A program made the position numbers and the translations under genes. 31,918 nucleotides of DNA from a virus. The stretch lies in the IMG/VR virus record IMGVR_UViG_3300025087_000237, positions 1 to 31,918 of that record. The stretch is one strand, 5' to 3'. This document shows, piece by piece, positions 1 to 31,918 of this stretch. The notes under the pieces were generated by a model, which was given only the letters and a program-made list of their open reading frames with translations, had not been told where the DNA came from and did not search any database. The stretch's first letter is position 1, and each line of letters begins with the position of its first letter.

Positions 1-38
1 GCCCCGCCAGCCGTACCTTTTCTGCCTTAGCAGATAGG

Positions 39-584
39 CTATTTTCCCAGCCTCATCCCCGCCCCCACCAGCCAGCTGTCGGTAGTGGTCATCACGCTCG
101 CCCGGAATTTGTCACGGAATACCGCCGATATACCTAAGCCGACCCGCCAATCCGCCGACACTTCACCTAAATAAACATCGGCGTAGAACCGCGCAAACGG
201 CGGTTTAACCGTAACCGTTTCCCGGATACTGATCTTTTGACGAGCGAATTTAGTAAAAGAGAAAAGGTCATTTTTAAACCAGTAATGAACACCGAGAGAG
301 CAAGGCGTGTCAATGTAAAGCGATGCTTTTGCATACTCATCTCCTTTATGCGCTTCGACATAGACGGTATCAATAACCGTATCTTTTTCGATTTTGACTA
401 ACCAGCAGGTATCAGTTTTGATTACCAGCCGTTCCGCCGACTTCCAGACAGTATCCGGCGGGAGTGTTACGATTAGGGTATCTATTTCTACTGGTAAAAC
501 AGTCGGTGGACTTAGCAATCTCCCTCCGATATAGCCGACCACAATTGCCACCGTCAGCGCAACGCCGATAAAGAAAGATTTCAT
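39..584 (-). CDS. Membrane-anchored protein with beta-rich outer domain, end of lysis cluster
   Basis: This 181-residue protein has one hydrophobic helix at about residues 3-24, with a Lys just before it and Gly-Arg after it. It therefore looks anchored in the inner membrane with the rest outside. A Pro-rich linker with repeated Asp-Thr pairs (about residues 33-75) leads to a beta-rich C-terminal half ending in LVGAGMRLGK, like the last strand of a barrel or sandwich. No lipobox is visible. It is the last late gene in the window, directly behind the endopeptidase and two tiny proteins, and its ATG overlaps the stop of the 581-712 frame (ATGA). The position suggests a part in lysis (spanin-like), but I recognise no spanin signature. 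It could equally be a host-surface modifying protein. Confidence 0.75.
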   Translation of the reverse strand: MKSFFIGVALTVAIVVGYIGGRLLSPPTVLPVEIDTLIVTLPPDTVWKSAERLVIKTDTCWLVKIEKDTVIDTVYVEAHKGDEYAKASLYIDTPCSLGVHYWFKNDLFSFTKFARQKISIRETVTVKPPFARFYADVYLGEVSADWRVGLGISAVFRDKFRASVMTTTDSWLVGAGMRLGK

Positions 585-712
585 AATAGCCCCCCCAGAC
601 AGAGCCCCGCCCCGGCACAGCCGATAAAGTCCATCGCCAGCGCGAAACTACCAGACAGGTGCGTTCCGCTCCAAGCGTCAATGCGGTTTAGACCGTTATT
701 ACTTTTAGGCAT
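581..712 (-). CDS. Tiny 43-residue hydrophobic protein in the lysis cluster
   Basis: This short frame starts at an ATG inside the end of the coiled-coil gene (stop at 705-707) and stops in an ATGA overlap with the next gene. It is preceded by AAGGG seven to eight bases upstream, a fair ribosome binding site. The product begins MPKSNNGLNR and ends in a Gly/Ala/Leu-rich stretch of about 20 residues that could cross a membrane. Overlaps at both ends with neighbours on the same strand are typical of translationally coupled phage genes. Size, hydrophobic tail and location suggest a small holin or antiholin-like peptide. That is inference from context, as no family is recognised. Confidence 0.6.
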   Translation of the reverse strand: MPKSNNGLNRIDAWSGTHLSGSFALAMDFIGCAGAGLCLGGLL

Positions 713-947
713 TGCCAAGCCCTTCATAATTTGGTGTTTCAGTTGTCGGAGTGTAAGGATAAATTATTGTCTGCGCTTTGATTTGCTTTCGCAAATGCGC
801 AATTTCTATCTTCGAGTCAGCGTATTCCTGCTCAACCTTTAACAGTGCATTTTCCAATTCTTGCACCTTTTTGCTTAGCTCATCATTTTCTATCTGCAAT
901 TCCTCGATGTCATTATTCCCACCTACAAATCTTACCCGCTTGCTCAT
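705..947 (-). CDS. Small coiled-coil protein of the lysis cluster
   Basis: The product is 80 residues. Residues about 12-60 form heptads rich in Glu, Leu and Lys (IEELQIENDELSKKVQELEN), a clear coiled coil, followed by a short Pro/Thr tail. There is no signal peptide or membrane segment. GGAG precedes the ATG, and the start overlaps the stop codon of the endopeptidase gene by one base, so it is probably translated with it. Its job is unknown. It sits between the peptidase and two membrane proteins, so an accessory role in lysis is possible, but nothing in the sequence demonstrates one. Confidence 0.75.
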   Translation of the reverse strand: MSKRVRFVGGNNDIEELQIENDELSKKVQELENALLKVEQEYADSKIEIAHLRKQIKAQTIIYPYTPTTETPNYEGLGNA

Positions 948-1318
948 TAAGCTCCTACTTGAATGTGAATGTGCTTACCTCGATTGCCTACTTCGTGATA
1001 TAAGGCAGTATTTAATCCCAGCTTAGAATAAGGAAAATTCGCATTAATCTTTTCCGCTATCTCTTCTGGCGGTACAACACCGTTCATCGGGACAACCGAA
1101 ATATCCGCTCCCCTTCCGTACTGGTGAACGGATTTTTTCTCCGTTCCTGCACCGTAAATCGCTTCTTGTTCGGCTTGTGTGCGGAATAATTCGGTGATAA
1201 CTACTGGCATATCCCAATGATATTCCGCATATCCGGCGAGCCAAAACAGTATTTTCCGCAAATGTGGATGGAGGTTTTCAAATTCATTTTTCAAAGCAGG
1301 ATTTTTGAACTTTATCAT
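947..1318 (-). CDS. Endolysin: M15 (VanY/L-Ala-D-Glu type) zinc peptidase
   Basis: This 123-residue protein carries the M15 metallopeptidase signature. The segment SVHQYGRGADI (residues 63-73) supplies zinc ligands His65 and Asp72, and KHIHIQV near the C-terminus supplies the last ligand (His116 or His118), with Glu109 a candidate catalytic acid. Proteins of this size and layout cut peptide cross-links of peptidoglycan at the end of phage infection. There is no signal peptide, so a holin must let it through, and the gene just upstream (1327-1602) looks like one. The start has a good site (AAGGTGAATA before ATG). A missing cell-wall binding domain is usual for phages of Gram-negative hosts. 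Confidence 0.9.
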   Translation of the reverse strand: MIKFKNPALKNEFENLHPHLRKILFWLAGYAEYHWDMPVVITELFRTQAEQEAIYGAGTEKKSVHQYGRGADISVVPMNGVVPPEEIAEKINANFPYSKLGLNTALYHEVGNRGKHIHIQVGA

Positions 1319-1326
1319 TATTCACC

Positions 1327-1602
1327 TTAGATTATCTTAGTGACGATATTAAGCAATTTCTCAAACTTACCTTCCAGCACCGCTAAAATTAGCAGTATCA
1401 AAGTTGCAACTCCGATAACCCTTCCCCAAAATTCTAACCTTCGAACACGCTCATAAAAACCCACCTTACCATTGCCAGCAAGGATATTATGGATTTTGTC
1501 AATCTTGTCAGCTAAATCCTGCATCCGTTTATCAATTAAGCCGTCAGGGGTACGAAATTCGGTCATTGGCTTTATCTCACTATTTTGGGGTTTATTGTCC
1601 AT
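1327..1602 (-). CDS. Holin-like protein with coiled coil and one C-terminal membrane helix
   Basis: The product is 91 residues. An amphipathic, charged N-terminal part contains HNILAGNGKVGFYERVRRLE, a pattern I know from XhlA-like and other phage holin-associated proteins (GNGKxGxxERVRxLE). One membrane helix follows at about residues 62-78. The gene lies directly before the M15 endolysin, the usual place for a holin. The first ATG lies inside the end of the upstream gene and has no clear ribosome binding site. The internal ATG at residue 13 (position 1566), with GAGATAAAG upstream, is a reasonable alternative start giving 79 residues. The holin role is inferred from family pattern and position. 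Confidence 0.8.
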   Translation of the reverse strand: MDNKPQNSEIKPMTEFRTPDGLIDKRMQDLADKIDKIHNILAGNGKVGFYERVRRLEFWGRVIGVATLILLILAVLEGKFEKLLNIVTKII

Positions 1603-2023
1603 AGGGGAGTTGATATACTATTTCGCCATCGCTGTCAATGACTTCGCCGTACGGATCACGGGCTAAGATGTCGATAATCGCCTGCGCCTGTTCTTGGCAG
1701 ACCGCAGAACTCCCGCCGGGGAAGTTCCCGGTAACCGCCCCGCCGTTTAACCATACTTCCAGCGGCGGACTCCAATCCAGTTTCGCAAAGAATATCGCAT
1801 ACCAGTACGCCTGCGCATTGTCATTTAACGCCGGCGTTACCCCGCTCGTATCAAACATCACTTCACCAATCCAATGGGTATTTACCGCTCCCCAAGGTTC
1901 GTAGTAAGTAGTGTAAGCTGGATGCTTTACGACCCCGCCCTTCTTGGAGCGGAACTTACCGATAGTAGCCTGCCCCCAGCATAACGCCGGAATTAACAGC
2001 ATAAGGAAAATTAGCTTTTTCAT
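1592..2023 (-). CDS. Secreted protein of unknown function
   Basis: The first 18 residues (MKKLIFLMLLIPALCWGQ) are a textbook Sec signal peptide with likely cleavage near CWG-Q. The mature part is about 125 residues, rich in aromatic residues and Gly, with no repeated motif and one Cys. The start has AGGAAAA upstream and overlaps the stop of the preceding secreted protein (ATGA). It is one of several adjacent late genes with signal peptides between the internal virion protein and the lysis genes. No family is recognised. It would act in the periplasm or outside the cell unless the N-terminus has another use in the virion. Confidence 0.75.
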   Translation of the reverse strand: MKKLIFLMLLIPALCWGQATIGKFRSKKGGVVKHPAYTTYYEPWGAVNTHWIGEVMFDTSGVTPALNDNAQAYWYAIFFAKLDWSPPLEVWLNGGAVTGNFPGGSSAVCQEQAQAIIDILARDPYGEVIDSDGEIVYQLPYGQ

Positions 2024-2403
2024 TTGAATTTTTCCTCGTAAAGTTCCTGAAATCTCGTTTTTTGCCTTCTAACTAAATGCCATATTTTAACCTTTTGCCA
2101 AACTAAACATCCTTCACAAATCCGTTCCCTTGTTTCGCATCCGCCTCCGCCCCATCGAGGTTCTTGGTTATATACCCAACTATGTCCTCTTAACCGATAA
2201 GTTGACATTCCCGTCCAAATTGGATCGCTACAAGGATTGACAGATTTACAATTAATTGTATCGGTCTCTAACACTACCAAACTGTCATAATGCTGGAAAG
2301 AAATCCCTGACTTGCTTGTATAAACCCGTCCATAAGTCATCTCTTGACAAATTCCCAGCGCCGGAATGACCGCAAACAGCAATAGCCAAAATATCCGCTT
2401 CAT
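2020..2403 (-). CDS. Small secreted Cys-containing protein
   Basis: Residues 1-20 (MKRIFWLLLFAVIPALGICQ) form a Sec signal peptide. A Cys at residue 19 lies in GIC-Q, so a lipoprotein reading (LGIC) is possible but the lipobox is imperfect. The mature part has five further Cys (two in the CKSVNPC stretch, three in the CETRERICEGC stretch), a pattern that would form disulfides outside the cytoplasm. The C-terminal 25 residues are basic and charged. CGGAG precedes the ATG. The stop overlaps the next start. Function is unknown. Adjacency to other exported proteins suggests a common role. Confidence 0.7.
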   Translation of the reverse strand: MKRIFWLLLFAVIPALGICQEMTYGRVYTSKSGISFQHYDSLVVLETDTINCKSVNPCSDPIWTGMSTYRLRGHSWVYNQEPRWGGGGCETRERICEGCLVWQKVKIWHLVRRQKTRFQELYEEKFK

Positions 2404-2744
2404 TGTTTCTCCGTTTTGTAAATGTGATTTATCGCTTCCCTGTCTGCCGACAGCTGCGCCTTTAATTTATGATTTTGGACAAGTAAACTCATTATACTGT
2501 TTTCATACTCGCCCTTATCGGTTTTTTCATACTGTAAGATTGTGTCCGTTGCATCCCGCAACATTTCTTTTTCATCAGACAGTTGCGCTTCCAATCTTGC
2601 AATTTTATCGACTGCTTCCTTTAATTTAACAGTAAGGCTGTAATTTTCACCGTAGAGTTCCGTTATTTTGTCAACTGCCTCATTGGGATGTCGCCGATAG
2701 AAATCTATACTATCCGCTCGTTCTTGTTGTTCCTGCGCTGTCAT
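2400..2744 (-). CDS. Coiled-coil protein, cytoplasmic
   Basis: The product is 114 residues from the ATG at 2742-2744, chosen because AGGAGA lies five bases upstream. A longer reading to 2783 would overlap the preceding gene and lacks such a site. From about residue 30 onward the protein is a nearly continuous helix with Leu/Ile heptads (VKLKEAVDKIARLEAQLSDE), so a long coiled coil. It has no signal peptide, in contrast to both neighbours. The ending overlaps the ATG of the next gene. Function is unrecognised. Confidence 0.7.
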   Translation of the reverse strand: MTAQEQQERADSIDFYRRHPNEAVDKITELYGENYSLTVKLKEAVDKIARLEAQLSDEKEMLRDATDTILQYEKTDKGEYENSIMSLLVQNHKLKAQLSADREAINHIYKTEKQ

Positions 2745-2752
2745 TATTTCTC

Positions 2753-4114
2753 CTATGGCGCTAAATCGGTTATCGTAATCCAAGTAGTGCCGTTATAAGT
2801 TTTCAAGGTGGTATCCGCCGCATCGACAATCATATTCAAAAAGACACTATCCCCAGTAGCAATCGTATGTAACTGCAAGGTTAAAGCGTTCGGTAAGGTA
2901 AAACTTTTAGCCGCCCCGCCAATCATTATCGCCGGGGTGTCATCTGCGCTATGACTTATTCCCACCCAACTATCCGCATCGTCATCTACAACTACCCAAC
3001 GAGGTTCGGTTACACCATTAAACCAACCTAAATCTACATTATATATTGAAGCATCCCCAAAAACCCCAACTGGTACATTAGTTGCTCCCCCTTCCGGTAA
3101 ATAAATTATCAATTCATTAGCATTGGCATCTGCGGTTTCCCACATAAAAATAGCATCTGAACTCGTTCCTACGGTAAGCCATTTATCATCGCCTACGGTA
3201 ATTTCCGTTAATGCAGAGATAACTTCTGCTTTAAATGAACCACTACTTCCCCAATAATTGTTAGAATTTGCATATAACCAATAAGTCGATGCCGAAGCAT
3301 TATCCGCTAAAGAGAAATCTAAATACTTTACCCCAGTTGCCAAACTATCAAACATCACGCTTCCCTTGTGCTGTACCCGATATACAGTAGTCGTATCGGT
3401 TAAAGTATCACCTAAGAAAGTTTCACTGCTAATAATTAAAACACTGTCCACCGTCAAATCCCGATTAATCTGAAATCCATTATTACCTACTACATAAGCT
3501 TGAATTCCACCGGTAAACAGCCGCTGTAAATCAACACCACCAACGGTATAAGTGTTATAATCACTATCCCAGTATAAAGTATCAATTAATGCTTTTTGTG
3601 ATACTAAGACAATAAGACCTTTTAAGGTATCAAGCCCCACCGCCGTTGCTTTGCCCGCCGTCAAATCAAAGCCAGAACTATCAATAGGATTCCATATATG
3701 ATATGCAAACACTAAATCTGACCATACTGCCCCCATCGGGTCAACAAATGTTCCGATATAGACCTCATTGGAATCTGCACTTATATTGCTGTCCATAAAC
3801 AGACCATTATCAATATAAACTCGTCCGGTAAAAAGTGCAGTATCCGCCGCCGCATCGCCGAAGAACGATTCGCCATTTACCAAAAAATAGGTATCTATCT
3901 GCAAGGAGTCCATTACGGTCTTGCCCGAAGCATAAGTTATTACGATCGTATCGACTTCGATGTAGGTAAAGGTCGCCTCTTGGAAATATACTGTATCAGC
4001 GAAATTCCACGGAGCGGTGATTGTTTCCCGTGCATTTTTCCTCGCCACATTCCACGGAGTCCAAGCCTCGCATACAAGCGGAATCAACAATAAAAGCCAA
4101 ATGAATTTTCTCAT
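2753..4114 (-). CDS. Large secreted beta-rich protein, tail-fibre-like
   Basis: The product is 453 residues. An N-terminal signal peptide (MRKFIWLLLLIPLVCEAW) is followed by a long Ser/Thr/Asp/Gly-rich region without Cys clusters, built of short beta segments with recurrent Asp-Ser or Asp-Thr turns. The C-terminus (TLKTYNGTTWITITDLAP) resembles the LRVYNGTTW-type ending common in phage tail fibre and receptor-binding proteins. It has the same composition as the repeat protein at 13317-15239. A strong site (AAGGAGG) precedes the ATG. It may be an adhesin or fibre, but the signal peptide is hard to reconcile with assembly of a virion in the cytoplasm. I regard the fibre call as tentative. Confidence 0.65.
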   Translation of the reverse strand: MRKFIWLLLLIPLVCEAWTPWNVARKNARETITAPWNFADTVYFQEATFTYIEVDTIVITYASGKTVMDSLQIDTYFLVNGESFFGDAAADTALFTGRVYIDNGLFMDSNISADSNEVYIGTFVDPMGAVWSDLVFAYHIWNPIDSSGFDLTAGKATAVGLDTLKGLIVLVSQKALIDTLYWDSDYNTYTVGGVDLQRLFTGGIQAYVVGNNGFQINRDLTVDSVLIISSETFLGDTLTDTTTVYRVQHKGSVMFDSLATGVKYLDFSLADNASASTYWLYANSNNYWGSSGSFKAEVISALTEITVGDDKWLTVGTSSDAIFMWETADANANELIIYLPEGGATNVPVGVFGDASIYNVDLGWFNGVTEPRWVVVDDDADSWVGISHSADDTPAIMIGGAAKSFTLPNALTLQLHTIATGDSVFLNMIVDAADTTLKTYNGTTWITITDLAP

Positions 4115-4124
4115 CGCAGCCTCC

Positions 4125-4646
4125 TTACTGGTAAATTATGTGATGATTAATCGTGAACGACCCCGATGTATCAAGCTTATTGCTGGTAAAAGTTACCCGC
4201 ATACCCCAGCACGGATAATTCAAAGGAATATCAAACATATATTTCCGGGCATCTGTCCAATCGTAAATCGACCAAACGGTGACCGTTAAATCAGTGCCCG
4301 CTTCGTCTGTATCCGATAATCCATACGCATTATTGGCATAATCGTACCAAGTGAAATAATCAATAGTAATGGAAATGGAATCCGCCGTCCAGCCAGTTAC
4401 GACATTAGGCGTCCAGCAGAAGGTAACCGGCGCGCCGCCGAAATTAGTGCGGAAAATCCGCGCCGTTGTGTCAGTGAACACATAATCAAAAGTAACCGAT
4501 AAAACAGCGTTAGACAGCGTAGTGATGTTGTAGCTATATCCGCTTGAAGTAACCTGCGGAGATTGCTTCATCGGCAGAGCTACCGTCTGCGCTGCCGCCA
4601 GCCCCGCCAGCAAAATAACTAATAAAATTGCAAGTAATGGTCTCAT
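4125..4646 (-). CDS. Secreted beta-sandwich-like protein
   Basis: The product is 173 residues. Residues 1-20 (MRPLLAILLVILLAGLAAAQ) are a clean Sec signal peptide cut at AAA-Q. The rest is Thr-, Tyr- and Asn-rich with alternating hydrophobic residues, as in an all-beta domain. AGGAGT precedes the start. It follows the very large internal virion protein gene and precedes the tail-fibre-like secreted protein. No family is recognised. It may be one of the set of exported late proteins discussed in the findings. Confidence 0.7.
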   Translation of the reverse strand: MRPLLAILLVILLAGLAAAQTVALPMKQSPQVTSSGYSYNITTLSNAVLSVTFDYVFTDTTARIFRTNFGGAPVTFCWTPNVVTGWTADSISITIDYFTWYDYANNAYGLSDTDEAGTDLTVTVWSIYDWTDARKYMFDIPLNYPCWGMRVTFTSNKLDTSGSFTINHHIIYQ

Positions 4647-4654
4647 TGGAACTC

Positions 4655-7411
4655 CTATTGTGATAATTTACTTTGTTCTTTTTCAATTTGCTGATAATAT
4701 TTTTGTAGTTCTTCAGTAGATTCACCAATTTTATATCCACGAGTGATGGTAGATTTAAGTTGATTAATCCGATTGATAATATCTCGCTCCCAATACAAAC
4801 GAGATTTTTCCTCATTATAAGGATATAATTTTATTCCTGTCATAAATCGAGTTATTTTAGTAGACATCGGTAAATCTAATTTATGCGGAGTTTGAGGTTT
4901 CATAAATTTGTCAATTTCATTTAAAAGTCGAATAGACTTCAAAATGTGTATCTGTTTTTTCCGCATTAATTTACCCAAAAATTCACTGCTTTCACCGGGG
5001 ACATTTTCAATCTTTTGGTCAAAGACAAAACTATACCCGCCGCCGGGAATTAATACTTCTGCCGGAACTCTAAATAACGGAGTTATCATAGAAACAATTT
5101 CAGTTAGGGAATTGCCAATTTTCAGTAAATCTGCCGCCGCGATCCAAGACCCCATTAAGAAATATAAACTATTACCAGTTTTAGGGTCAGTCTTAATATA
5201 AACCGGGGCGTTCCGTTGCATCCAATCGCTCATATATAATTCATTCGGTCTGCCGACATCACCGCTTTCGATTGCATTTTTCGCCTTAACAATCGCCGCA
5301 TATTTTCCCGGCTGTTTAATAATATTTTCAATTTGCAGAGGGATATTTTTTCTACTCCAAGTGTAGAAGGGAAACACTCTTTTTAAAACATCTTTTTCAA
5401 AATTAGTTAATTCAGTATAATCGAAAAGATACTTTTTTACACTTAAAGATGCTTCTTCGGGGGTTAAACCCTCGCCTATCTTTGATAAAAAATGCGCTAA
5501 TCGGTCATTGTTTTCTATCATTGTACCAAACTTATTGCCGAATTTTACCATTGGGTTTTCTTTGCCGATAGTCTTTTGTAAAAACCGTCCAGTGCCTTGC
5601 ATAAAATTCTGTAATAATTCATCTGGAATATCTCCGCCATACCATCCGGTATTTAAAACTCCCAATTCCTGGGCTTTATTAATTAAAGCCAATTCCTGGG
5701 GATTTAATTTTCCCGCTTTCATTCCCGCTTGTAATTTTCTCGCTTGTCCATAATATTTAGGATTCCATACATTAGCAAGAAAATTATTCCACTTATTAGA
5801 CACAAAATTTCGAGCGTGATAAGCAGGGAATATTCCTAAAGTCCAAGCCTTCCAAGTATCCTGAACAACATCAAACATATTTTGAAAATCTTTTATTTGG
5901 TCTGGATGCGCACTCCGTTTATAAAGTCCCGTTAATTGGAGATACATATCTTCGTCGGCTTTGTAAAACTTTGATACCCCTTCTGGCAATTCTGTGAACT
6001 TCGCAGTTTTGCTTACGGGGATTAAAATCTCATTCGCCATTTTTGTTGCGGCGGATGGCGGTAATTCCTTGCCGATAGTACTAAACCAATCTTTCCTTGC
6101 GATATAAAGTGTCTGTCCTTCGTCAAATAGTTTTTTTGCATCGGCAGGGTCTAAAATATCAGTACCGGCTTCTTTTGCCGCTAACATTAATCTATCCAGC
6201 ATTTGCCGATTGTGCATTAATCGAGCGTGTCTATTGCCACGAACACCCAAAACAAAAGCCGGATCAACAAGAAACATATTTCCCGGATAACCCTTAGATT
6301 TTAGAAACTCATTAATTTCAACGGTACTCCCACCTTCTCTGAATATGCGGGCAATATGTGATGCCGTTGCTTTATCCTTTTTACCAAAATGCTTAATTGC
6401 AACACGAGTCAAATAATCAGTAGTTTCATCATCTAAAGCAGTTACAGGGTATCCAGCGTCTATTTCCTTTTTTAGATAAGTTTGCAATGTCTCCTTCATA
6501 TCATCTACAATCTGACTAACTTCAGGGGATTTTTCAAAAGAAGTTATCGTTTTCCGTCTTGTCTTAATTTCAACTTCCTCGCCTTTTAATATTTGATCTG
6601 CAATAGTTCTCATTTCCGCTTCAGTTGCATTTTTGGGAAGCGTGGAAAACAATCTCCGTTTATCCTCGATTAATTCGGAAATAATTGTTTTGGACTCATT
6701 GTCAGATAATCCATATTTTTTAGCCGCATTTTTTATGCGTTTATCAAAGGATTTAGCTATATCTGTTTCTGCGCGGATACCTTGATTTTTAGCCGATGTT
6801 TCAATGCGGATAATATCAAACAATTCATCTCCTAATCCCGGCTTGATATTATTATATTTATCCTTAAACCGCATTGCTGGTTTAGTCTTTTGTAATATTT
6901 CCCGGATTAATGGAGTTTTCTTAGCAATTTCCTCAGCGCCTTTTAGTGCTTGATATGCTTTTTCGCTTTTAGCAATAGTCTGTCCGGCAAATTTAACGGT
7001 TACTGCCTTTCCGCCGCTTTTTGCCAATCCCTTTGCTCCCGCCTCTACTCCTTCTTTTGCAAGTCCTTTTACAACTGAATTCGTCCCTAAAGTGATATAA
7101 GTTGTGGGGTCAGTTACGACATCGGTAACAAATTCAAGCAGTTTTTTAATCCACGCAGAAGTATTTTCTGGCAGTTGTTCACTTACTAATTTTCCCGGTG
7201 TAATCCTTTCTTGAAATGCTTTTTTAACATCACCGGTTATTGCGCCCGCAACCGCATAATTTGGATAACTTAATGGGTTAAGTATCTTTTCAAAAGTTGA
7301 CAATTTGCGGGGGGCAGAGTCCACCTGTTCTGCTTCTTGATATTCAGGATTAGCATATTTTGCATATTTACCGCCAGACAGCGAAGAACCATATTTTGCA
7401 TATTTTCCCAT
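4655..7411 (-). CDS. Very large internal virion / ejection-type protein
   Basis: The product is 918 residues from the ATG at 7409-7411, directly after the upstream stop. A TTG at 7421-7423 would add four residues. The N-terminus has two copies of KYAKY and a Gly/Ala-rich amphipathic stretch (about residues 90-150). The middle is helical and charged. Near residue 690, FPFYTWSRKNIPLQ matches a motif typical of large phage polyvalent or internal virion proteins (LPD38-like, as I remember the domain). No catalytic motif is evident. By size and position after the tail genes it is the likely counterpart of the ejection proteins that podoviruses inject ahead of their DNA. Confidence 0.75.
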   Translation of the reverse strand: MGKYAKYGSSLSGGKYAKYANPEYQEAEQVDSAPRKLSTFEKILNPLSYPNYAVAGAITGDVKKAFQERITPGKLVSEQLPENTSAWIKKLLEFVTDVVTDPTTYITLGTNSVVKGLAKEGVEAGAKGLAKSGGKAVTVKFAGQTIAKSEKAYQALKGAEEIAKKTPLIREILQKTKPAMRFKDKYNNIKPGLGDELFDIIRIETSAKNQGIRAETDIAKSFDKRIKNAAKKYGLSDNESKTIISELIEDKRRLFSTLPKNATEAEMRTIADQILKGEEVEIKTRRKTITSFEKSPEVSQIVDDMKETLQTYLKKEIDAGYPVTALDDETTDYLTRVAIKHFGKKDKATASHIARIFREGGSTVEINEFLKSKGYPGNMFLVDPAFVLGVRGNRHARLMHNRQMLDRLMLAAKEAGTDILDPADAKKLFDEGQTLYIARKDWFSTIGKELPPSAATKMANEILIPVSKTAKFTELPEGVSKFYKADEDMYLQLTGLYKRSAHPDQIKDFQNMFDVVQDTWKAWTLGIFPAYHARNFVSNKWNNFLANVWNPKYYGQARKLQAGMKAGKLNPQELALINKAQELGVLNTGWYGGDIPDELLQNFMQGTGRFLQKTIGKENPMVKFGNKFGTMIENNDRLAHFLSKIGEGLTPEEASLSVKKYLFDYTELTNFEKDVLKRVFPFYTWSRKNIPLQIENIIKQPGKYAAIVKAKNAIESGDVGRPNELYMSDWMQRNAPVYIKTDPKTGNSLYFLMGSWIAAADLLKIGNSLTEIVSMITPLFRVPAEVLIPGGGYSFVFDQKIENVPGESSEFLGKLMRKKQIHILKSIRLLNEIDKFMKPQTPHKLDLPMSTKITRFMTGIKLYPYNEEKSRLYWERDIINRINQLKSTITRGYKIGESTEELQKYYQQIEKEQSKLSQ

Positions 7412-7412
7412 A

Positions 7413-8339
7413 TTAAAAACCAAATGCTCGCTTGGTAATATTTAATCCGGGAATATTAACTGGTTTTTTAATCTTAGTATCCTTTGCCGTTGCAAGTTTC
7501 ATAATCTCATCAATTAACTCTTGCGAATAATCCGCTTGTAATTCCTTAATAACATCTTCTTTTGGTTGCGTCTTTAAATCAGATTGCACTGCCCTTACTA
7601 TATCAGATTTAGCCTTTTCGGATAATGTAGTATTTATTTTAGATGGGTTGGGATTTGGAGTTCCACCGATTAATGCTTGCTGTTCTTTTTTCAATGTATC
7701 ATATTGACTTTGAAGTGTTGCTTTCGTTTTAGGATCATATTGCGATGCCTTTATTTGGTCAAATAAATCAGAAAGCAAGATATTGTTAAATTTTATTTGT
7801 TCACTTTTATTTGTATCTTTTGAAGAGATTAATAATTTAGGGTCTTTCGCTTTAAATGCTTTATCCCAAGATTCAGGCGTATAATAATTCGGATTATATC
7901 CTTCCAGAATTGCTGGAGTTTTATCTAACAACATCTTTTTCTTAGCTTCCGCTTCGCCTGTCCGCGCTGCCATATATTCTTTATCATTATAGATAGAAAT
8001 AGGCGGGGGCGGTGGAGTGTATAATCCTGATGGTTGTGCATTCAGCAAGCCTCTCGATTGTAGTAATTGTTGTCTTGTATTTAAGGAAGTTGGAGATTTT
8101 CCTTCCCGGCTTGCTTTTATAGATTCCATCTTTTCTTCGTGGTCTTGACGCAAAATTTCTATTGCCATTCTATTGGAATTTTCCTTTTCCAATAAATCGA
8201 ACTTTGCCTGATAATCGGCTTTCTTTTCCGCTTCCGCCTGCTTTTGGAGTTTCTGTTGCTCTATCTTCTGATTAAGCGCTTGCGCAAAGATACCACCGCC
8301 GCGAAGCAACGGATTTTCTGAAGGATACCATTTTCCCAT
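7413..8339 (-). CDS. Coiled-coil internal virion protein
   Basis: The product is 308 residues. It has a long Gln/Glu/Lys/Ala-rich helix at about residues 20-75 (KIEQQKLQKQAEAEKKADYQ), then a Pro-rich joint with PPPPP near residue 110, then further charged helical segments. No signal peptide or enzyme motif is present. It lies between the large ejection-type protein and a small Gly-rich virion protein, in the cluster where podoviruses code their internal core proteins. A structural or injection role is inferred from this order. The sequence itself shows only coiled coil and disorder. Confidence 0.65.
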   Translation of the reverse strand: MGKWYPSENPLLRGGGIFAQALNQKIEQQKLQKQAEAEKKADYQAKFDLLEKENSNRMAIEILRQDHEEKMESIKASREGKSPTSLNTRQQLLQSRGLLNAQPSGLYTPPPPPISIYNDKEYMAARTGEAEAKKKMLLDKTPAILEGYNPNYYTPESWDKAFKAKDPKLLISSKDTNKSEQIKFNNILLSDLFDQIKASQYDPKTKATLQSQYDTLKKEQQALIGGTPNPNPSKINTTLSEKAKSDIVRAVQSDLKTQPKEDVIKELQADYSQELIDEIMKLATAKDTKIKKPVNIPGLNITKRAFGF

Positions 8340-8348
8340 TTTATTCTC

Positions 8349-8846
8349 CTATACTGTTGGGACACGAGGTTGAGCGTTCCCGCCACCGAAACTATTCATC
8401 AATCCACTCAGTCCATAACCCAAAATATCGCCCCACATCCCTTGATTATCATTCGGTTGTACCATTCCGAAAGCCGCCATCAAGGATTGCTGACGCATCT
8501 GAGCATCTTGTAATTGTAAGCCGAGTTCGCCTTCACTTATCGCACCGAGTTCCGCTTCGTTAATGTCCTGATAGGCATTGGAAAGCAATCCGCTCTGTGT
8601 CATATTGCGGGCGTTGAAGTCTTCGCCTGTTCGGGCGCGCTGCGTATTTGCGACCCCGCCGATTTGACTTCGCATATTAGCAGACATTTTATTCATTAAA
8701 TCCGGTGATATTCCGCCGATTTTACCAGCGATAATATCGTCAATGAGCTGGTCATATGGGCTTTTCTTCTGTCCGCCGAAGAGCGAGCCTAAAAGCCCGG
8801 CGAGAGACATTCCACCAGAAATTGCACCTGCAAGAGGAATAGGCAT
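8349..8846 (-). CDS. Small virion protein with amphipathic Gly-rich N-terminus
   Basis: The product is 165 residues from the ATG at 8844-8846, preceded by AAAGGAA. An upstream extension to 8984 runs through the neighbouring small gene in another frame and is rejected. Residues 1-25 (IPLAGAISGGMSLAGLLGSL) are Gly/Ala/Leu-rich and could insert into a membrane. The rest is Gln/Asn/Met-rich and helical, with a GGGNA tail. Similar short proteins stand next to internal virion proteins in many podoviruses. A membrane-penetrating role during genome entry is a reasonable guess. Confidence 0.65.
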   Translation of the reverse strand: MPIPLAGAISGGMSLAGLLGSLFGGQKKSPYDQLIDDIIAGKIGGISPDLMNKMSANMRSQIGGVANTQRARTGEDFNARNMTQSGLLSNAYQDINEAELGAISEGELGLQLQDAQMRQQSLMAAFGMVQPNDNQGMWGDILGYGLSGLMNSFGGGNAQPRVPTV

Positions 8847-8847
8847 A

Positions 8848-8997
8848 TTATTTTCCTTTCTTTTTACCGTGATGTAGATTAGGTTCGCCGGATTTTTTGG
8901 CAGCGTTATAGATTTTAGCGGCTTTAGTTTCGGCGGCGGATTTAGATAAGCCGGATTTTTGGAATTTATCACGCATAGCTTCATATCGCTTAGGCAT
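8848..8997 (-). CDS. Small basic 49-residue protein
   Basis: This short gene starts at 8995-8997 with AAGGAG upstream and ends one base before the start of the next gene. The product begins MPKRYEAMRDKFQKSGLSKS and ends in KKKGK. About a third of the residues are Lys or Arg, with Ala-rich helix in between. Small basic proteins of this type are common among phage late genes and may bind DNA in the capsid. No named family is recognised. The excellent ribosome binding site and exact packing between genes make it a real gene. Confidence 0.8.
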   Translation of the reverse strand: MPKRYEAMRDKFQKSGLSKSAAETKAAKIYNAAKKSGEPNLHHGKKKGK

Positions 8998-9007
8998 AAT
9001 TTTCTCC

Positions 9008-9661
9008 TTATATGCCGATTGCTATGAATTGAAGAGTTCTTGAACCAGTTATATATCCTGCGGCACTTAAATCGCCTTGAATATAAAATCCAAGCACATT
9101 AATTGTTCCACCGGAAATCGAAGATATACGAACAATTTCAATAGATTCAGTAGTAATCGTTCCAGTATAAGTTTTTCTTACAATCACTTGTGCGCTAATA
9201 ATCGAAGTTAGTTCTGTATCAATCGATGCAATTCCAGTGGCAAAATTAACCGTAACATCTCCTGCGCTTACTTTGTAGGCAATTGAATTTGTCAAGTCAT
9301 TATCGTTTCCAGTGCCCGCTTGTGGCGAAAGCCCTAACGCCGCACCGGGGAAAAGACCGTTTGCGTCAAGACCAACAATATTGTGTTCGGCTAAAGTAGC
9401 TCCATTATGAAGTCGGGGTAACATTGTAGCCGTAGCCGTATCAGTATCAGTTAAAGCCGCCGCTATAATATGGACATCCGATAAAGAAGGTGTTCCGCCA
9501 AGTCGTTCCGCAATTTTGCTTTGCGCTATGTTTGCTGTCGCCGATATATTGACATCTTCTAAGCCGTTGACGGCGGTAACAACTGCTGAAAAATTCTCAT
9601 TTACATCTTCGGCAATAGCATTGCCGGAAACAAAAGTATTTGGTATTGCTAAAGTTGGCAT
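9008..9661 (-). CDS. Tail fibre-like virion protein
   Basis: The product is 217 residues from the ATG at 9659-9661, which has AGGAGA upstream. An 11-residue longer reading lacks such a site. The N-terminus (IPNTFVSGNAIAEDVNENFS) is of the type seen in phage tail and baseplate-linked fibres, where a segment naming the number of items is followed by helical repeats (SKIAERLGG). The rest is Thr/Ser/Ile-rich and beta. It follows the nozzle-type protein, where fibre proteins attach in T7-like tails. No chaperone or peptidase domain is visible. The call rests on composition and context. Confidence 0.6.
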   Translation of the reverse strand: MPTLAIPNTFVSGNAIAEDVNENFSAVVTAVNGLEDVNISATANIAQSKIAERLGGTPSLSDVHIIAAALTDTDTATATMLPRLHNGATLAEHNIVGLDANGLFPGAALGLSPQAGTGNDNDLTNSIAYKVSAGDVTVNFATGIASIDTELTSIISAQVIVRKTYTGTITTESIEIVRISSISGGTINVLGFYIQGDLSAAGYITGSRTLQFIAIGI

Positions 9662-9669
9662 AATTTCTC

Positions 9670-12093
9670 CTAATGTAAAGTTTTTGGCTGCCAAGCAAGG
9701 GCAGCGGTGTTAAATTCAAAATCTGTATCATTCCCGGTGGTATAGACATAGAACTGCACTAATTTTCCTACCATCGTATTAGTAAGCCAGCCGCTAAAAT
9801 GCGCAATTAATTCTGATGCCCATTGTAATACAGCCGCTTCGGTGGGGGCTTCTACGGTTAAATCTGCATCGGCTTCAGTAGAATTGTAGTTAAAAGCTAC
9901 GCCCGCCGCCGTCCGTGCTACAAGAGTATTTTCTGAATAATAAATAGAACCGCTTGCAATAGTTCTAAAAACTTCTACATAAGTATAATTTGCAGTATAA
10001 GAATCCACTTGCGCAGGAATGGCAATAGTAATCCCATTAGTAGCGGCTGTCGCCCCTGCTGTCATATTAGCAGAAGCAGTGCTTAAAGCCGTATGTTCTC
10101 CGTTGGTTTTGACAAATCTATATTTGTATTTGTAAATTCCACCTTGTACCAAATCGCCGTTATATGTACCTACATAAGTCGGCGCTGCATATAAAGCCCA
10201 TAAATTTATATTCCATTCTGTAGCTGTTGAACTTAAACTATTCAATAGTGTAAAAGTCACTAATCCTCTATCAAGGATAATGGTCAATTGCGCAATAGTG
10301 CTTCCAAAAGCATCATAATAGGCTTTTCTGAACCGTTTGTTCACATTTTGATTTATTAAAGCGAACGGCTTCGATTTCCAGTAAGAAGTAATTGGATAGA
10401 CACTCCCCGCCGCCGCATCTTGACCGCCGTAATCATATTCGTAGATCCAGCCGTTTGCCACCGCGCCTACATAAAGCGCGCCGTTGTCATTCCCACCGTC
10501 GTACACATCCGCGCACTCAAAATTGCGATTTTCACGAGTCCACGCCCGCAAAGAGCAATCGAACACCATTGTTTTGTTATTATAAGGAATACCACCGCCA
10601 CTTCCGCCGCCGGGAATATCAGTAAGCGATTCTCCTAATACTACATCGTCAAAACTTATCTTGTATTGATTATTATTTGGATGATAAATTGCCGGGCAAT
10701 GCTGTAAAGTTGTAATTGGAATATCCCTAATTTCATTGACGATTTTTTCACCGATGTAATGAAAGCGGTATCCGTCAAATGCCCAAATTTGACCGCCAGT
10801 CGATAAATAAGCAATCGAGTTACGATTAGCGTAAATTAGTTCACCAGTGCCTTCGCTATCACCGATGGGAACGGTTAATTCGATAACTTGAACACTTCTA
10901 TCGCTGAACACACCGGGACCAAAAATCGGTGCATTCACACTCCAAGTAGAAGAAATCCCCGTAACATTTACATTGACAAATCCATTTTCAAAAACTACCC
11001 AAAGCTCATTATTGAGATTGACTAAGCCTTTAGGCAAGCCAATAGTTCCAGTGCCAATGTCGATATAGTTATTAGTAGGCACATAATCCGGTTGACCGAT
11101 TTTGGAGAAGTATAACCGATGCGGTGCGGCATCATCACCGATAAACCAAGCACGATTTTTGAATTCAAGACAGTAGAGCGCATCTTCCGGCGGCGGCTGA
11201 TTATCATTTATATTTATATCATAGGCAACTTGGTCAGTTATGTCTGGGGCGCCATCGTGATAATGAGTAGCGGCAACATTATCAATGGTAGTTAAAAGAT
11301 AAAATGTATCTGCTAAAGCATCGGCAGGAGTTAAATTTCCCGGCGAACCATTGCGATAAATACGGATTTTGTCAACATTAGAATCTGTCGATATGGTAGG
11401 AGTAATCGTAATCCCATCATTATTAGGTGCTAATACTATCACAGTATTAGGTGAACTTGGCACAGATTCAATTCCATTTGTTGAATTATAATATGTATAT
11501 TTATAAGCATAATAATCATTCGCCGCCATTGAGCCGTTATAGTCAGATACTAATGTAGGGGTTACAGTAGGTGCAATAATACCTAAGCGTTTAAAGTTAC
11601 CCGGAGTAGCTACGCTGGAATCATACCAATATGGTAAATCTACGCCGTTACAGAAAATCAATTTATCCGCTATCGTAGTGCTGGAGATGAAATTTGTATC
11701 GGATAATTTGTATTGTGTTGCTGCAGCGCCTAAATCCACAATGGGTATTTGTGTAAAAACCCCGGCGTCGGTCATCTTGAAAGTAGTGCAATGATGGTCA
11801 GTATTTACGCCTTCAAAGTGCCCCCAAACGATATTATATTCGACTGCATTGGATTTATAGAATTTATGCAGATGCCACATTTTATCGCAAGTATGTGGAG
11901 TAGCCGCCCCATCAGTATACGCTAATTCTGTGCTGTTGACTTGTCGCCGTCCTTTGCGCTTTCTCAAACTACCGATAGCGGTAAATTCAAAATTCTCAAT
12001 ATCTACACATTCATTATCGGCAATAAGCAAGTCTTGGACTTTAGTGTTTTGTCCGCCAGCAAAGTTCTTTATTTGGAATAATTCTGCTTTCAT
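9670..12093 (-). CDS. Tail tubular protein B-like (gp12-type nozzle) protein
   Basis: The product is 807 residues and starts KAELFQIKNFAGGQNTKVQD, the opening typical of T7 gp12-like or P22 gp10-like stabilisation proteins, in which NFxGGxNTxxxxxxIxDNE is followed by a description of the first beta strand (CVDIENFEFTAIGSLRKRKG). The body has repeated beta-propeller-like segments with Gly-Trp-Tyr motifs such as LYVGAVANGWIYEYDY. It would form the distal nozzle of a short tail below the adaptor ring. Two adaptor-like genes lie immediately upstream, in agreement. Only a weak ribosome binding site precedes the ATG, and translation may be coupled to the upstream gene, which stops one base away. 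Confidence 0.75.
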   Translation of the reverse strand: MKAELFQIKNFAGGQNTKVQDLLIADNECVDIENFEFTAIGSLRKRKGRRQVNSTELAYTDGAATPHTCDKMWHLHKFYKSNAVEYNIVWGHFEGVNTDHHCTTFKMTDAGVFTQIPIVDLGAAATQYKLSDTNFISSTTIADKLIFCNGVDLPYWYDSSVATPGNFKRLGIIAPTVTPTLVSDYNGSMAANDYYAYKYTYYNSTNGIESVPSSPNTVIVLAPNNDGITITPTISTDSNVDKIRIYRNGSPGNLTPADALADTFYLLTTIDNVAATHYHDGAPDITDQVAYDININDNQPPPEDALYCLEFKNRAWFIGDDAAPHRLYFSKIGQPDYVPTNNYIDIGTGTIGLPKGLVNLNNELWVVFENGFVNVNVTGISSTWSVNAPIFGPGVFSDRSVQVIELTVPIGDSEGTGELIYANRNSIAYLSTGGQIWAFDGYRFHYIGEKIVNEIRDIPITTLQHCPAIYHPNNNQYKISFDDVVLGESLTDIPGGGSGGGIPYNNKTMVFDCSLRAWTRENRNFECADVYDGGNDNGALYVGAVANGWIYEYDYGGQDAAAGSVYPITSYWKSKPFALINQNVNKRFRKAYYDAFGSTIAQLTIILDRGLVTFTLLNSLSSTATEWNINLWALYAAPTYVGTYNGDLVQGGIYKYKYRFVKTNGEHTALSTASANMTAGATAATNGITIAIPAQVDSYTANYTYVEVFRTIASGSIYYSENTLVARTAAGVAFNYNSTEADADLTVEAPTEAAVLQWASELIAHFSGWLTNTMVGKLVQFYVYTTGNDTDFEFNTAALAWQPKTLH

Positions 12094-12094
12094 A

Positions 12095-12712
12095 TCAAGC
12101 CAAGGGTGGAATTAATTCAAAACTATCGCCGCTTTGATAAGACTGGAATTTCAGTTGTTCAAGTTCGTAACTATACTTCTGATACCATTGATTATTTTGC
12201 GTATCGATCATCGAAGTAGCCAATAATTCGATGCCGTAGTGATAGATAAAGGGCATATCAAGCGTTTCCGCCGCCGCGCCGGTCAAAATAGCTGGCTTCT
12301 TGATATAATCAAGCCTTACGGTCTTAGTCGATGCAGGCGGGCGGTCGCCAAGTCCGATATACGCGCCTCGGAGATAGTAAAAAGACGGTGTGCGATTGCC
12401 GGTGGAATGTTCGTCATAATCCTTGATAGTGCGCATCGCCATTGTATAACCGTCCCACAGAAGCCGGACTTCGACAAGGAAATCGGTTATTTGAAATCCA
12501 GTCCCAACACCACCTGCAATATAGTATTCTCTCTCTCCCAGTGTCCAACTTATAGATTTTAACGCCATTAATTCTTTAGGTCGGATAATCTGCGCTACTT
12601 GGATTTGCGCTTGATTAAGACGCCGGAGAATAGTAGCGGGCGGGACTTTTTCCATTCCCGGATCGCCAATGTTCAACGCTATTTGTTCGATAAGTTCTGG
12701 AGAAGTATTCAT
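12095..12712 (-). CDS. Head-tail adaptor (tail tubular protein A-like)
   Basis: The product is 205 residues. The N-terminal helix pair with NEAQ-type motif (RRLNQAQIQVAQIIRPKELM), a central beta hairpin (GEREYYIAGGV), and a late segment with DYIKKP and helical ending agree with T7 gp11-type adaptors that form the ring between portal and nozzle. It overlaps the upstream adaptor-like gene by four bases (ATGA) and is followed directly by the nozzle gene. The family call is from layout and motif style, not from a search. Confidence 0.65.
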   Translation of the reverse strand: MNTSPELIEQIALNIGDPGMEKVPPATILRRLNQAQIQVAQIIRPKELMALKSISWTLGEREYYIAGGVGTGFQITDFLVEVRLLWDGYTMAMRTIKDYDEHSTGNRTPSFYYLRGAYIGLGDRPPASTKTVRLDYIKKPAILTGAAAETLDMPFIYHYGIELLATSMIDTQNNQWYQKYSYELEQLKFQSYQSGDSFELIPPLA

Positions 12713-13317
12713 TTTATCAATGCCCTGCTTTCTTCAAGGTATTTCTTATTATATTCCGCCGCTTGATAATCATCGCCGTCAATGGTATAACATTCTCTCA
12801 AGCAATACCAAACGGCGAGCTGATGCAGTTTTTTAGGCAATGCACTTTCCGAATCAAGTGTCCCACGGGGATTACGGATATAATACAATACGAGGCTATT
12901 TCCGTTTGACGGCGCAGTTATGAAATTCAGTTTATCATAGAATACATAATAAATCCTATCGGAATTCAATCCAGCGAACATAGTATTGACATCAGCAAGT
13001 CTTTGATAATTGGGGTCAACTTTATTGCAAACTACACCGGAATTGGTAACTCTACAATCTCCGCCGTCAAAGAAAGTAGCGGGAAGAGTCCACGCTTTTG
13101 TCGTACCGTTCCCGGTAACCGTATTAGTACTAATCAGATTATCGAGATAATCTGACCATCTTGAGCGGGGTAAAGTAGTAATAATCTGCTTGATAATTTC
13201 GATTTCCCAAGCATCGAGCATTTTATTGAGCGTAGCGGCAGTTACCTTATCCGTAGCGGCGGTCGCCGTAGACCCTAACCCCGCCCAAATTAAATCTCTG
13301 ATTTCTGCGAAGGTCAT
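12709..13317 (-). CDS. Second adaptor-like protein
   Basis: The product is 202 residues with the same plan as its downstream neighbour. It has an N-terminal helical region (LNKMLDAWEIEIIKQIITTL), a beta hairpin (NGTTKAWTLPATFF), then LVLYYIRNPRG before a C-terminal helical part (LHQLAVWYCLRECYTIDGDD), as in adaptor proteins where a YxxxP strand precedes helices. The start overlaps the stop of the repeat protein by one base. Two such genes in tandem may give a ring of two layers or may reflect an old duplication with little sequence left in common. Confidence 0.6.
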   Translation of the reverse strand: MTFAEIRDLIWAGLGSTATAATDKVTAATLNKMLDAWEIEIIKQIITTLPRSRWSDYLDNLISTNTVTGNGTTKAWTLPATFFDGGDCRVTNSGVVCNKVDPNYQRLADVNTMFAGLNSDRIYYVFYDKLNFITAPSNGNSLVLYYIRNPRGTLDSESALPKKLHQLAVWYCLRECYTIDGDDYQAAEYNKKYLEESRALIK

Positions 13318-15239
13318 TATTTTATCCTAAACCAGTTATAGGTTAATGCGGAAGTACCCGCCGCCGGTCGATTGACAATCAATGTATCGGTTTTTGCTTC
13401 CACAGAAAGCACATCATTGGAAGTAATGACCGCCCCGGTAGAGATAGCCCAGAAATAATCAGTAGAGGCAAAATCTGCATCGAGAATGGTATCCGCTATT
13501 GCCGTAGTGGTAAAAACATTAGAGCCTCGATAAGTTGCGCCAAGCGTTAAAGCGGTAAAACTTCCCGCAAGTGTTCCACCGGTGACATATCCTTGAGCGG
13601 CGGTAATTGAAGGAAGCCAAGTAGTAGTATCTGCGCCAATTACGATAATTGCTGTATCAAGTAAAGAAGCGCTGACAATATGGTCAAAATTAGCGGAATC
13701 CGCATCGATATAGCCGTCAAAGATGGCATTGCCGGATGAATCAACCGAAGCACGAGTTCCATCAGTTGCCGTACCTAAATTCAACGGCGTTGCCTCAACT
13801 GTCAAGATATTAATTTCTTCCGTAGTAATACTATCCCCTACAACTAAATCATTGTCAAGAGCAAGTGTCCCGCTGGAGTCGATAGATGCGGCGGTAGCGT
13901 TACTGGCAGTTCCAATATTAAGCGGTGTAGATTCAACTGTAATCAAACTAAGTTCTTCCGCCTTTATACTGTCTGCTACTGATAAATCATTGTCTAATGT
14001 CATTGTTCCAGTCGAATCCCCAGCAATTCTTGTTCCATCACTTGCCGTTCCGACAACAAATGGAGTTGCTTCCACTGTTAAGATATTCAATTCTTCCACT
14101 TTTGCACTATCGCCAACTGCAATGTCATTATCAAGATTTAAAGTTCCACTGGTATCGGCGGAAATTCTCACTCCATCTGAGGCTGTCCCAATCACAAAGG
14201 GAATTGCTTTGGCGGAAATAATTGCCAAACTATCGGTAACTGTTACCGTATCCGCCGTAATAACTGCAGCGTGGAGTGAATCCAAAGAGATATACCCATC
14301 GGCAATAATATTCCCGGACGAGTCAATAGAAACCACCGTAGTATTAGAAACCGTTCCAATATTGAATGGTGTTGCCTCGACTGTGATAATGCTTATCTCT
14401 TCGGCTTTAATGCTATCTGCAATACTTAAATCATTGTCAAGTGTTCCCGTTCCGGTTGAGTCGAAAGAAACTCTTGTTCCGTCCGAAGCCGTCCCTAAAA
14501 CAAAAGGCGTAGCTTCAACAGACAGGATATTGACTTCCTCTACTTTTAGGCTATCACCTACCGATAAGTCATTATCGAAAGACATACTGCCGGATGAGTC
14601 TGCCGAAATCTTATCCGCTTTAGTATCCGTTCCAATTTGGAACGGCGTTGCTCTGGTAGATTTGATTAGGACAGAAAGCCGGGCACGGATTGAATCCGCC
14701 GCCATCCAGCCATCACTGTTGACATTTCCACTTGAGTCGATATACGCCGCAGATGCGTTACTGGCGGTAGCGATATTTAGAGGAGTTGCCTCGTCTGTGA
14801 TTATACTCAATTCCTCTGCTTTTATGCTATCGGCTACAGACAGGTCATTGGCAAGAGTTAATGTTCCGGTTGAGTCAGTAGATATTTTGGTAGCCGTTGC
14901 GGTTTTGATAAGAAATGGAGTTACTTCGACCGTAAGGATATTAATTTCCTCACATTTTATACTATCGGCAAAGACCCCGTCATTATCCGAAGTTACCGTT
15001 CCGGTAGAATCTATCGATAATCGAGTCCCGTCTGAGGGAGTCCCCACAATGAACGGCACTGCTTCGGCACTGGTGATATTCAGACTATCGGTGATGCTTA
15101 AGGTATCGATATTGCAGTCATCGAAGTCAGTTTTCTGGATGTGGATGCTATCGGCTAATTGCGCGCTTCGTATCTTAGATTGAGCAAAAAGCAAAGAAGG
15201 GAGCAATAGCATTATGACTAAGATTAGTAATTTTTTCAT
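13317..15239 (-). CDS. Secreted repeat protein with about ten 46-residue beta repeats
   Basis: The product is 640 residues. Residues 1-20 (MKKLLILVIMLLLPSLLFAQ) are a signal peptide with likely cut at FA-Q. Residues about 45-510 consist of roughly ten tandem repeats of 46 residues, each with the pattern ADSIKAEELSIITVEATP, then a short GTASDGTR or GTASNATA loop, then IDSSGTLALDN. One copy is ten residues longer. The C-terminal 110 residues are unique. The repeats are clearly recent enough to align by eye. Such arrays make solenoid or fibre shafts. The gene stands between capsid and adaptor genes, where a signal peptide is unexpected. A site AGAAGGAAG lies upstream of the ATG. Confidence 0.8.
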   Translation of the reverse strand: MKKLLILVIMLLLPSLLFAQSKIRSAQLADSIHIQKTDFDDCNIDTLSITDSLNITSAEAVPFIVGTPSDGTRLSIDSTGTVTSDNDGVFADSIKCEEINILTVEVTPFLIKTATATKISTDSTGTLTLANDLSVADSIKAEELSIITDEATPLNIATASNASAAYIDSSGNVNSDGWMAADSIRARLSVLIKSTRATPFQIGTDTKADKISADSSGSMSFDNDLSVGDSLKVEEVNILSVEATPFVLGTASDGTRVSFDSTGTGTLDNDLSIADSIKAEEISIITVEATPFNIGTVSNTTVVSIDSSGNIIADGYISLDSLHAAVITADTVTVTDSLAIISAKAIPFVIGTASDGVRISADTSGTLNLDNDIAVGDSAKVEELNILTVEATPFVVGTASDGTRIAGDSTGTMTLDNDLSVADSIKAEELSLITVESTPLNIGTASNATAASIDSSGTLALDNDLVVGDSITTEEINILTVEATPLNLGTATDGTRASVDSSGNAIFDGYIDADSANFDHIVSASLLDTAIIVIGADTTTWLPSITAAQGYVTGGTLAGSFTALTLGATYRGSNVFTTTAIADTILDADFASTDYFWAISTGAVITSNDVLSVEAKTDTLIVNRPAAGTSALTYNWFRIK

Positions 15240-15255
15240 AGTATCACTTCCTTCT

Positions 15256-15603
15256 TTAAAGAATGTTAAGTTCGAAGATTATGATTTCGTCATCGGCAAT
15301 GGCGCTATTAAAAATCACTTTAGCGGAGAACAAATGACCCGTAATAGACGGCGCGACATAGTAATAATCTCCGGCGGAAGCCGACCCCTCTTCCAGTAAT
15401 TGACCATTCCGATAGACGAGTAATTGTGAGGCGTCGCCCGGCGCATAATCCATACTGACGCCTGAAGTAGCGGGGCCGTTCCGGGCGGCGCACAGATTAG
15501 AAAAAGTCCAAGTATCATTTGCATAGGTGGTATCGCTGGAATCTGCGTCTGAGCCTATGAATTGATAAGGGCCGAATGATTTTCCTGCTTGCACTACAGA
15601 CAT
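15256..15603 (-). CDS. Small virion protein, head fibre-like
   Basis: The product is 115 residues. The second half, with LLVYRNGQLLEEGSASAGDY followed by a hydrophobic strand and DDEIIIFEL at the end, follows the vfvNGxxxxxgxDYxxxxxxIxFxxAxxxgDxixi pattern seen in phage head or tail fibre domains. No signal peptide is present, in contrast to the neighbouring repeat protein. AAGGAGGAATAAATT before the start is an excellent ribosome binding site lying in the end of the upstream small gene. A decoration or fibre role is inferred. Confidence 0.6.
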   Translation of the reverse strand: MSVVQAGKSFGPYQFIGSDADSSDTTYANDTWTFSNLCAARNGPATSGVSMDYAPGDASQLLVYRNGQLLEEGSASAGDYYYVAPSITGHLFSAKVIFNSAIADDEIIIFELNIL

Positions 15604-15606
15604 AAT

Positions 15607-15783
15607 TTATTCCTCCTTTTTAGAGGTTTTTTTATTAGCTTTCGCTAATTTATCAATTTTAGCGTTCAGTTGGTCGATGTCATCGGTGATTTTAGTAAGG
15701 ATTTCGCCGAGTGGTTTGCAGTGCAGTAGTAGTTTGACCTTATCGATGAGATTAAGCGTGGACTTATCCATAGGATTAACCAT
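15607..15783 (-). CDS. Small 58-residue helical protein
   Basis: The frame starts at the ATG at 15781-15783 and begins MVNPMDKSTLNLIDKVKLLL. An internal ATG at residue 5 is an alternative. Two amphipathic helices (about 6-35 and 36-55) end in a very basic-acidic tail KKTSKKEE. No strong ribosome binding site precedes it. A GC hairpin lies 9 bases upstream (15792-15813). The ribosome binding site of the following gene is contained in its last codons, typical of coupled genes. Function is unknown. Confidence 0.6.
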   Translation of the reverse strand: MVNPMDKSTLNLIDKVKLLLHCKPLGEILTKITDDIDQLNAKIDKLAKANKKTSKKEE

Positions 15784-15791
15784 TAAATTAT

Positions 15792-15813
15792 GGGGGCGAG
15801 TTTCCCCGCCCCC
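15792..15813 (-). terminator. GC hairpin between capsid genes and small helical protein
   Basis: A perfect seven-pair stem (GGGGGCG with CGCCCCC, loop of eight) lies between the gene at 15826-16611 and the next one. On the minus strand it is followed by ATAATTTAA and not by a clear U run. It is therefore a weak terminator or, more likely, an mRNA-stabilising or attenuating hairpin that lets capsid mRNA exceed that of later genes. Confidence 0.45.
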
Positions 15814-15825
15814 GGTGAAGAATAG

Positions 15826-16611
15826 TTAGGCGCTAACAACTACTTGATTACCGCCGAATCCCGCTGCATTGCCCTTGAGTTCTGCCATCCATTTGGTAGC
15901 AACGGTATCGGATTTAGACGCTCCCCGCTTAGCGGCGACTAATTTTTCAAGTGTATCGCTGCTTGATGCTATTAATACTGCAACGCCCATTTGAGCTGCG
16001 GCTAAATCCGCAAGCGCATTAGACGCTGTTCCGGTGACATAATCGCATAATCCAGCGCATTGTACCCAGCCCCAGTAATCGTCAGGAATAGCGGAAACCG
16101 CTACTCCTGCAAATTCCACTTGCGCATCACCGTCAGCCGAGTCAACGACATGGCAATAAGTGATTATCACACAAGTATCACTTGAAGTAACCGCCGCAGT
16201 CATTGGTAAATCGGCATCAAGACTGATTATAGTCGCCGAGTTTTGTGTGATGATAGAGAATTCACCTTCCGGCGCAGCTCCAGCTCCGCTGGCGTTATCA
16301 GTAACATAGAATATATCGTACTGATATTCATTGATAGTTAAACCAGTAGTAACAACTTCAACTAAACTGGTATTAGCAGAAGGAGTGATTGCAACCGGCG
16401 CAACAAACGATACGCAATCGCCTTTTGCGAAGGCGGAATTGCTTTTGTTCTGCACATAGCGGTAGAGTTGGTCGCCCCAGCCGGGTCGGAAAACACGGCG
16501 GAGAATACCCGGTTCTGCCATTGGCGTGGAATGATAGTCAACAACTTGACATTTCCAGATATTGGCATCCCGGTCGATATAGAGGGCTCCAGTTCCGTAA
16601 TATTTACTCAT
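15826..16611 (-). CDS. Probable capsid decoration / accessory protein
   Basis: The product is 261 residues, rich in Ala, Val and Thr with regular beta strands, an N-terminal YYGTGALYIDRDANI and a C-terminal helix region with AAKRGASKSDTVATKWMAEL. It has five Cys in total but no metal motif. It lies directly downstream of the major capsid protein and before a hairpin, where podoviruses often code for a head decoration or minor capsid protein. No direct family match is claimed. It has no signal peptide. Confidence 0.5.
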   Translation of the reverse strand: MSKYYGTGALYIDRDANIWKCQVVDYHSTPMAEPGILRRVFRPGWGDQLYRYVQNKSNSAFAKGDCVSFVAPVAITPSANTSLVEVVTTGLTINEYQYDIFYVTDNASGAGAAPEGEFSIITQNSATIISLDADLPMTAAVTSSDTCVIITYCHVVDSADGDAQVEFAGVAVSAIPDDYWGWVQCAGLCDYVTGTASNALADLAAAQMGVAVLIASSSDTLEKLVAAKRGASKSDTVATKWMAELKGNAAGFGGNQVVVSA

Positions 16612-16628
16612 TTTGTTCTCCTTCCCGG

Positions 16629-17666
16629 TTAGAAACTGAAATCAGTTGCATAAGTAGTAATTACACCGCAGGAACGAGGTTCAGTCAGTACCAGTTGCCC
16701 GGCAATGTAGAACTGCGCTACTTTGGTTTCAATTTGATTTTGGGCTTCCTTCCACTGCGTCATCTTCATTTCTTTCGTGCCGAACGGGACCCAGAACAGC
16801 CGGTCTTCGTTAATCATATACCATTTGTTAGTTGGGCAATGCGAATCGACTAAAATCGGTTTTCCCTGATAACTGAGTTCTTGGAAGCCGAAATCCGCGC
16901 GGTTTTTATCGGTGGTGCGATTGAGCATAACTTGTCCCTTAGATACTAACCATTCCTGATAGCAGTCATAGAGAGATTGTGAAGTGATGTGAACAGATGG
17001 GGTTCGTCCTCTATCTGAACCTTGAGTACAAGAACCCCAAAGACTTCTCAGTAAATAGAGAAGAGTATAAGCTACTGTAGCGCCAGTGCTGGACAAATTA
17101 GCAAGATTATAAGTGGCTGAATTAGTTCCCAACATATTAGCATCCCACCAGCTATAAGTTGCACGGCTGAAGCCCGCATAAGTAGCGGAAACGCCTTCGG
17201 TCGCGGCATTTGCGTTATTACAGATAGCCTGACGCATTCCGATAATACCGTTGACATCAGTGCCCAGACTGAAAAGTCCAGTCCCGATGAGGTCAGCGAT
17301 AGTTTCTTTTGCGTTCAGGATTTTATCTTCCATTAGATCTGCCAGAGCTTCTTTGCCGTTAATGCAGGTCTGCTCTTTGAAATCGATGGAGACAGGGGCT
17401 TGAAAGCCGCCCCAATCGAGCGACATCCGCTTCTGGAATTCATTCGGCGCAGTAGGCACTAAGCCTCTCTGCAAATCCCAAGTGGAAGCGGATGCGTTTT
17501 TAGCATATTGAACCCGGAAATCACACTGCGTCCCGGTCTGAACCTTGCCTTTTTTCATCCGTTTGTAAGTGGTATTGGAGTCAAAAATCTGGTCAGCTAA
17601 ACCGGGCAATACAGTAGTATTGACATTGATTTGCATGTCGTTAAGATTTGCTTGACTGATTGCCAT
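16629..17666 (-). CDS. Major capsid protein
   Basis: The product is 345 residues, a normal size for an HK97-fold capsid protein without a cleaved scaffold domain. It follows a scaffold-like gene. Recognisable elements are an N-terminal VLPGLADQIFDSNTTYKRMK, a strand with QAPVSIDFKEQ followed by a long helix region (DLMEDKILNAKETIADLIGT), a GIIGMRQAI segment, a region SVHITSQSLYDCYQEW and the late strand FYIAGQLVLTEPRSCGVI, which fits the capsid family in which a receptor-like FxxxGQLVxxxPR strand closes the fold. AAAGGAAA precedes the start. No protease gene is visible nearby, suggesting assembly without processing. Confidence 0.85.
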   Translation of the reverse strand: MAISQANLNDMQINVNTTVLPGLADQIFDSNTTYKRMKKGKVQTGTQCDFRVQYAKNASASTWDLQRGLVPTAPNEFQKRMSLDWGGFQAPVSIDFKEQTCINGKEALADLMEDKILNAKETIADLIGTGLFSLGTDVNGIIGMRQAICNNANAATEGVSATYAGFSRATYSWWDANMLGTNSATYNLANLSSTGATVAYTLLYLLRSLWGSCTQGSDRGRTPSVHITSQSLYDCYQEWLVSKGQVMLNRTTDKNRADFGFQELSYQGKPILVDSHCPTNKWYMINEDRLFWVPFGTKEMKMTQWKEAQNQIETKVAQFYIAGQLVLTEPRSCGVITTYATDFSF

Positions 17667-17678
17667 ATTGTATTTCCT

Positions 17679-18425
17679 TTATGTTTTGAAGGCTTTCTCC
17701 GCAGCATAAGCCAATTTTTCGGAGAGAGATGCAGTAGGTGCAGGTGCGCCGGTGCTGCGTGAAGCATTTTCAGGTGATTTAATGTTTGTTTCTTTTGCTG
17801 CCTTAGATTTAGCGATAAATTCGGCTTCCGCTTCCTTTTTTGCCCGTTCTGCGATTTTGTCAAACGACATATTGCGGTAGGCTACTTGAGGATCAGTAGT
17901 ACCGATGCGTCTCATTTCGGTTATAACTGCATTTTTATCGGTATCGGGGGGCAGTTTTGACAGACCAGCCGTGATTTGGGCGTCGAGTTGTTTAACGGTG
18001 TAGGATTTTTCCAGTTGTTCGACTTTTTGGGACAGTTGCCAGACAGTTTTTTGGGTTTCGTCATCGAATTCCGGTTGTTTTACAGGTTTTGGACCCATTC
18101 CCGTCAAATATTTATACACATCTGGAGCGTGTTCTTGCAATAATTCAGATGCTTCAGCAAGAGATGCTACTTTTGCATCGGCTTCTTCCCTTAATTTTGC
18201 AGCTTCCTGCATTTTTTTGGTATAATCCGATTGTCTAAGACCGCTGTCTCTGAATTCGTGTAATTGTTCAACTGTATAGCCGACGCCTTTATCGTCTGTC
18301 CAAGCTATTTCCGGGGCTTTGCCTTGTTCCGTAGAGGCAGAGTTCTCAGTTGATTGTTCGGTAGTTACCGAGTTCTCTTGAGATTGTTCTGTAGTCTCAA
18401 TGGAGTGATCATTTTCCGGGGACAT
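17679..18425 (-). CDS. Capsid scaffolding protein
   Basis: The product is 248 residues and almost entirely charged helix. The N-terminal 35 residues hold a Ser/Thr/Glu/Gln repeat (two to three copies of TTEQSxEN), followed by a segment with VEQLHEFRDSGLRQSDYTKK, long coiled-coil stretches, and a basic Ala/Lys-rich C-terminus (LSEKLAYAAEKAF) of the type that docks on capsid protein. Position just before the major capsid gene, high charge and lack of Cys all fit a scaffold. The sequence has no protease motif. Confidence 0.8.
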   Translation of the reverse strand: MSPENDHSIETTEQSQENSVTTEQSTENSASTEQGKAPEIAWTDDKGVGYTVEQLHEFRDSGLRQSDYTKKMQEAAKLREEADAKVASLAEASELLQEHAPDVYKYLTGMGPKPVKQPEFDDETQKTVWQLSQKVEQLEKSYTVKQLDAQITAGLSKLPPDTDKNAVITEMRRIGTTDPQVAYRNMSFDKIAERAKKEAEAEFIAKSKAAKETNIKSPENASRSTGAPAPTASLSEKLAYAAEKAFKT

Positions 18426-18433
18426 AATTTATC

Positions 18434-18727
18434 CTATAATTTTTTGGTTAATTGACCGATTTTAATTCCGTGGCTAATAATTTGAGATTCAATTTTCCGT
18501 ATTCTGGCGTCATATTGAGCATCGACTACTTTAATTATTTCAGTATGGTCGAGTTCAATATTACTTGAAGTCTGCGGATTTGAATTTTCAAGTGCTCGGC
18601 TGGGGACACTATGTCCGGCACTCAGCGCTTCTACAAGTTCATTGACTTTAGCGATGAGGATTTGTCGAAATCCCACATCATCGATATAGCCATCCCTTGC
18701 TTTGATTTCCAATTTGTCGATTGGCAT
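18434..18727 (-). CDS. Small helical protein between portal and scaffold
   Basis: The product is 97 residues, with an N-terminal acidic/basic segment, then a helix (FRQILIAKVNELVEALSAGH), a Ser/Asn-rich linker, and a C-terminal coiled coil with Ile and Leu heptads. AAGGATAA is upstream of the ATG. No family is recognised. In this place other podoviruses have small head assembly proteins, so a role in assembly is possible but unproven. Confidence 0.6.
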   Translation of the reverse strand: MPIDKLEIKARDGYIDDVGFRQILIAKVNELVEALSAGHSVPSRALENSNPQTSSNIELDHTEIIKVVDAQYDARIRKIESQIISHGIKIGQLTKKL

Positions 18728-18732
18728 ATTAG

Positions 18733-18987
18733 TTATCCTTTTGCGTTTGGTATAGTTGACATAAACGGGAGTCCGTTAGGAGTCACCAACGGACTTGCCA
18801 CTTGGATTTTTTCGATAGTTTGCTGTTCTACCATTTTACTATTAACTGCTAAAATAGCGTTAAACAGCGTGGTAATGGTATTAATAGGATTTAAGGGCGA
18901 ATTTATTTTAATTTGATTACCAATTATTGTGATAGTAATCTTATTATTGAGATTCAGCGCCTCTAAATCCCTGTGCGCTTGGTTCAT
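18733..18987 (-). CDS. Small hydrophobic beta-type protein overlapping the portal gene
   Basis: The product is 84 residues. Its ATG lies 44 bases inside the end of the portal gene, with GGAA about ten bases upstream. The protein starts with a short charged helix and continues as alternating Ile/Asn/Thr strands (NKITITIIGNQIKINSPLNP), a composition that looks coding rather than random. A later start at Met-52 would give only 33 residues. Its role is unknown. Confidence 0.55.
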   Translation of the reverse strand: MNQAHRDLEALNLNNKITITIIGNQIKINSPLNPINTITTLFNAILAVNSKMVEQQTIEKIQVASPLVTPNGLPFMSTIPNAKG

Positions 18988-20749
18988 TAGTCATTTCCAA
19001 TGCTTTATTTGCAGTAGCCATATTTTGGAATGCTTGCGATTCCAGTGTTTTATTCAGTGCATCGCTGAGTTCCGGTACCCCGCTAAATTCTACCAATAAT
19101 TTTGCCATACCGATATTATCGCCGGTGGAAGCCAGAATTTGCATCATTTGTAATAATCTCTGGAATTTAATATCGACAGGCGTAGGCATTGCCGACCCGG
19201 CGGTAACAATTACTTCCCAATCGCCAGCGATATCAGCCGGGTTAAATTGTATGAGGCGTTCGATGCCATCTTCTTTACCTTTAATGGTGATCCAGCGTGA
19301 AGTGATATAATATTGTTGCATTAAGGCGATGCACTGTTTAATCAGTTTAGTGAATGCTGTTTCGATGGTATTGAAGCGTAAAGCGGTTCTGGTAGAAGCT
19401 GCGGATTGCAATGCTTGAATAGCCGAGGCGGCGGTAACGCTTCCGGGGCGGCGTCCTTGACTTACTTCCGGTGTCCCGGCAACGCTTTCCATCATTCGGC
19501 GGATTAATTCAATTATACCGAATACTTCTGCTGGCAGTGGCGGCGGTGTATAGAATTTAATTCTATCATTGACATTACCTAAAACGGGGAGAATTGATTG
19601 GTCTTTCAGAAAGATATGTTTGGGGTCGAGTCCGCTTCTGGTATCGACTACAATTGGCGGGCGCACCACTAATTTGATATAATCCAGAATATCGCTTAGT
19701 ATCCGATTAATTGCATCTTGCCCGCTGTGATGTTGTTTAATGAAGTCCATTCCCCAAAAGCTGCCATCATCGATAAATTTTTGCTGAATATATGGGAGTT
19801 CGCCGTGCCAGTAGGGGAGTGGTCGGAAATCCAGTATCACGGTATTTGTATAGACAATTACGCTCCAATTTGTCGATATGGGTTCGGAACTTTCATTGAT
19901 AGTTTCGCCTTCGGAATTTACACCGGTGATTTTCTTGGTCAACGCGGCGCCGTCCCGGATATACAGGAATTTCACTGTTACTAAGCCTTTATTAAATTCA
20001 AAGGCATTATTTTTCGCCGTATCGGTAAAGTATGTATTAGACGGCGGGTCAACGCCGGCTTCGGAAGTGCTAACCTGCCGTTCTAATCCATCGCCGAATT
20101 TACTATCGGCGAATTTGAAGCGTCCGTCTGCGGTTTTCGGGATATTATCAGCTATCACATTTTTCGATGTATCGGGAAAAAATTTCTTTACCTTAAAAAC
20201 CGGCATCCGACTAATATCGAAAAAATACTGAGAATTTTCCAAATCCAATGGATTGGTATCGGGAAATACCCTGAATGGGTCAATTAGATCGATTCTTATA
20301 TCGCCCATTCCACCGTATAATGTTTCATCGTAGCAGGCTTTATAAAAACCGCTTTGACAGTAAATTGAATTATAGTTATTAAGTGTATATTTATTTTTAA
20401 AGGATTGACGATGTAGGAGTGCGAGAACGGCGGATTGCAGTAAATCTGCCTTTCCGGTTTTAGTTTCGTTCAGCGGTTTAATGGAAAAACTGGGGATTTG
20501 TAAAGATAAACTGGAGTTTATTTGGTCTACATAATTCCAGATATAATTTGCAGTTAATTTTGACCGATAATACGCGCGATATTTATCATATTCTCCCTGC
20601 CAGTGTTCACCCCTTAGATACTTCTCGTTCAATAACCAATTATCGTGCAGTTCATCTTTGCGTTGTTTAGCTTCGGAGAAGAGTTCATTGCAGAACCGGA
20701 TTAATTCCGTATCATCTTTAAAGGTCATATTTTCAATTTTATAAGGCAA
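18944..20749 (-). CDS. Portal protein
   Basis: The product is 601 residues, a usual length for portals. Motifs include an N-terminal helix with AKQRKDELHDNWLLNEKYLR, GxHW-type GEHWQGEYDKY, an ANYIWNYVDQINSSL stretch followed by PSFSIKPL, a strand RIDLIDPFRVFPD, and the region of the portal tunnel helix near residues 430-450 with GRRPGSVTAASAIQALQSAA, all characteristic of P22/T7-type portals. TTG at 20747-20749 is preferred as start since AGGAG lies nine bases before it. An ATG seven codons later (20728) is the alternative. It overlaps the terminase gene by 11 bases. The portal is the DNA channel and docking site of the terminase. Confidence 0.85.
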   Translation of the reverse strand: MPYKIENMTFKDDTELIRFCNELFSEAKQRKDELHDNWLLNEKYLRGEHWQGEYDKYRAYYRSKLTANYIWNYVDQINSSLSLQIPSFSIKPLNETKTGKADLLQSAVLALLHRQSFKNKYTLNNYNSIYCQSGFYKACYDETLYGGMGDIRIDLIDPFRVFPDTNPLDLENSQYFFDISRMPVFKVKKFFPDTSKNVIADNIPKTADGRFKFADSKFGDGLERQVSTSEAGVDPPSNTYFTDTAKNNAFEFNKGLVTVKFLYIRDGAALTKKITGVNSEGETINESSEPISTNWSVIVYTNTVILDFRPLPYWHGELPYIQQKFIDDGSFWGMDFIKQHHSGQDAINRILSDILDYIKLVVRPPIVVDTRSGLDPKHIFLKDQSILPVLGNVNDRIKFYTPPPLPAEVFGIIELIRRMMESVAGTPEVSQGRRPGSVTAASAIQALQSAASTRTALRFNTIETAFTKLIKQCIALMQQYYITSRWITIKGKEDGIERLIQFNPADIAGDWEVIVTAGSAMPTPVDIKFQRLLQMMQILASTGDNIGMAKLLVEFSGVPELSDALNKTLESQAFQNMATANKALEMTNEPSAQGFRGAESQ

Positions 20750-22238
20750 TTTCTTCTCCTACCAATAATTCGGGATAATTATCTTCGTAATATTTGCGGG
20801 TATCGAACGCTTCATCTAAATTACCTAAATCAATTTGCGGATTAAGTCCTAAAAACTCATATCTTGATTTCCGTTTAGCTTCGGCTTCTTCTGAATAATC
20901 ATAACTTCTCAATTCCCGTTCGTAAATCCCAATTATCAAGTAGCGCAGCGCGTCCATACAGTGGTCATCTTTTTTCATTGGCTCTTCGACAGGATTCCGC
21001 GCTTCGCCAAATCGCAGCATCTTCAATCTATATTTTTCCAATTCCGTCAGCGTATGCGGCGTCTGTCCTTTGAAAAAATACAATCTCGGACAACCGGTAA
21101 CTTCATTCACCCGCATATATTCCCGTACCCTATTCAGTCCCGCTACTAACTCGTGATTGGCTGGGGTAACTTCTACCTCCGCCTTAGAATATTCCAATGC
21201 AATATTGTTTCCGTCCCTGGCATCGGTATTATAGCAACTGGGGTCGATGTAGGTAATCTTTATATCTTCAGCCCCGGTCATTTCGTTCACCATCGATGCG
21301 TTAAAACTGACAATCTGTTCACGCATCCAATATTCCCGGTAAATATAGACCGCGCCACTGTTCTTATGCCAACCGCTTCTATCTGCATTCAATACTTTGG
21401 GGTGCACCCAGCCCCACAAACACACCGTAGGATTAGTGTACCCGTGATCTATCGCTCGAAATCGCAATCCCCGCATCCCCAGCGTCCGCTCATATTCCTC
21501 AATATCAAAACGCTCAATACAATGAATGCTTTCCCGGAAATCCGGATAAATCAAACCGCTAAACTCATCGAAAGAAGCGTCTAAATAACGCTGTACCCAA
21601 CGCTCCGGCATCGAACGCCGTAAATTATCCTCATAACCCGCCGGTAAATATGGATTATCGCAAGTCTTACTTATCGTCCCAAAATATAATTCCTTATCAC
21701 TGTCACCACTATAAAATAACCGCCATACCCAATCTTTACCATTCGGATTGCTTACTAAATAACTCCGCCTCGGCATCCCCGCCTGCCGTAACCGTGTATG
21801 CAACATCTGATATAACTCCTCCTCTAATTCCGTCCCCTCGTCAATCAACAATAATCCAATCTCTAATCCCCGCCCTAATTTGTCAAATGCACCCTTCCCA
21901 ATATCGCCCGGCGCATACCATAATACACTCCCATTAATAAACCGTACCTCACGCTGTGCCTGATTCCAGCCACCACCTACTAATACCTCCTTCGGGCATA
22001 ACTTGAAAAATTCCTTCACCGTCGTCTTTAATAACTCATCCTCGGTCAACCGAACTAATAACGCCCGCAATCCACTATGCTTCATTAACATATAAATCCC
22101 TAACTTACATAATACCGTCGTCTTACCACTACCAACGCCCCCAACATAACTGTTCCGCTCACGATCGCTCTCCATAAAACCCCGCTGACTTGACAATGGA
22201 GACCAATCATCACGAATCTGAACTATACCACCACTCAT
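20739..22238 (-). CDS. terL: Terminase large subunit (ATPase and nuclease)
   Basis: The product is 499 residues. The packaging ATPase has Walker A GGVGSGKT (residues 33-40), Walker B LLLIDEG (129-135, with Asp133 and Glu134) and the coupling motif SNPNG (163-167). The RNase H-like nuclease follows with its acidic residues in AIDHGYTNP (Asp264), YIDPS (Asp332) and KKDDHCMDALRY (Asp424, Asp425 and Asp429). All key residues of a working enzyme are present. The start overlaps the upstream small gene (ATGA). It would cut the concatemer and pump DNA through the portal coded next to it. Confidence 0.95.
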   Translation of the reverse strand: MSGGIVQIRDDWSPLSSQRGFMESDRERNSYVGGVGSGKTTVLCKLGIYMLMKHSGLRALLVRLTEDELLKTTVKEFFKLCPKEVLVGGGWNQAQREVRFINGSVLWYAPGDIGKGAFDKLGRGLEIGLLLIDEGTELEEELYQMLHTRLRQAGMPRRSYLVSNPNGKDWVWRLFYSGDSDKELYFGTISKTCDNPYLPAGYEDNLRRSMPERWVQRYLDASFDEFSGLIYPDFRESIHCIERFDIEEYERTLGMRGLRFRAIDHGYTNPTVCLWGWVHPKVLNADRSGWHKNSGAVYIYREYWMREQIVSFNASMVNEMTGAEDIKITYIDPSCYNTDARDGNNIALEYSKAEVEVTPANHELVAGLNRVREYMRVNEVTGCPRLYFFKGQTPHTLTELEKYRLKMLRFGEARNPVEEPMKKDDHCMDALRYLIIGIYERELRSYDYSEEAEAKRKSRYEFLGLNPQIDLGNLDEAFDTRKYYEDNYPELLVGEEIAL

Positions 22239-22498
22239 ATCAAAGGACGCTCCCCATCATATATCCCCACCTTCTGCAATATCGCCGACTCACGATTTAT
22301 ACTCCCCAATAATTCCTCCGCCTCGTGATCCACACCACCCTGTAACTCCATACCACGCATAGACCCGTCACCACCAAATAAACCCGAATTGTAACGATAA
22401 CAATACTTCAACACCATCCCCACTAACCATCCACAACCACCCAATACACCCAATAAACCCACCAACCATAATACGCTCACCCAAAATAACTCGCTCAT
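22235..22498 (-). CDS. Small membrane protein before the terminase gene
   Basis: The product is 87 residues. Residues 4-33 are hydrophobic with many Gly (LFWVSVLWLVGLLGVLGGCG), enough for one long or two short membrane helices. A hydrophilic tail of about 50 residues follows with GGDGSMRGMELQGGVDHEAE. GGGTGA precedes the ATG. A membrane protein between the terminase subunits is unusual. It may be a lysis or membrane-anchoring factor. The codon use matches the neighbouring late genes, so it is probably native. Confidence 0.65.
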   Translation of the reverse strand: MSELFWVSVLWLVGLLGVLGGCGWLVGMVLKYCYRYNSGLFGGDGSMRGMELQGGVDHEAEELLGSINRESAILQKVGIYDGERPLI

Positions 22499-22697
22499 CG
22501 TTCACCCTTTGTTTATATTGAAAATTTAATTCCTAATGTCCATTAGTCTATATACGCAAGCAGCTTCGCCGCCCCGGCTTCCCCGCCTATCCCCTGGGCC
22601 CCTGCCTTGCGGTTACTTATCGGAATAATCCATATCGCTGGTAAATGTTGACTACAGCGCGGTGAAATCAGTGCCGGACAGAATCCATAATCATAGC
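22499..22697. other. Non-coding gap between the terminase genes, GC-rich core
   Basis: No gene with a start codon fits in these 199 bases. A minus-strand frame runs open for about 50 codons through it but has no ATG, GTG or TTG start with a ribosome site. The middle (about 22560-22615) is a GC-rich block with two CCCCTG copies six to eight bases apart (CCCCTGGGCCCCTG), inside otherwise AT-rich DNA. Packaging signals (pac or cos) often lie in or beside the small terminase gene, so this is a candidate, without direct proof. Confidence 0.35.
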
Positions 22698-23231
22698 TTA
22701 GTCATTATTATTGCCGTTGCTGTCAATCGCGTTCATAGCATCGACATCGGCAATATCGGTGCATCGGTTAGTTTCAACCATCGACCGTGCACCGTTTGCA
22801 CTGTTGTATGCGCTGTCTGGAATGTGTGTCTCGTCCGGAATCGCTATATTCGCACCGATAACGATCTGTATATTCACTACTTGCGCTTGTTTATCCTTAT
22901 CCTTATTCAAGTCCCCGGTCATTTCCAAACACATTCTACGGTCTGCAGCGTTAGTGGGTATTAATGCTAAGCTTGCAGTTCGGTTTAAAATTTGACCACG
23001 CTTGGATTTGAACTTTTGCGTGATTAACTCATCAATATAATCCTTATACTCTCTTACATTGTTCATATACCAGTTTTTATAAGTGCAGTAGGGTACGCCG
23101 TTATTAACGAGTCTTTCGATTTTTCTTGACATCGCGGGGAGGTTTGTTTCGACTATAAGTTCCGCGATTTGCAATTGTTCCTTTGTGAGGTTTGCGTATT
23201 TGGGTTTTTGTGTTATGCTTGCTGGGATCAT
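22698..23231 (-). CDS. Terminase small subunit-like DNA-binding protein
   Basis: The product is 177 residues and is the first late gene. Residues 13-95 (LTKEQLQIAELIVETNLPAM, then VPYCTYKNWYMNN and YIDELITQKFKSKRGQILNR) follow the plan of phage terminase small subunits of the helix-turn-helix type, in which a gap in the recognition helix is followed by xxYxxWxxxxxFxxxL. The C-terminal 60 residues are Asp/Asn/Ala-rich and probably disordered. The start is ATG with only a weak ribosome site (TAAG). A promoter lies about 75 bases upstream. It should bind the packaging site and guide the large subunit. Confidence 0.7.
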   Translation of the reverse strand: MIPASITQKPKYANLTKEQLQIAELIVETNLPAMSRKIERLVNNGVPYCTYKNWYMNNVREYKDYIDELITQKFKSKRGQILNRTASLALIPTNAADRRMCLEMTGDLNKDKDKQAQVVNIQIVIGANIAIPDETHIPDSAYNSANGARSMVETNRCTDIADVDAMNAIDSNGNNND

Positions 23232-23307
23232 CTTAGTATGTATTTTAAGGCGCGGTTAGTGGTGATTGCGATGTTTTTTCGTGTTGGTGGTGTACCGGGA
23301 CAGGAGA

Positions 23308-23336
23308 AATATGGCGAATTTTTTTTTAAAAGTCAA
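23308..23336 (-). promoter_or_regulatory. Probable late promoter
   Basis: On the minus strand TTGACT (23331-23336) is separated by exactly 17 bases from CATATT (23308-23313), and the spacer contains a run of nine T/A bases. This fits the sigma70 pattern with an A/T-rich spacer. The first gene downstream starts at 23231. The promoter would drive the whole minus-strand late operon, as no other good site is seen in it. Confidence 0.65.
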
Positions 23337-23742
23337 GGGGTTGTTTCAAGTTCTTTTTTTCACTAATTTCAGGGTATTGATAAATTAGGGGTTTAGGGTT
23401 CAAATTATCTTTTTCACAAGGAGGGTTGAGGTTGGGATTTTAACTTAGAAAGTGGATATGATTAGTTGGAAGTTGAATAAAAACAGGATATATATGGAAG
23501 TAGAGAAAAAATAGTTTTTGTCAAGTGGTGGGGGGTTTAAGCTTGGATTGTGGATTTCAGGATTGATTATTTAGGGTGAGTGTGTATGATAGGATAGGGT
23601 AAATTTGCGTTGATTGTGGTGCTTGTGGAGTGTTTGTTTTCAGTATACAGGATACGATATATTTTAAGTTATTGATAATAGGGGAGTTATTATGATGTTT
23701 AGAAAATAGTTCTAAAATATGACTAATTTTTTCATAAAATAC
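23337..23742. other. Divergent intergenic region, no gene seen
   Basis: About 400 bases of AT-rich sequence with short G runs (GGGGGG near 23530). All frames are closed or lack a start with a ribosome site. Another TTGACA-like box on the minus strand (23519-23524) has a TATATA 22 bases away, too far for a normal promoter. The region separates the two transcription units and may hold further promoters or operators. Confidence 0.5.
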
Positions 23743-23772
23743 TTGACAAAAATTAGGAATTTTCATTAAAAA
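23743..23772 (+). promoter_or_regulatory. Possible early promoter
   Basis: A perfect TTGACA lies at 23743-23748, and at 17 or 18 bases distance TTAAAA/TAAAAA (23766-23772) serves as a poor -10. It is in the right place (about 70 bases before the first plus-strand gene, just ahead of a leader hairpin). The -35 is excellent, the -10 weak, so an activator or a phage sigma factor may be needed. Confidence 0.45.
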
Positions 23773-23790
23773 TGCTTATCTTTTATATGA

Positions 23791-23806
23791 GGGTCAAATA
23801 AGACCC
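23791..23806 (+). promoter_or_regulatory. Leader hairpin of the first early gene
   Basis: GGGTC and GACCC form a perfect five-pair stem with a six-base loop AAATAA. It lies close to the predicted transcript 5' end and 22 bases before AGCGAGAG. It may protect the 5' end of the transcript or mark the first of the structured leaders described in the findings. Confidence 0.5.
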
Positions 23807-23812
23807 CACGGG

Positions 23813-23836
23813 AAAATCAAAATCAAAAAGCGAGAG
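23813..23836 (+). promoter_or_regulatory. Ribosome landing site, type AGCGAGAG, gene at 23841
   Basis: A G-free stretch of A, T and C (23813-23829) leads to AGCGAGAG (23829-23836) four bases before the ATG. The same box recurs before other early genes. Only GAG or GAGAG can pair with a standard anti-Shine-Dalgarno end, so the free spacer probably helps. Confidence 0.6.
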
Positions 23837-23840
23837 AAAA

Positions 23841-24419
23841 ATGTTAAAAATTAAAAAATTAGAACTGGCAGAGTCCCGCCTCGACGCCAAATATGTATAT
23901 AATGCTAAATTGACACAAAAAATTGTCAATGGAGCCAATTGGGAATATCGAGGAGAATGTATTGATATGGACAATGATGGACATTGTATTTGTGGACATT
24001 TTATCAAACGGGGATTCCCCATTTATCATAAAACTGAAAATAAGACTTTGATTTTAGGGAGTGAATGTATAAATTATTTTCAAGGCGTTAATAATGACCT
24101 GGTCGAAAGTGTTTTGAAAAAGATTAAGTCAGTGGAGGCCGATATTGCCGTGTTAAGGGCTGCAGCAAAACAAGCCGAGAAACAATCCGAGGTGATCGAT
24201 TTAAACTCAGAATATATGTGTATTTTGACAGAGGTCAAACAAAGATATGCTAATTATCGACATAATGGGGTAAAAGCGCCTTATGAAATTTGGTGTGCAG
24301 TTGCCTCAAATAAATACTGTTTCCCAGATAATCCACCAGAATATTCAAGAATCTGTGATTTAATTCGTTGGTACAAAAACAATATCGAATCGTTAAAACA
24401 GATTGCTAATATCTGTTAA
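23841..24419 (+). CDS. Early protein with possible zinc-binding Cys/His cluster
   Basis: The product is 192 residues and is the first early gene. Residues 35-77 contain CIDMDNDGHCICGHFIKRGF and, later, LILGSECINYF. The Cys-x-Cys-Gly-His then Gly-Ser-x-Cys arrangement is a plausible zinc knuckle, of a kind I have seen in uncharacterised phage proteins. The middle (about 85-120) is a helical, charged stretch, probably coiled coil. A second Cys-rich aromatic segment is near the end. No enzyme motif is visible. As first early gene, under its own leader, it may be a host takeover factor, but that is only positional. Confidence 0.7.
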   Translation: MLKIKKLELAESRLDAKYVYNAKLTQKIVNGANWEYRGECIDMDNDGHCICGHFIKRGFPIYHKTENKTLILGSECINYFQGVNNDLVESVLKKIKSVEADIAVLRAAAKQAEKQSEVIDLNSEYMCILTEVKQRYANYRHNGVKAPYEIWCAVASNKYCFPDNPPEYSRICDLIRWYKNNIESLKQIANIC

Positions 24420-24422
24420 TCA

Positions 24423-24470
24423 CCTTCCGCCGCACTTTAGAAGTGAACCGGGCAGCTCCCGGCGGCGGAA
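24423..24470 (+). ncRNA. Compact RNA three-way junction between early genes
   Basis: The sequence folds without mismatch. An eight-pair outer stem (24425-24432 with 24463-24470, TTCCGCCG/CGGCGGAA) encloses two hairpins, CACTT-TAG-AAGTG (24433-24445) and CCGGG-CAGCT-CCCGG (24448-24462), leaving only two unpaired bases at the junction. It starts four bases after the upstream stop. It may be a processing or stabilising element. It is not a terminator, since no U run follows. Confidence 0.75.
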
Positions 24471-24498
24471 CAAACTAAAATCAACTAAAAAGCGAGAG
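24471..24498 (+). promoter_or_regulatory. Ribosome landing site, type AGCGAGAG, gene at 24504
   Basis: A G-free spacer with repeated ACTAA (24471-24491) follows the three-way junction directly and ends in AGCGAGAG (24491-24498), five bases before ATG. Sequence and order match the sites before the genes at 23841 and 24794. Confidence 0.6.
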
Positions 24499-24503
24499 TA
24501 AAA

Positions 24504-24680
24504 ATGAAAAGTGAAATTATTAAATTTAGCAGAGATTTAGTTATTAAAAATCTCTGCTGTTTGCCGAGGGGAACAGGCGCAAAATATTTAGAGGTTATTC
24601 GCGGAGAGGGCAATGAATATGTTGCAAAACAGTGGAGACGGAAAATCGTACCGGGTATATTAATTGAACTGTCTAACTGA
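24504..24680 (+). CDS. Small 58-residue early protein
   Basis: The frame starts ATG at 24504 behind the AGCGAGAG box and ends TGA at 24680. The product, beginning MKSEIIKFSRDLVIKNLCCL, is basic and contains an Arg/Lys-rich segment KQWRRKIVPG. Its last four codons are also one strand of stem I of the hammerhead ribozyme and its stop codon is part of the ribozyme core, so the two cannot be used by ribosome and ribozyme at once. No family is recognised. Confidence 0.7.
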   Translation: MKSEIIKFSRDLVIKNLCCLPRGTGAKYLEVIRGEGNEYVAKQWRRKIVPGILIELSN

Positions 24681-24721
24681 TGAGGCTATAAAGCCGAAAC
24701 CCGCGAGAGCGGGTCTTAGAC
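24671..24721 (+). ncRNA. Type I hammerhead ribozyme
   Basis: All conserved parts are present in order. Stem I 5' strand GTCTAA (24671-24676), core CTGATGA (24677-24683), stem II GGCT-ATAA-AGCC (24684-24695), core GAA (24696-24698), stem III ACCCGC-GAGA-GCGGGT (24699-24714) including the A15.1/U16.1 pair, then C17 (24715), then stem I 3' strand TTAGAC (24716-24721). The open ends are in stem I, which makes it type I. Predicted cut is between 24715 and 24716, after GUC, leaving a 5'-hydroxyl RNA for the next gene (24794). Short stem II and stem I suggest modest speed unless loops interact. Confidence 0.93.
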
Positions 24722-24723
24722 TA

Positions 24724-24754
24724 CAGGCAAGCCGCCTGCCTGCAAAGGCAGCGG
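24724..24754 (+). promoter_or_regulatory. Alternative hairpins just behind the ribozyme cut
   Basis: Two hairpins share bases. CAGGC-AAGCC-GCCTG (24724-24738) excludes CCGcCTGCC-TGCAAA-GGCAGCGG (24732-24754, one bulged C). After cleavage either would lie within ten bases of the new 5' end and could protect it. The second is the same kind of stem ending in CGGAAC that precedes the G-free spacer in other leaders. Confidence 0.55.
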
Positions 24755-24787
24755 AACTAACTAAATCAACTAATCAAATAGCGAGAG
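24755..24787 (+). promoter_or_regulatory. Ribosome landing site, type AGCGAGAG, gene at 24794
   Basis: A G-free spacer of 25 bases with ACTAA repeats (24755-24779 approximately) runs to AGCGAGAG (24780-24787), six bases before the ATG. Confidence 0.6.
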
Positions 24788-24793
24788 TATAAA

Positions 24794-25036
24794 ATGATAC
24801 CTGCAATTAAAATTGTGAAAATTGAAGAAGGCTATAAAGTAAGCAAAGTATGGGGATCACCTTCATACTCAAGAAAAGCCGTCTTATTATTAGAAAATGG
24901 GGCTGAAATTAACTACACAATCAATCACCATAAATGTGCAAAAGTGAAACAACACAAAGCCGGTGATGAAATAAGCGGGTTATTTTACGAGGAGGATTGT
25001 AATGGATTTAATTTCACTATATTTTGCACTCTTTAA
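24794..25036 (+). CDS. Small early protein, unknown
   Basis: The product is 80 residues with alternating strands (IKIVKIEEGYKVSKVWGSPS, then AVLLLENGAEINYTINHHKC), as in a small all-beta fold, and two His and three Cys in the second half that are not in a recognisable metal motif. It is cut off from the upstream gene by the hammerhead ribozyme, so its mRNA begins at 24716 when cleaved. It is followed by the long structured non-coding region. No family is known to me. Confidence 0.7.
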   Translation: MIPAIKIVKIEEGYKVSKVWGSPSYSRKAVLLLENGAEINYTINHHKCAKVKQHKAGDEISGLFYEEDCNGFNFTIFCTL

Positions 25037-25067
25037 TCAGTAAACCCTTAATATTTACTAATCACTT

Positions 25068-25576
25068 TTCCGGGACTTGACTTTCTTAGCGCGGGTCTTG
25101 AGTTAATCGAATAACTCCCCGGAACTAACTTAATCCTATTTGACAAAAGGATCGCTTCTTATCGACTCTCAGCATAGATGGTGAGAGTACAGACGCTTTC
25201 ATAATCAGTTAAATAGGATAAAGCCTAAATAACAGGTACTAAGACCTTACTTTTCAATGTGCTTAGTAACACACTGAAACATTTATCGACTGCTATACAA
25301 GGATTTGCGCTCTTGTGTTTAATTGTATAGCAGTTATAAGCAGTAATGCAAGAGCCTGACACTGGTCTTGACTAAACCGGGGTCTGAGTTGTTCTTTGTA
25401 ACCGATGGACGCTTTACCTAAGCCGGAACTGAACTGCTTACTTGCTTACAACAAACCGGGCGGAGCTTTCAAGTTATCGAAAACTCCCCATCTTTCGGGC
25501 GAGGTATGTCTAACCTGTTCTTGACTGCTTGGCAAGAATACCCTTTGATAAAAGGTGATTACTGGTAAAAGTCAAA
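25068..25576 (+). ncRNA. Large structured non-coding RNA candidate, pseudoknot and possible kissing loop
   Basis: No protein frame fits between 25037 and 25666. At least eleven local stems can be drawn. Main ones are 25068-25074/25118-25124 enclosing GAGTTA-ATCGAA-TAACTC (25100-25117), a 12-pair stem with one G-U (25133-25144/25208-25219) enclosing ACTCTCA/TGAGAGT (25165-25188), and a perfect 12-pair stem 25289-25300/25323-25334. The last has GCTCTTG (25309-25315) in its loop, which is complementary to CAAGAGC (25349-25355), giving an H-type pseudoknot. Loop ACTAAG (25238-25243) matches CTTAGT in the loop of a 9/10-pair hairpin (25252-25279), a possible kissing pair. Further hairpins lie at 25419-25440, 25462-25487, 25518-25538 and 25542-25555. 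Size, place in a phage and a tRNA-like neighbour recall ROOL and GOLLD RNAs. Class membership is not shown. Confidence 0.7.
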
Positions 25577-25583
25577 AGCGGCG

Positions 25584-25632
25584 GCGGGAATTAGCTCAAA
25601 GGATTTGAGGGGTTCGACTCCCCTCTCCCGCT
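25584..25632 (+). tRNA. tRNA-like remnant without anticodon arm (tRNA-Gly-like)
   Basis: The ends GCGGGA (25584-25589) and TCCCGC (25626-25631) pair like an acceptor stem. AGGGG-TTCGACT-CCCCT (25608-25624) is a perfect T arm with the invariant TTCGA. TTAGCTCAAAGG resembles the start of a D arm and can pair as CTCAAA-GGA-TTTGAG, sharing two bases with the T arm. The anticodon arm is absent and the length is about 49, so it cannot decode. It is a degenerate tRNA, a tRNA mimic, or a processing signal. No CCA is encoded. Confidence 0.6.
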
Positions 25633-25660
25633 CTAAACTAACTAAACTAAAAGAGAGAGA
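25633..25660 (+). promoter_or_regulatory. Ribosome landing site, variant AGAGAGAGA, gene at 25667
   Basis: Directly behind the tRNA-like element comes a G-free spacer with three ACTAA copies (25633-25652) and AGAGAGAGA (25652-25660), six bases before ATG. It is the same plan as in the other early leaders but with GAGAG in place of GCGAGAG. Confidence 0.55.
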
Positions 25661-25666
25661 ACTAAA

Positions 25667-25894
25667 ATGGAATTAATTTATATGGAAAGGCGTTATAGCA
25701 ATCCCATAACAAGCGAGGTATTTGCTATTATGGAGATGGATTTTCAAAGCGATTTTCCTGTTTGGGTATGGAAAAACTCCCCGGATAATCAATTTACCGG
25801 ACTGGTAGTTCAAAAATACCATTTGGAAAAATTGTTGCCCATCGGTACAAGGGTACAACATTTTGAAAAAAGAATTTACTCTAATGACAACTAA
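25667..25894 (+). CDS. Small early protein, unknown
   Basis: The product is 75 residues, beginning MELIYMERRYSNPITSEVFA and rich in aromatic residues. It looks like a small alpha/beta protein without Cys. It overlaps the next gene by 11 bases. The leader has the G-free spacer and a GAGAG box. No family is recognised. Confidence 0.65.
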   Translation: MELIYMERRYSNPITSEVFAIMEMDFQSDFPVWVWKNSPDNQFTGLVVQKYHLEKLLPIGTRVQHFEKRIYSNDN

Positions 25895-26312
25895 ACTTCA
25901 ATCCGACTGGGAGCTGGTCGATAAAAAAACCGGCTTCTGGTCGAAAACCGTAAAAGGCAAAACCGCCTTTAAGTGGTCGCCTGCACCACCTAAATCGGTT
26001 AAACCGCCTGCCCTGGCAAAGCCAAAGCGTGACCTGCTTATCGTACCGCTGGGGATAACAAAGCGGAACTGCCTGAAAGCGTGCCTTGCGCACTTGCGCA
26101 AACAGTCACCGGCGGATATGGACTTGCTGGAACTATCAATTATCAAAACGGTACGCTTGGAAAACTTGACAGAATCGCATTTATCAAACAGAAATACCCG
26201 CTTTAAAAGGGTATTCATTCCAATGAAAGCGCGCCCCGCTTTCAAACAGTTCATTCAATCAATTAACGAGCCGGACTTACGGCTCTCAATTATCGAAATA
26301 GGAGAGTTATGA
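25884..26312 (+). CDS. Basic early protein, unknown
   Basis: The product is 142 residues from the ATG at 25884. A TTG at 25863 would extend it by seven but has no better site. It is strongly basic, with a Pro/Lys-rich segment (SPAPPKSVKPPALAKPKRDL) at about residues 32-51, then a helical and basic C-terminal part including RNTRFKRVF. A nucleic-acid binding role is plausible from charge only. Its end overlaps the next start (ATGA). The sequence is GC-richer than the genes upstream. Confidence 0.6.
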   Translation: MTTKLQSDWELVDKKTGFWSKTVKGKTAFKWSPAPPKSVKPPALAKPKRDLLIVPLGITKRNCLKACLAHLRKQSPADMDLLELSIIKTVRLENLTESHLSNRNTRFKRVFIPMKARPAFKQFIQSINEPDLRLSIIEIGEL

Positions 26313-26536
26313 AACAGTCAACAATCAACTGGATTTTAGGCGGAGTAATTATGCTCTGCCTGATACTGTCGAACCTGCTTAGCTATCGGCAGGGACGGCT
26401 GGACGCTGTCGAAGCCGTCGAGGTGGTCGAATACCTACACTGCCCCGCCTGTGGCTGGACGGTCGAAGCCTACGACATAGACGATGACCTCTGCCCCGAC
26501 TGCGGGCGCTTCCATTTAACTACTGTAATCTTTTAG
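26309..26536 (+). CDS. Membrane-anchored zinc-ribbon protein
   Basis: The product is 75 residues. A membrane helix (residues 8-25, ILGGVIMLCLILSNLL) is followed by a short acidic helix and then two Cys pairs, CPACGW (about 45-50) and CPDCGR (about 62-67), a classical four-Cys zinc ribbon spaced by about 14 residues. The ribbon would lie at one face of the membrane. AGGAG precedes the ATG, which overlaps the upstream stop. Codons here are clearly GC-rich (GTC GAA GCC GTC), unlike the leader region. Function is unknown. Confidence 0.7.
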   Translation: MKQSTINWILGGVIMLCLILSNLLSYRQGRLDAVEAVEVVEYLHCPACGWTVEAYDIDDDLCPDCGRFHLTTVIF

Positions 26537-26544
26537 GAAATATT

Positions 26545-26748
26545 ATGAGAAATATGCGAACTCCACTAAATTGCATTCTCCCGACTGACATCGAAAACGA
26601 GCGGATTAACTTCAAAATGAGGTTAATTCCACTCCGTAAAAAATACGGCTGGGAATCTATTCTCCGGCACGGCGAGGCAATCCAAAAAGCCTACAACAAC
26701 ATTGTTCCCCAAATGATGGTGAACTCGCTAAAAGCTAATCGATTATAA
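26545..26748 (+). CDS. Small early protein, unknown
   Basis: The product is 67 residues, helical and basic, with a central MRLIPLRKKYGWESILRHGE. AGGAAA lies before ATG. It has one Cys and no metal motif. The gene ends four bases before a long GC hairpin (26753-26806), which therefore stands at its mRNA 3' end. Confidence 0.6.
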   Translation: MRNMRTPLNCILPTDIENERINFKMRLIPLRKKYGWESILRHGEAIQKAYNNIVPQMMVNSLKANRL

Positions 26749-26752
26749 TCTT

Positions 26753-26806
26753 CCTTCCGCCGGGGCTCTGCCGTCAACTCTCGCTGGACGGTATCCCCCC
26801 GGAAGG
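26753..26806 (+). promoter_or_regulatory. Structured intergenic RNA with loop complementary to early ribosome sites
   Basis: An outer stem CCTTCCG/CGGAAGG (26753-26759 with 26800-26806) continues, after a two-base bulge, as GGGG/CCCC. Inside is CCGTC/GACGG (26771-26775 with 26787-26791) with loop AACTCTCGCTG. The loop contains CTCTCGCT, the exact complement of AGCGAGAG, the box before three early genes. Six of its bases also complement GAGAGT of the gene that follows. Confidence 0.6.
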
Positions 26807-26826
26807 ACATAACCTAACAAGGAGAG
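26807..26826 (+). promoter_or_regulatory. Ribosome landing site GGAGAG, gene at 26832
   Basis: A G-free spacer of 14 bases (26807-26820) directly behind the hairpin leads to GGAGAG (26821-26826), five bases before a GTG start. This is the fifth copy of the structure, free spacer, GAGAG plan. Confidence 0.55.
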
Positions 26827-26831
26827 TCAAA

Positions 26832-27050
26832 GTGAAATTCCAAAATTATGAAGTTGCCTTAGACTTCGCCGCCGCTTACCCCGGCGCAACGGTCAAACTG
26901 GACGGTAAATCCTACATTGTAAACGGCTGTATCAATTGCAACGCCCTGACGGCGGACGGCGAGGACTGGTGTCAGCACTGTAAAGAGATGGTCGATGCTA
27001 ACAAAGAAGTGAACGAGGCGATCTTCGCCGCAACCGGAGTCATAATATGA
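26832..27050 (+). CDS. Small four-Cys protein, probable zinc finger
   Basis: The product is 72 residues from a GTG start with the good box GGAGAG upstream. CINCNAL (about 33-39) and WCQHCKE (about 47-53) make a C-x2-C ... C-x2-C zinc motif with a spacing of about 12. An acidic Ala-rich helix follows. It overlaps the next gene by four bases. A role in protein or nucleic-acid binding is likely. No named family is recognised. Confidence 0.65.
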   Translation: MKFQNYEVALDFAAAYPGATVKLDGKSYIVNGCINCNALTADGEDWCQHCKEMVDANKEVNEAIFAATGVII

Positions 27051-27604
27051 TAGGCTATAAATTAACAACGCAGGATAACCGCACCCGTGTCGACGAAACA
27101 AACGAGACGCTATGGGGCGAAAATGTTACCCACAAGGCACTCCGGGACGGTGGAGAACTATGCTCCGATAAATGGATACATTTTTATACACATCCATTGC
27201 TGGCGGTATATTTTAATCCCATTCACACTAATATAGCCAATCCAAAATTATGGGAATGCGAAATCAATGGTAAGGTCAAAACCGAGTTCGATAAATCCGG
27301 CTGCAAAAAATTAACTACACTTGCGGAAATACCCCTGCCGGTCATCACCACCAAACAACGCATCGAAATCGCCATCCGGTGTAGCCTGTTAGTGTATACT
27401 GAATCGGAGTATGTGCAGTGGGCAGAAGATTGGTTATCTGGCAAAGACAGAACTAACGCCGCTTACGCCGCTCACGCCGCCGCTTACGCCGCCGCTAACG
27501 CCGCCGCTAACGCCGTTTACGCCGCCGCTTACGCCGCTCACGCCGCTAAAATCGAAATCTTACCTATAATCAAATCAGCCGTCAACTGGAAGGAGAAAAT
27601 ATGA
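27047..27604 (+). CDS. Phage protein of an Ala-repeat family
   Basis: The product is 185 residues. The first 100 residues, with LCSDKWIHFYTHPLLAVYFN and later IPLPVITTKQRIEIAIRCS, follow a pattern found in many phage proteins of unknown function (HPLLAVxxNPIHxNI, then EIxLPxITxxQR). It ends with WAEDWLSGKDRT (about 125-136) and a low-complexity run in which Ala pairs or triplets alternate with Tyr, Asn or His (137-168). The run is coded by near-identical GCCGCT TAC / AAC / CAC units. Its C-terminal half is shared with the protein at 30681-31073. No catalytic motif. Function in the phage is unknown. Confidence 0.7.
   Translation: MIGYKLTTQDNRTRVDETNETLWGENVTHKALRDGGELCSDKWIHFYTHPLLAVYFNPIHTNIANPKLWECEINGKVKTEFDKSGCKKLTTLAEIPLPVITTKQRIEIAIRCSLLVYTESEYVQWAEDWLSGKDRTNAAYAAHAAAYAAANAAANAVYAAAYAAHAAKIEILPIIKSAVNWKEKI
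27455..27548 (+). repeat. Ala-codon tandem repeat inside a gene
   Basis: About ten near-copies of a 6 to 9 base unit, GCCGCT followed by TAC, AAC or CAC, are in phase with the codons and give Ala-Ala-Tyr/Asn/His. Such an array expands and shrinks easily, and length should differ between relatives. Confidence 0.8.
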
Positions 27605-27999
27605 AATTCACTAAGATAGTAAATACTCGCCCCCCCTTTAATAAAATAGACCCTGACCCCACAAAAAATTATGGCAGAAGTGATTTGCACATCCGATTTA
27701 TTCTTAAAGGAGATAATGGGGCAGTGTATTTTTTAATGGGAACGGGGTCTTATTTAGAAGAAGACAGCGAATACGCAGCAGGATATTGCCGAGCGTGGGA
27801 TTTAGGTTATCATTCCCCTACTCAACGATGGGAAGGTCAATCACAATGCGATTGCGATGTTCTTGACGGCGGAAAATGCTATAATGACGGCTCAGTTTTA
27901 AATGCCGAGCCTGTCTTAACGGCTTATCTGAATGGTGGCGATGATGCTGTCTGGAAATATCTTGAAGATTATTATTATGAAACTTTTGGGAGTGACTAA
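27601..27999 (+). CDS. Conserved-looking phage protein, unknown
   Basis: The product is 132 residues, and AAGGAGAAAAT precedes the ATG. A middle segment CDCDVLDGGKCYNDGSVLNA followed by YLNGGDDAVWKYLEDYYYET matches a pattern I know from phage proteins without function (C-x-x-LxGGKCYxDGSxLxA ... VWxxLE). It is AT-richer than the genes around it. The Cys-Cys-Cys cluster could bind a metal. No enzyme motif is certain. Confidence 0.7.
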   Translation: MKFTKIVNTRPPFNKIDPDPTKNYGRSDLHIRFILKGDNGAVYFLMGTGSYLEEDSEYAAGYCRAWDLGYHSPTQRWEGQSQCDCDVLDGGKCYNDGSVLNAEPVLTAYLNGGDDAVWKYLEDYYYETFGSD

Positions 28000-28000
28000 T

Positions 28001-28168
28001 ATGAACAAATTTATCGAACGCTATCGGAAACGACTCCGGGCTTACTGGAGTCGGTACTGGCTAAATCGCAAGTACCCGCAACGCCGCTTCCAAATCCGGC
28101 GAGTTGCCGGGGCGGTGCGAACGCACTGGGATGTGTACGAAATCACCGAACACCGGAGGGCAGAATGA
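28001..28168 (+). CDS. Very basic small protein
   Basis: The product is 55 residues, about one third Arg or Lys (YRKRLRAYWSRYWLNRKYPQ). The ATG at 28001 has GGGAG 11 bases upstream and is preferred to longer readings that overlap the previous gene. It overlaps the next gene by four bases. Charge suggests nucleic-acid binding. No family is known. Confidence 0.6.
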   Translation: MNKFIERYRKRLRAYWSRYWLNRKYPQRRFQIRRVAGAVRTHWDVYEITEHRRAE

Positions 28169-28362
28169 ACTGCCCTAATCCCAACTGTCAAAACAACGGC
28201 GTGACTGACCTTGCGCAATACGAAATCTGCGGGCTGCAGCCGAACTTCCCACCGGAACTCCCAGATGTTCCGCTCGTCAGTTGCAAGGTCTGTATGACCA
28301 CTTTCACCGTACCAAAACAAGAGTATGACAAATTGGAGGAGCGATGCTCTTATTCCTCTTAG
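28165..28362 (+). CDS. Small Cys-rich protein, possible zinc ribbon
   Basis: The product is 65 residues. CPNPNCQN (residues 3-10) and CKVCMTTF (about 40-47) supply two Cys pairs, the arrangement of a zinc ribbon with a 30-residue insert containing Pro. The Cys spacing is C-x4-C then C-x2-C. The start overlaps the stop of the previous gene (ATGA). GGAG of the next gene lies inside its end. Confidence 0.65.
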   Translation: MNCPNPNCQNNGVTDLAQYEICGLQPNFPPELPDVPLVSCKVCMTTFTVPKQEYDKLEERCSYSS

Positions 28363-28490
28363 TCATCATCATAATCACCGCCGCCATCGCCGGTACTATC
28401 GGCTATCATATCGGCAAAAATACAGGAATCCGGCGAACGCTAATTGACTGCCGGAACTTCCTAATCACTAATAAACCGGAGAAAAAATGA
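28344..28490 (+). CDS. 48-residue single-pass membrane protein
   Basis: This short gene begins ATG at 28344 with GGAGGAGCG in front, one of the best ribosome sites of the early module. The first 21 residues are hydrophobic (MLLFLLVIIIITAAIAGTIG), then a Gly/His-Tyr joint and a basic tail of 20. It overlaps the zinc-ribbon gene by 19 bases and the exonuclease gene by four. It could be a membrane anchor or superinfection-exclusion type peptide. No family is recognised. Confidence 0.7.
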   Translation: MLLFLLVIIIITAAIAGTIGYHIGKNTGIRRTLIDCRNFLITNKPEKK

Positions 28491-29131
28491 TAATTGTTGA
28501 CATCGAAACCGTCCCGGAGGCTTTGTTCCTAAAAGACCCGCCGGAATGGTTCAAAGAATCAAAGTTGTATCCCCGCCCAAAATTGGGGAACTTAGTTGAC
28601 CCTAAGAAAATCGAAGCAAAAACGGTAGAGTGGGAAGCCAACGGCGGAGCGGTCAAAGACCTCTCTGTCAATCCCTACACCGCCCGCCCGGTCGTAATCG
28701 GATATAAGATTGACACGGCGATGGTAAATACCTTCATCCCCTCACTGGAAAATATCCGCTTCTTTCCCGGATTAATAATTCAGCACTTGCCACTTGTAAC
28801 ATACAACGGTAAAGCCTTCGACATCCCCGTGCTAATGCTGTGGTGCGCCCGGAACGGCTTGTATAAAGAAGCCAAGATGTTATCGGCTTTCGCAACAAAC
28901 AAGTATAATCACGACACGCACCTCGATTTAATGACTTACCTGCCCGGAACGGAATTCCAATCCCTGGAATTGACGGCGAAACTGTTAGGCTGTACCACCG
29001 AACCCTACGGCGATGGGAGTATGGTGTACGGCTGGTACGAAAATCGGATGGAGTCAGAAATCGCCAAACACTGCACCGCTGACATCGAACTGGAATACGA
29101 AATCTGCAAAAGAATAGGAGTCTGTCAATGA
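28487..29131 (+). CDS. DEDD-family 3'-5' exonuclease
   Basis: The product is 214 residues, the length of stand-alone proofreading-type nucleases related to the exonuclease domain of family B polymerases. Exo I is VDIETVP (Asp5, Glu7). Exo II is TYNGKAFDIPVL with Asp112. A further Asp147 is in HLDLM. Exo III is HCTADIELEYEI with Asp199. At Exo III the residue three before this Asp is His195 (HxxxD) where DEDDy enzymes have Tyr. It is coded next to a RecT-like annealing protein, so a recombination or repair pair is likely. It overlaps both neighbours by four bases. Confidence 0.85.
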   Translation: MIIVDIETVPEALFLKDPPEWFKESKLYPRPKLGNLVDPKKIEAKTVEWEANGGAVKDLSVNPYTARPVVIGYKIDTAMVNTFIPSLENIRFFPGLIIQHLPLVTYNGKAFDIPVLMLWCARNGLYKEAKMLSAFATNKYNHDTHLDLMTYLPGTEFQSLELTAKLLGCTTEPYGDGSMVYGWYENRMESEIAKHCTADIELEYEICKRIGVCQ

Positions 29132-30192
29132 ATGAACAACAGAAAAAAGAACTGTTCAATCTACCCGCTACTCGCCGGGATACTTTTTCAGTTACAATCC
29201 ACAAGGCTTCTTTTGATTCGCTAATAGCGGGTATGGATGTTTTAGTAAAAACTGGCTTATTTCCGGTATCTATCAAAACCGGAGCGCAGGCCGCCGCCGT
29301 TGTATTAGCTGGTCAAGAACTTGGCATAATGCCAATGACTGCTTTACGAAGCATTAACATTATTCAAGGAAAACCTGTCTTATCGAGCGAAGCAATGTTA
29401 GCAAAGTTTTTCCGTGATATTCCTAACGGTCAAGCGGAATGGATTAAAACCGGAGAAGATGGCGAGGCAAGATTAAAAATTCGCCGTTCACCTGATTTAA
29501 ACTGGCAAGAATTTTCCTTTACACGCAAAGAAGCGGAAACAGCCGGATTACTTACTAAAGACAACTGGAAAAAATATGAACCTGCAATGCTAAGAGCAAG
29601 AACTGCTTCTGCTTCTCTTAGGGCTGTTGCGCCTGATAGCCAAATGGGGCTTTATACTCCCGACGAGATGGGAGCGGTCGTAGATGAGAACGAAACAATA
29701 ATTGAAACGGCGGAATACACCGATGTATCAGACCCGCCCGCCGCACCGCCGCCACCACCACCGCCCCCGCAATTAACGCTCCTCGAAGCGAAGGCTTTTG
29801 AGAAACTCGATGAGTTCAAAAAAGCCAAAGAAGCTCTCGGTGAATCCAGCTATTACGAATGTCTGAAAAGATGCGGGTATGATAAATCCTCAAACATCCC
29901 CATCGACAAAGCGGAATCCGTTTTGAAACATCTCCGCGAAACCTACCGCTTCCAATATGCGGTCGAAACAGAGGACTTAGTAACCGCCCGGATCGAAATA
30001 GGAGATATATCGCCGGAGATGCTGGCTAATTGGCTGAAAGACGCCGGAGTAACGGCAATCAAGAAGCTACCAGCTACGAAGTTGAAACAACTCCGGGATT
30101 TTGTGAACCCGCAACCTGTGGTAAAAGAACCGCCCGCCGCTGTCGAAAAACCGGAAATCCCGGCGGAAGATAAAGAACTTTTCAAACAATAA
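29128..30192 (+). CDS. RecT-like single-strand annealing protein
   Basis: The product is 354 residues. Residues 45-180 have the plan of phage annealing proteins of this type. AAAVVLAGQELGIMPMTALRSI leads to IIQGKPVLSSEAMLA, then beta strands with EWIKTGEDGEARLKI, then LLTKDNWKKYEPAMLRARTA and SLRAVAPDSQMGLYTPDEMG. A Pro run (PPPPPPPP, near residue 210) links to a helical C-terminal part of about 140 residues with two helix-hairpin-like segments. It would pair single strands in recombination or replication, together with the exonuclease upstream. The family call is by motif. The C-terminal domain is unknown. Confidence 0.75.
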   Translation: MNEQQKKELFNLPATRRDTFSVTIHKASFDSLIAGMDVLVKTGLFPVSIKTGAQAAAVVLAGQELGIMPMTALRSINIIQGKPVLSSEAMLAKFFRDIPNGQAEWIKTGEDGEARLKIRRSPDLNWQEFSFTRKEAETAGLLTKDNWKKYEPAMLRARTASASLRAVAPDSQMGLYTPDEMGAVVDENETIIETAEYTDVSDPPAAPPPPPPPPQLTLLEAKAFEKLDEFKKAKEALGESSYYECLKRCGYDKSSNIPIDKAESVLKHLRETYRFQYAVETEDLVTARIEIGDISPEMLANWLKDAGVTAIKKLPATKLKQLRDFVNPQPVVKEPPAAVEKPEIPAEDKELFKQ

Positions 30193-30198
30193 CCATTC

Positions 30199-30246
30199 CC
30201 TTCCGGCGGGGCGGATGCGCCTCTCCTCGCTGAACCCCCGCCGGAA
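30199..30246 (+). promoter_or_regulatory. Perfect 11-pair intergenic RNA hairpin
   Basis: TTCCGGCGGGG (30201-30211) pairs without mismatch with CCCCGCCGGAA (30236-30246). The loop of 24 bases contains CTCTCCTCGCTG, similar to the loop of the element at 26753. Both begin CCTTCCG. No U run follows. It ends the exonuclease-RecT operon segment and is probably an mRNA 3' protector or processing site. Confidence 0.65.
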
Positions 30247-30381
30247 TCTGCACAGGACGCACCGTAAGCGATTTTCACACACAGAGGTAAAATCCCCTAT
30301 TAACTTAACGATAAAATCGAACCTTGCCCCATCATTTAAACGCTGGCGGGCAAATATCAAACCATTTCAACTCAAAAGACT
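30247..30381. other. Intergenic stretch, no gene seen
   Basis: About 135 bases with no start codon that has a ribosome site. CGAT-AAA-ATCG (near 30308) is a small hairpin. No promoter of good quality is visible. Confidence 0.4.
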
Positions 30382-30684
30382 ATGAAAAAGAAACAGTCTG
30401 CAAAAAAACTTGAATCCCTCAAAGACAAAATCCACAATGCCGATATGACCATTGTAGAGGTCTGGCGTTTTTTAGTCTTTAAAAAATATATCAACTTCAC
30501 TGTTGATTTATTTTACAAGTGTCTCGAACCCAAAACTAAAATATCAATGCCCAAAACGCTTTGCGGGAAGCCGTTACCGGCGTTAATAGAATTAGTTTGC
30601 AAGCGTCCCCCGGTGAAGTTTTTGCGGGAACTGCGTCAGGAGCGGGCGGGCAAAAAAGTGGAAAAAATCAAGGAACAAAAATGA
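30382..30684 (+). CDS. Basic helical protein, unknown
   Basis: The product is 100 residues and highly Lys-rich at both ends (KKKQSAKKLESLKDKIHN; KKVEKIKEQK). The middle contains EVWRFLVFKKYINFTVDLFY, a helical hydrophobic segment. Ribosome site before ATG is weak (AAAAG). The stop overlaps the next ATG (ATGA), indicating coupling. It may bind nucleic acid. No family is recognised. Confidence 0.55.
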   Translation: MKKKQSAKKLESLKDKIHNADMTIVEVWRFLVFKKYINFTVDLFYKCLEPKTKISMPKTLCGKPLPALIELVCKRPPVKFLRELRQERAGKKVEKIKEQK

Positions 30685-31073
30685 ATTATAAATATATTGA
30701 CCCTTTATGGAAAAACCGTTGGTTAGGATTTGATGAATTATTATCTACTGAACAAAAGGTCAAAATTGCTATTCAATGTGCAATTTTGACTCATTGCCCT
30801 GATAATGATAATGATCCATTGTGGCTAAAATGGGCAGAAAATTGGCTATCGGGAAAAGATAGAACTTCCGCCGCCGCTCACACTGCAAAATATATTGCTT
30901 ATAAAGATTATTATTTAGAAGATTCTAAATTTAAAGCAGCGGAATCTGCAAGCGTTTATGCTCAATATCCTGAAAATGAATGGGACTGTTGGGGGGCAGT
31001 TATATGGGCACAAGGAGTCATTGATTTCGATTTATTAAAATTAATTTTACAAAATATTTCTGAAATTACTTGA
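30681..31073 (+). CDS. Truncated paralogue of the Ala-repeat family protein
   Basis: The product is 130 residues from the ATG at 30681, preceded by AAGGAAC. A longer reading from 30561 lies in another frame of the upstream gene and is rejected. Residues 23-66, with KVKIAIQCAILTH and WAENWLSGKDRTSAAAHTAK, match the second half of the protein at 27047-27604 (WAEDWLSGKDRT). It lacks the N-terminal domain and most of the Ala run. It is AT-rich, unlike its relative. The promoter of the next gene overlaps its last codon. Confidence 0.7.
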   Translation: MNYKYIDPLWKNRWLGFDELLSTEQKVKIAIQCAILTHCPDNDNDPLWLKWAENWLSGKDRTSAAAHTAKYIAYKDYYLEDSKFKAAESASVYAQYPENEWDCWGAVIWAQGVIDFDLLKLILQNISEIT

Positions 31074-31098
31074 CATTGTCGATAATAAGTGTTATACT
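31070..31098 (+). promoter_or_regulatory. Near-consensus sigma70 promoter
   Basis: TTGACA (31070-31075), 17 bases, TATACT (31093-31098). Only one -10 base differs from consensus. It begins at the stop codon of the upstream gene and serves the regulator at 31139 and the replication-like gene that follows. Confidence 0.8.
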
Positions 31099-31117
31099 AT
31101 TAGTGTGTAGTAATAAC
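31091..31117 (+). promoter_or_regulatory. Inverted repeat over the -10 box, likely operator
   Basis: GTTATACTA (31091-31099) and TAGTAATAAC (31108-31117) are inverted copies with one extra base, centred eight bases downstream of the -10. A repressor bound here would block the promoter. The XRE-type protein coded just behind it is the obvious candidate ligand. Confidence 0.6.
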
Positions 31118-31138
31118 ATTAATAATAAGGATAACACC

Positions 31139-31336
31139 GTGAAATCAAAAACCGAACTAAAACAACTCATCTATGACTCCAGAGTCCGGAGAATAGAATT
31201 AGCTGAAATATTAGGAATTTCTTACGAAACGCTTAATCAACAGCTAAACGGTCTGCGACCGATGACCGCAGAAATAGAAAATAAAATCCGTGATATTTGC
31301 GAAACACAACTCCGCAAACTCCAGAGTGTTGTATAA
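31139..31336 (+). CDS. Small XRE/Cro-type helix-turn-helix regulator
   Basis: The product is 65 residues from a GTG start at 31139, preceded by AAGGA nine bases upstream. An upstream TTG reading to 31070 lies in the promoter and is rejected. Residues 16-40, RRIELAEILGISYETLNQQL, are a helix-turn-helix in which the second helix starts at Ile-Ser-Tyr. The length fits a minimal Cro-like dimer. It lies behind an inverted repeat at its own promoter, so self-control of the replication operon is likely. No peptidase domain, so not a LexA-like repressor. Confidence 0.75.
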   Translation: MKSKTELKQLIYDSRVRRIELAEILGISYETLNQQLNGLRPMTAEIENKIRDICETQLRKLQSVV

Positions 31337-31352
31337 TGGGGCGGGGGACGAT

Positions 31353-31918
31353 ATGAAAAGAGGAACTCCGATACATCCCAAAATGCAGATTTTAGAAGAA
31401 GAATTACAAGTTGAAAGACCAACGGCAGTCGGAATAATGGAATTGCTTTGGCAATTCACCGCACAATTTGCTAAAGCGGGGAATATAGGAAAGTGGTCTA
31501 ATGCTCACATAGCCCAAAGTATTTATTGGAGAGGCGATCCAGATAAATTAATCGCCGCTTTGGTAAAATCACATTGGATTGACAAAAACGATAAGCATCG
31601 GTTAATTATTCACGACTGGTATGAGCATTGCGAAGATGCAGTGCATATGGCATTATCAAGAGCTACTGAATTATTTGCAGATGGCAAAATTCCAAAAATG
31701 AACAGATTACAAAAACCCGAACGAGATATATGCGAAGCGCGATTTAATGCGCTTGTGAGCGCACAACGAGCGCACAGTGAGCGCACAGTGAGCGCTCAAA
31801 ATGACATACCTTGTGCTGTGCGCACACCAGAAAGCGCACACACACAAGCGCACAATGACGAGCGCACTGCCTTTGCCTTAGCCCTCCCTAAGCCTTTGCC
31901 TAAGCCTTTGCCACAACC
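31353..31918 (+). CDS. Replication initiator-like protein, 3' end outside window
   Basis: At least 188 residues, cut by the window end. GGGGGA is before the ATG. Residues 20-120 (GIMELLWQFTAQFAKAGNIG, WRGDPDKLIAALVKSHWID, RLIIHDWYEHCEDAVHMALS) are the N-terminal winged-helix type domain of phage replication or DnaD-like proteins, in which HDWxxHxEDxVxxxLxRxxxxFADG is common. From residue 130 the sequence becomes low complexity (SAQRAHSERTVSAQNDIPCA) since the DNA is built of GCGCAC repeats, then PKPLPKPLP. This is where lambda O-type initiators have their origin repeats. Confidence 0.7.
   Translation, partial: MKRGTPIHPKMQILEEELQVERPTAVGIMELLWQFTAQFAKAGNIGKWSNAHIAQSIYWRGDPDKLIAALVKSHWIDKNDKHRLIIHDWYEHCEDAVHMALSRATELFADGKIPKMNRLQKPERDICEARFNALVSAQRAHSERTVSAQNDIPCAVRTPESAHTQAHNDERTAFALALPKPLPKPLPQ
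31757..31797 (+). repeat. Four 11-bp iterons within the replication gene
   Basis: GAGCGCAC starts at 31757, 31768 and 31779, and GAGCGCTC at 31790: exact 11-base spacing, close to one helical turn. Eleven is not a multiple of three, so the codons differ in each copy (SAQ, AHS, ERT) and the repeat is kept as DNA, not as protein. Confidence 0.8.
31818..31867 (+). repeat. Four further GCGCAC iterons at 14-bp spacing
   Basis: GTGCGCAC (31818), AAGCGCAC (31832, 31846) and GAGCGCAC (31860) follow at exact 14-base intervals. The first starts 28 bases, twice 14, behind the last copy of the preceding array. Again the period is not a multiple of three. Confidence 0.8.
31887..31910 (+). repeat. Two 12-bp tandem copies, codon-phased
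   Basis: CCTAAGCCTTTG occurs twice in a row and codes PKPLPKPL. As the period is a multiple of three, this may be a protein linker and not a site. It continues to the window end. Confidence 0.6.

Follow-up and report, generated by a model that had tools for sequence, protein, structure and literature searches.

A type I hammerhead ribozyme at the end of a phage gene and the placement of type I and type III hammerheads between phage genes

A small gene of an uncultured tailed phage ends flush with a type I hammerhead ribozyme. We consider it quite probable that this ribozyme is functional and cuts a polycistronic transcript, leaving a protected 3′ end on the upstream mRNA and a 5′-hydroxyl on the downstream mRNA, and that translation may delay the cutting. 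The element is a fresh example of a known phage hammerhead device rather than an oddity. When hammerheads of many phages are compared, a positional rule is seen: An upstream gene ends directly at or within a type I ribozyme, whereas type III ribozymes are clear of the upstream gene and lie just before the downstream gene. The window analyzed here is a whole viral record of 31,918 bases, and its sequence identifies the source as a tailed phage: The minus strand, elsewhere in the record, encodes terminase, portal, and head proteins.

Hammerheads had previously been found in clusters flanking single genes in prophages, and were proposed to divide long phage transcripts, by cutting, into mRNAs of gene length (Perreault et al. 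2011, PMC3088659). Cleavage was demonstrated for some of these clusters in vitro and for one in E. coli (PMC3088659). A later review called the role of prokaryotic hammerheads open (2017, PMC6155905). Like the ribozyme in the window, the hammerheads reported in 2011 reside between phage genes. However, they are clustered, whereas the window carries a single ribozyme, and the main text of that report does not mention stop codons (PMC3088659). A literature search, incomplete for subscription journals, found no report of stop-codon overlap or of the contrast between types I and III. The most likely role of the ribozyme described here is the one put forward in 2011, to cut polycistronic phage mRNA.

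Table 1. Features of the ribozyme locus, and type III-like hammerheads of cultured phages
Feature	Position	Strand	Basis
Upstream gene, 58 aa	24504–24680	+	ORF list; relatives by tblastn
Stem I, 5′ strand GUCUAA	24671–24676	+	Sequence; helix covaries in relatives
Catalytic core CUGAUGA; contains stop codon TGA of upstream gene (24678–24680)	24677–24683	+	Sequence, strict scan
Stem II GGCU/AGCC with AUAA loop	24684–24695	+	Fold, covariance model; loop recurs in 53 viral stretches
Core GAA (G12 A13 A14)	24696–24698	+	Sequence, strict scan
Stem III ACCCGC/GCGGGU with GAGA loop; closed by A15.1–U16.1	24699–24714	+	Fold, strict scan, covariance model
C17; predicted cut between 24715 and 24716	24715	+	Hammerhead consensus
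Stem I, 3′ strand UUAGAC; predicted new 5′ end of downstream mRNA	24716–24721	+	Sequence, fold
UA adjoining stem I	24722–24723	+	U in 15/15 and A in 14/15 related AUAA-loop hammerheads
Hairpin in downstream mRNA leader	24732–24754	+	Minimum-energy fold
Probable ribosome-binding site GCGAGAG; recurs before neighboring genes	24781–24787	+	
Downstream ORF, 80 aa, without recognized family	24794–25036	+	
Type III-like hammerheads, Pseudomonas phages	L129 1150–1200; L128 985–1030; L130 1054–1113		

The complete type I hammerhead occupies positions 24671–24721 of the plus strand, where direct reading and a strict scan give stems I, II, and III of 6, 4, and 6 bp. Every position of the invariant core is present (C3 U4 G5 A6 N7 G8 A9, G12 A13 A14, A15.1–U16.1, and H17). 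Loops close stems II and III while stem I is open, which is the type I topology. A preliminary description of this DNA had claimed a complete core with three stems, and this is borne out by direct reading, by the strict scan, and by the minimum-energy fold. That description was also correct that the 5′ strand of stem I is coding sequence, as the last codons of the upstream gene (CTG TCT AAC TGA) enter stem I and the core, and that the stop codon of this ORF is part of the catalytic core (Table 1). The AUAA loop and the U(A) flank of stem I are common to the window and related hammerheads. Judging from sequence, the UA that adjoins stem I probably makes a tertiary contact with loop II.

The minimum-energy fold corresponds exactly to the hammerhead structure (−20.3 kcal/mol, z = −3.6), and none of 200 shuffles was as good. 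When the same scanner was run on the whole window after dinucleotide shuffling (3,000 replicates), 17 loose hammerheads were found. None of the 3,000 gave an equally good hammerhead, and a chance origin was therefore rejected. A covariance model trained on 15 type I AUAA-loop hammerheads from other phages, with the window excluded, matches the window with a score of 70.1 bits (E = 2e-18). Neither the strict scanner nor the covariance model detects a second hammerhead in the window. The presence of a single copy, together with the fact that cleavage itself is only predicted, from family membership, would be compatible with a decayed or inactive look-alike that has been retained by chance. However, a decayed copy is expected to show altered core bases, and here the core and the stems are perfect and the match to an independent model reaches 70 bits. 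We regard such a look-alike as very improbable.

Relatives of the ribozyme are common in viral sequences. A pattern that fixes the core together with the beginning of stem III occurs in 65 viral stretches, many of which carry two to five complete hammerheads that are positioned between genes and a few hundred bases apart. A second pattern leaves everything free except the core, the AUAA loop, and the pair that closes stem II (18 fixed bases). This pattern has 54 matches in 53 viral stretches, and stem II is formed in all 54. Complete hammerheads account for 52 of these 54 matches (37 type I and 15 type III). In 85,000 bacterial and archaeal genomes (257 Gb), the second pattern yields seven matches, which by our estimate for 18 fixed bases is near the chance expectation; three of the seven are complete hammerheads.

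The preliminary description had suggested that relatives be compared for covariation. All three stems do covary, with the relatives being other phages rather than the same locus. The score is 0.99 for set A3, which excludes the window, versus at most 0.18 for slid helices, and 0.62 for the larger set A1, which includes the window, versus at most 0.09 (slid-helix controls span 0.02–0.18 across sets), although the rows were chosen by a scanner that demands minimal pairing, so the pairing percentage is inflated. The pattern test is cleaner evidence because its matches were not selected for pairing. The AUAA-loop phage hammerheads (including loci L093, L096, and L114) share with the window the core, a 4-bp stem II, a 6-bp stem I, a U followed mostly by A past stem I, and a site at a gene end. 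They differ in being associated with other genes and other phages, and several of the contigs carry two to five copies.

At curated cutoffs, Rfam 15 calls no hammerhead in the window. The best Rfam match is to RF02275 (Hammerhead HH9), which scores 23.3 bits against a cutoff of 52. This family has the same core topology and the UAC after stem I, but its loop II is CAAAAA rather than the AUAA of the window. A search with the Rfam type I model had been suggested as a check on the ribozyme; this model, RF00163 (Hammerhead_1), has by name the same fold but does not match anywhere in the window, even with the threshold relaxed to E = 10. Likewise, Rfam 15 at curated cutoffs calls no hammerheads in 18 related loci (L014, L044, L061, L093, L114, and others), and our scanner identifies complete hammerheads in these uncalled loci. 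The Rfam cutoffs are thereby shown to overlook this class of phage hammerheads.

The ribozyme lies between phage genes and on the same strand, with an ORF on each side, in a set of small plus-strand genes that begins at 23841. By tblastn, a viral contig encodes a relative of the upstream-gene protein, with 63% identity over the best-matching segment (query residues 4–56). There, the 58-aa protein aligns with part of a longer frame (L003 3001–3162) as a small domain. The protein also matches a stretch of Methanosarcina virus MetMV with 43% identity (tblastn). Searches of viral contigs with the terminase, the RecT-like protein, and both flanking genes revealed no close phage relatives, and cultured phages provide weak matches only, to the portal and RecT-like proteins. 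Elsewhere in the window, a plus-strand ORF of 486 codons (13723–15183) is antisense to a minus-strand ORF of 640 codons. It has no Pfam match and is probably not a gene.

Several other potential structures are present near the ribozyme. The leader of the downstream gene includes the parts CGGAACTAACTAAATC and AAAAAGCGAGAGTAAAA, which recur before consecutive genes (23825–23841, 24466–24503, 24752–24792, and 25120–25135) and look like one shared 5′ leader module per gene. A GC-rich three-way junction with an 8-bp closing stem (24425–24470, fold z = −2.3) directly precedes the leader of the gene that starts at 24504, a place that matches that of the hammerhead and hairpin before the next gene. 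The region from 25037 to 25666 (∼630 nt) holds no plausible plus-strand gene and includes a strong fold (25130–25225, z = −5.5). It matches no Rfam family and is possibly a structured noncoding RNA. Within this region, a tRNA-like minihelix (25583–25632) combines 13 paired bases with a UUCGACU T-loop and lacks an anticodon arm. ARAGORN finds no tRNA at this site and the fold is no stronger than those of shuffles (z = 0.3); the minihelix could be a processing signal of the RNase P type.

To place the overlap between ribozyme and stop codon in context, 112 distinct type I hammerheads were collected from viral contigs. A neighboring ORF, defined as at least 45 codons long and ending no more than 60 nt from the core, is present for 103, and stop positions are numbered relative to C3. 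For 101 of the 103, the stop codon lies within −21 to +15 of the core; among random anchors from these contigs with an ORF end nearby, 712 of 2,248 do so. The stop overlaps the ribozyme itself in 65 of the 103. The stop is most often at +1, where it is the first TGA of CUGAUGA (18/103), as in the window. Thus, the coupling is not unusual as had been supposed, and stop-codon overlap is ordinary for phage type I hammerheads.

One account of this overlap is compaction only, wherein the ribozyme fills a short spacer and any in-frame stop is used, with no functional link to translation. In agreement with this account, stops are found in all three frames, either just before or just inside the ribozyme, and downstream starts are also close behind. 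In the type I set these starts are concentrated 20–40 nt past the cut, and in the window the gap from cut to start is 78 nt and includes the extra hairpin. Furthermore, related phages differ in stop position: Homologous genes with homologous ribozymes have the stop at −3 versus +1, or at −10/−7 versus +1. Because the stop moves between homologous sites, the exact overlap of stop and core is not strongly conserved. We give compaction as the sole cause about an even chance of being correct.

Type III hammerheads present a difficulty for this account. Among type III phage hammerheads with a neighboring upstream ORF, which are mostly of the same loop class, none of 11 overlaps the stop codon, although these cases come from other phages, the samples are small, and the counts ignore relatedness. 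Their stops are located 12–60 nt upstream, and the ribozymes sit just before the downstream gene. This absence of overlap suggests that genome compaction may not be the full explanation for the type I arrangement. After cleavage at a type I hammerhead, the upstream mRNA would keep stems II and III at its 3′ end, whereas with a type III hammerhead it is the downstream mRNA that would keep stems I and II, at its 5′ end. Each type thus appears suited to the gene whose end it forms. The cultured Pseudomonas phages UFV-P2, NV1, and Rembedalsseter have type III-like hammerheads near the genome start (Table 1). The UFV-P2 ribozyme, with its relatives in the other two phages, resembles that of the window in its core and 4-bp stem II, but it has type III topology and an AGYA loop. 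It is the leader of the first annotated gene and has no upstream gene end. Because it precedes the first gene, phage hammerheads in general need no translated upstream gene.

In the mechanism that we propose for the window, the ribozyme would sever the polycistronic transcript of the rightward operon between 24715 and 24716. This would give an upstream mRNA that extends 35 nt past its stop codon and closes with stems II and III as a pair of hairpins, followed by a 2′,3′-cyclic phosphate, and this 3′ end may resist 3′ exonucleases as a terminator hairpin does; an effect on mRNA stability is what we infer from this predicted structure. The downstream mRNA would begin with a 5′-hydroxyl and a 16-nt tail, followed by the hairpin and then the ribosome-binding site. 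The hairpin had been placed ten bases or less past the cut, but the minimum-energy hairpin starts 16 nt after it, at 24732. Because the ribozyme contains the stop codon, its folded form would be incompatible with a ribosome that is terminating there, and translation may therefore delay cutting.

A ribosome with a stop codon in its A site covers about 12 nt past the first base of the stop. With this leading edge, stem I would come within reach of the terminating ribosome at 98 of the 103 type I sites, and the footprint indicates that the ribosome should occupy stem I in the window. Competition between termination and folding is therefore physically expected. The earlier proposal that cleavage occurs only between ribosomes is too strong, since folding and cutting can precede the first ribosome. 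A more elaborate scenario is a translation-gated switch, in which ribosomes ending on the core TGA hold the ribozyme unfolded. Cutting would then be largely confined to times of poor upstream-gene translation, and the phage would use this to adjust the proportions of linked and separate mRNAs. The stop within the core of the window, the reach of the ribosome into stem I, and the lack of overlap among type III hammerheads, which simple packing may not fully explain, are consistent with such gating. However, the stop position differs between homologous sites, UGAUGA itself supplies stops in one frame so that overlap arises easily, and fast hammerheads can cut ahead of the first ribosome. We consider a gated switch possible but rather unlikely.

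The positional rule for types I and III makes the ideas of mRNA processing and ribosome competition directly testable, and UFV-P2, NV1, and Rembedalsseter are convenient laboratory systems. A broader generalization, which we advance only as an unlikely speculation, is that type I hammerheads joined to gene ends are in wide use among phages as translation-sensitive cutters, and type III hammerheads as untied leaders of downstream genes. If translation gating does operate, the cutting of operon mRNA would report how well the upstream gene is translated, with ribosome and ribozyme in competition for the same bases.
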